Source: Paraniabella defluvii
GTDB lineage: Bacteria > Bacteroidota > Bacteroidia > Chitinophagales > Chitinophagaceae
DNA length: 64,000 nucleotides
Direction of reading: 5' to 3'
Assembly: GCA_019316985.1 (NCBI GenBank)
Contig: CP079215.1
Span: 2,232,001 to 2,296,000, forward strand
Shown here piece after piece: positions 1-64,000 of this stretch; the stretch's first letter is position 1; every line of letters begins with the position of its first letter. The notes beneath the pieces are model-generated. The model made no database searches and was not told where the DNA came from. It saw only the letters and a program-made list of their open reading frames with translations. The translations under genes were made by a program, and so were the position numbers.

Positions 1-8
1 TCCAGTAT

Positions 9-1853
9 ATGAGTGATCCAATTAAACACGAATGCGGGTTAGCATTTATCAGGCTCCGCAAAAGTTTCTCCCATTATTTAAAAGAGTATGGAACCGTAAT
101 GTGGGGGCTGAATAAGCTGTACCTGCTTATGGAAAAACAGCATAACCGCGGCCAGGACGGGGCAGGGATAGCAGCAATTAAGCTGAATGTAGAACCGGGG
201 CACCCGTTTATGCACCGCATCAGGAGCGCACAGCCCCAGGCTATAGGATCGTTGTTCCAGAGTATTGCGGAGGAAGTAAATGAACTCACAAAATATAACC
301 CGGAAATCGTTAATCATCCCGGCTTAATGAAAGGGCATGTGAAGTTTTTGGGCGAATTGCTTTTGGGGCATTTACGTTATGGTACGCAGGGAAAGAATAA
401 TGCAGAATTTTGCCATCCTTTCCTAAAAAGAAATACAATAACTACCCGTAACCTCGCGTTAGCGGGTAATTTTAACTTGGTGAATACCGAAGAGCTTTTT
501 AATAAGCTGGGTATTGAGCCCGGGCCTTTTCAAAAGCAAAGCGACCTGGCAGCTATGATGGAAATAGTGCATAAGCACCTGGTGGATGCAGACGAAGCTT
601 CTCCTGCAAAACCTGATATTAAAAATGTGTTGAAAGAAGTGATTCCCCAGTTTGATGGAGGTTTTACCGTGGGCGGAGTTACAGGCGATGGGGTTGGATT
701 TGTCTTCCGCGATCCGCATGGTATCAGGCCCTGTTACTATTATATAGATGATGATGTGATTGTTGCCGCCTCCGAACGTGCGGCCATCCGCACTACTTTC
801 AATAGGCGAAAACGAAGTAAAAGAGCTGATGCCCGGCAATGCGCTGATCGTTCATGAGGACGGCAGCTTCGAAATAGAGGGTGTGGTAGAGCCTAAAGAG
901 CGTAAGGCTTGTAGTTTTGAACGTATTTATTTCTCCCGCGGCAGCGATGAAAAAATTTATAAAGAGCGTAAGGCTTTGGGCTTCAACCTGAGCGAGCAGG
1001 TGTTGAACGCGATCGATTTCGATTTAAAAATACCATCTTCTCCTATATCCCTAATACAGCAGAAGTAGCTTTCCTGGGTTTGCAGAAAGGTATGCAGATG
1101 TATCTCAATAAAATTAAAATTGAGCGCATTTTAAGCTGGGGTAAAGATTATGATGAAGAGAAGCTGGGTGAAATGATCAACCGGCGCATCAGGGTAGGCA
1201 AAATTGCTATCAAGGATGTGAAAATGCGTACGTTTATCACAGAAGATGCCAGCCGTAACGAAATGGTACAGCACGTGTACGATATTACCTATGGCACGGT
1301 ACGGCCCGGTATCGACACCATTGTTATCATCGACGACTCTATTGTGCGGGGCACCACGCTGAAGCAAAGCATCATTAAAATGCTGGCCCGTTTACAACCT
1401 AAAAAGATCCTTATATTATCGTCTGCACCGCAGATCCGCTACCCGGACTGCTACGGAATTGATATGAGTAAAATGGGCGATTTTATTGCCTTTAACGCCG
1501 CGGTGGAAATACTAAAAGACAGGGGCCAGGAGCACCTGTTGCACGAGCTATGGCAGCAGTGTAAAGATCTGAAGGCGCAGAACCTGCTACATACCGAAAA
1601 CCTGGTACAAAAGATCTACAAAAGCAGCACGAGTACAGAAATCGCGAATAAAATTGCAGAGATGATCACACCCAAAGACCTGGGCATCCCGGTACAGGTA
1701 ATCTTCCAGAGCATTGAAGACCTGCATAAAGCCTGCCCCAATAACCTGGGCGATTGGTATTTTACCGGTAACTATCCAACCCCGGGCGGCAACCGCGTAG
1801 TAAACCAGGCGTTTATGAATTATATGGAAGGAAAGAACGAGAGAGGTTATTAA
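9..1853 (+). CDS. purF: Amidophosphoribosyltransferase, long Bacteroidetes form
   Basis: Predicted to make phosphoribosylamine from PRPP and glutamine, the first step of purine synthesis, in the cytoplasm. The N-terminal Ntn-type glutaminase domain begins at the Cys after MSDPIKHE (motif CGLAF) and carries the KQHNRGQDGAG segment. The C-terminal phosphoribosyltransferase half carries the PRPP loop VIIDDSIVRGTT. At about 614 residues it is longer than E. coli PurF (505), which fits the extended form I know from Bacteroidetes. The reading frame breaks twice, near 805 (apparent loss of an AT dinucleotide) and near 1028 (A run), with conserved sequence continuing each time. The start at 9 leaves exactly the few residues before the catalytic Cys that are expected to be processed away. 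The upstream region is outside the window. Confidence 0.85.
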
Positions 1854-1870
1854 ACGCTCTTTTCAAAATA

Positions 1871-1904
1871 AAAAATCCCCGGCATCTAACTTGCCGGGGA
1901 TTTT
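1871..1904 (+). terminator. Intrinsic terminator after purF
   Basis: A GC-rich inverted repeat, ATCCCCGGCA and TGCCGGGGAT, is flanked by an A run on the left and a T run on the right. It lies about 17 bases after the purF stop and closes that transcription unit. Confidence 0.8.
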
Positions 1905-2029
1905 CGTTGATAGCCGATAGGCGTTTTGGAAAAAATGGAGATCAACGGATCTCCGGATTTTTGAAGAACCCAACTGAAAATAAATAAATACATTTGACGC
2001 TAAAAACTTAGTTACAGGAAATTAGTTGT

Positions 2030-2515
2030 ATGAAGACATTGATCATTATCAGGCATGCAAAAGCAGAGCAGGGCTACGGCGTAGACAGCAAACGCAGGTT
2101 AGAAGAAAGAGGACACCGGGATGCGGCGCTTATGGCACAAAGATTACTGGATAAGGGATACAAAATTGACAAAATATTTTGCAGCCCCTCTGAAAGAACC
2201 AGGGAAACGGCTGTTTATTTCGCACAGGTGCATCATGTGGAAAATAAAGACATTAAGTATTTCGACGAATTATATCTGGGTGATACCTTGCAGATTACTG
2301 AGGCGATCAACTGGCTGCAGGAGAACATAAATACCCTGGCGGTTATCGGCCATAATCCTGGCGTTACCAATTTTACAAACGATGTAACGGGATCAGAAAT
2401 AGAATCATTGCCTACTTCGGGTGTAGCAATTATTAAAGTGGATTGCGATGACTGGCAGGATTTCAATGATGCTGCCAAAACACTGGTTGAGGTAGATGGC
2501 CCCAAAGGCGCTTAA
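2030..2515 (+). CDS. SixA-type histidine phosphatase
   Basis: A 161-residue, uninterrupted histidine-phosphatase-superfamily protein, close in size to SixA of E. coli (161). The catalytic RHAKA motif (His near residue 9) follows a hydrophobic first strand. The second core motif, SPSERTRETA, is near residue 50, and the second catalytic His is in IGHNPGV near residue 105. Family knowledge suggests dephosphorylation of phosphohistidine or small phosphate esters. The true substrate cannot be read from sequence. It sits alone between the purF terminator and trmB. Confidence 0.8.
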   Translation: MKTLIIIRHAKAEQGYGVDSKRRLEERGHRDAALMAQRLLDKGYKIDKIFCSPSERTRETAVYFAQVHHVENKDIKYFDELYLGDTLQITEAINWLQENINTLAVIGHNPGVTNFTNDVTGSEIESLPTSGVAIIKVDCDDWQDFNDAAKTLVEVDGPKGA

Positions 2516-2521
2516 TTGTGT

Positions 2522-2589
2522 ACGGTGTAAGATTGTTATGATATACGTACATCGTACACCGTTTATCGTACATTATCTGTCAACGTACA
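2522..2589 (+). repeat. Short CGTACA repeats and inverted repeat between sixA-like gene and trmB
   Basis: CGTACA occurs four times (2546, 2553, 2567, 2584), and ACGGTGTA at 2522 is inverted as TACACCGT at 2555. The 13-mer CACCGTTTATCGT within it recurs near 50.03 kb. This looks like a member of a dispersed intergenic repeat and not a promoter. Confidence 0.45.
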
Positions 2590-2608
2590 CCTATTCATCT
2601 GAATTCTC

Positions 2609-3316
2609 ATGGGACAAAAAAACTGATCCGCTTTGCGGAACTACTTACTTTCTCCAATGTGCTGCAGTACCCCGAAAATATGGCGGGTAACTGGCACCAG
2701 CATTTTGATAATCATAATCCGCTGGTGCTGGAGCTGGCTTGCGGAAAAGGCGAATATGCCCTGGGACTTGCCCGGCTTTACCCAGCCAAAAACGCAATAG
2801 GCGTTGATATAAAAGGCAACCGTCTTTGGGTGGGCGCAAAAAAGCCATTGAGAGTAACCTGTCCAATGTTGCCTTTTTACGTGCGCAGATTGAACAGCTA
2901 ACCCGGTATTTTGCGAAAGATGAAGTAGACGAGATCTGGATTACCTTCCCCGACCCGCAGCTAAGGTTTTCCAAAGCCAAAAAAGATTAACCCATCCGAG
3001 GTTTTTAAGAACCTATCAGCAGGTATTAAAACCCGGCGGAAAAATACACCTTAAAACAGACAGTCCTGATCTGTACAGGTTTACCAAAGAAGTGCTTAGC
3101 ATGTATCGTTGCCCTGTTATCGCGGATACTGACGATTTGTACGCACAGGAAGACCGGTCAGAAGAGCTGAAATTAAAAACCCATTACGAAGCGCTTGACA
3201 TTGCGCAAAGCAGCCGTATTCATTATTTATGTTTTACGCTGCCGCAACCCTTAGCCGGTGCCGAACAGGATGAGCAGTTAAAAGAAGCCATAAGGTATGA
3301 GCTGGATAGAGGGTGA
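2609..3316 (+). CDS. trmB: tRNA (guanine-N7-)-methyltransferase
   Basis: Predicted to methylate G46 of tRNA using S-adenosylmethionine. The SAM-binding motif LELACGKGEYALGLA lies near residue 35, followed by GVDIKGNR, the family signature WITFPDPQ, and KPGGKIHLKTD. The frame breaks three times, near 2620, 2832 and 2985. Each break is in an A run one base short, and restoring one A at each gives one continuous protein of about 236 residues, a normal length. The ATG at 2609 is chosen because the restored N-terminus reads MGQKKLIRFAE. The last bases overlap the start of the DUF5522 gene, suggesting translational coupling. Confidence 0.82.
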
Positions 3317-3497
3317 GGATTACTACCAGGATGCCGATGGGCTGGTAACTTTAACAGCAAAATATTTACGGGAACGTGGTTTTTGCTGTGGCAAAGGTTG
3401 TTTGCACTGTCCTTATGATTATATAAGAGTTCCAGAGCCTACCCGAACTTATCTGCTGAATGAAAGAGCGGCAAAAACAGGTGATGCGCCTTCCTGA
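3297..3497 (+). CDS. DUF5522 family small cysteine-rich protein
   Basis: A 66-residue protein with the segment FCCGKGCLHCPYDY near its middle, the conserved Cys core of the DUF5522 family. The four cysteines could bind a metal, but no function is established that I know of. It overlaps the 3' end of trmB by 20 bases in another frame, so the two are probably co-translated. The start at 3297 is preferred because MSWIEGEDYY matches the usual short N-terminus of the family. Confidence 0.7.
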   Translation: MSWIEGEDYYQDADGLVTLTAKYLRERGFCCGKGCLHCPYDYIRVPEPTRTYLLNERAAKTGDAPS

Positions 3498-3629
3498 TTT
3501 AAAAATGAACGCACCCCTGGAGAACACTCCCTTCAGTAATTGAAAATCTGAACAACCGGAGCAGCGACCATCTCAGGCTCCGGGATCACTTCTTTTATCA
3601 GTATTTTTAGATCTCAATTGTAAAACGCT

Positions 3630-4027
3630 ATGCCTGCTAAAAAGAAAATAGCAACCGGTAATGCCGGGCTAAGAAGTGTTATACCCACAAGTCTGAAAGA
3701 TCTTGATTTCGCCGAACAGGTATACGAGATCGCCAGGCAAATACCTAAAGGCAGGGTTACCTCTTACGGAGCTATCGCCAAATGTATCGGCACCGGTAAG
3801 TCTGCACGACTCGTGGGCTGGGCAATGAGCGTTTGCGGTAAAGTAAAACCAAAGGTTCCTGCGCACAGGGTGGTAAACAGCGCCGGTGTATTAAGCGGCA
3901 AGCTGGCTTTTAAAACATCCACGTATATGGAAGAGTTGTTGGCGAAGGAGGGTGTTTTAGTGAAGAATGACAAAGTAGTTGATTTTAAAAAGCGTTTTGG
4001 AATCCTTCAGAAGAATTGTCTCTTTAA
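3630..4027 (+). CDS. Alkyltransferase-like protein (MGMT fold, Cys replaced by Ala)
   Basis: Resembles the DNA-binding domain of O6-alkylguanine-DNA alkyltransferase, with IPKGRVTSYGAIA as the recognition helix region. The active site reads PAHRVV where the methyltransferase has PCHRV, so the alkyl-accepting Cys is absent. Alkyltransferase-like (ATL) proteins bind O6-alkylguanine without repairing it and are thought to flag lesions for nucleotide excision repair. A one-base loss in a T run near 3995 spoils the C-terminus. Restoring it gives RFWNPSEELSL and a stop at 4025-4027, as in relatives. The gene ends tail-to-tail with the MocR gene, sharing four bases. Confidence 0.8.
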
Positions 4028-5491
4028 GCGCTTTGAACAACTATAGCTTTGCTAAGAATTTTAAGCGCAACGGCACATTCTATATCATTGAGAGTGGCAA
4101 ACCCCAGCCTCAGGGCTGTCAGATCTTTGGTTTGATACAATAATGTAGCAGGGAGTTGTAAACCCCGGCCAGGCAGGCTTTGGAAACAGCGGAAAGATTG
4201 AGCCGGGTTCGAAAAGGAAGCCAGATGGCTAATCCGCCCTGTGGTAATTTATAATCAACTTTTGAGTACAGCATTTTATTGATTTGATTACAAAAATGGT
4301 CGCGCCGGCTACGATATATCTGGTGCATTTTTTTGAGGTGCCTCATTATTTCTCCCTCTGCAATCATCTCCCTAAAACCTGTTCCATCACCGGGTCTCCA
4401 TTGGAATCTATGATGGCTTTTAGTTTATTTATTTCTCTAATGAGATTTTCCGGGGCAACGATAAAGCCTGTTCTAAAGCCGGGCGAGAGCGTTTTGCAGA
4501 AGGAGCCTACATATACTACCATACCCTTATCATCGATGCTGGCTAAGGGAAGTTCTGTATTCCTGTTAAAGTTAAAATCATAATCATAATCGTCTTCCAG
4601 GATAATAAAGCCAAAGCGGTAAGATAGCTCTAATAATTGTAAACGTCGTTCAGTGGTTAAGATAACGGTAGTAGGATAATGGTAATGTGGTGTGATGTAT
4701 ACCATTTTTACGGGTTGCCGTTTACATAATCTTTTGATGGCATCTACATCGATGCCATTATGGTCAACGGGAACCGGCTTCAATACTGCTCCCGCCTGCT
4801 GAAAAAACCATATTGGCTTTATGATAGCTGGGGTTACCAACAATTACCCAATCGTTGACAGATAGTAATGCCTGTGCTGCCAGGTAAAGGTTCATTTCCG
4901 TGCCACGGGTAGTAATGATATTTTTGGGAGATGCCCTTAAGCCACGCGTGCTGTTAAGAAAATTGACGAGCTGATTTTTAAAAAAGTATTTTCAATACCC
5001 GGTTGGTACTTCCATAACCTGCGATTGATTTTTCGGCCAAGGGCAGTAGTGTACCGGGCTGACAGCTGTTCTGTATAAGCGAGCCTGATATCCGGCTGTC
5101 CGTCGTCAAATGAAAGTTTAGAAGAAACATTATCCGCAACATGATCAAGGAGCGTATGGGTTGTTATTGAGTAACCGGTAACCTGCGGAAAGGATACCAG
5201 TTGCCCTTTAACGGTTTCAGCCTTCCTGTTCTTTACAAAACATCCCTTGTTGGGCAAAACGGTAATCCAGCCCTGCATTTCCAACTCGTTAAAACCAGCC
5301 ACGATTGTTTTTCTGTGTACGCCCAACAGCTTACTTAATGTTCTGGTGCCCGGTAGTTTATGATTCGCAGGCAAATGGCCGTTCCTGATCAAGTGGGTCA
5401 TGCCCTGGGCTATCTGCAGGTAAACAGGAGTGCGCTCTCCCGGTTCTATGGGTATTAAATTCTTGTAAGGAAATATAACCGGACTACTCAT
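4024..5491 (-). CDS. MocR/PdxR-type GntR-aminotransferase regulator
   Basis: The N-terminal GntR winged helix (residues about 15-80, RTPVYLQIAQGM, LPGTRTLSKLLGVHRKTIV) is joined to a fold-type I aminotransferase domain. The PLP-binding lysine is in GSFCKTLSPGFR, and LEDDYDYDF is the strand that contacts the cofactor ring. Such proteins are PLP-responsive transcription factors; PdxR regulates vitamin B6 synthesis and others control amino-acid or transport genes. Frame breaks occur near 4980, 4806, 4365 and 4165, all at homopolymers. The restored C-terminus ends KAIVVQSA. It is transcribed away from a TonB-dependent receptor 82 bp upstream, its likely target. Confidence 0.78.
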
Positions 5492-5572
5492 TTTATTAAA
5501 ACCGGACTACCAGCCGGCGCGTGCAAGGTAATAGTTTTGCGCAGATTTTATTACAACTGAAACAAAAAGTAA

Positions 5573-7492
5573 ATGAAGGTATTGACACATTTAACCGGCC
5601 TGGTTATTTTTATTGCAATGTGGACAGATGGAATAGCGCAGGAGCAAACCCTCGATCCTATTACTGTAACGTCATCTCTGTCGGGAAAAAGAAGTTCGGA
5701 AACCGGCCGGAATATCACAATTGTTCGGGGGAAGATATCGTGAAACTGCCCGTACACTCAATAGACGAATTATTAAAATATATACCAGGTGTAGAAGTGC
5801 AGTCGCGCGGCCCCAGGGCTCGCAAAGCGATATTAGTATGCGGGGCGGTACTTACCAGCAGGTGCTGGTAATATTAGACGGGTTGCGTCTGAACGATCCT
5901 AACACCGGTCACTTTTCGGCATACATTCCGATAACGCCTGCCCAAATAGACAGGATTGAAGTACTAAAGGGCGCATCCGCTGCTATTTACGGATCAGACG
6001 CTGTAGGGGTGTGATTAATATTATTACCCGGTCTTTTAATACCGAAACGCAAAAAAACAGCACATCGGTGCAGGCACAGGTGGCTGCCGGAGAATATAAC
6101 CTGGTGAATACGAATATAGGCGGTTATCTTACCCGGGGAAAATTGAGTGTGGACGCGGGCTTGTTATCCAACCATTCAACAGGCGTACAGCAGCGGGGCA
6201 TCAGGGGTATTTTCACAACACATCGGCATCAGCTGGTGTAAATTATAAATTGAACGATTATTGGGATATTTCGGCCCGAACCACTTATGATAACCGGGAT
6301 TTTGCTGCGCAAAACTTTTATACCACATCTGTTTTTGACACGGCTTCTGAAACGGTAAGCAGCTGGTGGCACCAGCTTAAGGTAGATTTCGAGAAAAGCA
6401 AGTCCAAAGTAAGCCTTAACGCAGGATACAAAACCCTGGATGATGAATATTCCTTTAACAGGTCTGCCGTTGCCAACCAAAACACTTCCAGGCTTTTCCA
6501 GTCTTTATTATTATATCAGCAGGAGCTGGGCACTACCACTTCATTAATTACCGGGCTTAATTACCAATATAGGGTAATTAAATCCAACGACAGGGGTAAT
6601 CACTCATTGAACATCGCTGCGCCATTCGTAAGCTTCTCGCAGCAACTGGGAACATACTTTAACCTGTTGCCCTCGGTGAGGGTTGAGTTTATAGGTAATA
6701 GCAGCCCTGAAGTATTGCCCCAGTTAAATGCTTCTTTACACATCAGCAATTGGCAGTTAAGGGCCAGTGGCGGCAGAACCATACGCGATGCGGACTTTAC
6801 CGAACGCTATAATAATTATGGAAAGGCCCTGGTGCCGAAGGGGCAAAGCGTAGGGAACCCCAACCTGCAACCCGAAGTTTCCTGGAGCTACGAAGCCGGG
6901 TTTGATTGGTTCTATCAATCTGCTTTACGGGTATCGGCCACTTTTTTTCAGCGATTTCATTCTAGGCTGATCGACTGGGTAAGCACACCATACGCGAACA
7001 TGCCAAGGCAGGAGAACCTTGACGCTACCGGCGCTTATTCCCTGGCTAAAAACATAGCAGAAGTTAACACAACCGGGTTGGAAACGGACATACAGTATAT
7101 TGGTAAAATAAGCCAACAGCAAAGGTTGGTGATTAACACGGGCCTGGTTTGGCTGTATAGTAAAAGCAGCGAAGCAAATCCTTCTTTCTATATTTCTTCT
7201 CATGCAAGATTCTTAAGCAATTTTAATGTACAATACGAGCTGGGTAATGCAGCATTGAGCTTTGCAGGAATTTATAAATCCGCCGGGCACAGCAGTCGCC
7301 GGCAATCAACGCCTTTGTTAGCAAAGATTATTTTCTGCTAAATGGCCGGGCATCTTACAGTTTTGTAAACAAAAGCTGGCCGCATTCGCCCAGGTAGATA
7401 ACATTTTTGACAGGAAGTATAGTGATTTGCTGGGCGCTGTAATGCCGGGCAGATGGTTGCAGGGTGGGATAAGTTTTAGATTGGGTAAATAA
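5573..7492 (+). CDS. TonB-dependent outer-membrane receptor, BtuB-like
   Basis: A receptor of about 640 residues with signal peptide (MKVLTHLTGLVIFIAMW, then IAQE). The TonB box/plug region is around LDPITVTSS, plug motifs are SQSDISMRGG and IEVLKGASAAIYGSDAVGG, and the beta-barrel ends in ISFRLGK. It lacks the SusC-type N-terminal extension and has no SusD partner, so it is a small-ligand receptor of the BtuB/siderophore kind. The ligand is unknown. Six single-base losses (near 5732, 5817, 6010, 6207, 7283 and 7377, in G or C runs) split it, and all restore cleanly. The divergent MocR-type regulator suggests PLP- or amine-linked control, an inference only. Confidence 0.82.
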
Positions 7493-7498
7493 TATAAT

Positions 7499-7532
7499 GA
7501 ATGAGCCCACGATTTAAACCGCGGGCTCATTT
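7499..7532. terminator. Bidirectional terminator between receptor and DUF4290 gene
   Basis: Inverted repeat ATGAGCCC / GGGCTCAT with a 14-base spacer and T/A-rich flanks on both sides, placed between two convergent genes. Confidence 0.7.
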
Positions 7533-7553
7533 ATTATAAAAACATTTTCGATT

Positions 7554-8243
7554 CTAAAACCGCTTCTTCTTAAAGTTGCCGTTATTATTACCGTTACCGT
7601 TACGACGGTTGCCGTTATTATTATTGTTGTTATTGTTACGCTGTTGCTGGAACTTATTGCGTTTTCCAAAGTTGTTATTTTTGAAAGGGAAAGGTCCTGC
7701 TTCATGCTATACGCTTTAACATAGGGCGTATTGGTAAATTCAAGCTGTCCGTCTGTGATAGAATTCAGTTCGCTTTGTATCGCATCGTCATGAACTACTT
7801 CTTTGTGCCAGTTGTTATAGGCCAATTTCATGTAATAGGCAATAGCGTTAGCAAATCCCTGGCGTTTTTCGGATCCTGCTCAGCCAGCGCCTTGTCAATA
7901 ACATCTTCCAGGTTTTTACCCAAATGCGAAAATCTTGACGAGCGCTTGGGGTAAGGAATGGGCTGTGGCTTTGCCTTGTAAGTTTCTTTTGTGGGGATGG
8001 GGTAAGGAGATTGTACGTCCAGACTAAAATCAGAGATCAGGAATAAATGATCCCAAAGCTTATGTCTGAAGTCTTCCACGTTTTTTAAATGAGGATTTAA
8101 AAAACCCATTAATTCAATTACGGCCTCTGCATTACGTTGTCTTCTTTCAGGATCTTCGATAGCCTGTATATGTTCCACCATTTTTGTACATGCCGCCCAT
8201 ACTCGCGCATCGCCAGGTGGTTTCTAGTAGTATTATATTCCAT
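7554..8243 (-). CDS. DUF4290 family protein with Asn/Arg-rich tail
   Basis: Matches the Bacteroidetes family DUF4290, with conserved blocks IELMGFLNPHLKNVEDFRHKLWDHLF and YNNWHKEVVHDDAI (each read in part). Its function is unknown. After the globular part, the restored frame becomes a low-complexity tail of Asn, Gly and Arg ending in GNFKKKRF, suggestive of RNA binding or condensation. Frame breaks lie near 8181 (start region), 7843 and 7690. The ATG at 8243 is chosen because the restored N-terminus (MEYNTTRNHLAMREYGRHVQ) is family-like. Confidence 0.75.
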
Positions 8244-8345
8244 AAAAACTTTTGGTAAAAAATGTATCTGCAAACAAACTTTTGTGTGGTGTTATACCTT
8301 TGCAGCTATTTAGCAAAGATATAGGAAAAACGGTTATTTATAGTA

Positions 8346-9367
8346 ATGGTTATAATTTTAGATACCGAAGGGTTTTCTGCAGCAACTTACCAGGGGCATC
8401 TGGAGCAATCCCTGTTTGTAAAACTCGCTCTCGCATTACCGCACGACCACTTTGTTTGCACCTCAGCCACTGATATACAGCACCTGGCGCCCAATATAAG
8501 CGCCGTTGAGTTCCCGGCGCAAAAGGGTTTATTTCACCAGAAAAAGACGGTAAAATGGCTGCAGCAGCAAAATGTGTCAGCATTTATCAGCTTCAAAAGA
8601 ATGTTAAAAACAACCCATCCGTTAAAGCAGGTGCTTATTATTGCCGGCGAAGAGCAACTCCATAATGAAAAAGCGGTTCGCCTGGCAACGGCTATCGGTA
8701 TTGTATCTACAGGGTTAAACCAGCTTTTTAACGAAAAATATCCGGATCTACGTTCAAAAACTATTTTGTTAAGCGGTATCATGGAGCCAGGTGCGCCTGT
8801 ATATAAAACGGCCGACGATACCAGGGAAACCATCGCTTCTGGCCGTGAATATTTTATTTTGGCAGATTTCAATCTCACACAGGATAAGCTCACCAGCCTT
8901 TTAAAGGGTTTTTCTGCTTTCAAAAGAATGTTGCACAGCAGCTGGAAATTTATGGTGGTATTGCGGTCAGAAGAAATGATAAGCCGGGCCTCCGTGGAGC
9001 AGCTTTTATCTAATTATAAATACCGGGAAGATATTGTGGTAACCAACGATGATTTATTACCGGAAAAATTACGCGACGCTTATGCATTGGTAAGCATGGA
9101 TAGTTCTGAAAGGCTTCCTGTTCCGGTTATAGAAGCCTGGCAGGTGTCTACCCCTGCCATAGTTCAGGAAACCCGCTCGGTTCGGGCTTTTTCGGGGATT
9201 TGGTGGTTTATATAGAAGGTAACAGCAGCGAATCCGTAGGGGAGATGTTGATGAAAATGTATAAAGATGAGAATTTCAGGCAAAACCTGATAAAGAAAAT
9301 GAAAGATACCGCCCGGCTGCCTGACTCAAATAAGGCAATACATGCATTAACGGGAGTGCTTCAATAA
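8346..9367 (+). CDS. Glycosyltransferase-like protein (GT-B fold, divergent)
   Basis: A protein of about 340 residues. The second half looks like the nucleotide-sugar-binding domain of GT4 enzymes: DLLPEKLRDAYALVS, then a Glu-containing VPVIEAWQVSTPAI, comparable to the family motif EAMACGTPVI. The N-terminal domain is divergent and the usual E(x7)E glycine pattern is weak, so activity is uncertain. One frame break lies near 9192, in a T run within RAFFGDLV. No partner genes nearby indicate the acceptor. Confidence 0.55.
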
Positions 9368-9387
9368 CCCATAGCGCTATAAATGCT

Positions 9388-9395
9388 TACTTTTG
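9388..9395 (+). promoter_or_regulatory. Bacteroidetes -7 promoter box for gldC
   Basis: TACTTTTG, an exact TAnnTTTG box, 77 bases before the gldC start. No clear -33 TTG at the standard spacing. Confidence 0.4.
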
Positions 9396-9472
9396 CGGCC
9401 TAAATGATTTGAAGATGAAGTATTCTGTAGAAAAGGTATTTCGTCAGACTATAAAAAACCTAACAAATACGG

Positions 9473-9823
9473 ATGAAAAAATCGACAATTACTATTGATG
9501 TGCAGATGGACGAAAACCGTGTGCCGGATTCAATACAATGGAATGCTACCGAAAGTTCGGCCGATAACGCGCAAAAAGCCAAAGCCATGATGGTTTCTTT
9601 TTGGGACGGCGCCGATAAGGCAGCGCTGCGGATAGATCTTTGGACTAAAGACATGATGGTTGATGAAATGGCCGATTTTTTCTACCAGACCATGATGACC
9701 ATGGCAGATACCTATGGCCGCGCGACTCAATATCACGACCAGGTGACGGATATGAAAAACTTTGCAAAAGATTTTTATAAAAAGTTTCAAACCAAACAGG
9801 TAGAGCAGAATAAAGCAGGATAG
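9473..9823 (+). CDS. gldC: Gliding motility protein GldC
   Basis: A 116-residue intact gene matching GldC: N-terminal strands ending ENRVPDSIQW, central RIDLWTKDMMVDEMADFF, and C-terminal MADTYGRAT. GldC is a cytoplasmic accessory protein of the Bacteroidetes gliding/type IX secretion apparatus. In Flavobacterium its loss reduces motility but does not abolish it. Here it stands apart from the core gld cluster, upstream of an RluA-type gene. Intactness beside broken neighbours fits its short length and few homopolymers. Confidence 0.8.
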   Translation: MKKSTITIDVQMDENRVPDSIQWNATESSADNAQKAKAMMVSFWDGADKAALRIDLWTKDMMVDEMADFFYQTMMTMADTYGRATQYHDQVTDMKNFAKDFYKKFQTKQVEQNKAG

Positions 9824-9858
9824 CAAGCCAGCGCTACTAAAATTTCAAATAAGATACA

Positions 9859-10587
9859 TTGAATTTTAAGCTTAAGGACATCATCGTATTCGAGGACGAC
9901 AGTATTATTGCGTTAAATAAGCCGCCGGGCGTGCTGTCTATTCCCGACAGGGAAGCATCTGAACCCAGCTTGAAGGCCTTGTTACAGCAGCTCTATCCCG
10001 GAATATATACAGTGCATCGGCTGGATAAAGACACCAGCGGGTTGATCATTTTTGCAAAAACAGCAACAGCCCACAAGCATTTTAGCCGCCAGTTTGAAGA
10101 AAGAAAAACGGTAAAGATCTACCTCGGTCTATTAATCGGCTCAGTTGCACCTGCTCAGGGTACTATTGATCAGCCTATCGCTGAAAATATGACCAAGAGA
10201 GGCACTATGTTGATACACAAACGTGGAAAGCCCGCCATTACAGACTATGAGGTATTGAAAGATTTTAAATTATATAGTTGGGTACAGTTCAGGATACATA
10301 CCGGGCGCACGCACCAGATTCGCGTACATGCCAGGTATCTGGGCTACCCTTTAGTGGGAGACCCTGTTTATGGAGATGGCCGGTCTATTTTATTATCATC
10401 GTTCAAAAATAAATTCAAGCTGGGTAAAGATGTGCTGGAAGAAAAACCAATGCTCGGTCGCCTGGCCTTACATGCTTTCCAGCTAAAAATAACCGATGAA
10501 AGCGGAGGCCTGCTGGAGCTGGAAGCGCCGCTGTACAAGGATATGAAAGTAACAATAATGCAGATGGAAAAGTTTTTGAAGAAATAG
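9859..10587 (+). CDS. RluA-family pseudouridine synthase
   Basis: A 242-residue intact protein with the catalytic motif HRLDKDTSGL (Asp near residue 56), followed by RQFEERKTVKIY, FRIHTGRTHQIRVH and GYPLVGDPVYG, all RluA-family signatures. No N-terminal S4 domain is present, so it resembles the short RluA type more than RluC/D. Which rRNA or tRNA uridine it modifies cannot be told. The reading frame opens with TTG at 9859, with no upstream ATG in frame; a true TTG start is plausible. Confidence 0.8.
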   Translation: MNFKLKDIIVFEDDSIIALNKPPGVLSIPDREASEPSLKALLQQLYPGIYTVHRLDKDTSGLIIFAKTATAHKHFSRQFEERKTVKIYLGLLIGSVAPAQGTIDQPIAENMTKRGTMLIHKRGKPAITDYEVLKDFKLYSWVQFRIHTGRTHQIRVHARYLGYPLVGDPVYGDGRSILLSSFKNKFKLGKDVLEEKPMLGRLALHAFQLKITDESGGLLELEAPLYKDMKVTIMQMEKFLKK

Positions 10588-10594
10588 TTGGTTG

Positions 10595-11831
10595 CTATTG
10601 ACCGGTAATCTGTTGTACTAATTTCTGCCATTTGGCCATAACAATTTCGGGATTATAAGCTTTCATGTGCTCATGAGCATTTTCTCCCAGCCGTTTTCTT
10701 TCTTCAGGACTCTTGATAAGTTGTAGCAGGCATTGCTGCATTTCTTCTTTGTTGTTTGCCAAAAAACCGGTCTGACCATGGATGATCAATTCATTTACGC
10801 CTGAACAGCTGGCAAACCCGATAGCGGGCAATCCAGCGGACATAGCCTCCGTTAACGCTAAAGGGAACCCTTCGAACTGGCTGGGAAAAATAAAGATATC
10901 GGCAGAGAGTAACTGCGCCATAGGTGTTGCTGTGAAGCCGTTTAAAAATACCCGATCAGCCAGGTTATATTGCGTTATTTTTTTCTGTAAAGTATTATGA
11001 GCAAAACCGGTGCCCCAAAAATGCAGATCCCACTCAGGAAATTGAGAAGCAATAGTGGCGAAAAGGTCAATTGCTATATCCTGCTGCTTACTGGTAACCA
11101 GGGATGCGATCTGTATTATACTGTACCGTTCTTTTTTTCTTTAAATGATCAACGGTAGTTGCCATTTGCGGTACGGGATTGGGAATAACTTCGCACCAGC
11201 CCTTGAATGTATCCGGAAGAAAATTTTTATAACTCTCAAACAAAACTTGTGTTGCCGATAAATGTTGAAAGGATTTTGTCAGCTCCTGCATTTCTGCTTT
11301 TCCCCTGTGCCATAATACATTCTTGTAATCATAGTCCGGCCTGCCGTTGGTAGAGTTGATAATGGGGATATTATAGGTATGCCGATAAGTAATTTCGAGT
11401 AAAGAACCAATTGACATGGTAACAATGAGATTAGGCGCTGCCCCTTCTATATATTTCTTCCAGGTATTAGACCTTTGCCGGAGATTTAACAGGTATAACC
11501 CGTCCTCGCGCCCAAGTTTTCGGTTAAGTCGGCGATTGTAGGCTTTGGCTTGTTTCTTCTTTATTTTGTATTTTATCCAAAGCAGCGGGTTTTTACCCCT
11601 GTAGTTATATAGCTGTTTGGGTTCATATTGAATGATACTTGAATTGTATATATTAACTACTTTGATACCCTCCTTTAAAGGATAAACAGCTTCGCCTTTA
11701 ATATTTTCGCAGGTTGCAATAGTAACTTCGTGACCCTCGGCAGCAAAACCATTAGCGAGAAAGGAACATATTTTTTCTGTGCCTCCCTGGCCATTTAGAA
11801 AGCCAAGATGTTGTATCAATACAATTTTCAT
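10595..11831 (-). CDS. Glycosyltransferase, GT4-like
   Basis: About 412 residues with a GT-B fold. The N-terminal domain opens KIVLIQHLGFLNGQGGTEKI, typical of GT4 acceptor domains with a Gly-rich loop. The C-terminal donor domain holds FIFPSQFEGFPLALTEAMS, the E(x7)E retaining-glycosyltransferase motif. Frame breaks near 11105-11130 separate the domains, and the restored linker reads IQIASLVTSKQQD. The start codon overlaps the stop of the upstream GT2 gene (ATGA), so the two are translationally coupled. It belongs to the glycan locus at 10.6-17.8 kb; the sugar is unknown. Confidence 0.75.
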
Positions 11832-12859
11832 CGGTCAAATTTATCCCTGATTTTCCTCCTGAACTTTTGTTTTATTGAATTGATAAAAACAAGTTTCGTG
11901 AGCAGCATCAATATTTTTCTCTGTGTTTTTCTGCGTATCAGGTAGTTTTTACAAAGCCTTTCAAAATCGGCAGGGCTCTCAGCCTGAATAAAAAAGCGGA
12001 ATGGCTTTGATAAAAGTTTCCAATCTGCTTGCTTTAAGTTCGGTACTAAATATTTTTCGGCAAAACCTTTAATATGGCTATGAAGAAATTTCTCCTGCTC
12101 ACTGTTCAGGGGCATATCTCGGTACCTTATTTCAAAGGGCTCATGTTCTATAAAAAGTGCCAGGTGCAAAATTTTCGTCTGAAAAAGATCGTATTTGCGA
12201 TAAAATTTTTCTAAAATAGCAAGCCACACCGGTACCTGTTGTATTACCTTTTCAACGTTTTCATTTACTTTAATATGATTTTGATTGGCATGCTGGCGAT
12301 AATGATAAATGCCTTTTTCATTTGTAGCCAATTGAGTGGTCAGTGCTAAGAGTTGGTGTGAAAACAGGCCGTCTTCACAAGGCTGAAGGCCTTCGGGAAC
12401 CTGATATCAGGGTAGCGGAGTAAAAAAGATCGCCGCCAGAATTGTGCGCAGGTAGGCAATGAATGAACATTAGGTAAACGCTTTAAATAATAAGACCCGA
12501 TAATAACCATATCGGCTTCGTTTTGTTTTGCGGCATTATAAGAAGTCCGAATAAAATCCCTATCAAGGGTATCGTCCGAGTCCATAAAAAAACAAACTCG
12601 CCGGTTGCATGTTTCAAACCATTATTTCTTGCCACCGAAACTCCCTGGTTTGTCTGATCAATAAACGTTACCCGGCTATTTTTTTCTGCAAAGGCCTTGC
12701 AGATATTGGCACAATTATCCGGGCTGCCATCGTTTACAAGGATAACCTCGATTTCCCCAGGCTTTGCTCCAAAACACTTTGAATAGTTTCTTCTAAAAAG
12801 TTCTCCACGTTATAAACAGGAATAACAACAGAAACTTTTATGGGCGTTATATTCGACAT
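11828..12859 (-). CDS. GT2 family glycosyltransferase
   Basis: An inverting GT-A enzyme. The N-terminus reads KVSVVIPVYNVENFLEETI, with VNDGSPDN (nucleotide binding) and FFMDSDDTLD holding the DxD metal-binding site. The C-terminal half is family-variable and ends in a basic stretch (KQKFRRKIRDKFDR), possibly membrane-associated. Frame breaks lie near 12770, 12590 and 12340. The gene overlaps the downstream GT4 gene by four bases (ATGA), indicating an operon. Probable role: adding a sugar to a cell-surface polysaccharide or lipid-linked oligosaccharide. Confidence 0.75.
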
Positions 12860-12917
12860 TCAAAAGAGATATACTGGGAAATAAAATACAGCGGCTGCCC
12901 GTTGGTTGAAGCCTTTT

Positions 12918-14136
12918 TTAATTGATCAATTCCGATTTTTGAAGATCAAATTCACGGTATTTAAATTCGCCGGTTTTATATCCTATAATCGCGCCAAAGT
13001 GTATATCGTTAGTATTGCTCCACATGGGAAAAATTGCCGAGCGGTAAGCCTTGTGCTCAACTAATGGCTTGGATAATACATCGAAATTTATACCGTCAGT
13101 GGAGTATGCCAGGTACAACTGATCGGCGGTGTATTTTTTAGCTTCTCCAACAGCCATACATAAAAAAATAATAGCCGTCTATATATGTAGCATGAATGTG
13201 CCATGGTGCAAAAGCCGGGTTAACGCTTTTCCACGGCGAAGTGCTGAAGTTCACTATCTTACTGTTACTAAAAGTAGTAAAATTGAGACCATCTTTCGAG
13301 GTTCTCCTGATAATATAGGCAGGCTCGGCTCCTTTGAAGTTTTCCTTTCCGGTGTTTAACTCCACTTCATAACTTATAAACCCTGCATCTGTTTTTATAA
13401 AAGTTGGAGACACCAGGTGATTCCTTTTGGAGTAAATGGCGGATTACTGGTAAAAACAACCTCTAAAGGAGTCCAGTTTATACCATCGGTAGATGTCTGG
13501 CGAACAACTGTTCTTTGAGCGTTTTTTTGTAACTTGATATTATTGTTTTGACTTTTCGCCCCCTGGCTTTTAGAGCCTTTGCAGAAACCATTGAGCCTCT
13601 GTAATATAAATTAAACGTGTTATCAGAGAAAACCCAGTCTGGATCAGACCAAAATCCCTGTACGGGATCCGACATGTTTTCTCTTAAGCTTTCTATTTTA
13701 CTCGGAGTAGCTGCAATGGGGTTTTTGATTCCCGCAGGGGCAATCCAATTGATACCGTCATTCGAAACAACGATGGTTGGGTTTTCAAAACGTTTAGACA
13801 CCTGCTCTGTACCTACCGACCCAAAATAAGGAGTGAATACCATCCAATATTTATACCCGTTGAAGCCCTGTGGAAAAAACTGTACTTCCGGATGACAATA
13901 GGCATAATTAACGCCTGAAATATTTTTAATAAAAGCCGGGTCATTCATTCCCGGGAAATTTCCATTGGCTTCCACTTGTATATTTATAGGAACCTCCTCG
14001 GTTACATAACGGGATGTTTTAAAGAAGAATTCGAAAGTTCTACAAGCGGAACTTCTTCAGCATAAAAGACATCAGTTGATTGTTTGCAGGAAAATAGTAT
14101 GCAAACGCCAGCAAGCAAAAAAAACGATTTGAGCAT
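12918..14136 (-). CDS. Lipoprotein with predicted five-bladed beta-propeller (glycosidase-like)
   Basis: Begins with a lipoprotein signal (MLKSFFLLAGVCILFSC, lipobox Cys 17). The body repeats a motif of the form S-x-DG-[IL]-N-[WF] four times (SNDGINW, STDGINW, SKDGLNF, STDGINF) with interspersed W/Y-rich strands, the pattern of GH43/GH32-like propellers that act on or bind glycans. I see no certain catalytic triad. Frame breaks occur near 14030, 13505, 13415 and 13150. It is upstream of the GT2 and GT4 genes on the same strand, so it may trim or bind the glycan they make. Confidence 0.55.
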
Positions 14137-14675
14137 AGCAGCTAATTAAAAAGGCAGTTACTGTAGTAAAAGTAATTGTACGCTTTTAATTAACAAAATA
14201 ATTCAGGTACGCGAGAGTATTAAATTATTGATACGATTATTTGCCGCATATACGTATTATACTTTCTACCGGTTCCGGATGGCGTTTTTAATTATTTATT
14301 ACTTTTTATAAGCAGGGAATACTTAGTTGTAGCTTCTTACTATTCAAAATACGGCTGTGAAGGTTTCCGAACCTGTGTATTTTGCATCGGTACCGAAGGC
14401 GTGAATCAACAGGACTATAGTATTTGTTTTGGCCAAAAGGTTTCTTTAAAAGGAATATTTAATATATTTTATAACATAGATATTTAGACCAAAGTCTATA
14501 TTTTATACTTTTGAGGGCATTGTACATAACCTTCTTTTTGTTTTAAATAAACAATTTAATCCCTTGTACAGCACAAAATATAGTGTTGCGAATGCTATAA
14601 AAGTATCGTCTAGTGTTAAAAAGCAATGATTTGCTTTTTTATGATATAAAATATTGGTAAGAAATACAACAGGGA
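14137..14675. other. 539-bp AT-rich intergenic region, divergent promoters
   Basis: No gene seen. It separates the divergent lipoprotein and GT9-like genes. It holds the small inverted repeats AGGTT-tccg-AACCT (14361) and TAGAC-caaa-GTCTA (14485), an exact -7 box TACTTTTG (14506-14513, plus strand), and an AT-rich hairpin AAAAAGCAA/TTGCTTTTT followed by T (14618-14640) just before the GT9-like start. Confidence 0.5.
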
Positions 14676-15575
14676 ATGAATTTTTGGGAAAGGCTTAAGC
14701 TGAAAATAATAGCTGATAATTGGGAAGAATATGGATATTTAAAATATTCAAGGCTGGCCAAGGAGCAAATAGCCGATTATAAGCCTTGGGATTTTTCTCC
14801 TTTAACTGATGCTGATAGGGCAACTATTACATTTAAGCACAGTGGTAATAGCGGAGATATAATATATGCCTTGCCTTTTGTAAGGCAGTTTGTTTTGCAG
14901 AAAAAGGCAAACCTTTTTTGCATTTGGATCAAAAAGCAGGCTATGATAGTAATATCAATCATCCTTTAGGTCCTGTAATGCTAAATAAAAAAATGGCCCA
15001 AATGCTGACTCCGCTCTTGTTAGCTCAGGACTATATAAATGAATGTTGTTCATTTGAGGGACAAAAAATTGATATAGATCTCGATCAGGTTAGAAATGCC
15101 CCTATTCCTTTTTCTAAGGTTTCCCTCTCGAGATGGTATTTTTAGTTTTCGGATTAAACGCTGATCTTAGTCAGCCCTGGCTAAAAGTAAATCCCGACGA
15201 CTCCCTAAATGAGAGTATTTTAATTGCAAGAAGTAATAGGTATCGGGGGCATAGAATTGATTATCAATTTTTAAGAAGGTATCCAAATATACATTTTGTA
15301 GAGTTGAGCAGGAGTTTAAGGATATGAAAGCACATATCCCGCATATACAATTCAGGCCTGTGAAAAATTTTTTAGAGATGGCCTCCTTAATTGCCGGTGC
15401 AAAATTATTTATTGGAAATCAATCATTCCCCTTTTCTGTGGCAGAAGGATTAAAAGCCAACCGTTTATTAGAAGTATCAGCTAATTGCCCGGATGTTTCG
15501 GTAAATGGAGAGAATGGTCACGAGTTTTATTTCCAAGAGCATTTCGAAAGCCTGGTAAAACGGTTATACAAATAA
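14676..15575 (+). CDS. GT9-like glycosyltransferase family protein
   Basis: About 300 residues. SGNSGDIIYALPFVRQF near residue 55 resembles the phosphate/ADP-sugar region of heptosyltransferase-like (GT9) proteins. The C-terminal segment AKLFIGNQSFPFSVAEGLK resembles their donor-binding block (FIGxDSGxxHxAxA) with changes. It could be a heptosyltransferase relative or a non-catalytic family member. Frame breaks lie near 14915, 15120 and 15300, all at short runs. It converges on the GT4 pair that follows. Confidence 0.5.
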
Positions 15576-15581
15576 AGCATT

Positions 15582-16640
15582 TTAACTTAAGACGTTTTGG
15601 TAGAGGTGCCAGTATTTTTTTGCAGCTACATCCCAGTCAAACTGTCCTGCCCAGTTAATAAGCTCTGTTCTTATATTTTCGGTAATAGGCCGGTTTAAAA
15701 AATCTTCAGCAGTTCTACTTACAGCGTCTGTACTAAAATCGTTAAAGTAAAATGCATGAGGGCCGCCTATCTCGGGTAACGAAGTAGCCTTAGATAAATG
15801 ACCGGTGTGCCAAATTGCATGGCTTCCAGAACCGGTGCGCCAAAACCTTCTGCTTGCGAAGGCAAACAAAAAGCTTCGCAGTTTTTATAAAGCCAGTATT
15901 TTTCGCTGTCAGTTATCGCTCCAATTATCTTTACCCGGTCTCCCACACCTAACTTTCCGGCTGTTTCTACAATTAATGCTTCATAATCGCTTTCGGCGCT
16001 ACCCCCGCAATAATCAATTCGTAGTCGTTCTTTAAAAGCATTGCAGGAAGCACATGAAAATTTTTTTCCGGTTTATGGTGCCCAGTGCGAAAAAAAAAAA
16101 AGGGCTTGTTATATGTCGTAGAAGGTTGGGTAAACTCACTATACGCTGGCTTATTATGGCCGTGATAAATCACCTCCACTTTCCTGCTATTCACATTGAA
16201 GGTGTCGATAATGTCTTTCTTTACAAAATTAGAAATAGCCACGATCTTGTCGGCTCTTTCTATTAATTGCTGTACTTTTTTGTGATGCTTATTTTGTTGA
16301 TCTGCAGGGATGCCCTCATGTAGAAAATTGAGATCATGAATGGTGGCCACTACCCTGGCTCGCATGCGTTTGGCTGGAAAATAGTTGCTTCCCTGGAAAG
16401 TGCAATGCCAGATATTAAAACCTCCAACATTTTTAGGGAAGAATTTATGAAGATGATTTTGGATCACATATTCCTCCTTTTACCAAAAAAACCTTTCTGC
16501 TTTTCGGGGATATAAAAGGCTAACCGGCAATCCGGTGGTTTTTGATGTAGCAATGCCTTTCCCAGCTGCTCGCAATAAGAAAATAAACCGTTATTGGGAT
16601 ATTTCATTCTCTCACAATCAAATACAACATGCCTGTTCAT
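15582..16640 (-). CDS. GT4 glycosyltransferase, downstream member of tandem pair
   Basis: About 355 residues after restoring frame breaks near 16485, 15990 and 15820. It starts MNRHVVFDCERMKY; the N-terminal domain includes ATIHDLNFLHEG and IVAISNFVKKDI. The C-terminal donor domain reads KPEKNFHVLPAML and CLPSQAEGFGAPVLEAMQ, with the E(x7)E motif of GT4 enzymes. It closely parallels the next gene upstream along the whole length, so the two arose by duplication. Retaining glycosyl transfer to a surface glycan is likely; donor and acceptor are unknown. An ATG one codon earlier (16643) is also possible. Confidence 0.75.
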
Positions 16641-16673
16641 CATTTTTATTTATAACAGTGGGATAATTAATAC

Positions 16674-16697
16674 GGGCGCCTTCGGCTGCCGAAGCGC
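16674..16697. repeat. Hairpin between the paired GT4 genes
   Basis: CTTCGG-ctg-CCGAAG extended by GCG/CGC with one bulged base gives a stable stem between the two minus-strand GT4 genes. No T run follows on either strand, so it may be an RNA-processing or stability element. Confidence 0.4.
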
Positions 16698-16727
16698 AAA
16701 ATTAGGTAGTACTCCTGTGCTCCATCA

Positions 16728-17781
16728 TTAGGATTTTGTATACAACTCCCAGTATTTTTTGCTGCTATATTCCAGTCAAACTGCATGGCCCAGTCAACCA
16801 GGCGCTGGCGCGTAGCTGAATCAATACCCTTTTTAATAAAAGCGTTAGCTGCGTGGGCCACCGACTCAGTGTCCATTCCTTTAAAGTAAACAGCATCAGG
16901 TCCGCCCACTTCCGGTAACGATGTTGCCTTAGATAAGATCACCGGGGTTCCCAGCTGCATGGCTTCAATTACCGGTAAGCCAAAACCTTCGGCAAGAGAG
17001 GGAAAACAAAATGCCTCGCAGTGTTTAAAAAGCCAAAACTTCTCTTCCTCGGATACTGCGCCTATAAGATGTACCCGGTTTTCAACACCCAGCGCTTTTG
17101 CTTCTTCAATAATTTTATTGTAATAAGCCTGGCTTTGGGTAATGCCGGCAATAAACAGGTTATAATTGTTGTTCAGCAACATTGCCGGCAATACGTGAAA
17201 GTTCTTTTTATCTGTAATGGTACCAATACTAAAGAAAAAAGGAGTTTCATCGGCAATAGCTGCAGGCTGTTTAAACGACCTGGAGCCCGGAATATTTCTC
17301 CCGTTATAAATAACACTTATTTTTCGGGCATCTACCTGAAGGTGCTCCAGCACTTGTTCTTTTACAAAATTGGATATGGTTACAATATGCTCCGACCGGT
17401 CGGCCAAAAGCTGAAGATTCTGAAGGTACTTAGCCTGTTTGGAAGTCGATTTGCCCTGGTGTAGAAAATTAAGGTCGTGAATAGTGGATATGATTTTTAT
17501 TTTACTTTTTTAGGGGCAAATAATTGCTTCCTGGTACGTGCAATGCCATACGTCGTAACTGGATACTTTCCGGGGAAAAATTTATGAAGATGATTTTGTA
17601 CCAGGTATTTCTGATCTTTCCCGAATACACCTACTTCCTTTTCCGGAACATAAAATGAAATTTGATTATCCTGCCTTTTATTTTGCCTGATCAATGCTGC
17701 TCCCAACTCTTTGCAAAAGGAGTAAAGACCGGTATAGGCATACTTCATCCTTTCACAATCGAATATAATATGTTTGCTCAC
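16728..17781 (-). CDS. GT4 glycosyltransferase, upstream member of tandem pair
   Basis: About 350 residues. The GTG start at 17781 gives MSKHIIFDCERMKY, aligned exactly with the start of its neighbour. It contains STIHDLNFLHQG, TISNFVKEQVLEHL, TDKKNFHVLPAML and CFPSLAEGFGLPVIEAMQ (E(x7)E). Frame breaks lie near 17570, 17510 and 16760. Correcting the last gives the ending AAKKYWELYTKS with a stop at 16728-16730, in place of a long read-through tail. It is first of the pair and most likely co-transcribed with the downstream copy. Confidence 0.75.
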
Positions 17782-18323
17782 GTATTGGTTTAATATTAAT
17801 ATAGACAGCCTGTTGCCGGCAACAACTGCCTATTTTTTATTAAAAATAATAAAATTGCGTTGTACATGAATTTTATTTCAATAACGTCATTCCGTTCGTT
17901 TACGCAACTGTAAAATTGTTAAAAGCTGAACCAGATACAAAAGATTTCTTATCCGGTTCTACATATTGGCTTTCGCGTATGGTTATTTCATTTTTACCAT
18001 ATGTCCACCGTCATTAACACCAATTGAAGGAGGTGAAGATAAATGATTCAGTCTTTGAACACCGGAATTTTGATGAATTTGTTTTTGCAAGCGCCTTATT
18101 TCAAGAAAAATACCGGCTGAAAGGGCTGGTGTATGCCTTGATGCTCTTGAAGCCATGAGGTTTGTTCATAGTTAAACTATTCAAGGCAGGATAGGATTGG
18201 CATCTTTTTCGCAAATTTCTCCGGTATGTTTATTATTGTTTTAAATGTAAAAGAACCTTTGATTAAATTTTCACCCCTTCTTGTGTAATTTCGGGAGGAA
18301 AAGTTTAATGTAGGTTTATACCC
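17782..18323. other. 542-bp intergenic region with a possible small ORF
   Basis: Contains the perfect 14-bp palindrome TGTTGCCGGCAACA (17811-17824) in front of the GT4 pair. Further on, an AAGGAGGTGA sequence precedes an ATG at 18043 that opens a 25-codon frame (to 18120). A different frame over the same DNA (18024-18158) reads more protein-like (VFEHRNFDEFVFASALFQEK). Neither can be confirmed; no known gene was recognised. Confidence 0.35.
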
Positions 18324-18962
18324 ATGACCAATTTTATTCCCATATTCCCTTTGCAGGTAGTTGTTTTTCCCGGAGAGCATCTGAATCTTCATATTTTCGA
18401 GCCGCGGTATAAGCAATTAATTGCCGAATGCTTCGAACAGGAAAAACCATTTGGTATCCCGGCAGTAATTGGCAATGAGCTAAAAGATTATGGCGCACTG
18501 ATTTATATTAAAGAGATCACCACCACCTATACCAACGGGGAAATGGATATTAAAACAAAAGGAGACAAAGTGTTCAGGATCCTGGAGGTAATTAAATCCA
18601 TCCCCGATAAATTGTATTCCGGCGCTATTGTTAATTACCCTTATAACGAATTATCGGGCGATCAGCAGGTTATGAAAATGCTGGTGGCTAAAATGAGAGA
18701 ACTGCATGCCAATCTGCAGGTTAAAAAAGACTTTCATAAAGAGGATGGCGAACTAACTTCTTATGACATTGCCCACCACTCCGGACTCAGTTTACAACAA
18801 GAGTATGAATTTTTACAGCTTACTATGGAGCGGCAACGCCAGGAATACCTAAAAAGACATTTTGAGGCAACTTTGCCCGCTTTTGAGGAAATGAAGCAAT
18901 TGAAGGACAGAATACAGATGAATGGACATTTCAAAAATCTGTCAGGATTCGACCTGAAATAG
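18324..18962 (+). CDS. LON peptidase substrate-binding domain protein
   Basis: A 212-residue intact protein with the N-terminal Lon fold alone: FIPIFPLQVVVFPGEHLNLHIFEPRYKQL at the start and FGIPAVIGNEL after it, as in stand-alone LonN proteins. There is no AAA or protease domain, so it is not a protease itself; substrate or adaptor binding is assumed. The C-terminal third is helical and charged (LTMERQRQEYLKRHFEA). It is followed by coaX after 65 bp on the same strand and may be the first gene of the coaX-OMP-lptC run. Confidence 0.75.
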   Translation: MTNFIPIFPLQVVVFPGEHLNLHIFEPRYKQLIAECFEQEKPFGIPAVIGNELKDYGALIYIKEITTTYTNGEMDIKTKGDKVFRILEVIKSIPDKLYSGAIVNYPYNELSGDQQVMKMLVAKMRELHANLQVKKDFHKEDGELTSYDIAHHSGLSLQQEYEFLQLTMERQRQEYLKRHFEATLPAFEEMKQLKDRIQMNGHFKNLSGFDLK

Positions 18963-19027
18963 CAATTTCTGGTCAACTTTGTTAACGAGTCAATCAGCCA
19001 ACCAAATTTTTAACTACTTTCACACTC

Positions 19028-19754
19028 ATGTCCACTACTCTTTGTTTTGACTTCGGTAATACCAGGAAGAAAGTAGCCGTTTTTGTAAAAGGGGAAATTG
19101 CAAAGGTGCTGACGTTAGAAGATGACGCCACGGCTACTGTTAACTCTCTCATTAATACTTATCAACCCAACAGATCCATACTTTCTTCGGTGATCGATCA
19201 TAATCCTGAACTGGAAGATTTGCTGAAAAAGAATACCCGGTTTCATTTATTGAACCATGCATCTAAATTGCCTGTTACTACGCCGGTTGGGAAGCCTGAG
19301 ACTATCGGGGCCGACAGGTTGGCTATTGCGGCTGGTGGTGTGCATTTTTTCCGGGTAAAAACCTGCTGTTGATAGGGCTGGGTACCTGTATCACCCTCAA
19401 TTTTGTAAACAAGTATAAGGAATTTATCGGCGGGTCCATTTCCCCGGGCTGGAAATGCGGTTAAAGTCCCTGCAATACTACACGGCAAAGCTTCCTTACA
19501 CGCCCGCAAAGGCCGATGTTCCCTTAATTGGCTACGACACCGATACTAACATATTATCGGGTGTTATTTTAGGAATGGCCTATGAGTTAGATGGGTTTAT
19601 AGATGCATACCATGCTAAATTTGACAACTTTAACGTGGTATTAACCGGTGGTGATGTACAACATTTGGCATCACACATTAAAAACAGGATATTTGCCGAC
19701 CCTGATTTAATATTTAAAGGTCTTTATGCGATTAGTGAAATTAACAATGCTTAG
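19028..19754 (+). CDS. coaX: Type III pantothenate kinase
   Basis: Phosphorylates pantothenate, the first step of coenzyme A synthesis. It shows the ASKHA-type phosphate-1 motif CFDFGNTRKKVAVF at the N-terminus, PETIGADRLAIAAG (the GADR catalytic-site motif) near residue 90, GLGTCITLNFV and GGSISPGLEMR. Two frame breaks, near 19352 and 19455, are at C and G runs. The restored length of about 243 residues is normal. The stop codon overlaps the start of the outer-membrane protein gene (ATG at 19747), so translation is likely coupled. Confidence 0.85.
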
Positions 19755-21182
19755 GAAATTTGAACTAGCAGCACCCTGGCATTAACTATACCTTCAATTT
19801 TTTTATTTATTGGAGCTTCAGCGCAGGATAACTCTCCCTACTCCAGGTATGGTTTGGGAAATCAGGCGCCAACAACTAATGTGGCCAACAGGGGAATGGG
19901 TGGCGTTGCAGCGGCGTATAACGACCCCTATACTGTAAACTACGCTAACCCGGCTTCCTATTCGTTTTTCCAGTCCTTACAGGAGCCTAACTCAAAAAAA
20001 AATTAAATTCAGGAAGGATCGTTTTTAATATTGGCGCCGACGGGCAGGGGCGTACCCTTACAGATCAGTCGCAAACGAATAAATTTACCTCGCCCAACCT
20101 CTTATTCAGTCATGTAATGATCGGGCTGCCGCTCAGGAAAGACTGGGGTATTGCATTTGGCGTGCGTCCTATAACCAATATCAACTATAAAATTCAGAAT
20201 AACGGGAGACTATTTGATCCCAATAGTGGTAAATTAATCGACTCCTCTTCCACGCTTTATGAAGGACAGGGAGGCGCTTACCTTGGTTCGCTGGGCACAG
20301 CAGTTAAATTTAAGACCGGGAAATCGCAATACTTAAGCCTGGGTGCCAGCGCCGGCTACATGTTTGGAAGCCGGGATTATAATACGCGCTTATCACTGTT
20401 TAACGACTCCACCCGTTATGCCAGTGCGCATTACGAAACAAAAACCTCCATTGGTGATTTTTATTTTGACGCCGGCCTGCAATATCACTTTAAAGCCAGC
20501 GAAAAATTTATATGAGCCTGGGCGCTTATGGTAACTGGAAGCAGGACATCAGGACCAATGCAAATACTGTTGCGCAAACATTCACTTACAATACAGAAAC
20601 CGGGTATTTGCCCGTCGACACAGCCACCTTTACCAAAGACGAACGGGGCAGCTTTATTTATCCTTCGAGCATTACCGGGGTTTATAATTCAAAAAGTAGG
20701 CGGCGGCCCGGACAGGGAAGCGGGGTGGCTGGTTGGAGCAGACTTTACCAGCAATAACTGGAAGCAATATCGTGTTAACGGGGTACCTGATACGGCGTAA
20801 GAAGTAACTGGCAGGCTAAAGTAGGAGCTGAGTTTCACCCGGCCCCTAAAAACAATTTCTTTAGCAGAACGTCATATAGGGTAGGGTTTTTACCGGTCCG
20901 GATTATATATATACCCGCCAAACCAACATACCCGTACTGGGTATTACGGCCGGACTGGGACTGCCTATTGCTAACTATAGTATGATGAACCGCCAGGCCA
21001 GTATGATCAACCTGAGCTTCGAGTATATTAAGCGGGGCAATAATAGCAATATTTTGCGCGAGAACCTGTACAGGTTATCTGTTGGGTTTTCTTTGACGGA
21101 CCTCTGGTTTGGTGGAAAACCAAGTATTACGAAGATTAATAAGGCGCTGTTAAGTAGCTTTTTATTCAACCATATATTTTGA
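19747..21182 (+). CDS. Outer-membrane beta-barrel protein of unknown ligand
   Basis: About 480 residues with a signal peptide (ending in GASAQDN) and an N-terminal block NSPYSRYGLGNQ plus RGMGGVAAAYNDPYTVNYANPASY. This is the pattern of FadL/PorV-like barrel proteins that are abundant in Bacteroidetes. Alternating Gly/aromatic strands fill the rest, and the protein ends in LLSSFLFNHIF. Frame breaks occur near 19783, 19998, 20510, 20700, 20800 and 20890. It overlaps coaX upstream and lptC downstream, so a link to envelope biogenesis is reasonable but unproven. Confidence 0.65.
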
Positions 21183-21744
21183 AAAAGTTTTTGATCGTAA
21201 TTGCAGCTTTGGGTTGGTTCTCCTGCGAAAACAGCGAGAGCGATATAAAGGCTTTATCAGATAAAAACATTCAAAAAGATGAAGCTACCAAAGTTGAAAG
21301 TTTTCTTTCGCAGGGCGGAGCTGTAAAAGCGAGGCTTACCGCCCCGGTAATGCTTCGGGTAATGGCGCAGGCGCGGGTGGATACGCCTTATGTTGAATTT
21401 CCTAAAAAATTACATGTAGACTTTTTAACGCTCAGAAAGTAGTAGAAAGCCAGCTGGATAGTAAATATGGGCGGTATTTTGAATCTTTAAATAAGGTATA
21501 CCTGCGGGATAGTGTAAAGGTGGTGAGCATTAAAGGAGATACACTCACTTGTGATGATCTTTGGTGGGACCAGAACCTGCAAAAATTCTATACGGATAAG
21601 CCTGCTTTACTCAGGTCGCCTACTAACTTTATCGATGCTAAATATGGACTGGAAGCTACCCAGGATTTTAAAGACATTAAATTTAAAGAGGTAAAAGACA
21701 GCCGTATCTTAACCGAAGAAGGAACCGTTCCCAATGGCCAGTAA
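21179..21744 (+). CDS. lptC: LPS export protein LptC, lipoprotein form
   Basis: Bridges the inner-membrane LptBFG pump and periplasmic LptA during lipopolysaccharide transport. The N-terminus KKFLIVIAALGWFSCENS carries a lipobox-like WFSC, so it is predicted to be lipid-anchored, unlike the transmembrane LptC of E. coli. The beta-jellyroll repeats include VKARLTAPVMLR and SIKGDTLTCDDLWWDQNLQKFYT, typical of LptC/OstA folds. One frame break lies near 21420. The start is the TTG at 21179, overlapping the preceding stop. lptB lies 1.4 kb away on the opposite strand. Confidence 0.78.
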
Positions 21745-21854
21745 GTATGGTTACCTCTATTTACTATTATTTCATCAGTAATGTCAATTGCAGCAGCTGC
21801 TTTTTAGTATCTTAACCTGAGCAAACCCGAACGTTTCATTTCAACCTGCAAGCC

Positions 21855-22670
21855 ATGTCATTAAAAAACAAAACCGCATTTATTACAGGAGCCAGCCGTG
21901 GTATCGGCAAGGCCATTGCCCTGCGCCTAGCCCGGGAGGGCGTTAATATAGTGGTGGCAGCTAAATCGGTGAGAGAAAACGAAAACTGGGGGCACCATAT
22001 TTACTGCTGCTGCCGAAATAGAGGAGGCCGGTGGGAAAGCGCTCGCGGTACAATGCGATATCAGGGATGAAGCAATGATTCAGGAAGCTGTGGCTAAAAC
22101 AGCCGAGCGTTTTGGCGGAATTGATATCGTTGTTAATAATGCATCCGCAATTGCACTTACAAAAACAGAAGAAACCAAAACCAATCGTTTCGATCTCATG
22201 CACGATATAAACGTGCGGGGTACTTTCTTAACGGTAAAAAACTGTCTGCCTTATTTATCGAAATCCACGCATGCACATATTCTTACTTTATCACCACCCT
22301 AAACCTAAGCCCGAAATGGCTGGGAAATCATATTGCCTATACCATGAGCAAATACAACATGACCATGATGGCATTAGGCTGGGCAGAAGAGTTTAAGAAT
22401 ATCCCGGTTGCTTCTAACGCGCTGTGGCCCCGAACCACTATCGACACAGCTGCGGTGAGAAACCTGCTGGGTGGCGAAACCCTCTCCAATATGAGCCGTA
22501 CCACCGATATTATGGCCGATGCCGCTTACTATATTCTTCGGCAGCCCCCGCTGACTGCACCGGCAATAGTTTTATTGATGAAGATATCTTACAACAAAAT
22601 GGCATCAACAACTTTGATCACTACGCTGTAAAAAGGGGGCCGTCTTTACACCGACCTCTTCCTCGATTAA
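21855..22670 (+). CDS. Short-chain dehydrogenase/reductase (HSDL2-like)
   Basis: A Rossmann-fold NAD(P)-dependent oxidoreductase. The cofactor motif TGASRGIG is at residues 11-18, NNAS near residue 93, and the catalytic YTMSK (YxxxK) near residue 160. The longer N-terminal loop (VAAKSVRENE then a Thr/Ala-rich segment) and the C-terminal GNSFIDEDIL resemble hydroxysteroid dehydrogenase-like protein 2, which is lipid-linked in animals; the substrate here is unknown. Frame breaks near 21988, 22300, 22550 and 22640 all restore. The final correction gives the ending GGRLYTDLFLD and the stop at 22668-22670. Confidence 0.78.
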
Positions 22671-22812
22671 AATCTTTGCAGTTTTTTAAGAATAAACCGG
22701 CAATTCTCTCAATAAATAGCTAAAACGACCGTCCTAATGGTTGTTTTGTACACTATTTGATATTGGAAGGATGAGCGCGATGCTCCATTGATCTTTAACC
22801 AAATTCAATAAT

Positions 22813-23094
22813 ATGGACAAAATGGAAAAACTGGAAGCAATGAATAAGATTTTGCGTGAGCTGGAAGATGTTAAAAACAGTGAAACGGCTGTATTAAAGA
22901 AAGTGGCGCAGGTGGAGGCGGAAAACATCAATCTTGGAATTGGCCTGCTGGATAAAACATTGCCCGATATTCATGAGTATTCGGATAAATCGATTGAAAC
23001 AATTGATGGCCTGCTCAATGAATTTACTGAATATCGCGACAAATTTGTGAAAGATAATAACCTGGCGCCCAAAGACGAAGAAGTTATTTCATAA
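22813..23094 (+). CDS. Small coiled-coil protein, unknown
   Basis: A 93-residue intact frame, not recognised. Residues 1-40 (MEKLEAMNKILRELEDV onward) and 55-80 are predicted to be amphipathic helices with heptad-like Leu/Ile spacing; the sequence is acidic and has no signal peptide or membrane segment. It stands alone, closed by a strong terminator downstream. It could be a cytoplasmic structural or regulatory helix bundle. Confidence 0.55.
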   Translation: MDKMEKLEAMNKILRELEDVKNSETAVLKKVAQVEAENINLGIGLLDKTLPDIHEYSDKSIETIDGLLNEFTEYRDKFVKDNNLAPKDEEVIS

Positions 23095-23117
23095 TTGGTT
23101 TTACTAGGGGTTTAGCA

Positions 23118-23153
23118 AACTGCCCGCAATTTTTGGTTGCGGGCAGTTTTTTT
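23118..23153. terminator. Strong bidirectional terminator
   Basis: AACTGCCCGCAA and TTGCGGGCAGTT form a 12-bp stem with a short loop and a T run, between the small coiled-coil gene and the 3' end of lptB. Confidence 0.8.
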
Positions 23154-23955
23154 ATCCGGCTGGTTGAGTAGGTGCCGATTGCTGTTCCTCTGAACTTCTT
23201 ATGGCTTCTTCCAGGATATAATCTTTACGCTTAAGCTCAAAGTTCCGGCCCAGGTATAATTTACGTACCTGCTCGTTGGCAGCAAGTTCTTCTGCCGTTC
23301 CTTTTTCGAAAATCTTACCATCAATCAGTAAATAGGCCCGGTCGCAAATAGACAGGGTTTCGTTTACATTGTGATCGGTAATAAGAATACCGATATTTTT
23401 AAATTTCAACTTGGCAACAATGCTTTGAATGTCTTCTACCGCAATAGGGTCAATACCGGCAAAAGGTTCATCCAGCAAGATAAATTTAGGGCTTACCGCC
23501 AATGCCCGGGCTATCTCCGTTCTGCGGCGTTCGCCACCGCTCAATACATCGCCGTTGCTTTTACGAACATGCCCCAGCCTGAATTCAGCCAGTAACGACT
23601 CCAATTTTTCCTTTTGTTCTGTTTTACTCAGTTTGGTCATTTCCAGCACCGCAGAAATATTATCTTCTACACTCAGCTTTCTGAAAACGGAAGCTTCCTG
23701 CGGCAGGTAGCCAATCCCCATCTGGGCGCGTTTATACATCGGCAGTTTGGTAATATTTTCATCGTTTAGAAAAACATTGCCCTCGTCTGGTTTGATCAAT
23801 CCCACTACCTGGTAAAATGAGGTGGTTTTACCAGCTCCGTTAGGTCCCAGCAATCCCACAATTTCGCCCTGGTTTACTTCAAAAGAAACATTATTTACAA
23901 CGGTACGTTGGCCGTAACGCTTCACCAGGTTTTTTGTACGTATGGTCATTTCCAT
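23152..23955 (-). CDS. lptB: LPS export ABC transporter ATPase LptB
   Basis: An uninterrupted ABC ATPase of about 267 residues that powers lipopolysaccharide extraction from the inner membrane. Walker A is [10 protein letters not shown], the Q-loop region is [10 protein letters not shown] (as in LptB), the ABC signature is LSGGERRR, Walker B is [12 protein letters not shown], and the switch His is in ITDHNV. It has a C-terminal extension ending in SAPTQPAG beyond the E. coli length. Starts at 23955 (MEMT) or 23949 (MTIRTKN) are favoured over the extra upstream Leu-rich codons, which overlap the promoter box. Confidence 0.88.
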
Positions 23956-23961
23956 AAGGCA

Positions 23962-23969
23962 CAAAAGTA
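23962..23969 (-). promoter_or_regulatory. -7 promoter box for lptB
   Basis: TACTTTTG on the minus strand, six bases before the ATG at 23955. If used, the transcript would be leaderless or nearly so. Confidence 0.45.
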
Positions 23970-24123
23970 ACATGGTATTTTGATAATAACATAATGTAAT
24001 TCTGTTAAAATAAGACGAGTGGATTCCGTACCGGGATATGGAATTTACGCCTCTTCAGATCTTATTTTAAATACCTGTTCTTCTACAAGCTAAACTTTGA
24101 ATACTGTGAGTAAAGTAAAATAC

Positions 24124-24557
24124 ATGAAGTTAATTTCGACAGCACTTTTATTGATTTACTTTAATACTGCGGCAATTTCCCAGGATTATGAGCCATTGTT
24201 TATATGTGGGCAAACTGAAGCGGAATACCCCGGCGGTTTAGCCCTGCGCTGCGGAAGCATTATTGCAAGGTTATTACAAGAGCATACAAAGACATCAGGG
24301 AGAAAAATCCTGTAGAAGGGCAGGCGATGATAACCTTTAAAATCGACACAACCGGTATTGTAAAGATTGAATCTTTCAAAAAGTCGATAAGAGCGGATAT
24401 TGATTCTATTTTGGTAAAAGCAATTATTTCTGCAGGTCCGTGGGTACCGGCAACTCAAAGTGGAAGAAAAGCCATTAGCTATAAAACGCAGAAATTTACA
24501 TTTTGTGCAGGAGGTTATGGATCCTGTGTGCCATCAAGTAGGGCAGTTTGCCGCTAA
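24124..24557 (+). CDS. Secreted TonB C-terminal-domain-like protein
   Basis: A protein of about 145 residues with a signal peptide (MKLISTALLLIYFNTAAISQ). It then carries the TonB C-terminal-like pattern: EYPGG, a helix, MITFKIDTTGIV, and GPWVPA followed by a Lys/aromatic strand. Unlike true TonB it has no inner-membrane anchor or proline-rich spacer, so energy transduction is doubtful; small proteins of this type are common in Bacteroidetes. A frame break lies near 24238 (T run). The 3' end overlaps the convergent GH3-type gene by 24 bases, and the exact C-terminus is uncertain. Confidence 0.5.
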
Positions 24558-26044
24558 AATCTCCTCTACATACTTTCTTTCATTGCAAAGCCGGGGCACT
24601 TTATGCTGTCCTCCCAGTTTGCCTTTTAGCTGCAGCCATTTATTAAAACTACCTTTGGCCATATTGTGTACTTTAGGTAAACTAAGCGCTATGTTCTTAT
24701 AACGTTTGGCCTCATAGTCGCTGTTAATGCCTTGTAAGGCCATGTCCAGTTCGGTTATAAAAACATCCAGGCTGGCCGGCTCTTTTTCAAACTCAATCAG
24801 CCACTCGTGGGCTCCGTTGTTATTATCTGAAAAATATACAGGGGCTGCTGTATAGTCGTTCACTATGGCGCCGGTTTTTTACAGGCCCTATCAATAGCCT
24901 GGTCGCTGTTATCTACTATAACCTCTTCGCCAAAAGCATTGATATAATGTTTTACCCTGCCGCTCAATTATTTTATAGGGGTCTTTCGAAACAAACTTGA
25001 TGGTATCGCCCAGCAGGTAACGCCATAAGCCTCCATTGGTACTGATCACGAGGGCATAATTAGTGTGAAGCTCTACATCTTTAAGCCCTATGGTTTGCGG
25101 GTTAGCGCTGCCATATTCGCTCATGGGCATAAACTCCAGGAAAATGCCGTGATCGGTAAACAGGGCCATCCCTTCATCTCCAGGCACCGCATTAGCCGCA
25201 AAAAAGCCTTCGCTGGCATTATAGGTTTCAGGTAATGAATGGGTTTGCCAATAAGATTTTTAAATTGCTCGCGGTAGGGAGTAAACGAAAACGCCGCCGT
25301 GCATATACAGTTCCAGGTCGGGCCATATTTCGGCAATCGTTTTTTTGCCGGTCATTTCCAGCAACCGCTTAAACAAAATCAGCGTCCAGGTAGGTACCCC
25401 GCTGATAGAGGTTACATTTTCATTTACCGTTTGAAGCGCCATTTTCTCCAGCTTATCTTCCCATTTGTCCATCAGGGCAATCTCCAGGTCGGGTGTACGA
25501 AGCCAGTGCCCCAAAACGGACTGTTTTGCAGGAGTACAGCGCTCAGGTCGCCATATTGGGCTTCATTATTAACAGGGTTGATGGTATGGCTGCCTCCTAA
25601 TACCAGGCCCTTCCCCGTAAGTATAGCGCTGTCGGGATTATAGCTGTAGTACATGGTTAGTACATCCTTGGCCGCTTTAAAATGACAGTCTTCCAGGCTT
25701 TCTTCACTGATAGGAATAAACTTGCTTTTATCGCTGGTGGTGCCACTGCTTTTAGCAAACCAGAATATCGGGCTGTTCCAAAGCAGGTTTTGCTCGCCAC
25801 GCATCATTCTTTCTATGTATGGCTTTAGGTCGTCATATTCGCAAATAGGTACGGCTTTCTTAAAATCCCTGATATTATATATGTTATGAAAGTTGTGTTT
25901 GCGGCCGAATTCTGTGTATTGGGCCGATGTAACAAGGTTTTGAATCACTTCTCTTTGAGAATCTATAGGATGGCTGCGCCAGGCATCAATACGCCATTGA
26001 CGCATGCGTGCAAGAGATGATATGGCGGGGCTTAATAGAGCCAT
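24534..26044 (-). CDS. GH3 auxin-responsive-promoter family protein
   Basis: About 503 residues, the full length of bacterial GH3-family proteins (acyl-adenylating amino-acid conjugases related to plant GH3). The N-terminal FGRKHNF, FAKSSGTTSDKSKFIPIS (phosphate-binding loop), VPTWTLILF, LYMHGGV and the segment NTNGGLWRYLLGDTIKF (read as STNGGLWRYLLGD) are conserved blocks of the adenylation domain. The bacterial substrate is unknown. Frame breaks lie near 25520, 25285, 25230, 24968 and 24880. It runs tail-to-tail with the TonB_C-like gene. Confidence 0.75.
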
Positions 26045-26233
26045 AGGAACTGCACAATATTAATACAAAAGCTTAATAAATGAACCGGTTATGACAGGAA
26101 TCAGCTAAAACCATGATTGCCTTTGCCGGTAGGCTCCTTAACTGCCCTGTTTTCAAAATATAAAAATTTAATAAAAGAAAATTAATATAAAGAAAATGTA
26201 AGAAATCGAAAAATATAGAAATTTTTATTTTGT

Positions 26234-26296
26234 TTTGGTTTGTAAAACATTTGTTATATTTGGTTTCATAAGTTTTCGTTTTCGTTAAATCGAAAC
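26234..26296 (+). promoter_or_regulatory. glpD promoter with candidate operator
   Basis: TTTG (26234) and an exact -7 box TATATTTG (26255-26262), spaced 17 bases, lie 38 bases before glpD. Between box and start lies GTTTTCG in direct tandem (26272 and 26278, overlapping) with an inverted CGAAAC (26291). Half-sites of this kind are typical of DeoR-family operators, and GlpR belongs to that family. Confidence 0.5.
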
Positions 26297-26300
26297 TTTT

Positions 26301-27865
26301 ATGCAAAGTATTTTTAATCGCGATTATGTCTTGCAGCAACTGGCTTCCCCGGAGACCTGGGATGTGCTCGTTATTGGCGGCGGAGCTACAGGATTGGGTG
26401 TAGCGCTGGATGCGGTATCAAGAGGGTATAGAACGCTTTTGGTTGAGCAGGCCGATTTTGCCAAGGAACTTCCAGCAGGAGTACCAAACTGGTACATGGC
26501 GGGGTACGTTACCTGGCGCAGGGAGATATCAAGCTTGTAAGGGAGGCCTGCATAGAACGAGGACTGCTTCAAAAAAATGCGCCTCACCTGGTAAAAAACC
26601 AAACCTTTATAATTCCGGTTTATAATTTTGGGACAGGATTAAGTATACCATAGGTTTGAAAGTGTACGACTGGATTGCCGGGCGGCTGTCTTTGGGAAAA
26701 TCGGTATTTGTATCCCGGAAGGAAACGCTGAAACAATTACCTGGTATTAAGCAGGAGGGATTGCAGGGAGGAGTATTGTACCACGACGGGCAATTTGACG
26801 ATTCGCGGCTGGCCATTAACCTGGCACAAAGCATTGTAGAGAATGGCGGCTTTGTTTTGAATTATGCGGCCGTAACCGGGTTAACCAAAAATGAAAAGGG
26901 CCAACTCAATGGAGCAATAATTGTTGATGCGGAAAAATCGGCTTCGTACCAGGTAAAAGCAAGAGCAATAGTAAATGCAACCGGTGTTTTTGTAGATAAT
27001 GTTTTAAAGATGGATGATGCCGGTGCGGGTCAAACTGTAGTTGCCAGCCAGGGAATCCATTTGGTGGTTGACAAAAATTTTATCCCTCCGCACATGCGTT
27101 AATGATCCCCGAAACCAGTGATGGACGGGTGTTATTTGCAGTGCCCTGGCACAACGAAGTGGTATTAGGTACCACAGATACACCTGTAGGAAAACCAAGC
27201 CTGGAGCCACGGGCACTGGAAAAAGAAATAGATTTTATACTACAAACCGCCTCCGGTTATTTGCATAATGCTCCCACACGTAAAGATGTGTTAAGCGTGT
27301 TCGCAGGCCTGCGTCCACTGGCCGCACCTGAAAAAGGCTCACAAAAAACAAAGGAAATATCCCGCAGTCATAAGATCATTACGTCTGCCTCTGATCTTTT
27401 CACCATCATTGGCGGCAAGTGGACCACTTTCAGAAAGATGGGGAAGATATGCTGGATACAATAGAGCAACAACTGCAATGGCCCTCTAAAAAAACGACTA
27501 CTGAAACAGAAAAAATACATGGCTTTAGCGAGTCTGTTAACTGGGGCGACCCTTTTTACTTTTATGGCAGTGATGCCCAGGCAATAAAGAAAAGTATTAA
27601 TGGCGCTCATCAGACCTGGCTGAGCGAAAGCCTGAAAATACACGAGATGCAAATACGCTGGGCCGTGCAACACGAGATGGCCCGAACTGTTGAAGATGTT
27701 TTAGCCAGAAGAACAAGGGCCTTGCTCCTTGATGCAAAAGAGAGCATCAGAATATGCCCTGAAGTAGCGCGTATCATGGCTGCCGAATTAGGCCGTGATC
27801 GTAGCTGGATTGAAGAGCAGATTAACGATTATACGAAGCTTGCGGAGCAGTACCAATTAGCGTAA
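26301..27865 (+). CDS. glpD: Glycerol-3-phosphate dehydrogenase, FAD-dependent
   Basis: Oxidises glycerol-3-phosphate to dihydroxyacetone phosphate at the inner membrane, passing electrons to quinone. The FAD-binding VLVIGGGATGLGVALDA is near residue 20 and the flavin-contact region GTSSRSTKLVHGGVRYLAQ appears once a lost G near 26466 is restored. Later blocks are FAVPWHNEVVLGTTDTPVG and TIIGGKWTTFRKMGED. Other breaks lie near 26640, 27098 and 27440. About 521 residues, normal length. It is the first gene of a seven-gene co-directional series that ends with glpK and glpF. Confidence 0.88.
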
Positions 27866-28011
27866 AACCGCTATGGTATTGCATTTGAGGCGGTATGCCT
27901 GATTCGATATTATTTTTTTATTATCAAAATTTGAAAAAATTATTACCATTTTTTTCGTGTGATTTGGAATGGTTATTAACACTTCTTTTGCAAACCAAAA
28001 AATAAGCTACA

Positions 28012-31000
28012 ATGTCTTTTTTCAACAAAGGTCTTCATTTCCGGTACAAAAAAATGTTTGTTGTGCTGCTGTTGGCGCTGGCAGGCGCAACAACATTTGC
28101 TCAGCAGCGCACAGTTACCGGTACCGTAAAAAATGCAAAAACCAAACAGCCTTTAGCTTTAATCAGTGTTCAGGTAGAAGCTAGTCCAAGAGGTACTATG
28201 ACCAGCAACAACGGAACTTTTTCGCTGCAGGTAAACACGGGCGAAACGGTAACATTTTCGGGAGTAGGATACTCTGCCAAACAGGTAATCATGGATGATA
28301 AAAATGTGCTTGATGTTGAATTGGAGCAGGGTGAAGGTGAGCTGGAAAGTGTAGTAGTTACGGCATTGGGTATTAAAAAAGAAGACAAGGCACTGGGTTA
28401 CGCGGTAACAAAGCTAGATAGTACTCAATTGACCGATGCCGTGGCTGGCAACTGGACGGATGTGCTTTCAGGTAAAGTAGCGGGTTTAAATATGATCAGG
28501 TCGGGCTCTGGACCCACCGGTTCCAATAAAATTATTCTGAGAGGAGAAAACAATCTTACCGGCGAAAACGAAGCGCTGATTGTTGTAGATGGTGTGGTTA
28601 TCAATAATAGCAGTGGGCGTCGTACCGCAAATGGCAGTGAAAATATATACGGTACCGGCTCTGATAACATGCCTGCAGATTATGGTAGCGGTTTAAATGA
28701 TATTAATCCTGAAGACATAGAATCGGTGACTGTACTAAAAGGCCCCGGTGCGGCTGCTTTATACGGCCAGCGAGGCGCTAACGGGGCAATAATTATTACT
28801 ACAAAAGCTTCTAAGCGTAAAACAAAAGGAGTAAGCATAATTTTTAATTCCAATTATTCACAAGAGCGCGTTAACCGCTGGCCCGATATGCAATGGGAGT
28901 ATGGAATGGGCTTGGATGGACAAACCAATTATGAGTATGGCGTGTCGGCAAATAGCAGCAGTAGCTCGGCTTATGGCCCTCGTTTCGAAGGACAGCTTTT
29001 TCATCAATACAATCCTGTGACCCAGGATAGGGATAGTGTTGCCACGCCTTGGCGCCCTTACACTAATAAGATCAGGGAATATTTTGAAACAGGGCATACC
29101 TACAATAACTCAATTTCTCTTGATGCGCGGATGAATAAGACAACAATGCGTTTTGCCTACACCAACGTACAAAATACCTGGATAATGCCTAACACCGGGT
29201 ATAGAAGGAACACTGGTGCTTTAACGATCAATTCGAAGCTTACAGACAAGTTAACGGTATCAGCAAAACTGAACTATACCAATAAATACAGTGACAATCT
29301 CCCCGGCGCAGGATATGGTAATCAGTCGATCATGTATTGGTTTATCTTCTGGCAACCCAACGCAGATTTGGATTGGCTCAGAAATTACTGGCAAAACGGC
29401 CAAGTTGGCCGGAAGATCGAATATCCGTATAGCTCGTTCCTGAAAACCCTTACGCTATTGCTTACCAATTTCTGAATAGATCAAACCGGAATGGGGTCAC
29501 GGGTAATGCACAGGCTAACTATGCATTTTCCAAAAGCCTGAGCCTCATGGTGCGCTATTCACATGATTGGTCAGAAGAACATCGTGCACAAAAACGGCCT
29601 TATGATGCCGGCTCCAGACTGGTAAAAGGTAGTTTTCGTACCCAGGATATCAGGGGTGAAGAAAGAACAGCGGATTTCCTATTGAAATATGATAAAACAT
29701 TAAACAGCAACTGGAAAATTGGTGCAACCGGTGGCGGTAGTACATTGACTAATACTTACAGTCGCGTGGAATTACGCGCCGATTCATTGAAAGTACCCGA
29801 TGGCTATTTCTTCGAGAATGCAGCCGGCCAGGTATTACGCATTCCGTGGAGGAGCAAATATGTAATTAATAGCTTTTATGGCGTATTAAATGCATCTTAT
29901 AAAGATTACTTGTTCTTTGATCTGTCGGCAAGGCAGGACTGGAACAGTGTATTGGCATCACCCTACCGGACTACAGGAAGCGGTTTCTTCTACCCAGCGT
30001 TGAACACCAGCTATGTTATTTCAGATGCTTATAAAATGCCTGCGGTCATCAACTTCGCAAAACTGCGATTATCGTTATCAAGTGTGGGTAGTGGTTCTAC
30101 CATTCCTTACAGAACGTCTTATAACTATGAAATAGCAAATCCTATTTTTGACAGTGCCTACTTGAACCCTTCTATTCTTACCAATCCGGACCTGAAACCC
30201 TGAGAACTTTAACAGCGGAAATAGGAGGTAACGTGCGACTATTCAAAAACAGGATCGATGTAGATGTAGCGTATTACTACGGTACTACTACCAATCAGAT
30301 ACTGGATCGTGTAGTAGACCAGGCTTCGGGATACGCGCGGCAGGTAATTAATGCCGGTACTGTGAGAAATATGGGATTTGAGCTTACTTTAAATACAACG
30401 AACTTAAAGGTTGGTGATTTTACCTGGAAATCACTGATCACGTTTGCTACCAATAAAAATAAGATTATGAGTATGCCTGACACTTCGGTAGTGCTTCAAA
30501 CGGGTCCGATAGCGGGAGGACAAATTGTTGCTAAGGTAGGCGGAAGTATGGGAGATCTGTATGGGCGGGGTTACGTAAGGGCTCCTGACGGTCAGATCGT
30601 TTATGATCCAGTAACCGGTAATGCTTTGATCACGCAAGATGTTGTTTATATCGGCAATACCATCCCTAAAGGAAAAGTGTCATTTGGCAATACTTTCAGT
30701 TACAAAGGATTTCGTTTGAGCGCTTTATTCGACGCACAATATGGAGCTATGGCGCACTCACTGATGCATTATAAAATGGTAGAACAGGGCAAACTAACCG
30801 TGACACTGCCAGGCAGATACAATGGTATCATTGGCAACGGTGTGGTTCGGAATTCAGATGGAACTTATCGCCCCAATGATGTGTTGGCTACGGATATTGA
30901 TGAGTATTACCGCTCTCATATGGGTGCCGATAATGCCGAAGGTTCAAGCTTTAGCACCGATTTCATAAAGTTCAGAGAAGCCAGGCTGGATTATACTTTA

Positions 31001-31201
31001 TCTAAGAGGATGATATCTAAATGGGGTATCGGACAAGCCATCATCGGTTTATATGGCAGGGATCTTTTTATATGGAGTCCATGGCCAATGTTTGATCCTG
31101 AGTTTGGAACCTTAAGCGGTAGTGATATTGTGCGTGGTTTTGAAACGGCCCAGTTCCCATCCACCAGGACGATGGGTGTGAGCCTAAAAATTGCTTTTTA
31201 A
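28012..31201 (+). CDS. SusC/RagA-family TonB-dependent transporter (glycerophosphodiester locus)
   Basis: About 1063 residues. A signal peptide ends at TTFAQQ, then a carboxypeptidase-regulatory-like domain (TVTGTVKNAKTKQPLALISV), the SusC plug start ESVVVTALGIKKEDKALGYAV, plug motifs IESVTVLKGPGAAALYGQRGANGAI, and a large beta-barrel ending in MGVSLKIAF. SusC barrels import bulky substrates with their SusD lid. Frame breaks lie near 29450 and 30200. The neighbours (GDPD, glpK, glpF, glpD) point to a glycerophospho-compound and not a polysaccharide as cargo, an inference from context. Confidence 0.85.
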
Positions 31202-31233
31202 ATTACAAATCTGAGTAGATAAAAATTATACAG

Positions 31234-32747
31234 ATGAAAAAGTTACTTTATTTTTTGATGATCATAGCTGGTGTTTCGGGCGCTTTCTCATGTACCAGAA
31301 ACTTTGACGAGATCAATACCAATCCTAACAACATAGATAAGGTGGCTCCCCGGCAACTTCTGCCGCCAGCACTGGTGGATATGATGAATTTTACAATGCA
31401 ACGCAACAGGAACTTCAATAATGAGTTAATGCAGGTTACTGTAGCAGTGAGTGACGGCGAAGGACAGGTACATCGCTATGATTTCCGGTCTAACTGGGCT
31501 GATTATTTATATAACGGACTTTATGGTGTGCTAACAGATATCAAAGATGTATACAGGATCGCGAGCAGCGACTCTCTCGGGTTTAAAAATGACAGCTATG
31601 CGGGAATATCGTTGATCCTGCAATCGAGAATATACTCTATTCTCACAGATACATATGGAGACATCCCTTTTAGTCAATCTAACAGCGGAAGGGAAGAGTA
31701 TGGCTCAATTATGGAGCCGGCATTCGAGGCGCAAAAAGATATCTATCTGGGACTTTTTGATATGCTGGAGGAGGCCAATACATTACTTGCAGCCAATACG
31801 GCTATTGAAGATGTGGCTGACCCTATTTATAAAGGAAATATAGCCAGATGGAGAAAGTTCGGCAATTCACTCTACCTACGTTTATTGCTGCGCGTTGCCG
31901 GCAAAGCGGAGGTTGCTGCTGAAGCCCGGGCTAAGATGAAGGAGATCGTGGAGAATCCATCGAAATACCCGATCATGACGAATAACGATGAGTCCGCTAT
32001 TTTAAGATGGACCGGTACCGGCGCATATATATCACCTTACGCAACGGTTCGGGAGCAAGACTTCAGAGCACCGGGCATTGCGAGCTTTTTTATTGATAAC
32101 CTTTTGGACTGGGTTGATCCGCGTATAGATTTAACCTATGGAAGAAGCAGTATCAATAGGTTTGCTATTGCTCCGGCAGGGGGCCAGTTTGCGGGCATGC
32201 CGAGCGGCTACGCCCCGGGCTCCAATCCTGTTAAGCGTTCTTATTTTTATTCCAATACATCGGCCTATTCTATCCAGACAGAACCCTGGCCGGTACGCTA
32301 ATGAACTATGGCGAACTACAACTCATACTTGCTGAAGCAGCTTTAAAAGGATGGATTAATGGTAATCCAGGCGACTACTACAACAAAGGTGTCGAAGCTA
32401 GTATTAAGCTTTGGGTTCCGACTTGGAATGTCCCTGTTGTAGAGTATCTGACGGCTGCAGATATGCAGTGGCTGGATGGAGAAACAGTAGACGTTAAGAT
32501 GCAAAAGATCCATTTGCATAAATACTATGCGCTTTTTCTTGTGGATATGCAACAGTGGTTTGAATATCGCCGTACGGGGAAACCGGTATTGCCGATTGGT
32601 GCAGGTGTTAGAAACAACGGAGTAATGCCCGCCAGGATGACTTACCCGGTATATGTTCAATCTACCAATCCTACGAATTATAAAAATGTCATTGCTATGC
32701 AGGGGGCTGATGTTATTTCGACCCAGGTATGGTGGCAGAAACCGTAG
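31234..32747 (+). CDS. SusD-like lipoprotein (SusD/RagB superfamily)
   Basis: About 504 residues, lipoprotein signal MKKLLYFLMIIAGVSGAFSC (lipobox Cys 20), then NFDEINTNPNNIDKVAPRQLLP, the opening typical of the SusD-like-2 group. TPR-type helices include YAGISLILQSRIYSILTDTYGDIPF and RWRKFGNSLYLRLLLRVAG; the ending holds LMNYGELQLILAEAAL. It forms the surface lid of the SusC transporter immediately upstream (32-bp gap). One frame break lies near 32290. Confidence 0.85.
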
Positions 32748-32782
32748 TCTTAATCATATTTGAAAATCGAAAAATAATAAGC

Positions 32783-34352
32783 ATGAAAAGCTTCATTACA
32801 TATTTACTTTTAAGCGTTTCAATACTGAGCATTTTCTCCTGCCAAAAGGCCATTAATGCTATTGACGGAGATTATGGAAACTATCCCGGAGGTACCATCA
32901 GTCCTTATATATCGATACTCGATATCAAAAACCTTTATAAGGGACATGATGTTACCTTGTCAACAGAAAATATGCTTGGATCCACCAGTATTGCTGCCGT
33001 TGTTGTGTCAGACCATCGTGAAAATAATTTACCGGATGGATTGCTCGTGGTACAGGATGCACGAAGATTGTCGCAACTGAGAGGTATTTCCATTCCGTTG
33101 GGTGCTGACGCTGCTAAGTACGTAACGGGAGATTCAGTGATTATAGATGTTAGAGGCGGTGTTTTAAAGAGAGTGGACGGCATTTTGCAATTGACAGCAA
33201 TTACAGATGAAAAAATAAAAAAGTGTCGTCTGGTAACCCAATACCATTGAACAGAGTACGTTCCAGCGATATATTAGCCGATCCTGACAGATATGAAAGC
33301 GTACTTTCAGCTATTGTTAAAGGAGGATTTGTTCCCATACCTAAAGAAGGAGAAAAGTTGCGTGGCGAAAAATCCCTTAACGACGGATTTGGAAATATAA
33401 CCTTATTTACAGAGAATGATGCAAGCTTTGCTGACAGTATACCTTATGGTTTGGCCAATTACTATGGCATTTCTTTTAACAGGCAGGTAAGTGCCGATTC
33501 TATTCAGCCGGTATTCAGAGTTCGTAAGGCTGATGATATCGTGCTGCTTAGTTCTACTATAACGGTAGCGCCTATTGTAATAGCGGGTTTCATGAGTGAT
33601 CCGACAGGTGGAGATGGAAATTATGAATATGTGCAGTTGCTAGCCACCAAAGATATAAACTTCGCCGCCACACCCTACTCAGTGGTGATTTGTAACAACG
33701 CTACCAACACTATCCCCTCACCACAGGGATGGGCAACAGGTGTAGTAGTGTCAGGATCTACTACTTATTACCGATCTTATAAGTTTAACCTTACCACTGG
33801 TACTGCAAAAAAAGGCACTTACTTTTATGTGGGGGATCGGGTAAACAAATCAATGGCCCCAACTCAACCAGTATGTCTGCATTGAACTGGATTCGCGCCT
33901 TTAATTACAGCACCACTCCCGGAGATGGTTTCGGTCCGCCTACTTCCATCTTTGCCAATTCCGGCAATGCTTCCGGAGTAGCTGTATTTAACGGAACTAC
34001 TGTAACGCTGGCTTCTATACCGATCGACGTTATCATGGTTGCATCAGGTGGTCAGCTGCTAGGCGCAGGAAACCCTCCTTCATGGGGATACAGGATCGCC
34101 AATACTGATTGGTACGACATAAGAAATCCTATCACTTTAGAGGAACAACCGTTTTATACGATGGGAACAAACACTATCAATATAAAATATAACACGCCTG
34201 CGGATGCAGGTTATTATAACATATTGGGCGGTGTATATAATACTACATTGGGAAGATGGACTGCTGCGCGATCGCAGATTAACATGATATTATCAAAAAC
34301 ATCCCCAATAGATACCATACAGGGTAGTCTGGCTACCAAAATGGCCGAATAA
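32783..34352 (+). CDS. DUF5689 domain lipoprotein
   Basis: A lipoprotein of about 522 residues (signal MKSFITYLLLSVSILSIFSC) with the DUF5689 domain: ISPYISILDIKNLYKG, then VVVSDHRENNLPDGLLVVQD and GDSVIIDVRGG. The C-terminal part (FMSDPTGGDGNYEYVQLLATKDI) is a lamin-tail/OB-like beta domain. Family members follow SusD genes, often in loci with phosphoesterases, and are assumed to be surface substrate-binding proteins. Frame breaks lie near 33220 and 33838. The ATG at 32783 is chosen because it gives the signal peptide. Confidence 0.75.
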
Positions 34353-34372
34353 TGTAAATAGTTGATATAAGA

Positions 34373-35258
34373 ATGGTAAGATTAACATCTTTGTGTTTCA
34401 TAATGAGTTGCTGCGCGGCGCTTGACACTGCTGCACAGCAACTTGCTTTCGACTCCCAGGCTCACCGCGGCGGCCGCGGCCTCATGCCGGAAAATACCAT
34501 CCCTGCCATGCTGGATGCTATCGATCGTGGAGTGACCACACTCGAGATGGACCTGCAGCTGACGAAGGAGGGAAGGGTAATTGTTTCGCATGATCCTACA
34601 TTCAATGCCAACTTTGTCACTACACCCCGGGGCGATACGCTGGTATCCGCGGCTGCTAAAAAAATTGTTCTTTATCAGCTGTCTTACGATTCGATAGCAA
34701 AGTATGATGTGGGATTAAAGTTCAATCCCGAGTTTCCGCGGCAAAAAAGATAGGGGCAATAAAACCCCTTTTGTCTGTTTTGCTGGATAGTACGGAGGCA
34801 TATGCCAGGGCAAAAGGAAGAACCATCAGGTATAATATTGAAATTAAGTCGAAGCCGGCAGGTGATGGGGTTTATTATCCGGACGTTGCCTCTTTTGTGA
34901 ATCTGGCGATGCAGGTAATAGATAGCAAGAATATGGCCGACAGAGTAGTCATTCAGTCTTTTGATACGCGGGCGCTTCAGCTATTGCATCAGCGATATGC
35001 ACGCTATGCACTCTCTTACCTGGTGGATGGCAAAGAAAAGCGTGCTCCCGAAAACTGATAGAGGCACTCGGATTCAGGCCCGAAATATTAAGTCCTAATG
35101 AAATGATTGTCACACCTGAGCTGGTTAAAGATTGCCACCTGCTGGGTATAAAAGTAATACCCTGGACAGTGAACAGTATTGACCGGATCAGGGAGTTAAA
35201 AAAGATAGGCGTGGACGGAATTATTACCGACTACCCGGACTTGTTTTCTCAATTGTAA
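34373..35258 (+). CDS. Glycerophosphodiester phosphodiesterase, secreted
   Basis: Hydrolyses glycerophosphodiesters to glycerol-3-phosphate plus an alcohol. About 295 residues: signal peptide (MVRLTSLCFIMSCCAALDTAAQ), catalytic AHRGGRGLMPENTIPAM with the acid-base His-Arg-Gly and the metal-binding Glu, EMDLQLTKEGRVIVSHDP with metal ligands and second catalytic His, YNIEIKSK, and the ending TDYPDLF. The signal peptide places it in the periplasm or on the surface, ahead of uptake by GlpF or of phosphate release. Frame breaks lie near 34748 and 35053. It is 20 bp from the DUF5689 gene, in the same operon. Confidence 0.85.
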
Positions 35259-35340
35259 GTTTTATCTTGGTAGGATAAAAGCTGTGGTACAAGCATAACG
35301 GGTAATTAAGCTTGCAGACCTGTAAATTTTAAAAATAATA

Positions 35341-35360
35341 TTGTTCATTGTTCTGAACAA
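35341..35360 (+). promoter_or_regulatory. Perfect inverted repeat before glpK, candidate operator
   Basis: TTGTTCA-ttgttc-TGAACAA, 14 bases before the glpK ATG. The half-sites TGTTC/GAACA resemble those of the E. coli GlpR operator, but the spacing is two bases longer. It could also act as an RNA hairpin covering the start region. Confidence 0.4.
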
Positions 35361-35374
35361 TAAAACGATTGAAT

Positions 35375-36864
<1,490 letters not shown>

Positions 36865-36911
36865 TGCAACGTTATGCAAATCTGAATCCTAAACTTTAAA
36901 CAAAATTTCCA

Positions 36912-37621
36912 ATGAATATATTTACAAGCGAGCTGGTGGGTACGGCCATTCTTATTTTATTAGGTAATGGAGTAGTAGCCAATGTGGTACTTAACAAAAC
37001 CAAGGGCAATAACAGCGGGTGGATTGTTATTGCATTTGGCTGGGCCATGGCTGTTTTTGTAGGCGTATTTATTTCATCCAAAGCCAGTGGAGCGCATTTG
37101 AATCCTGCAGTAACATTAGCCCTGGCATACCTGGATAAAATAAATGGTTCGCTGCTTCCTTCTTATATAGGGGGCCAGATGTGCGGAGCCATGTTGGGCT
37201 CGTTGCTGGTTTGGCTTACTTACAAGCAACACTACACTGCTACAGAAGATACTGCGGCCAAGCTTGCTACTTTTAGTACCGGCCCGGCAATACGAAGTCC
37301 TTTCATAATCTGGTTACCGAAGCTATCGGTACTTTTGTACTGATATTTGCCGTTTTATTTATTATAGCGCCCGCCAGTAGTTTGGGCGCCCTGGATGCCT
37401 TGCCTGTGGCTTTTATAGTGTTAGCGATTGGCCTGAGTTTAGGCGGCGCAACCGGGTATGCCATCAACCCCGCGAGAGACCTGGGGCCCCGCATCATGCA
37501 TGCTATATTACCCATCGGCAAAAAAGGCAGCAGTGATTGGGCTTATAGCTGGATACCCGTTGTGGGGCCGATTATAGGAGCTTTGGCAGCGGCGATGATT
37601 TTTAAACATTATATGATGTAA
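36912..37621 (+). CDS. glpF: Glycerol facilitator (aquaglyceroporin)
   Basis: A MIP-family channel in the inner membrane that lets glycerol enter for GlpK. Both pore half-helices carry NPA boxes: [13 protein letters not shown] and [13 protein letters not shown]. The Asp after the second NPAR marks the glycerol-conducting branch. Six hydrophobic segments are visible, and the protein ends in MIFKHYMM. About 236 residues. One frame break lies near 37297. Last gene of the glycerophosphodiester series; no clear terminator follows. Confidence 0.88.
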
Positions 37622-37716
37622 GGTCGTATAGAACATGCCGGAATACGGCCGCCCCTTGTATCCATAGGCATACCCCGTTATCTATTGTACTAATGGGACA
37701 AATATACCGGGTACAT

Positions 37717-38217
37717 TTAAATCCTGTCCAGGATAATTTTAAACCAGGGTGTATATTGATCCGGGTGGTCCGCTATATCTTTTCGGAGTGCGTCCGGAGA
37801 TACGTATTTCCAGGCTGCTACTTCATTTACATTTATTACAGGCTCGCCTGAAAATACTCCAACAAATACATGGTCATACTCATGTTCGGTAAGGCCGTTG
37901 TCAAATTCGGCCTTGTAAATAAACTCAAAAGATTTTTGCAGATCACAAGCGATGCCCATTTCTTCTTTTAGTCTTCGTTGCGCCGCATCTTTTACATCTT
38001 CTTCCGGGTGGGGATGGCTGCAGCAGGTATTAGTCCACAAGCCGCCGCAGTGGTATTTATCAAATGCTCTTTGTTGTAAAAGCAACTCCTTTCTATCATT
38101 GAATAAGAGTACAGAAAACGCCCGGTGAAGCAAGCCCTTCTTATGAGCCTCCATTTTTTCCATAGTGCCTATCGGATGGTCATTTTCATCAACCAACACC
38201 AACTTAGATGCGTTCAT
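37717..38217 (-). CDS. idi: Isopentenyl-diphosphate delta-isomerase, type I
   Basis: Interconverts isopentenyl and dimethylallyl diphosphate for isoprenoid synthesis. A 166-residue intact Nudix-fold protein with the active-site Cys in WTNTCCSHPHP, the Nudix-like DAAQRRLKEEMGI, and the catalytic-Glu region LTEHEYDHVFVG. Transcribed convergently with glpF. The TATCTTCG sequence just upstream on the minus strand resembles a -7 box with one mismatch. Confidence 0.9.
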   Translation of the reverse strand: MNASKLVLVDENDHPIGTMEKMEAHKKGLLHRAFSVLLFNDRKELLLQQRAFDKYHCGGLWTNTCCSHPHPEEDVKDAAQRRLKEEMGIACDLQKSFEFIYKAEFDNGLTEHEYDHVFVGVFSGEPVINVNEVAAWKYVSPDALRKDIADHPDQYTPWFKIILDRI

Positions 38218-38300
38218 TGGGCGAAGATAACGCTTAGATAACAGGCGGCGGCATATTAAATGGTGCGCTGTTAATATTTATTAGCAAACATAGCACATAA

Positions 38301-38330
38301 AAACCTCGCGTAAAGCGAGGTTTTTTTTTT
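38301..38330 (-). terminator. Intrinsic terminator after carB
   Basis: AAACCTCGC/GCGAGGTTT stem with a 4-5 base loop and A/T runs on both sides, directly after the carB stop on the minus strand. Confidence 0.75.
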
Positions 38331-38338
38331 AACATTTA

Positions 38339-41185
38339 TTATTTGCTCAGGAACATGCTCCTGTCTTTATAAAGCTGTCTGAAATAAGGATCTTTCAGGT
38401 CTTTGATAAATCGGATAGCTTCACCTGTACTCTTCATCTCAGGACCTAACTCTTTATTTACACCCGGAAACTTATTAAAGCTGAACACCGGCTCTTTAAT
38501 CGCGTAGCCTTTTAATTTTTTCTCAAACTTAAAGTCCGTTAATTTATTAGCGCCCAGCATTACTTTGGTCGCAATGTTCAGGTAAGGGATCTGGTAGGCT
38601 TTGGCAATAAATGGCGTGGTACGGCTGGCACGGGGTTGGCCTCAATTACATATACTTTACCGTCTTTGATAGCGAACTGTATATTGATCAACCCTTTAAT
38701 GTTCAATGCCCTTGCAATTTTTTTCGGCATAATGTTCCATGGTGGTCACTTCCATTGGAGAAAGATTAAAGGCAGGTAATACAGCGTTACTATCGCCACT
38801 ATGTATGCCTGCTGGTTCTATATGCTCCATCACACCCATTACGTGGAAGTTTTCGCCATCAAAAATGGCATCCACTTCGGCCTCCTGGCAACGATCCAGG
38901 AAATGGTCGATCAGGATCTTATTGCCAGGTATATGTTTCAGCAGGCTGATTACTGCTTTTTCAACCTCTTCATCGTTACGATACGATACGCATGCGCTGA
39001 CCGCCCAATACATAAGAGGGGCGAACCAATACCGGGTATCCTACACGGTTGGCCACTTCCACTGCTTCGTCCACTGTCCAGGCAGTTCCGTAATCAGGGT
39101 AAGGGATTTTTAATTCTTTTAGCATATCGCTAAAACGTCCCCGATCTTCAGCTATATCCATGCTGTCAAAAGAAGTACCGATGATCTCTACGCCCATTTC
39201 CTTGATCTTCTCTGCCAGTTTTAAGGCTGTTTGACCACCCAGCTGTACAATAACGCCTGCTGGTTTTTCATACTCGATCAGCTCGCGTACGTGTTCCCAA
39301 TATACCGGTTCGAAGTATAGTTTATCAGCCATATCGAAGTCTGTACTCACTGTTTCAGGATTACAGTTCATCATAATTGCTTCATACCCCGCTTCTTTAA
39401 TAGCTAAAAGACCGTGCACGCAACAGTAGTCAAACTCAATACCTTGCCCTATACGGTTAGGACCGCTACCCAGTACAATGATCTTTTTCTTTTCAGAAAC
39501 TTTAGATTCGTTATGGGTTAATCCATCATTGCCGAAAGAAATACTTGGACTGTCGAATGTACTATAGAAATAAGGTGTTTTGGCTTCAAACTCTGCGCTG
39601 CAGGTATCTACCATTTTGTAAACACGGTTAATACCCAGTGTTTTACGTTTGGCATATACTTCGTCTTCTTCTGCTCCGATCAATGCTGCAATTTGCGCGT
39701 CGCTGAACCCGTTCACCTTGGCATCGCGAATCATATCGGCCGTAAGGTCTTCCAGGCCTAATTCGGCTAATTTCTTTTCAATGACACACAATTTCTGTAT
39801 TTCCGAAAGGAACCAACGATCAATACCATTGGTGGCTTTAGAAATGGTTCCTACAGACACGCCGGCCATCAGGGCGTCCTTGATTCTGAAGATCCGGTCC
39901 CATTTTGGTGTTTTGATGTATTCCAGTAATTCCTCGCCATGCATCAGGCTTTTACCGTAGTAGCCCAATCCGATAGCATTGTTTTCCAGGCTCTGGCAGG
40001 CTTTCTGTACCGCTTCGTTAAAGCTGCGGCCAATGGCCATTACCTCGCCCACACTTTTCATCTGTAAACCTAAGGTATCGTTAGCGCCTTTAAATTTGTC
40101 GAAGTTCCAGCGGGGTATTTTTACTATCACATAATCCAGTGCCGGCTCAAAATAAGCTGAAGTGGTTTTAGTGATCTGGTTTTCCAGTTCATCGAGGTTA
40201 TAGCCAATAGCCAGCTTGGCAGCAATTTTTGCGATGGGGTAACCGGTAGCTTTGGAAGCCAGGGCTGAAGAGCGGCTTACGCGGGGATTGATCTCGATAG
40301 CAATGATTTCCTCGGTAGTAGGGCTCATAGAAAACTGCACGTTACACCCCGGCAAAATTACCCAGGTCACGCATCATCCTGATTGCAGTATTACGCATCA
40401 GCTGCATGCCGGTATCGCTTAACGTCATAGCAGGCGCTACGGTGATGGAGTCTCCCGTATGCACACCCATCGGGTCAAAGTTCTCTACCGTACATATAAT
40501 ACATACGTTGTCAGCGTTGTCGCGTAATAATTCCAGCTCAAATTCCTTCCATCCCAATACGGCCTGCTCTACTAATACTTCGTGTATCGGCGATGCCTGT
40601 AAACCGCGGTTCAGGGCTTCATCCAGTTCGTCTTTATCGTGTACAAATCCGCCACCGGTACCTCCCAGTGTAAACGAAGGACGGATTACCAGCGGGAATC
40701 CGATTTCCTGCGCGTATTCTTTTCCTTCGAGGAAAGAGTTTGCTGTTTTGGCAGTTGCCACCGGAACTCCTAACTGAATCATCCACTGGCGGAACTTTTC
40801 GCGGTCTTCTTTTATCAATCGCCTTAATATCTACACCAATCAGGCGCACATTGTACTGTTGCCAGATGCCCAGTTCTTCGGCCTCTTTTGCCAGGTTCAA
40901 AGCTGTTTGTCCGCCCATGGTTGGCAATACTGCATCAATGTCGTTTTCCTGCAGTATCTGTTCAATGCTTTCTACCGTAAGCGGTAAGAGGTACACTTTA
41001 TCCGCCATCATGGGGTCTGTCATGATGGTGGCAGGGTTACTGTTGATCAGTATAACCTTAATACCTTCTTCTCGTAAACTGCGGGCGGCTTGCGTACCAG
41101 AGTAGTCAAATTCACAAGCTTGTCCGATAATAATGGGGCCGGAGCCGATAATCAAAACTGATTTGATGGAAGTATCCTTGGGCAT
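38339..41185 (-). CDS. carB: Carbamoyl-phosphate synthase large subunit, short form
   Basis: Builds carbamoyl phosphate for arginine and pyrimidine synthesis. Two ATP-grasp halves are visible: [40 protein letters not shown] and [18 protein letters not shown] in the first; [30 protein letters not shown] and [15 protein letters not shown] in the second. The protein stops at about 949 residues, after [13 protein letters not shown], so the C-terminal MGS allosteric domain of the E. coli enzyme (1073 residues) is absent. Frame breaks lie near 40822, 40350, 38990, 38720 and 38630. No carA is in the window. Confidence 0.88.
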
Positions 41186-41223
41186 TTTTTTATTTTCCTT
41201 TTTACCTAAAAAAACAAATTGCG

Positions 41224-41231
41224 CAAAAGTA
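41224..41231 (-). promoter_or_regulatory. -7 promoter box for carB
   Basis: TACTTTTG on the minus strand, 38 bases before the carB ATG. No -33 TTG at standard spacing. Confidence 0.45.
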
Positions 41232-41350
41232 CGGGTTTAGCAGGAAAGAGGGGAAATAAATATGGCCCGAATAGCTGATTTTTTAGAAATTTAATACCAA
41301 AGGGGCCTGCAAGACATTTTATCAAAACCGGGGTTGCTATATGTAAGTAC

Positions 41351-42951
41351 CTAGTTTTTATACTTCATTGCCAGCCTTACTGCGTTAGCGGCATTTACAA
41401 TTTTGCCGGTTGCGCAAAGCTCACTGAGCGCAACCGGTTTCTTATCATCACCCGGCATTAAAACTTTTTAGGGGAACCGTACCCGACTCTTTTATGATTT
41501 CCACGACTTCGGTAGCAGATAAATGCGGAAAATAAGACCGGAGCAAAGCAGCAATTCCTGCTACCATGGGACTTGCCAGGCTGGTACCACTGGATATTTC
41601 AACTCCCTGCCCCGCTATGGCACAGCGTATTTGTATGCCTGGTGCAAATACATCTACCGTTTTTTCCCATAATTGCTAAAAGAAGCCACCAGGCGACCCA
41701 GGCTTTCATCACCGCTGGCTGGCCCCCACCTGTATTAAATTGGGCAGCAGTTTTCCTTTGATGGTATGCGAACTTGGATAGTTATCTGTTGAATCGTTAT
41801 CCGATGCATCGTTGCCTGCGGCATGCACTAATACAACATCTTTTGACAAGGCGTATTCAATGGCTTCATCTACCCAGCGTTTATCGGGAGAAATATATTT
41901 TCCAAAACTCATATTGATAACCCGGGCGCCATGATCTACCGCGTACCTGATAGACAGGGCCACATCTTTATCGAATTCATCCTTGCCCAAAATGCCCCGT
42001 ATCATCATAATTTTTACATTATCTGCGATGCCGTCTATACCTTCATTATTGTTGCGTACTGCGCCAATGATACTGCTTACGCTGGTTCCGTGATAGCCAC
42101 TATGCGTGGTTAAATTGTGATTGCCATAGTGAATAGTATTAATATTGTATCCGTTGTCTTTCAGTAAATTATCCCGGGCCTCATCGGGAGGCGTAGTGAG
42201 TTTGATCAAGTCATCTTCCAAACTTTGTTTATAATTTGTAAAGTCTTTCATCAGGGCCTGGTTGTTACCAAATGGCTGCTCACTCAAAAGATTTCGCCAA
42301 AGGCCTATAAGATCCTTTATGACAGGATTAGGTTTCAGGCTATCCAGGTCTTTAAGATCAAAAACGGTTTTCCCGGTTACTTGCTGCATGGCGGTATTGG
42401 CATCAGATATCAGACTGAAATTCTTACGTACCGCATCAATTATTTTCTGCGCATTATTAAATCCTTCTTCCAGCCTCGTTTTCGCCCGCTTCCACTCTCT
42501 GTATTGCCAGCTTAGTGAATCCGGAATCTTTTTCCCGTTATTGTTTTCAAACGCGTTTTTAAAGCGATGATAGGTACGGTACTCATCACTGATGCTCATC
42601 GCCAGGTTTTCACCATCCGGGGCACCCAAATAATTCCAGCCGTAATAATCATCTACCAGGCCGTTGCCATCGTCATCTACCCGGTTATTAGGGATTTCTT
42701 TAGGATTGGTCCAGAGAACGGGTTTGAGGTCGGGTTGTAAGGTGTCTATTCCGCTGTCTATAACCGCAACAACTACGGGCACACTTTTTTTTTTTGTTTT
42801 TAAGTTGATCGTAAGCCTGCTTCAAGCTGATACCCAGGTATCCGTCGGTTTTGTAATCCAGGTAATGCCAGTCGGGAGCAACGGGTTTACCGGGTTGTGC
42901 ATAGGCGGAAAATGTACATAAGAAAAACAAATAAATACTGAAACAGCGCAT
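41351..42951 (-). CDS. Secreted S8 family (subtilisin-like) serine peptidase
   Basis: About 534 residues with a signal peptide (MRCFSIYLFFLCTFSAYAQ). The catalytic triad is visible as Asp in VVAVIDSGID, His in GYHGTSVSSIIGA, and Ser in SSGTSLASPMVAGIAALL. Between Asp and His lies an insertion of about 170 residues rich in charged helices, with a DDDGNGLVDDYYGWNY Ca-site-like segment. There is no type IX sorting domain, so it is probably periplasmic or lipid-free secreted. Frame breaks lie near 42783, 41715, 41660 and 41468; restoring the last extends the C-terminus to LAMKYKN at 41351. Confidence 0.82.
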
Positions 42952-43048
42952 AAACGGGATTAATTTTTATCCAGGCAAAACTATTTTTAAAGATGTAAAC
43001 ATAAAGTTATTACCCGAGGCGCCGAAGAGGCTATTGAAACGGTTTTGT

Positions 43049-43056
43049 TATTTTTG
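43049..43056 (+). promoter_or_regulatory. -7 promoter box abutting the M23 peptidase start
   Basis: TATTTTTG only four bases before the ATG at 43061, so the message would be leaderless if this box is used. Confidence 0.35.
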
Positions 43057-43060
43057 ACGC

Positions 43061-45142
43061 ATGTCGAAGAAAATTTTGTTGCCGTTGGTATTATTATTGA
43101 CAGGAATTGCGTCTTTTGGCCAATTATACAAAAAACCGGTGTATCCGCAGGGATACTTCAGGTGGGTAACCAATCTAAAACCAGACATTGTGGCTAATAT
43201 GGGAGAATTAAGGCCCAATCACTGGCATATGGGGTTGGATGTGCGCACCAACCAGGTGGTGAATCAGAATGTATATGCGGCGGCGGATGGGTATATCTCG
43301 TTTGTTGGTATTGAGCCTTTGAGCTGGGGCCGGTGGATTATTATTACCCATCCTAACGGCACTTCAACCTTATATGGTCATCTTAATGACTTTAGAGACG
43401 ACCTCGAAAAATACGTTACCGATCATCAATACGAAACCGAATCATGGCAAACCGCTTTGACGATTCCTCCCGGCAGGTTCCTGTAAAAAAGGGTGATTTT
43501 ATTTCTTTTAGTGGTACAACCGGCGGATCGGGCGGGCCGCACGTGCATTGGGAAGTAATAGATACCCGTTCATCACGCAGGTTAAACCCTACATTATTTG
43601 GTACTCCTATTATTGATAATATTCCGCCCACTGCTTTAAAGCTGGCGATGTACGACAGGAACAATTCGGTATACGATCAAACACCTGTACAGTATAAATT
43701 AGCGAAATCCGGTGGTGCTTATACTGTAACCGGTGGCATCATCAATACCAGTTTAAATAAGCTGAGCTTTTCTATTCAGGCTTATGATACCCGTAATGGC
43801 ACCGGCAACCAGGATGGTATTTATAGTGCAAGGCTTTTTGTAGATGGCATAGAAAAGAGCAGTTTTTATATTGACAGTATAGATTATGCAGATAGCCGTT
43901 ATATGAACTGCCAGGTAGATTACAAAATGGTGAGCACTGGTGGTAGCTGGATGCAGCATATTTCCAAATTACCGGGAGATTTAAGCGGGGTGTATTATGA
44001 TCTGGGACCTAATAATCTGGTATCTCTCAACGATACCCTTGTACATAATGTAAGGATAGATGTAGCTGATGCCAATGGTAACCTGTCAACCATCAACTTT
44101 AATATCAGGAACAATGGTGTTGCTGCTCCGCCGGTAAAGGCGTACGAATGGCAGGCGGGAAGACCCAATCGCCTTGTTAAAAGTTCGTTTGAGGCAAATA
44201 TGCCGCTTAATGCTATTTACGATAAAATGAATACCGGGTATTCCAGCACGCCATCGGCATCTTTAAACAGTGTTTCAGCAAGGCACAAGCTGGGTGAAAC
44301 CTACATACCGGTTCATAGTAACTTTGAAGTAAAAATAAAACCCGATAAATATATAAGCCCGGAGAACAGAAATAAGATCGTTATTAAACGGGTAGGCAAA
44401 AATACCACTGTTCGAAAAGCCGTGTGGAGCGGAGAGTGGCTAACGGCGCAGTTCCGCGATTTTGGAGTTTTTGAGGCTTTTATTGATAATGCTCCGCCAT
44501 CGGTTAATGCCTTGGGCAGCGGCGACGTAGTAAATCTCAACAAGGCTGCCAGGATTACTTTCACCCCGACCGATAATTATGGCATTGCAGATTTCCGTGC
44601 CGAGCTGAATGGCAAATGGTTAAGGTTTACCAATGATAAAGGCCGTTCATGGATCTATAATTTTTCTGATGGCAGGATACCCGCAGGGCAGCATGAACTA
44701 ACCGTAATTGTAACAGATATTGCAGGAAATGTAACACGCAGAAGCTGGCAGCTGGTGCGTGGGATAAATCCTCCGGCAGCTACAACGTCTGGTGCCAATA
44801 ATCTTGTGGAAGAAGAGCCTGTGCGGGTTATTAAGAAAACTGAGGTGGCCCCGAAAAAGAAACTGCCAGGCCAGGCGCTAAAACATCTAATAGCAAAAAG
44901 ACGGATACTAAAAACGGAACAAAGTCTTCATCAAAAGTATCATCAAAAACAACTGCAAAGACTTCAGGGAAGTCCTCAGCTAAAAAAACTTCGGGCAGCG
45001 CAAAAGCAGTACTGCAAAGAAAGAAAGTACAGCTAAAAACGGAACAACAAAAAAGGCAGTTACTTCGTCTAAAACAGCCGAAAAGAAAGCAGGCACAAAA
45101 AGTGGCACTACGAAAGCCAATGCTACAAAGAAGAAGAAATAA
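43061..45142 (+). CDS. M23 family metallopeptidase with Lys/Thr/Ser-rich tail
   Basis: About 694 residues, with a signal peptide (ending SFGQLYKK). The LytM-type Zn site is HWHMGLD near residue 53 and HVHWE near residue 160, implying cleavage of peptidoglycan cross-bridges or peptides in the envelope. A large beta-rich middle region follows (VDGIEKSSFYIDSIDYADSR, TDIAGNVTRRSW), perhaps Ig-like. The last 100 residues, restored past frame breaks near 44863 and 45005, form a low-complexity Lys/Thr/Ser/Ala tail (TKSSSKVSSKTTAK, ATKKKK). Another break lies near 43482. Confidence 0.78.
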
Positions 45143-45172
45143 ATTTTCAGGATTAAAAATAAGGATCGTTTA

Positions 45173-45632
45173 ATGGCTACACATTTAAAGGAAGGGCAAA
45201 AAGCCCCGGCATTTACAGGCAAGGACCAGAACGGCAATAAAATATCTTTATCGCAGTACAAACAAAAAAAAAGTAGCCTTGTATTTTTACCCGCAGGACC
45301 TGACACCCACCTGCACCACAGGCATGTAATCTCAGGGATAATTTTGGATTATTACAGCAAAAGGTATTTCCATTCTGGGAGTTAGCCCCGACGACGCAGC
45401 CAAACACAAACGGTTCGAAGAGCGTAATTCACTTCCGTTTCCGCTTATCGCTGACACGGATCATAAAATATTAGAGAAGTATGGCGTATGGGGTGAAAAG
45501 CAAATGTTTGGTCATAAGTATATGGGAGTATATCGTACTACTTTCTTAATTGATGAGAAAGGCATTATCAAAAAGATCTTCCTGAAGCCTAAAAGCAAAC
45601 AGCACGCAGAAGAGATTATTGAAAGTCTTTAA
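45173..45632 (+). CDS. bcp: Thioredoxin-dependent peroxiredoxin, Bcp type
   Basis: Reduces hydroperoxides. About 153 residues: [16 protein letters not shown] at the start, the peroxidatic Cys in [15 protein letters not shown] with the resolving Cys five residues later (Bcp/PrxQ pattern), [13 protein letters not shown] and [15 protein letters not shown]. Frame breaks lie near 45272 and 45325. Same strand as the M23 gene, 30 bp downstream. Its stop overlaps the convergent Uma2 stop by two bases. Confidence 0.85.
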
Positions 45633-46212
45633 GCTGATAAACCAGCGCCATTATAAATATCCCTGATGTCAATGGAAATGTTCAAAGCTTCGATGGTTAA
45701 CAGATCTTCCTGTGCTTTATACTCTTCCAGTTCCCAATGCCCGCCGGCATTCAGCCTGAAACATTCGATATTTATTGACTCAGTGTCGATAAGTATATAT
45801 TCTTTTAATGTAGGGATATCCCTGTATAATTTAAATTTTCCACCACGGTCATAGTTTTTCGTGGATGGAGACAGGATCTCAATAAGAACTGTAGGAAGCA
45901 CTGCGGTGTCTTCATCTTCTTTTGAAGAGTTGATCTCTCCACAAATAATAGAGATGTCCGGATAGGTAAATAAGGTATTCTCTGGAATATGGATACGCAG
46001 ATCGCTTCCATAGGGTTGGCAGGGCTTGCCTTCTAAAGCAATGAAAAGTCTGCCTTGCATATTTTTTGCGATTATGTTGTGCCGTCTTCCAGCTCCGGCC
46101 ATAGCAAACACTTCCCCCTGGAAAACTCATGCTTCGTATCGGAGGCTTTCTCCATAGCCAGGTACTCGGCTATGGTATAAAAAGGCTTTTTGATAGGCTG
46201 GTGCAGGTTCAT
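45629..46212 (-). CDS. Uma2 family (DUF820) restriction-endonuclease-fold protein
   Basis: About 194 residues with a PD-(D/E)xK nuclease core: [11 protein letters not shown] holds the Asp, and [22 protein letters not shown] holds the Glu-x-x motif and Lys. Members are common in Bacteroidetes and cyanobacteria, often in multiple copies, with unknown biological role. Frame breaks near 46180 and 46130 split the N-terminus; the restored start is [11 protein letters not shown] at 46212. Confidence 0.75.
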
Positions 46213-46317
46213 TTAAAATGTTGTCCATATATGCAATTTACTTAATTTTTAGGATGCTCCTAGTCTCTAAAAGTTAAATCCATATCATAAGGTCGCATTA
46301 TCGCCTGAAAAAAATAA

Positions 46318-46344
46318 AAGCCAGCGGTTCAAAACCGCCGGCTC
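46318..46344 (-). terminator. Probable terminator after asd
   Basis: Imperfect stem AGCC-GCGGTT/AACCGC-GGCT with one opposed mismatch and a T-rich continuation on the minus strand, 25 bases after the asd stop. Confidence 0.55.
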
Positions 46345-46368
46345 TGGTAAGATATTTATAAATAAAAC

Positions 46369-47361
46369 TTATATCAGGTTGTTGGCTACCAGGTATTCAG
46401 CAATCTGAACAGCGTTAGTAGCGGCACCTTTACGCAGATTATCACTCACAATCCACATATTTAAAGTTTTAGGTTGTGTTTCATCGCGGCGGATACGGCC
46501 CACAAAAACTTCATCTTTTTCGTGCGCATCCATTGGCATCGGGTATTGCTGGTTGGCCAGGTCGTCTACTACCACTACACCCGGAGCAGATTCCAGCAGG
46601 TTTCTTACCTCAGCCAGTTCAAATTCATTTTCAAATTCAATATTTACACTTTCGCTATGACCGCCCATAACCGGGATGCGAACAGTTGTAGCTGTTACTT
46701 TAATATTGTCATCCCGCATGATCTTTTTGGTTTCGTTCACCATTTTCATCTCTTCTTTGGTGTAACCATTATCTGTAAACACATCAATTTGGGGAATAAC
46801 ATTTAAGTCGATAGGGTATTTGTAAGCCATTGGATAATCGCTGGCTTTATTTCTTTCACCCATCAGCTGATCTACCGCCTTCACACCTGTGCCTGTTACG
46901 CTTTGGTAGGTTGAAACCACTACACGTTTAATTTTATACGCTTTATGCAAAGGCTGGAGCGCTACTACCATCTGGATGGTAGAACAGTTGGGGTTGGCGA
47001 TGATCTTATCATTAGTAGTCAGGATATCTGCATTGATCTCAGGTACCACCAATGGTTTGGACGGGTCCATTCTCCACGCGGAAGAGTTATCTACCACTGT
47101 GATACCTGCAGCAGCGAACTGTGGCGCCCATTCGGTAGAAGTGCCGCCGCCTGCAGAAAATAATGCTACTGCAGGTTTTGCTGCAATACCATCTGCCATG
47201 CTTACCACTTTATATTTTTTTCCTTTAAACTCTACTTCTTTACCCACACTTCTTTCAGATGCTACCGGAACCAGTTCCGTAACCGGAAAGTTTCTTTCAG
47301 CCAATACCTGCAACATTTTGGTGCCCACAAGGCCGGTGGCGCCTACTACTGCAACTTTCAT
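46369..47361 (-). CDS. asd: Aspartate-semialdehyde dehydrogenase
   Basis: Makes aspartate semialdehyde, the branch point to lysine/diaminopimelate, threonine, methionine and isoleucine. A 330-residue intact protein: NADP motif VAVVGATGLVGTKMLQVL, FSAGGGTSTEWAP, the catalytic Cys in NPNCSTIQMV, VSTYQSVTGTG, and the substrate-binding RIPVMGGHSESVNIEF with catalytic His. Preceded on the same strand by a 140-nt leader with an open reading frame for a short peptide and a terminator (47386-47500), which suggests attenuation control. Monocistronic by its flanking terminators. Confidence 0.92.
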   Translation of the reverse strand: MKVAVVGATGLVGTKMLQVLAERNFPVTELVPVASERSVGKEVEFKGKKYKVVSMADGIAAKPAVALFSAGGGTSTEWAPQFAAAGITVVDNSSAWRMDPSKPLVVPEINADILTTNDKIIANPNCSTIQMVVALQPLHKAYKIKRVVVSTYQSVTGTGVKAVDQLMGERNKASDYPMAYKYPIDLNVIPQIDVFTDNGYTKEEMKMVNETKKIMRDDNIKVTATTVRIPVMGGHSESVNIEFENEFELAEVRNLLESAPGVVVVDDLANQQYPMPMDAHEKDEVFVGRIRRDETQPKTLNMWIVSDNLRKGAATNAVQIAEYLVANNLI

Positions 47362-47385
47362 TTTTTTATTTTTGGTTTTAGATAT

Positions 47386-47414
47386 AAAAAAAGCCTTCCG
47401 TATTTACGGAAGGC
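47386..47414 (-). terminator. Leader terminator (attenuator) upstream of asd
   Basis: On the minus strand, GCCTTCCGT-aaat-ACGGAAGGC, a perfect 9-bp stem extendable by two pairs, followed by seven T. It ends 24 bases before the asd ATG and points toward it, so it would stop transcription before the gene. It is not the end of any upstream gene on this strand: none lies there. Confidence 0.85.
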
Positions 47415-47459
47415 CTGTTAAAAATTTATGTTACACACACAAAAACTACAACCTTCCGT
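47406..47459 (-). promoter_or_regulatory. Predicted antiterminator of the asd leader
   Basis: The segment ACGGAAGG (47459-47452) can pair perfectly over 8 bases with CCTTCCGT (47413-47406), the 5' arm of the terminator. The two structures are mutually exclusive. The upstream arm overlaps the stop codon of the leader peptide, so a ribosome finishing the peptide would cover it and permit termination. Confidence 0.7.
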
Positions 47460-47500
47460 TACGGATGTTTCTTAATCTTTGTATGTTTCTTTATTGTCAT
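47459..47500 (-). CDS. Putative asd leader peptide (MTIKKHTKIKKHP)
   Basis: A 13-codon frame, ATG at 47500-47498 and TAA at 47461-47459. Composition: five Lys, two Thr, two Ile, two His, one Met, one Pro; so 10 of 13 codons specify Lys, Thr, Ile or Met, the amino acids made from aspartate semialdehyde. The ATG is seven bases after the -7 box, so initiation would be leaderless or nearly so; no Shine-Dalgarno is present. Its position relative to the antiterminator is as expected for a ribosome-sensed attenuator. Translation is inferred. Confidence 0.6.
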   Translation of the reverse strand: MTIKKHTKIKKHP

Positions 47501-47507
47501 CGGGCTG

Positions 47508-47538
47508 CAAAAATAGATCGATGACTGAAATCAACAAA
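47508..47538 (-). promoter_or_regulatory. asd promoter
   Basis: On the minus strand, TTTG (47538-47535), a 19-base spacer, then TATTTTTG (47515-47508): an exact match to the Bacteroidetes -33/-7 consensus. The predicted transcript start is at or just before the leader-peptide ATG. Confidence 0.7.
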
Positions 47539-47666
47539 ATATTTTTTCAAATGGGTTGGTTTCTTTAACGTTGGTTTAGCGAATCCTTTAAAGAATTTCT
47601 CAGTAAAAGTACAGGGAACTTGTTGCGAATGGATTTACAGACGCGTTTAATAATTAAAACTAACAT

Positions 47667-48283
47667 ATGAAAAAACTAGGCTGCTTTTACCTCATGCTAT
47701 TTGCGATTGTTGTTGCTGACGCTCAAACTGGGTTTGACAAGAGTTCAAAACTTGGGATTGTATTGGGTGCAGGAAACGCAGATATCACTAAATTCAAGTC
47801 ATTGTACGGAAGCGGAGGACGTGACGGGAAAGGGTATTTTGTTGCGGGTATCAGTTACATAAAACCGCTTAAAAAATGGTTCTCATTTGAAACAGGATTG
47901 GAATACAGTCATTATAAAATAAAAGCCAGCAGCGCACCCATGCCCGAAATGTGGTATTGGGATACCGAAGCTTCTTTGATTACGATGCCGGTAAATGCAA
48001 GATTTAATTTTTTGAAATATTTCTACGGGCAGGGAGGTTTACTTTTTGATATTGATATCTCTAAAAAAGATGACATTGATAAACAAACTGGTATAGGCGT
48101 CAATCTCGGTCTGGGTGCTCAGTATAATTTCAGGGAGGGCTGTCTTTGTTCCTTAATCCTTATATCCGACACCATGGCCTTATTGCGTTTGATCCACCCC
48201 GGTCAATTTTTTCAAATGATATGATCCGGGAATCGGGTGTGAAATTGGGGATATTATATGCTTTGAAAAAGGGTAATAACTAA
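47667..48283 (+). CDS. Porin-like outer-membrane beta-barrel protein
   Basis: About 205 residues with signal peptide (MKKLGCFYLMLFAIVVADAQ). Alternating strands such as SFETGLEYSHYKIKAS and LITMPVNARFNFLKYFYGQGGLLFDI match the PorT/OmpA-like small-barrel group (PF13568-type). The restored end SGVKLGILYALKKGNN is a typical final strand region. One frame break lies near 48138. Function unknown. An inverted repeat GCGCAT/ATGCGC (48296-48318) follows but lacks a T run. Confidence 0.65.
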
Positions 48284-48342
48284 TGTATGATATATGCGCA
48301 TAAAATTAAAAAATGCGCGTCTTATAGCTTATAGGTGCTTAA

Positions 48343-48498
48343 AATGTCTTACGAAATTTAGAGGACAATATTCAATATTGTACAGCACAATACTATCATA
48401 TTGATTATTTTGTTACAAACGATTTGGGAATGCTCAAACATAAATGGGAAGAAATAATCGTTATTTCTCCCCGTAAACTACTTGAAACAGCAGTTTAA
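48343..48498 (+). pseudogene. C-terminal remnant of a PIN-domain (VapC-like) protein
   Basis: The frame 48343-48498 reads a PIN-domain tail: NLEDNIQYCTAQYYHIDYFVTND, with the acidic residues and the final TND motif, then IIVISPRKLLETAV before the stop (shown in parts here). A stop at 48340 and the absence of an upstream PIN N-terminus or an antitoxin gene indicate a fragment. VapC-type PIN nucleases normally have about 130 residues; only about 50 remain. It may be a decayed toxin-antitoxin locus. Sequence error alone would not remove the N-terminal half. Confidence 0.6.
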
Positions 48499-48563
48499 AA
48501 CAAACACCAAACTCCCGCATACATTGCTGCTGCCTGGAGTTGGCGGTACCAATCAACGACCCT

Positions 48564-48866
48564 TTATTTTGCCTTTACAGGGATAATTTCCGACCTTTTA
48601 CCGGCTCCCATTTTGTTGGTAAGGAACCACATAATAGTAAAGGAAGGGATGATATCCATACCTGGCATAATTTCCTCAATGAAGTTAAAAACGCCTCCAA
48701 ACACACCTTTTGCTCCACCAAAAGTTTTGGCAAAAATAATTGCCGATATGGGTGCCCATATTACATCTGAAAACTCTCCTACGCCCGGGATAGCAAAAGA
48801 CAGGTAGCCAACAGCGTCCATAATGATACAGAACAGCAGGGATGGCGATTTCCGGATATTTGTCAT
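48564..48866 (-). CDS. Small integral membrane protein, unknown
   Basis: A 100-residue intact frame with about three hydrophobic segments (SPSLLFCIIMDAVGYLSFAI, VIWAPISAIIFAKTFG and DIIPSFTIMWFLT) and a Lys-rich tail (KRSEIIPVKAK). Not assigned to a named family; related small proteins are common in Bacteroidetes. The ATG at 48866 (MTNIRKS) is chosen, with the positive charge before the first helix favouring an inside N-terminus. Monocistronic. Confidence 0.6.
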   Translation of the reverse strand: MTNIRKSPSLLFCIIMDAVGYLSFAIPGVGEFSDVIWAPISAIIFAKTFGGAKGVFGGVFNFIEEIMPGMDIIPSFTIMWFLTNKMGAGKRSEIIPVKAK

Positions 48867-48962
48867 TTTTAAAAGTTTGTTTTAAATAAGATATCAAATA
48901 TGGAGCAAACGTTGTATCGGGCAGCGTTATTCACCGATCTTTTACCGGTCTATACCGACAAC

Positions 48963-48986
48963 AAAAAAGCGAGCCCGGAAGCTCGC
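48963..48986 (-). terminator. Terminator after the pfkB-family gene
   Basis: GCGAGC-ttccgg-GCTCGC followed by six T on the minus strand, 26 bases after the kinase stop. Confidence 0.75.
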
Positions 48987-49011
48987 CTGATAAGCATGAT
49001 TAAAAACCAGG

Positions 49012-49932
49012 TTAAGACAATTCTGCCTGGTAGTTGGTTAATTCTCTGAATTGTTGAACGCGTTGATTGATATCTTCTTTGGTAATCTCTTTCAGCCGTG
49101 TTGTACCGAATTTTTCTACGCAGAAGCTGGCCAAAGCACTTCCAACGATAATGGCTGTTTTCATATTCCCGAAGGAAATGTCTCCTGTTTTAGCCAGGTA
49201 GCCAATAAACCCGCCTGCAAACGTGTCCCCTGCTCCGGTAGGGTCAAATACCTCCTCAAGCGGGAGAGCAGGTGCAACAAATACCTGGTTTTCATGGAAC
49301 AGTAAAGCGCCATGCTCCCCTTTTTTATGATCAGGTATTTAGGTCCCATGGTAAGGATCTTTTTGCGGCTTTTACCAGCGAAAACTCAGCGGTCAGCTGG
49401 CGGGCTTCACTATCATTTACCAGCAGCACATCAATTTTGCTGATCACCTCTTCTAATTCCGGTAAAGCTATGTCCATCCAGAAGTTCATCGTATCCAGTA
49501 CAATCAATTTAGGCTTTTTCGTAAGCTGGTTGATAACGCTTAGTTGCACAGAAGGCGCCAGGTTGCCCAGCATTAAAAAATCGGCTCCTGGTAGCTTTCA
49601 GGAATAACCGGTTTAAAGTCGCCCAGTACATTCAGCTCTGTAACCAATGTATCGCGGGTATTCATGTCCAGGTGGTACTTTCCCGCCCAAAAAAAAGATT
49701 TCCTGTCTGGTACTATCTCAACGGCTTCTGTTTCCACACCCCGGCGACGCAGCTCTTCCAGCTCTTCTGCCGGAAAATCGTATCCTACCACCGACACCTG
49801 TTGTACCGGTTGTACAAAATTGGCGGCGGCATAAGCGATATAAGTACCCGCTCCGCCAATTATTTTGTTCGATCTGCCAAAAGGCGTTTCAATATCATCA
49901 AAGGCCATAGAGCCCACTACAATAACAGACAT
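49012..49932 (-). CDS. PfkB-family sugar/nucleoside kinase
   Basis: About 306 residues with a ribokinase fold. The N-terminal GGAGTYIAYAAANFV is the Gly-rich substrate-side motif (PfkB signature 1 region), VLLVNDSEARQL is the NxxE metal region, and DPTGAGDTFAGGFIGYL is PfkB signature 2 with the catalytic Asp in GAGD. The substrate (ribose, fructose-phosphate or adenosine type) is unclear. Frame breaks lie near 49575, 49365 and 49320. It is downstream of rpoN on the same strand but has its own promoter. Confidence 0.78.
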
Positions 49933-49975
49933 ATTTAAACTTATGATTTGAGATTTACGATTGTGATAACGGCGG

Positions 49976-50004
49976 CAAACTTAGTATAAATGGCCGATAA
50001 TCAA
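49976..50004 (-). promoter_or_regulatory. Promoter of the pfkB-family gene
   Basis: On the minus strand, TTG (50004-50002), an 18-base spacer, then TAAGTTTG (49983-49976), 43 bases before the ATG. Confidence 0.5.
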
Positions 50005-50051
50005 TAGCCATGGCCAATAGTTCACGAACCACCGTTTATCGTTTATAAAAG

Positions 50052-51546
50052 CTACACCAGCTCCTTCCTGAGCCTTGCTACCGGAATATTTAACTGCTCC
50101 CGGTATTTGGCCACTGTGCGGCGGGCGATATTATAGCCTTTCTCCTGCAATAGCTCCGTTAGCTTTTCATCGCTCAGAGGGTGCTTCTTGCTTTCCGACT
50201 CAATCATATCACTTAATATTTTCTTCACTTCGCGGGTAGAAACCTCTTCGCCGCTATCGGTGCTCAGCGATTCGCTAAAGAAAACTTCAACCGGTAGGTG
50301 CCAAACTCAGTTTGAACAAACTTGCTGTTGGCTACACGGCTTACGGTAGAAATGTCGAGGTGGGTTTTTTCCGCTATATCTTTCAGGATCATTGGCCTTA
50401 AAGAAGTTTCATCTCCTGTAAGGAAAAAATCTTCCTGGTGGTTCATAATGGCGCTCATCGTGTCAAGCAAAGTATGCTGGCGTTGTTTAATAGCATCTAT
50501 AAACCATTTGGCTGCATCAATTTTTTGCTTGATAAACAACACTGCTTCCTTTTGCTGCTTGTCTTTTTGGTACCGCGGCTATATTCCTTCATCATGTCTT
50601 TATAGCCTTCGCTGATGCGTAGTTCGGGGCATTGCGGCTATTCAGGGTTAGCTCCAGTTTCCCGTTATTGTTGAGGATGAAGAAATCGGGCACTACATAG
50701 CTTTCTGCTTTATTTACAGCGCCTATATTGCCTCCGGGTTTCGGGTTGAGCCGGATGATCTGTTGCATTACCTCTTTCAGTTCTCCATCTTCCAGGCCCA
50801 GGCCACGCTGAATTTTTTTCGTAATGCTTTTTGGTAAACTCGTCAAAGTATTTTTCGATGGCCAATATGGCTATATCTACATCTTTCCCTTCTGCTTTTT
50901 GCCTTTTTAGTTGGAGTAACAGGCATTCCGGCAGGTCTCTTGCTCCCACACCCGGCGGGTCAAATTGCTGAATTTTAGCTATAATATCGTCCACTTCTTC
51001 GTTGGAGGTTTCGATATTTTGTCTGAATGCCAGATCATCTACCAGCGCGGGAGTATCCCGCCTCAGGTATCCGTCTTCATCAATACTACCGATGATATGT
51101 TCGGCAATTTTCCTTTGCTGGTCGGTCAGGGAAATCAGGCCCAGCTGGCTTACCAGCAGGTCGTAAAAACTGGCTTCATTTTTAATAGGCAGCTGGCGAT
51201 TGTCATCATCATCTGTATAGTTATCTTCACGGGTTTTATATTCTGCTATTTCGCCGTCATCATCGTGCAGGTACTCGGTAACGTCTATATTATCGTAGTC
51301 GTCTACGCTCCCGTCCTGCTCTTCATAAGTATCAGCTTCTTCGGTATTGTCGCTAAATTCATCTGCATAGGGATCTTCGTCCTTATGCGCTTCCTCGTCT
51401 ACTTCAAGAGCAGGGTTTGCTTCCAGTTCTTCTTTAATTCTTTCTTCCAGGTTTGCAGTGGGTACCTGCAATAGCTTCATTAACTGAATTTGCTGGGGTG
51501 AAAGCTTTTGTAAGAGTTTTTGTTGTAGGGATTGTCCTAAAGCCAC
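50052..51546 (-). CDS. rpoN: RNA polymerase sigma-54 factor
   Basis: Directs RNA polymerase to -24/-12 promoters under activator control. About 497 residues with all three regions. The N-terminal Gln/Leu-rich region I is LGQSLQQKLLQKLSPQQIQLMKLL. The acidic region II is unusually Asp/Glu-rich (residues about 48-115, TEEADTYEEQDGSVDDYDN). The core binding domain has QFDPPGVGARDLPECLLLQL, and the C-terminal HTH (DISTVSRVANSKFV) and RpoN box ARRTVAKYRE complete it. Frame breaks lie near 50825, 50625, 50575 and 50290. No sigma-54 activator is adjacent. Confidence 0.9.
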
Positions 51547-51587
51547 CGTTCAAAAATTTTCGTTATCAAAAATCGAGCCTAACTTTA

Positions 51588-51595
51588 CAAAGATA
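51588..51595 (-). promoter_or_regulatory. -7 promoter box for rpoN
   Basis: TATCTTTG on the minus strand, 41 bases before the rpoN ATG; no -33 TTG at the usual spacing. Confidence 0.45.
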
Positions 51596-52045
51596 GCTAT
51601 CCTGGCTACCTAAAATATTTTTTATTGTTATTTTATTGGTGTATATTTTTAAATTTCTTCTTCTTAATTCTTTCTGCAAAAACGTACTATAGTATAATCC
51701 CGTGTAAATTGCCCCTGGTATTTTTAGTAAGCTCAAAAACAAAAGCAACCGCCCTTGTTACAGATTGCAACATGGAAGCGGGTTTCATGCAGTTTGCGGC
51801 CGTTAAAGACCGGTAAGGCCGGTGAATAACCTAGCATTAAATTTGATGGTACCGTTTATAAATGGTTGCAATACGTAGTTGCGGGTAACAGCACTTTGTA
51901 GTTGCCGCTTAAAAAATATTTTAACTTATTTTTTAATGGTGTATTAAAAACACATTAAATTTGTATTAACTAACGGTTGTTGGTATTTTGCTTTGCTATA
52001 ACCGTATTTATGAAAACTGATTCTTTAATTAAACCCAATCTTTAA
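51596..52045. other. 450-bp intergenic region upstream of the GH144-locus susC
   Basis: AT-rich divergent region between rpoN and susC. No gene seen. An exact -7 box TAAATTTG at 51956-51963, preceded by the near-symmetric TGTATTAAAAACACATTAA, is a candidate promoter for the susC operon; no FecI-type or other recognised operator was found. Confidence 0.45.
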
Positions 52046-55000
52046 ATGAAAGGCTTGCAAATTATGAGGAAAATCCTCTGCGCATCCGTACCCGAAATCG
52101 GGCCGGAATACTCTTTTTTTTGTGACGCTCTTTTCAGCAGTGCAGGTTTGGCGCAACAAACTACTGTTAAAGGGAGCGTAATGAGTGAGGCGGGCTCGGC
52201 CCTGCCTAATGTGTCGGTACAGGTTAAAGGTACTACCACAGGTACTGCTACTGACTCTTCGGGAAACTTCAGCATTGTTGTTCCGGACGCTAATGCTGTA
52301 CTGGTATTTTCGTCGGTAGGTTATACTGAAAAAGAAGAGGCATTGAACGGTCGTAGTGAACTGGCCGTAGTGCTAACAGCATCATCCCAAAGCCTGGAGC
52401 AGGTAGTGGTGATCGGGTATGGTAGGCAGCGAAAGTCTGATCTTACAGGATCGGTGGCTGTTTTAACAAGCTCCGATCTTTCTTACCAGGCCACGGCCAA
52501 TGCGGCCCAGTCCTTACAGGGTAAGGTTGCGGCGGCGTGCAGGTAACGAACCAGGGTGCTCCCGGAACCTCGCCAACTATTCGTATCAGAGGCCTGGGAT
52601 CTGTTCGGTCAAACGTTGATCCTCTTTATGTTGTAGATGGAGTACTTACAAACGATATCAGCTTTTTAAGTAATAACGATATTGAGTCGATGAGTATTTT
52701 AAAAGATGCTTCCGCTTCTGCTATATATGGAATCAGGGCTGCTAACGGCGTAGTTGTAATTACTACCAAGCGGGGAAAAGCGGGAAGGCTAATATATATT
52801 ATTCAGGGTATGCCGGTGTACAAAAAGTAACCAACAGGGTGCAGCTTGCAAATGGTTCTGAATATATCGAGCTATTAAATGAGAAAGACAAACTTGCTGC
52901 AGCACGGGCAAATAATAGTAACCCCACTCTGAGAAATCCCGGCGATTATCCTAATTCAACCAATTGGTATGATGAGATTTTACGCAATAACGCAATGATA
53001 CAGAATCATGAATTGGGATTTTCTGGTGGAACTGAGAATGTTCAATATGCTTTAGGAGGCGGATACTTCAGGCAGGAAGGTATTGCGAAAGGTAACCAGT
53101 ATGAACGGATAAATGTAAGAGGAGCCGTTGATGCAAAAGTCACCAGCTTTTTAAAAGTTGGTGGTAATCTTACTGTATCAGGCACCGAGTCGGATAATCT
53201 GCCAAATGGCTTATTTTCCAGTGCTTATGTTGGTCCATCATCTGTTCCTGTTCGAGGTGAAGATGGATCGTTTTCGGATTTAACCGAATTCGGATCGTTT
53301 GGAAATCCTGCCGCAAGCCTGTTTTATAACCGCAACAGAACAAAAGGTTTGAGGTTGGTAGGCGGCGTTTATGCCGAAGTTTACTTAATGAAAGGATTGA
53401 CTTTTAAAAGTGCTTATGGTATAGACAGAACCAATAGTGACAACCGGATTTATATTCCACGATATAATGTTTCTTCGGTACAAAGAGATACAACGCAAAA
53501 ATTAACCAAAAAGGTAGAAGATCCATCAAGCTATTATTGGGACAATACTTTAACTTATGACTTCACTATAAATAAAGATCATCGCTTTACGGCCTTAATC
53601 GGAACAAATATTCAACAGGAAAGAATACATACTATGACGGCAGCACGTTTGGGGTGCCGGATTATGGAGAAGAATCATGGTACTTAAATTTGGGTGATGC
53701 TACCGGGCAAACAAGTGATGAGAGCATATCCTTATACAGAGCAAGGTCCGTTTTCGGCCGATTAAATTATTCTTTTGCTCAGAAGTATTTGCTGACTGCA
53801 ACCTTAAGGAGAGATGCAGCCAGTATATTCCCTAAAAGTAACCAGGTAGATTATTTTCCATCAGTGGGTTTAGGTTGGGTTATTTCTCAGGAACGATTTA
53901 TGGAAGATCAAAGTATTTTTCAATTGTTGAAGTTGAGAGGTAGCTGGGGCAAAATGGGTAATAGCAGGATTCCTAACAGTGTTGTAATAGGTGTTTCAAC
54001 CGGGGAACTATTCTCAGCCCGGACAAACCGGAAGCGGCGTTGACCAGGTTGGGCCTGCCAATTTATTATGGGAAACTACCAATGAAACAGATATTGCCCT
54101 GGAAATGGCCATGCTAAAAAGCCGGTTAACTTTCGAGGTCGATTATTATAACAAACTAACAAAAATTCGATCTTCTCCGTAACTGTAAACAGTGCAGTGG
54201 GTGCATCCAACACGTCTTACCTCGATAACAATGCAGACATTAAAAACGCCGGGTTTGAATTTAATTTACGTTGGAAGGACAAGGTTGGTGAATTCAATTA
54301 TGCTATTGGAGGAAATCTTGCACTAAACCGTAACGAAGTAGTAGGATTAAGACCGGGAACTGTAGGGATTTATGGCGGCTATGTAAATTTCTTTCCAACT
54401 ACTTATACAACTGTTGGTCAAAGCATCGGGCAATTTTATGGCCGTCAGGTTGTGGGTATTTTCCAAAACAAGGCCGAGATTGATAATTACAAAACATCAG
54501 CAGGTCAGGTTATTCAGCCTGGCGCACAGCCGGGAGATTTTAAATTTGCCGATATCAATAACGACGGGGTGATAAATGATTACGATCGTGTTTTTTAGGC
54601 TCTTCTATTCCTAAGTATAATTTCGGAGCAAACCTTTATTTGGAATACAAAGGAGTTGACTTAACAGTTGACGTATACGGCCAGGGGGAAATAAAATTTA
54701 CAACGCAAAACGCTATAAGCAATTAGGTAATGAAAACTATGATAAGGACTTTTATGATAATCGATGGCATGGAGAGGGTACTTCTAATACTTATCCGTCA
54801 GCGGATTTATCATCAACAGACGCCAATAAGGTATCTAATTCATGGTATGTTGAATCTGGTAACTTTTTCAAAATAAGAAATCTGCAATTAGGGTATAACT
54901 TTTCGCAGAACCTAACTGAAAAAATAGGACTGAGAGGGTTGCGTGTGTACTTCAATGCGGTTAATCCTTTCAACTTCTTTAAGTACAATGGTTTTACGCC

Positions 55001-55127
55001 CGAAATTACCAATGTAGATCCTAATGCAGCAATCAACCAGCGGGTAGATGCGATCTCTCAGGGTGTGGATAATAACGTGTATCCAATGTCTGCGATTTAC
55101 AATTTCGGCATAAATATCAATCTTTAG
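52046..55127 (+). CDS. SusC/RagA-family transporter of the glucan locus
   Basis: About 1020 residues. After a short, poorly formed N-terminus (start 52046 or the ATG at 52064) comes a carboxypeptidase-regulatory-like domain ([22 protein letters not shown]), the SusC motif [19 protein letters not shown], plug blocks [22 protein letters not shown] and [26 protein letters not shown], and a barrel ending in YNFGININL. No STN domain, so it is not expected to signal through FecR. Frame breaks lie near 52106, 52538, 52792, 53650, 54020, 54168, 54597 and 54690. Imports oligosaccharides together with the next gene product. Confidence 0.85.
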
Positions 55128-55147
55128 TCCCTATTAAATTGTCAATT

Positions 55148-56601
55148 ATGAAATTAAAAATATCTGGATTGCTTTTTTCGCTTTCCATTTTATTGTTTTC
55201 CTGCCAGAAGTACCTTGATAAAAATATGGAAGGTAAGGTGCCGGTAGATCAGGCTTTCCAAACCGCAGACCAGGCTAAAGAGGCACTTGTAGGAATTTAC
55301 TCCCAAATGAGAAAATGGGGAATGATAGGATTCAATTATTCCATTGTTTTGGAAATTACCAGCGATAACTCTATTAAGGGTGGTGTGCCCGGAGATGCCG
55401 CTTTTATCAACCAATATGATCAATTCACCTTTGCGGCAAATGAAGGGCAAATCAATGATTTATGGATAGCCAGATACCAGTTAATTAATCTGTGCAATCA
55501 GGCTATTACAAAAATACCACCCATCTCAATGGACGAGTCGTTGAAGAATCGGTTAATAGCCGAAGCTAAATTCTGCAGAGCAACCTTCTATTTCGATCTT
55601 GTGCGCGCGTTTGGCGATGTTCCGATGCCGTTAGACCCTGCTTTGGCTGTGGAAGCATCGGTAACCAGAACCCCTGAAAGCGAAGTATATAATCAGATAA
55701 TTGCAGACTTAAATGATGCAATTGCTGTGCTTCCCGATTCTTATTCCGGCGCGGAAATAGGACGTGCCACGAAAGGAGCTGCCAGGGGATATCTTGCCAA
55801 AGTGTATCTGATCTAAAGCAATGGGATAATGTACTGGCCCAAACTTCAGCTATTATTAGCTCAGGCCGCTACTCGCTGGCTCCTAATTTTTACAATATGT
55901 TTCGTGTGCCGGGAGAAAACGGTGTAGAGTCCTTATTTGAAGTACAAAATTATGCAGTTGCTGGTAATGGAGATCTAAGTAATTCCCAGTATTCGCAGAC
56001 GCAGGGTATAGTTGGCCCTGGCGGCTATGGCTGGGGCTTTAATGCTCCATCTGATAACCTGGCCCAGGCTTTTGATGCTGCAGGAGATATTGTTCGCAAG
56101 AAAGCAACCATTTTATATAATGGCGATATAATGCCTGGAGGCGAAACGATTTTGGGTGTAGGAATAAATGGTATGGATGGAGTTGTAAGGCCCCGCTATA
56201 ATGGTAAGGCATATATACCCATCAGTCAGCAGGTGGCAGGTGTGAACTCAGGAGCTGAGCAGAATGTAAGAAAGTTGAGATATGCGGAAATATTGCTTAT
56301 TGATGCCGAAGCCAAACTAAATAAAGGCGATGTAAATGGCGCAGCTACTTCACTAAATTTGGTACGGGCAAGAGCGCAACTGTTACCCATTGCTGCGCCA
56401 ACGATGCAAAATATCTGGAATGAGCGCAGGTTAGAGTTGGCGATGGAAAATGACAGGTTTTTTGATTTAGTGCGTACAGGACAGGCCGCTGCGGTTTTGG
56501 GTCCTCTTGGTTTTAAAGTTAATAAGAACGAGCACTTTCCAATTCCCCAAACTTTCATCGATGTAACTAACGGAATTATTAAGCAAAACCCGGGTTATTA
56601 A
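55148..56601 (+). CDS. SusD/RagB-family lipoprotein of the glucan locus
   Basis: About 485 residues: lipoprotein signal (MKLKISGLLFSLSILLFSC), then KYLDKNMEGKVPVDQAFQTADQAKEALVGIY, the SusD N-terminal block, helices with IAEAKFCRATFYFDLVRAFGDVPMP, and a C-terminal RKLRYAEILLIDAEAKL and IWNERRLELAMENDRFFDLVRTG, canonical RagB/SusD signatures, ending in KQNPGY. It is the substrate-binding lid of the preceding SusC. One frame break lies near 55813. A 20-bp gap to susC indicates co-transcription. Confidence 0.87.
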
Positions 56602-56812
56602 AAGGTGCGCCATATGTGGATGGCCAGGTGAGAGCCATAAATGTTTGGGGCTGGCCCTAATTAACCCTTAGTACAAAAAATTATATTTTAAAAATAGCTT
56701 TAGGGAGCCGCTGATATAGTCAGTGGCTCCTTAAAAGTTGTGTAAAATGGTAACAATTGAAAAAAGATTTTATCATATTTTTATTTGTTGCTCAATAAAG
56801 ACCCTATTTGAA

Positions 56813-58511
56813 ATGGCGTTTTTAAATTAACGAGGGATCTCAAGATAATAATTTTGTTTTCCTGTATACTACTGCTATCCTGTGGATCAAAAGATGAAAT
56901 AGCCCCGCCTGTTAGCATTATAAAAGCCCCATTGCTGCAAACAGCAACATTAAATAATACATCTTTAAGTTCCACTTTGTTGAATGCATCAATTAAGCCA
57001 CAAATAAAACTTAATTTTTCTCAGCCTCTGAAAGTTAGTACCGCGGCGGCTTCTGTAACATTAAGGGATAATATTGGCAACTCTGTTCCGGTGTTGGTTT
57101 CGGTTACGAACGGAGATTCTGCAATTCTTATTCAAAGTGTAAATGCGCTTGTTTATCTGACACAGTATAATCTTACAATAGCTACAAACCTTCAATCTGC
57201 ATCCGGAGGTAATTTACAATCTGCTGTTGAAAAAAAGTTTGTTACACATCTCGACTCTTCCCGAAAATTTCCCATGCTTACTGATGAGCAACTTTTAGAC
57301 AAAATACAGCAACAAACATTAAAATATTTCTGGGACTTTGCACATCCTTCCAGCGGCATGATCAGGGAGGAAGCAAGCATGCACCGGATATTGTAACCAG
57401 TGGCGGCACTGGTTTTGGAGTAATGGCGCTGATAGCAGGAATGGAAAGGGGATTTATTGATAAAGCGCAGGGATTGGATCGCATAAAAATGATTGTCTCA
57501 TTTTTAAAAAAATAAAGCACAGCGCTTTCACGGCGCATTTCCTCATTGGTTGAATGGCACTTCAGGAGCTGTTGTCCCGTTTAGTACCAATGATAATGGC
57601 GCCGATCTGGTCGAGACTTCTCTTCTGATGATGGGACTAATTACAGCCCGCCAATATTTTGCCGGGGCCGATGCTTCGGAGGTTAACCTGCGAAATGATA
57701 TCAATAGCTTATGGAATGGAGTGGAATGGGACTGGTTCCGGCAGAACAGTCAAAACGTTTTATACTGGCATTGGAGTCCCTCTTCGGCCTGGACAATGAA
57801 CCTTAAGGTTCAGGATGGAATGAATGCCTGATCACCTATGTACTGGCGGCGTCTTCCCCACCCATACCATCACGAAGGATGTTTATGATAACGGATGGGC
57901 AAGAAATGGTGCACTTAAAAACGGGAATACTTACTATAACTATATATTACCATTAGGAGAAAATATGGGCGGCCCGCTTTTTTTTTGCACATTATTCTTT
58001 TATGGGCATTAATCCAAAAGGTTTAAGTGATGGCTATGCTAATTATCAAACACAAACAAAAAATCATACGCTTATCAATTACCAGTATTGCAAAGCCAAT
58101 CCCAAAGGATATTATGGGTATAGTGATTCAGTATGGGGACTTACCGCCAGTAATATAAAAGACGGCTATACTGCATCTTCACCTACCAATGACCAGGGCT
58201 TTATTGCGCCAACGGCAGCCATTTCTTCTATGCCCTACACACCAGCTGAGTCGATGGCTGCGTTGAAGTTCTTTTATTATGTTTTAGGAGATAAATTATT
58301 TAAAGAGTACGGGTTTGTGGATGCTTTTTCTTTAGACGTGGTAAAGAATAACGGCGCCTGGTTTGCCGATGCCCACTTAGCTATTGATCAGGGGCCTATT
58401 GTAGTGATGATCGAAAATTACCGGTCGGGCCTGCTTTGGAGCTTATTTATGAACGCTCCCGAAGTAAAGGCAGGATTGAAGAAGCTGGGATTTACAGGTC
58501 CCGGCCTGTAA
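56813..58511 (+). CDS. GH144-type glycoside hydrolase (glucoamylase-like domain), lipoprotein
   Basis: About 565 residues. Restoring one T near 56820 gives an N-terminus MAFFKLTRDLKIIILFSCIL ending in a lipobox LLLSC. An Ig-like domain follows (ATLNNTSLSSTLLN to KKFVTHLD), then a (alpha/alpha)6 catalytic domain: QTLKYFWDFAHPSSGM, LVETSLLMMGL, HWSPSSAWTMNLKVQGWNECLI, GPLFFAHYSFMGINPK, FIAPTAAISSMPYTPAESM, IDQGPIVVMIENYRSGLLW. This is the PF10091/GH144 pattern. GH144 was founded on an endo-beta-1,2-glucanase of Chitinophaga pinensis, so beta-1,2-glucan is the likely substrate. Other breaks lie near 57375, 57512, 57828 and 57985. Confidence 0.82.
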
Positions 58512-58547
58512 AAAAAGTTTGGGTTTTATGGAATTAATTTAATCCAA

Positions 58548-58555
58548 TACTTTTG
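58548..58555 (+). promoter_or_regulatory. -7 box at the ECF sigma gene start
   Basis: TACTTTTG at 58548-58555 overlaps the first candidate TTG start (58553), which argues for the second TTG at 58562 or a leaderless start. Confidence 0.35.
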
Positions 58556-59176
58556 CAGAACTTGAAATTCAATAGTATCCATAACGGGGATCTCATTGGA
58601 GACGAACTGCGCCAGCTTCAACACAAAATACAAAAAGGAGATACGGTTGCTTTTACGCGGCTATATAGTATCCTGTTCAAGCGGCTGTATGGCTTTTCAT
58701 TTTCAATTGTGAAGGTGGCTGATCTCGCTCATGAAGTAGTGGAAGATGTGCTGTTGAAACTATGGATGCAGCGGGAGAAAATAAATGCTATTCAAAACCT
58801 GTCCGTTTATCTTTATGTAGCCGTTAAGAATCAATCCCTGAATAAACTGGCTTCAAAAGCAAGTCAATGGTTAAACGAAGATTTCGATGAAATGACGCCT
58901 GAGATAGCTGCGATTCATAACGATCCGCTCAGGCTGATGATTACCAAGGAAATGCTCGCTAAAATCAATGAAGCTATTGAAAACCTCCCTCCCCGGTGTA
59001 AAATGATCTTTAAGTTAGTTCGAGAAGACGGACTACGCTATAAAGAAGTAGCCGAAATTCTCAATATATCTGTTAATACGATTGATGTGCAAATGGCTAC
59101 AGCCGTTAAACGTATCTGCGAGTCGTTAGGCCTTTCCCACAAACAGCCTTCTGCGCTTTTCTCCGGAAAAAAATAA
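58553..59176 (+). CDS. ECF RNA polymerase sigma factor, FecI-like
   Basis: A 207-residue intact sigma-70-family protein with region 2 (AFTRLYSILFKRLYGFSFSIV, then LKLWMQREKINAI, SVYLYVAVKNQSLN) and region 4 (LPPRCKMIFKLVREDGLRYKEVAEILNISVNTIDVQMATA), no region 3 or anti-sigma fusion. The next genes are a FecR-like anti-sigma factor and an STN-containing SusC, the standard Bacteroidetes trans-envelope signalling set. The start is uncertain: no ATG is in frame, only TTG at 58553 and 58562. Confidence 0.85.
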   Translation: MQNLKFNSIHNGDLIGDELRQLQHKIQKGDTVAFTRLYSILFKRLYGFSFSIVKVADLAHEVVEDVLLKLWMQREKINAIQNLSVYLYVAVKNQSLNKLASKASQWLNEDFDEMTPEIAAIHNDPLRLMITKEMLAKINEAIENLPPRCKMIFKLVREDGLRYKEVAEILNISVNTIDVQMATAVKRICESLGLSHKQPSALFSGKK

Positions 59177-59255
59177 AAAAAAAGTTGTTTTTCTTATAGT
59201 AGATGGTTTGAATTTCCCTGTCCTTATATAGTATAACGGTTATCTGTTTGCTATA

Positions 59256-60304
59256 ATGAGGATTGATGAAGACATATGGAAATTAATGTCACGCTGTGTT
59301 TTTAACGAAGCGAGCGAGGATGAAGTGTGCAACAGTTTCAGCAGTTACTGAATAATAACCCGGTTTTACAACAACAGTACGATTTGCTCCGCCAGGTATT
59401 CGGAGCTCCTGGTGCTCCTGCTTTAACAGACCCTGGTAATTATGAATCCCAGGCTTTAAGCCTATTAGATAAGGCAGAAAAGTTGGACGTTCTGATCCGC
59501 CAGGAAAATATACGTCCCCTGTAAAGAAAATAAAATACTGGCTGGTGGCTGCTTCAGTAGCCGCATTGATGGCAGCAGCGGCAACAGTTTTTTATAATAC
59601 AGGCGCTAAAAAATCGGAACGCAAAATTGCCGGCATTGCAAAGAATGGCGAACGGAAAGCAATGGTATTGACAGATGGCACCAAAGTATGGCTAAATGCC
59701 GGCTCCAGGTTGAGCTACCTGCCCGGATTTGGTACAGCCACGAGGGAGGTAGAATTGGACGGAGAAGCTTTTTTGACGTTACAGAAGATAAAGCGAGACC
59801 TTTTGTGGTGCATGCCGAGCATCTGTTGATCAAGGTATTGGGAACTGCGTTTAATGTAAAGGCTTATGATGAAGATCATTCGGTAACCACCTCATTATAT
59901 AGAGGGTTGGTGAGCATTACCAGGGATCAGGAAGGAGAAAAGAGCCAGCCTATTTTATTATATCCGCATCAGAAACTGATTGTGCCTGTTGGTACTCAAA
60001 AGGCCGAAAGCCGGTCCGCATCCTCTAAAGAACTGCCAGCTGTTAAAATAGAGTTCCTGGATAGCTCGCAGGCTGAGCCCAGGCGTATAGAAACCTCCTG
60101 GATCTACAACCGGTTGGAGTTTCGGGAGATAATTTCATTGCCCTTGCTTATAAAATGCAGCACTGGTTCGATGTAAAAATCCACTTTGAAGATGAACGGG
60201 TGAAGCAATTAAATTTTAACGGTTCTTTCGAAAAAGAAACGATTGACCAGGCGATGAAAGCACTTCAAATGGCCAATCCTTTTAAATATAAAATAAAAAA
60301 ATAA
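59256..60304 (+). CDS. FecR-family anti-sigma factor
   Basis: About 348 residues. The cytoplasmic N-terminal domain (MRIDEDIWKLMSRCVFNEAS, then QQFQQLLNNNPVLQQQY) would bind the sigma factor. A single transmembrane helix follows (YWLVAASVAALMAAAATVFY). The periplasmic FecR domain holds RKAMVLTDGTKVWLNAGSRL, LDGEAFFDVTEDKARPFVVHA and VKVLGTAFNVKAY-type segments, ending in a domain (TIDQAMKALQMANPFKYK) that resembles an STN fold. Frame breaks lie near 59328, 59520, 59772 and 60130. It receives a signal from the SusC STN domain and releases the sigma factor, by family analogy. Confidence 0.83.
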
Positions 60305-60435
60305 TGAGGTATTTATTTATGCTGCTCCATAGGCTGCATCTGCACTAAGCTGCCAAAGAGGTTCCAATCAGTTAGTTTATCGTAATGCCTGTCAAAATGA
60401 AAAAGTAGATAGGAAAACCTAAAATCAATTATCGA

Positions 60436-63400
60436 ATGAAATGCTTGCAAAAAGATGTTGCCCATCTGCACACAACTAAAGTTTTAATTGCTATGAAATT
60501 GATGCTGATGCTCTTGTTGTTTACTTTTAACCTGAATGCTACAGGGTTTAGCCAACACCGCATCTCTCTGAAAATAAAGAAAACAGAGATCTCTGAAATT
60601 TTTAGAACATTAGAGAGCCTGTCGTCTTACCGTTTTCTCTACAACAATGATCTGATGGGGCTGAAGACAAAAACTTCGGTCAATGTAAAAGATGCAACTA
60701 TAGACGAAATACTACCGGTATTATTGTTTCATACCAATATGACTTATCATAAGATGGAAAATAACCTGGTGGTAATCAAAGAAGATCCACTAGCCAGAAA
60801 GGACATCAATATAACCGGGCAGGTTACCGACAGCTCAGGTGCGCCTTTATCCGGTGTTTCGGTACAGGTAAAGAATACCGACATCGGTACAGTTACAAAT
60901 AATGAAGGGCGATTTACGATTAGCGTACCCGATGGCAATAGCATACTGGTTTTCTCCAGGGTGGGATACGAAACTGTAGAGCATAGTCTGAACGGCGGCA
61001 CTTCGGTGAATATTACCCTGGCTGCTTCCCAGGCCGTGTTAGACCAGGTAGTGGTAGTGGGTTATGGTACCCAAAGAAAGAGAGATTTAACCGGTTCGAT
61101 CGCTTCTGTAAGAGGAGGAGATTGCTAAAATGCCGGCAACAAATCCTATCGCCTCTTTACAGGGAAAGGTAGCCGGCTTAACTATTTCGAATGTGGGTAA
61201 TGCCGGAGGAAGTCCTGTGGTACGTATACGTGGTGTAAATAGTACTACCAGCGCCAGCCCGGTATATGTAGTGGATGGTCTTTTGGTGGACAACATAGAG
61301 TTCTTAAACCCGATGGACATTGAATCAATAGATGTATTAAAAGATCCTTCATCGATTGCTATTTACGGCTTAAGGGCTGCGAATGGGGTGATTGCAGTAA
61401 CTACAAAACAGTCCGCAAGAGGAAAAACACGCGTTAATTTTCAGAGCATTTTTAGTATGCAGCAGGTTCGGGACAGGATTAAAGTTACAGATGCTGAAGG
61501 ATTTATTAAACTGTTCCAGGCACAGGAAGTAAATATGAATGTGCCCGCAGCCAGCCGGTTCAACTTCACCAATTTTACAGCGAATACCAACTGGCAGGAC
61601 CAGATATTTCAAAATGCGCTGATGAGTTCCAATAATATCAGTGTTTCCAATAACGGAGAAAAATCATCTACCTATTTAAATATCGGGTACACCGATCAGG
61701 ATGGTGTGTTGAAAAACGATTCTTATCAGCGGTATCTTTTGCATCTGAAAGAGGAGATCAGGATCAATAAGTCTATTAAAGTAGGTGCAGATATTTCAGG
61801 CTACCATGCTTCTTTAATCCTCCGGCAGGTTCAATCAGTCACGCTTTATGGGCTGCTCCTGTCTTCCCGATACAGGTGGATGAAAACACTTTTTACAGCC
61901 CGCCTGTTTTTCAAAGCTCATCAATCAGCAATCCCGCCGCAAGCCTAAAAGGGATGACAGAAACTCGGTAAATAAAAATTACCGGGCCCTGGGCAGCGTA
62001 TTTGCAGAAATAAAACTCCCTTATAATTTAACCTGGCGTTCAACCGTATACGGCGATCTGATCTTTTTACAAGAAGAAGTTATACCCGCTTGCCATTTAG
62101 CTATGTGAATCTGAGCGATGGCTCTGTAACACGCGATACAACCGCCAAAAGCTCTATACGCCAGGTACAGGGAGAAAGTAAGCGTTTCCAGCAGGATCAC
62201 ACGTTAACTTATGACGTTAAGCTGGGCGGAGGACATTCGCTGACGGCTGTTGGGGGTATTACTACGCTGTATAATAGCGGATCCGTGGTAGATGTATCGG
62301 CCAGGGATAATGCTTTATTGATACCCGATGATCCTAATTACTGGTATCTGCCCATCATTACAGATCCGCTTTAACGGCTAATGCCGCTGATGGAAGAAAT
62401 TTTGAGAATGCTATGTTTGGTAGTTTCCTTCGGGGCTTACTCCTATAATGGCAAATATCTTTTAAATGCTACCCTAAGGAGAGACGGCTCTTCTAAATTT
62501 GATAATCAAAATAAATGGGCCACTTCAGGAAGCGTTGGCCTGGGTTGGGTAATAAGCCAGGAAGCGTTTTTCGAAGAAGCATTATCTGTTATCAATTTTC
62601 TGAAACTAAGAGGCGCCTGGGGACGATTAGCCAACTCAATGGTATACCAGATAATCTCTTCCGCCCCGGTTTGAGAGCAGGGCAGGGTGCTGTTTTTGGC
62701 GATATTGTTTATCCCTCTATTATTGCCGCCTACAGGCCCGATCCTAATATCAACTACGAGTTTGTGGGTGGCTTTGACGCAGGGTTAGATGTTCGGCTTT
62801 TAGACAACAGGTTAAACGCTGAATTTTCGGTATACAACCGCACTACTACCAATATATTATCTAATATCACGTTGCCCAATCTTGACATTCCCTTTACAAC
62901 CAATCTTGGCAAAATAACCAACAAGGGAATAGAGCTAAGCATGGGGTGGCAGGATAAGATAGGTAGTGATTTTAGCTATAATGTATCAGCTAATTTCGGC
63001 CATAACCGCAATACGGTAAATTCTATAGGAAGCGGTTTTGACTTCCAGTTAGTAGGCAACGGCGGTATCAACCTGACAAGAGCCGGGCAGTCGATCGGAT
63101 ATTTTTATGGATACCGGCAGGTAGGAATATATCAAACTACTGCCGATCTTGTAAAAATGGCATCGTTTACCACTTCAAAGCCAGGAGATATAGCATACGC
63201 CGATATTAACGGCGATGGAGTACTTACTGCTGCAGACCGGGAATACCTGGGGTCTCCTTTTCCGGCATACAACTTCGGAGGCTCTGTTACGCTGAATTAT
63301 AAAGGCGTTGATTTTTGTTGGAAGGGCAGGGACAAACCGGGCATAAAATATACGCACAAAGAAGAGCGGCCAATTTTACCGCGCTTAACTTTGAAGCCAA

Positions 63401-63743
63401 TCGTATCAATGCATGGACAGGACCCGGAACTACGAACGTAGAGCCTATCCTGGATAACTCTCGTTCCAATAATTTCCTTTTTAGCACTTATTACCTAGAA
63501 CCGGGCGATTATTTCAGGTTAAGAACCTTGCAGCTTGGCTATACTTTTAATCCAACTTTCCTGTCGGGCATTGGAATATCAAATGCGAGATTTTATGTAA
63601 GCGGGCAAAACTTAAAAACCTGGAGTAAGGTTACAGGATATTCACCAGAGCCGATTATCGATAATATATTGGGTGGCGGTGCTGACAATGGAAGGTATCC
63701 GGTTCCCGCGGTGTATTCTGTAGGTCTTAATTTGACATTTTAA
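60436..63743 (+). CDS. SusC/RagA-family transporter with N-terminal STN signalling domain
   Basis: About 1100 residues. A signal peptide (LMLMLLLFTFNLNATGFSQ) precedes an STN domain (ISLKIKKTEISEIFRTLESLSSYRFLYNND) that contacts FecR. A carboxypeptidase-regulatory-like domain follows (NITGQVTDSSGAPLSGVSVQVKNT), then the SusC motif VVVVGYGTQRKRDLTGSIA, plug blocks VRIRGVNSTTSASPVYVVDG and SIDVLKDPSSIAIYGLRAANGV, and a barrel ending in YSVGLNLTF. Frame breaks lie near 61125, 61815, 61900, 62070, 62370, 62410, 62645, 63320 and 63345. The cargo is unknown; no enzyme gene is visible before the window ends. Confidence 0.85.
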
Positions 63744-63785
63744 GAAAAAGAGCTGGCTTTAAAACAATCAATTATTCAAAATATC

Positions 63786-63799
63786 GGCCTGTACAGGCC
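63786..63799 (+). repeat. Perfect palindrome between susC and susD
   Basis: GGCCTGTACAGGCC, a 14-bp perfect palindrome, in the 76-bp gap between the STN-SusC gene and its SusD. Such intercistronic hairpins may slow or process the transcript and set the SusC:SusD ratio. Confidence 0.5.
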
Positions 63800-63819
63800 T
63801 TGAAATAAAAAGTTTAGAT

Positions 63820-64000
63820 ATGAAATCTTCGAACAAAGCAGGTCAGGCAGGTCAGATAGTAGTAGCGCTGCTGTTGGTATTACTATCTGGCAGCTGTAAA
63901 AATTTCTGGACACCCGGGCTCAGGGGTCCTACAACCTGGATGACTATCCGTATCCTACCGGCTCCGGCCCGTATGATCAGTTTCTGTTTGGCGCCTATAA
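63820..64000 (+). CDS. SusD-family lipoprotein, 5' end only
   Basis: Partial; runs off the window. It begins MKSSNKAGQAGQIVVALLLV with a lipobox (LLSGSC) and then KNFLDTRAQGSYNLDDYPYPTG, the N-terminal pattern of SusD proteins, after restoring one C near 63908. It is the expected partner of the STN-SusC gene 77 bp upstream. Ligand unknown. Confidence 0.75.
   Translation, partial: MKSSNKAGQAGQIVVALLLVLLSGSCKNFWTPGLRGPTTWMTIRILPAPARMISFCLAPI

Follow-up and report, generated by a model that had tools for sequence, protein, structure and literature searches.

A probable ribosome-mediated attenuator with a lysine- and threonine-rich leader peptide precedes asd in Chitinophagaceae

The leader of the asd gene (aspartate-semialdehyde dehydrogenase) of Paraniabella defluvii is very probably a ribosome-mediated transcription attenuator, with a near-leaderless start, that senses lysine (and threonine). 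It lies on the minus strand of a 64,000-nucleotide stretch of contig CP079215.1 (positions 2,232,001 to 2,296,000; hereafter the window, in whose own coordinates all positions are given). Judged by its sequence, this leader is a ribosome-mediated attenuator by every anatomical criterion tested: a short upstream ORF contains codons for end products of the pathway (Lys, Thr), an intrinsic terminator stands between this ORF and the gene, an antiterminator excludes that terminator, a further hairpin (1:2) overlaps the ORF and, on anatomy only, the stop codon is placed so that a ribosome finishing the peptide would cover segment 2. The features of the locus are the following:

47535-47538, minus strand: -33-type promoter box TTTG, read directly (consensus as in PMC7366714)
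47508-47515, minus strand: -7-type promoter box TATTTTTG, 7 nt upstream of the leader ATG
47459-47500, minus strand: leader peptide ORF MTIKKHTKIKKHP plus stop (ATG at 47500, TAA at 47461-47459)
47473-47486, minus strand: segment 1, within the leader ORF, partner of segment 2 (from the fold, helices 1-2 of the model and the swap test)
47435-47459, minus strand: segment 2, in which ACGGAAGG (47459-47452) pairs with segment 3 and TAGTTTTTGTGTGT (47448-47435) with segment 1
47406-47416, minus strand: segment 3, the 5' arm of the terminator (from the fold and the pairing check)
47391-47401, minus strand: segment 4, the 3' arm of the terminator (helix 3 of the model)
47386-47392, minus strand: T run of the intrinsic terminator, read directly
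46369-47361, minus strand: asd, 330 aa, the putatively regulated gene (NCBIfam and Pfam)

The gene is a true asd, since its product scores 444.6 bits against NCBIfam asd_B (cut-off 324.2); the Pfam domains Semialdhyde_dh and Semialdhyde_dhC are both present. The next gene on its 3' side, on the same strand, encodes a Uma2-type putative endonuclease (45629-46111) unrelated to the pathway. A first-pass annotation of the window had described a TTTG box, a spacer of 19 bases, TATTTTTG and an ORF beginning seven bases further on, and this arrangement was confirmed base for base on the minus strand. The same holds for its stop codon overlapping ACGGAAGG and for its terminator with a T run, of which the stem comprises 11 pairs (47416-47391) and the T run is separated by 24 nt from the asd ATG (47361). 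The encoded peptide, M T I K K H T K I K K H P, has Lys, Thr, Ile or Met at 10 of its 13 codons, as had been claimed.

Intergenic terminators are common, and the stem upstream of asd might simply terminate a neighbouring gene constitutively, the ORF before it having arisen by chance. The 5' neighbour of asd, an outer-membrane beta-barrel gene (47667-48224), is however divergent and therefore unable to use this terminator, and the ORF, the antiterminator and the 1:2 hairpin are conserved together with it, as described below; we find a constitutive terminator hardly credible here and retain the attenuator. The asd gene itself appears to stand alone, with no pathway partner adjoining.

The leader RNA of the window folds with an energy of -37.2 kcal/mol, compared with -18.4 +/- 3.2 for 200 shuffled sequences (z = -5.9). 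As stated in the first-pass annotation, ACGGAAGG, which overlaps the stop codon, is the exact 8-base complement of CCTTCCGT (47413-47406) in the 5' arm of the terminator. The fold contains in addition a hairpin between ORF bases 47486-47473 and bases 47448-47435, so that segments 1 to 4 give two exclusive arrangements, either 1:2 together with 3:4 or 2:3 alone, segment 3 being common to 2:3 and 3:4. The two pairings proposed at first, antiterminator and terminator, are thus both present and mutually exclusive, and the 1:2 hairpin that had been missed completes the classical model.

An alignment made with MAFFT (A1) took in 55 of the 77 detected leaders. The structure computed from it with RNAalifold was rejected; it recovered the terminator alone, because two terminator length classes were misaligned. 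The structure was therefore set by hand from a seed of 28 of the 37 majority-class A1 sequences (A2), and the covariance model R1 (28 leaders, 20 pairs) was built. On A4, an alignment of 91 model matches (redundant copies of five loci omitted) that is fitted to, and favours, the R1 structure, and against shuffles that ignore relatedness, 88.5% of the cells of the terminator and the 1:2 helix are paired and both partners have changed in 18 of the 20 pairs; the covariation score reaches 0.302, compared with 0.167 for shuffled (0/500) and 0.016-0.101 for slid alignments. For the terminator helix taken separately (helix 3), 98.9% of the cells are paired and 7 of 8 pairs have changed on both sides. 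The antiterminator 2:3, whose pairs were named by the analyst on A4 itself, is paired in 86.8% of the cells and scores 0.167 against 0.130 for the shuffles (0/500); three of five covariation measures lie beyond all 500 shuffles and two fail to beat them (176/500 and 174/500).

The swap test depends little on alignment: it compares the pairing energy of a leader's own segments with that of segments exchanged between species, again ignoring relatedness. It gave z = -11.5 for 1:2 and -12.2 for 3:4 with 63 representatives, and z = -5.1 for 2:3 with 62 (L134, which has no letters in segment 2, was left out of this repeated swap), while the five control pairings (1:3, 1:4, 2b:3, 2b:4 and 2a:4) remained between -1.0 and +1.2. 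An earlier version, run on 61 representatives that had been selected for a 2:3 match, gave -12.5, -18.5 and -8.2 for 1:2, 3:4 and 2:3, with controls from -0.5 to +0.2. By these comparisons, each of the three helices has undergone compensatory change, with a weaker signal for 2:3 than for 3:4. The check in relatives that the first-pass annotation had suggested therefore came out in its favour: relatives retain the short ORF with its Lys/Thr bias, the terminator and both pairings, and the pairings co-vary. An ACATAAA-like motif lies outside every helix in the spacer between segments 2 and 3 (47431-47425 in the window) and is nearly constant, its ATA being nearly invariant in A1; it is a possible RNA polymerase pause element.

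Asd is encoded in all 17 genomes of the genus that were examined, and at each of the 17 loci the R1 match and the layout of the leader are kept. An even sample of 79 Chitinophagaceae genomes contained an Asd match in 77; among the 76 loci examined (a 92-residue fragment was omitted), 55 have an R1 match upstream of asd and 21 have none, including L170 with 100 masked bases in this region. Searching the genomes directly with R1 returned matches in 58 of the 79, with the asd element in 55 and only weak matches away from asd in three (G036, G046 and G060). In a set of 80 named asd loci, three of which (L063, L070 and L099) have less than 250 nt upstream of the gene, R1 matches of at least 50 bits were found at 26, five of these being duplicates of loci included before. 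The matching records comprise Niastella, Flavihumibacter, Filimonas, Limnovirga, Sediminibacterium roseum and Parafilimonas, as well as one (L077) of four records of Chitinophaga pinensis. No match of this strength was obtained in the same set for Chitinophaga sp. CF118, Sediminibacterium sp. MAG03 or the records of Mucilaginibacter, Pedobacter, Sphingobacterium, Spirosoma, Dyadobacter, Hymenobacter and Algoriphagus. Outside Chitinophagaceae, R1 was compared with 61 loci that belong to other families within the order, class or phylum and form part of a longer list of places; none passed an E-value of 0.001 (0/25 and 0/10 in the order search, 0/26 in the phylum search). From the matches within the family and their absence among these outside loci, the element therefore belongs to a large part of Chitinophagaceae. 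Opposite-strand R1 matches, which occur at the palindromic terminator, were discarded as artefacts.

Codons were counted in 89 of the 91 leaders, L007 and L128 being dropped since their ORFs do not begin at the aligned ATG column. The ORFs encode 13-22 residues, among which the motif KHTKxTKK recurs, with 3-6 Lys in all 89 and at least one Thr in 82 (none in seven); overall Lys makes up 27.0% and Thr 13.1% of the residues, and the two Lys codons are used equally (AAA 199, AAG 198). Over the same length the +1 frame is open in 4/89 leaders and the +2 frame in 36/89. Two codons located past segment 1, outside any helix, specify Lys in 81 and 72 of 86 in-frame leaders, and their third base changes between A and G. 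Relative to GGAAGG, counted from its first G, the stop codon begins at -6 to -2 in 35 of the 89 leaders and at +7 to +19 in the other 54, with no stop codon between these two classes.

A strong fold followed by a terminator would also suit an element that works independently of translation, such as a lysine riboswitch-like metabolite-binding RNA, a T-box or a terminated small RNA. At the window leader (46800-48200 searched), however, every Rfam match stays below its gathering score, and the 8 obtained with E up to 5 include neither the lysine riboswitch nor the T-box; RF01859 Phe_leader, for instance, has 23.4 bits for a cut-off of 55. The ORF of 13-22 residues and the confinement of the stop codon to two position classes in 89/89 leaders likewise speak against such an element, which we consider highly improbable, and favour a leader that is translated.

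The geometry of a translating ribosome was modelled by folding the nascent RNA after removal of the stretch covered by the ribosome, which was taken to extend 12 nt past the first base of the A-site codon. In the model, the mean 2:3 index is 0.43 for the free RNA, 1.19 with a ribosome stalled at the best codon and 0.00 with a ribosome at the stop codon. Individually, 89/89 leaders stay below 0.3 for a ribosome at the stop and 88/89 reach at least 0.7 for a stall at the best codon; without a ribosome, the index is at least 0.3 in 39/89, and the modelled ribosome-free fold is cleanly 'off' in some species but not in all. The leader of the window gives 0.03 free, 1.2 stalled and 0.00 at the stop. 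Calling permissive those codons at which a stall yields an index of at least 0.7, we obtained 937 permissive and 534 other codons. Lys accounts for 35.6% of the former and 11.8% of the latter, Thr for 17.6% and 5.1%, and Ile for 9.5% and 6.4%, while Met represents 5.1% of the permissive codons. Since Lys and Thr are concentrated at permissive codons and Ile is only slightly commoner there, the model suggests that the control residues are probably Lys, then Thr, rather than Ile. The Lys/Thr/Ile control codons of the first-pass annotation are therefore upheld for the first two residues rather than for Ile, which, together with Thr, would be read by a separate thrA leader in the genus (see below).

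A TAnnTT[TC]G box is present 3-14 nt upstream of the leader ATG in 79 of the 91 loci, compared with 33 of 1820 control windows; the strict -7 box is absent from the remaining 12. In 61 of the 79 box-bearing loci the distance from box to ATG is 7-9 nt, and among the 79 a TTTG located 19-20 nt upstream of the box was counted 69 times. In Bacteroides thetaiotaomicron, the centre of the -7 element lies at -7 relative to the start site (PMC7366714). The transcript of the asd leader would therefore start about 0-6 nt upstream of the leader ATG, and such a promoter, very close to the start codon, would make the leader ORF nearly leaderless. This is unusual in the phylum insofar as only about 3.7% of 5' UTRs are shorter than 10 nt in B. 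thetaiotaomicron (PMC7366714) and leaderless mRNAs represent 5.5% in Flavobacterium psychrophilum (PMC9723704). The hisG leaders of the genus share the near-leaderless start, with a TATATTTG-like box right before the ATG in 12 of 14.

Similar leaders precede other amino-acid genes. In the genus, the ORF upstream of thrA contains a Thr run with Ile in all nine loci read, e.g., MQVTYTHTTAIILVVSTTTTTTITTTR; ten loci were taken and the tenth, from the genome of the window, gave no usable frame. This genome has a listed completeness of 72%, and its thrA and DHDPS-like genes are in pieces and its hisG frame is short, which suggests that the assembly carries uncorrected sequencing frameshifts. GC-rich inverted repeats were seen by eye after the thrA leaders (L232-L238, L240 and L241). 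The thrA leader is a separate putative attenuator of the same genus, reading Thr with Ile. Upstream of hisG, the motif HxHHH was found in all 14 loci scanned (L286-L299), e.g., MKNLVHIHHHFAYLPK, and among the 79 family genomes the asd-trained R1 also matches hisG leaders in six, with runs of 3-4 His; in one of them (L333), hisG starts 491 nt beyond the leader. The hisG leaders (L286-L299, L333, L336, L337, L339, L343 and L344) have, by eye, a similar layout with a GGCTTAC/GTAAGCC-type terminator.

R1 also matches upstream of dapA in four genomes of four genera (L329, L330, L331 and L332; 68-90 bits), with the leaders MLMIKKNTKRSKKHSQCTEG (G044), MNLIKKYSSKKNISEREDA (G039), MQNIQKHTKQVKTISIQGKG (G018) and MTMIKKYNKVSKKRSILQEG (G051). 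In these few cases 4-5 Lys are kept and Thr is down to 0-2, and the dapA leader is perhaps a copy of the putative asd leader. Such leaders are rare (4/79 family genomes by R1). A scan of dapA upstream regions (30 loci entered, two of them without a start found) detected a leader at L345 and L357 alone among the 28 loci read, neither of them a new case; most of the other dapA genes follow a reading frame that we take, from its motif, to resemble accA. In the genus of the window no Lys leader was seen by eye before dapA at 17 loci (one of which, L272, is probably a paralogue). Gene naming by NCBIfam among the sibling matches of R1 was obtained for one DapA and one HisG. A weak 44-bit match (L334, G046:C1:704331-704469) precedes a PLP aminotransferase gene of uncertain substrate, with the leader MMKINTEYKRNKRSYLLG, in a genome whose own asd has no leader. 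Other weak matches (L335, L338 and L340-L342) were not counted, no leader before a biosynthetic gene being read there.

The leader residue thus follows the pathway (Lys, Thr/Ile, His), as amino-acid sensing predicts. This bears on another explanation, in which the ribosome is stalled by the basic nascent peptide KHTKxTKK itself, or upon a general translation defect, irrespective of lysine or threonine supply. The peptide indeed varies less than a plain Lys/Thr bias would lead one to expect. Its constant His-Thr-Lys codons are nevertheless paired in helix 1:2, and their constancy is therefore explicable by RNA structure; moreover, the sibling leaders keep the layout and exchange the residue (His at hisG, Thr/Ile at thrA), and Lys is retained at the two unpaired codons despite their third-base changes. 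Stalling by the peptide itself is consequently improbable, and we favour a leader sensing amino-acid supply.

From this anatomy, its conservation, the covariation of the three helices and the pathway match of the sibling leaders, we infer how start site, translation, stalling and regulatory response would be connected. The transcript would begin 0-6 nt upstream of the leader ATG, and a ribosome would load at once on the near-leaderless ORF. With ample charged tRNA-Lys and tRNA-Thr, it would reach the stop codon and cover the GGAAGG of segment 2; segment 3 would then pair with segment 4 and RNA polymerase would terminate before asd. If lysine (or threonine) were short, the ribosome would stall on Lys or Thr codons, occupying segment 1 and blocking the 1:2 hairpin, and segment 2 would take segment 3, preventing the terminator and allowing transcription of asd. 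Release of the ribosome, or a lack of translation, would leave the 1:2 hairpin to favour termination. The asd gene is thus probably read only when a ribosome stalls for want of lysine or threonine.

A lysine-reading leader peptide would show tight coupling of transcription and translation in a phylum largely without Shine-Dalgarno initiation, and the asd leader would be a natural reporter for the way in which leaderless initiation and RNA polymerase stay in step in Bacteroidota. The covariance model R1 finds the element in 55 of 79 sampled family genomes.

Lysine-pathway genes are usually described under the control of lysine riboswitches, T-boxes or repressors. Searches of open-licence papers turned up no title dealing with a leader peptide of asd or dapA in Bacteroidota, and publication elsewhere is possible. 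We give even odds to the proposal that this is the first lysine-sensing ribosome-mediated attenuator, in which a KHTKxTKK-type peptide would integrate the supply of Lys and Thr where the aspartate pathway branches; in some genera it would have been copied to dapA, and it would be part of a near-leaderless set (asd, dapA, thrA and hisG) that would do in Chitinophagaceae the work of riboswitches and T-boxes. In F. psychrophilum, of the same phylum, 'strong clues' for leader-peptide attenuation before amino-acid biosynthesis operons have been mentioned; the passages on these suspected attenuators name no gene, and the word 'asd' is absent from the main text of that article (PMC9723704).

The asd leader shares with the trp, his, thr, phe, ilv and leu attenuators an ORF rich in codons for the product, the alternative pairings 1:2, 2:3 and 3:4, and a terminator before the first gene. 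It differs from these operon attenuators in preceding a single branch-point gene (for Lys, Thr, Ile and Met), in its probable control residues, Lys and Thr, and in its near-leaderless start, Bacteroidota promoter and lack of an Rfam match above cut-off. The lysine riboswitch (L-box) and the lysine T-box also act by premature termination of lysine-pathway genes, but they sense lysine or tRNA directly, without translation, and the asd leader matches neither. A parallel for the position of the ORF at or near the 5' end of the transcript is offered by trpL of Sinorhizobium and Corynebacterium, which encodes leaderless leader peptides, although for tryptophan and in other phyla. Compared with all these systems, the mechanism proposed for asd appears classical, while the residue, the genes and the lineage appear to be new.
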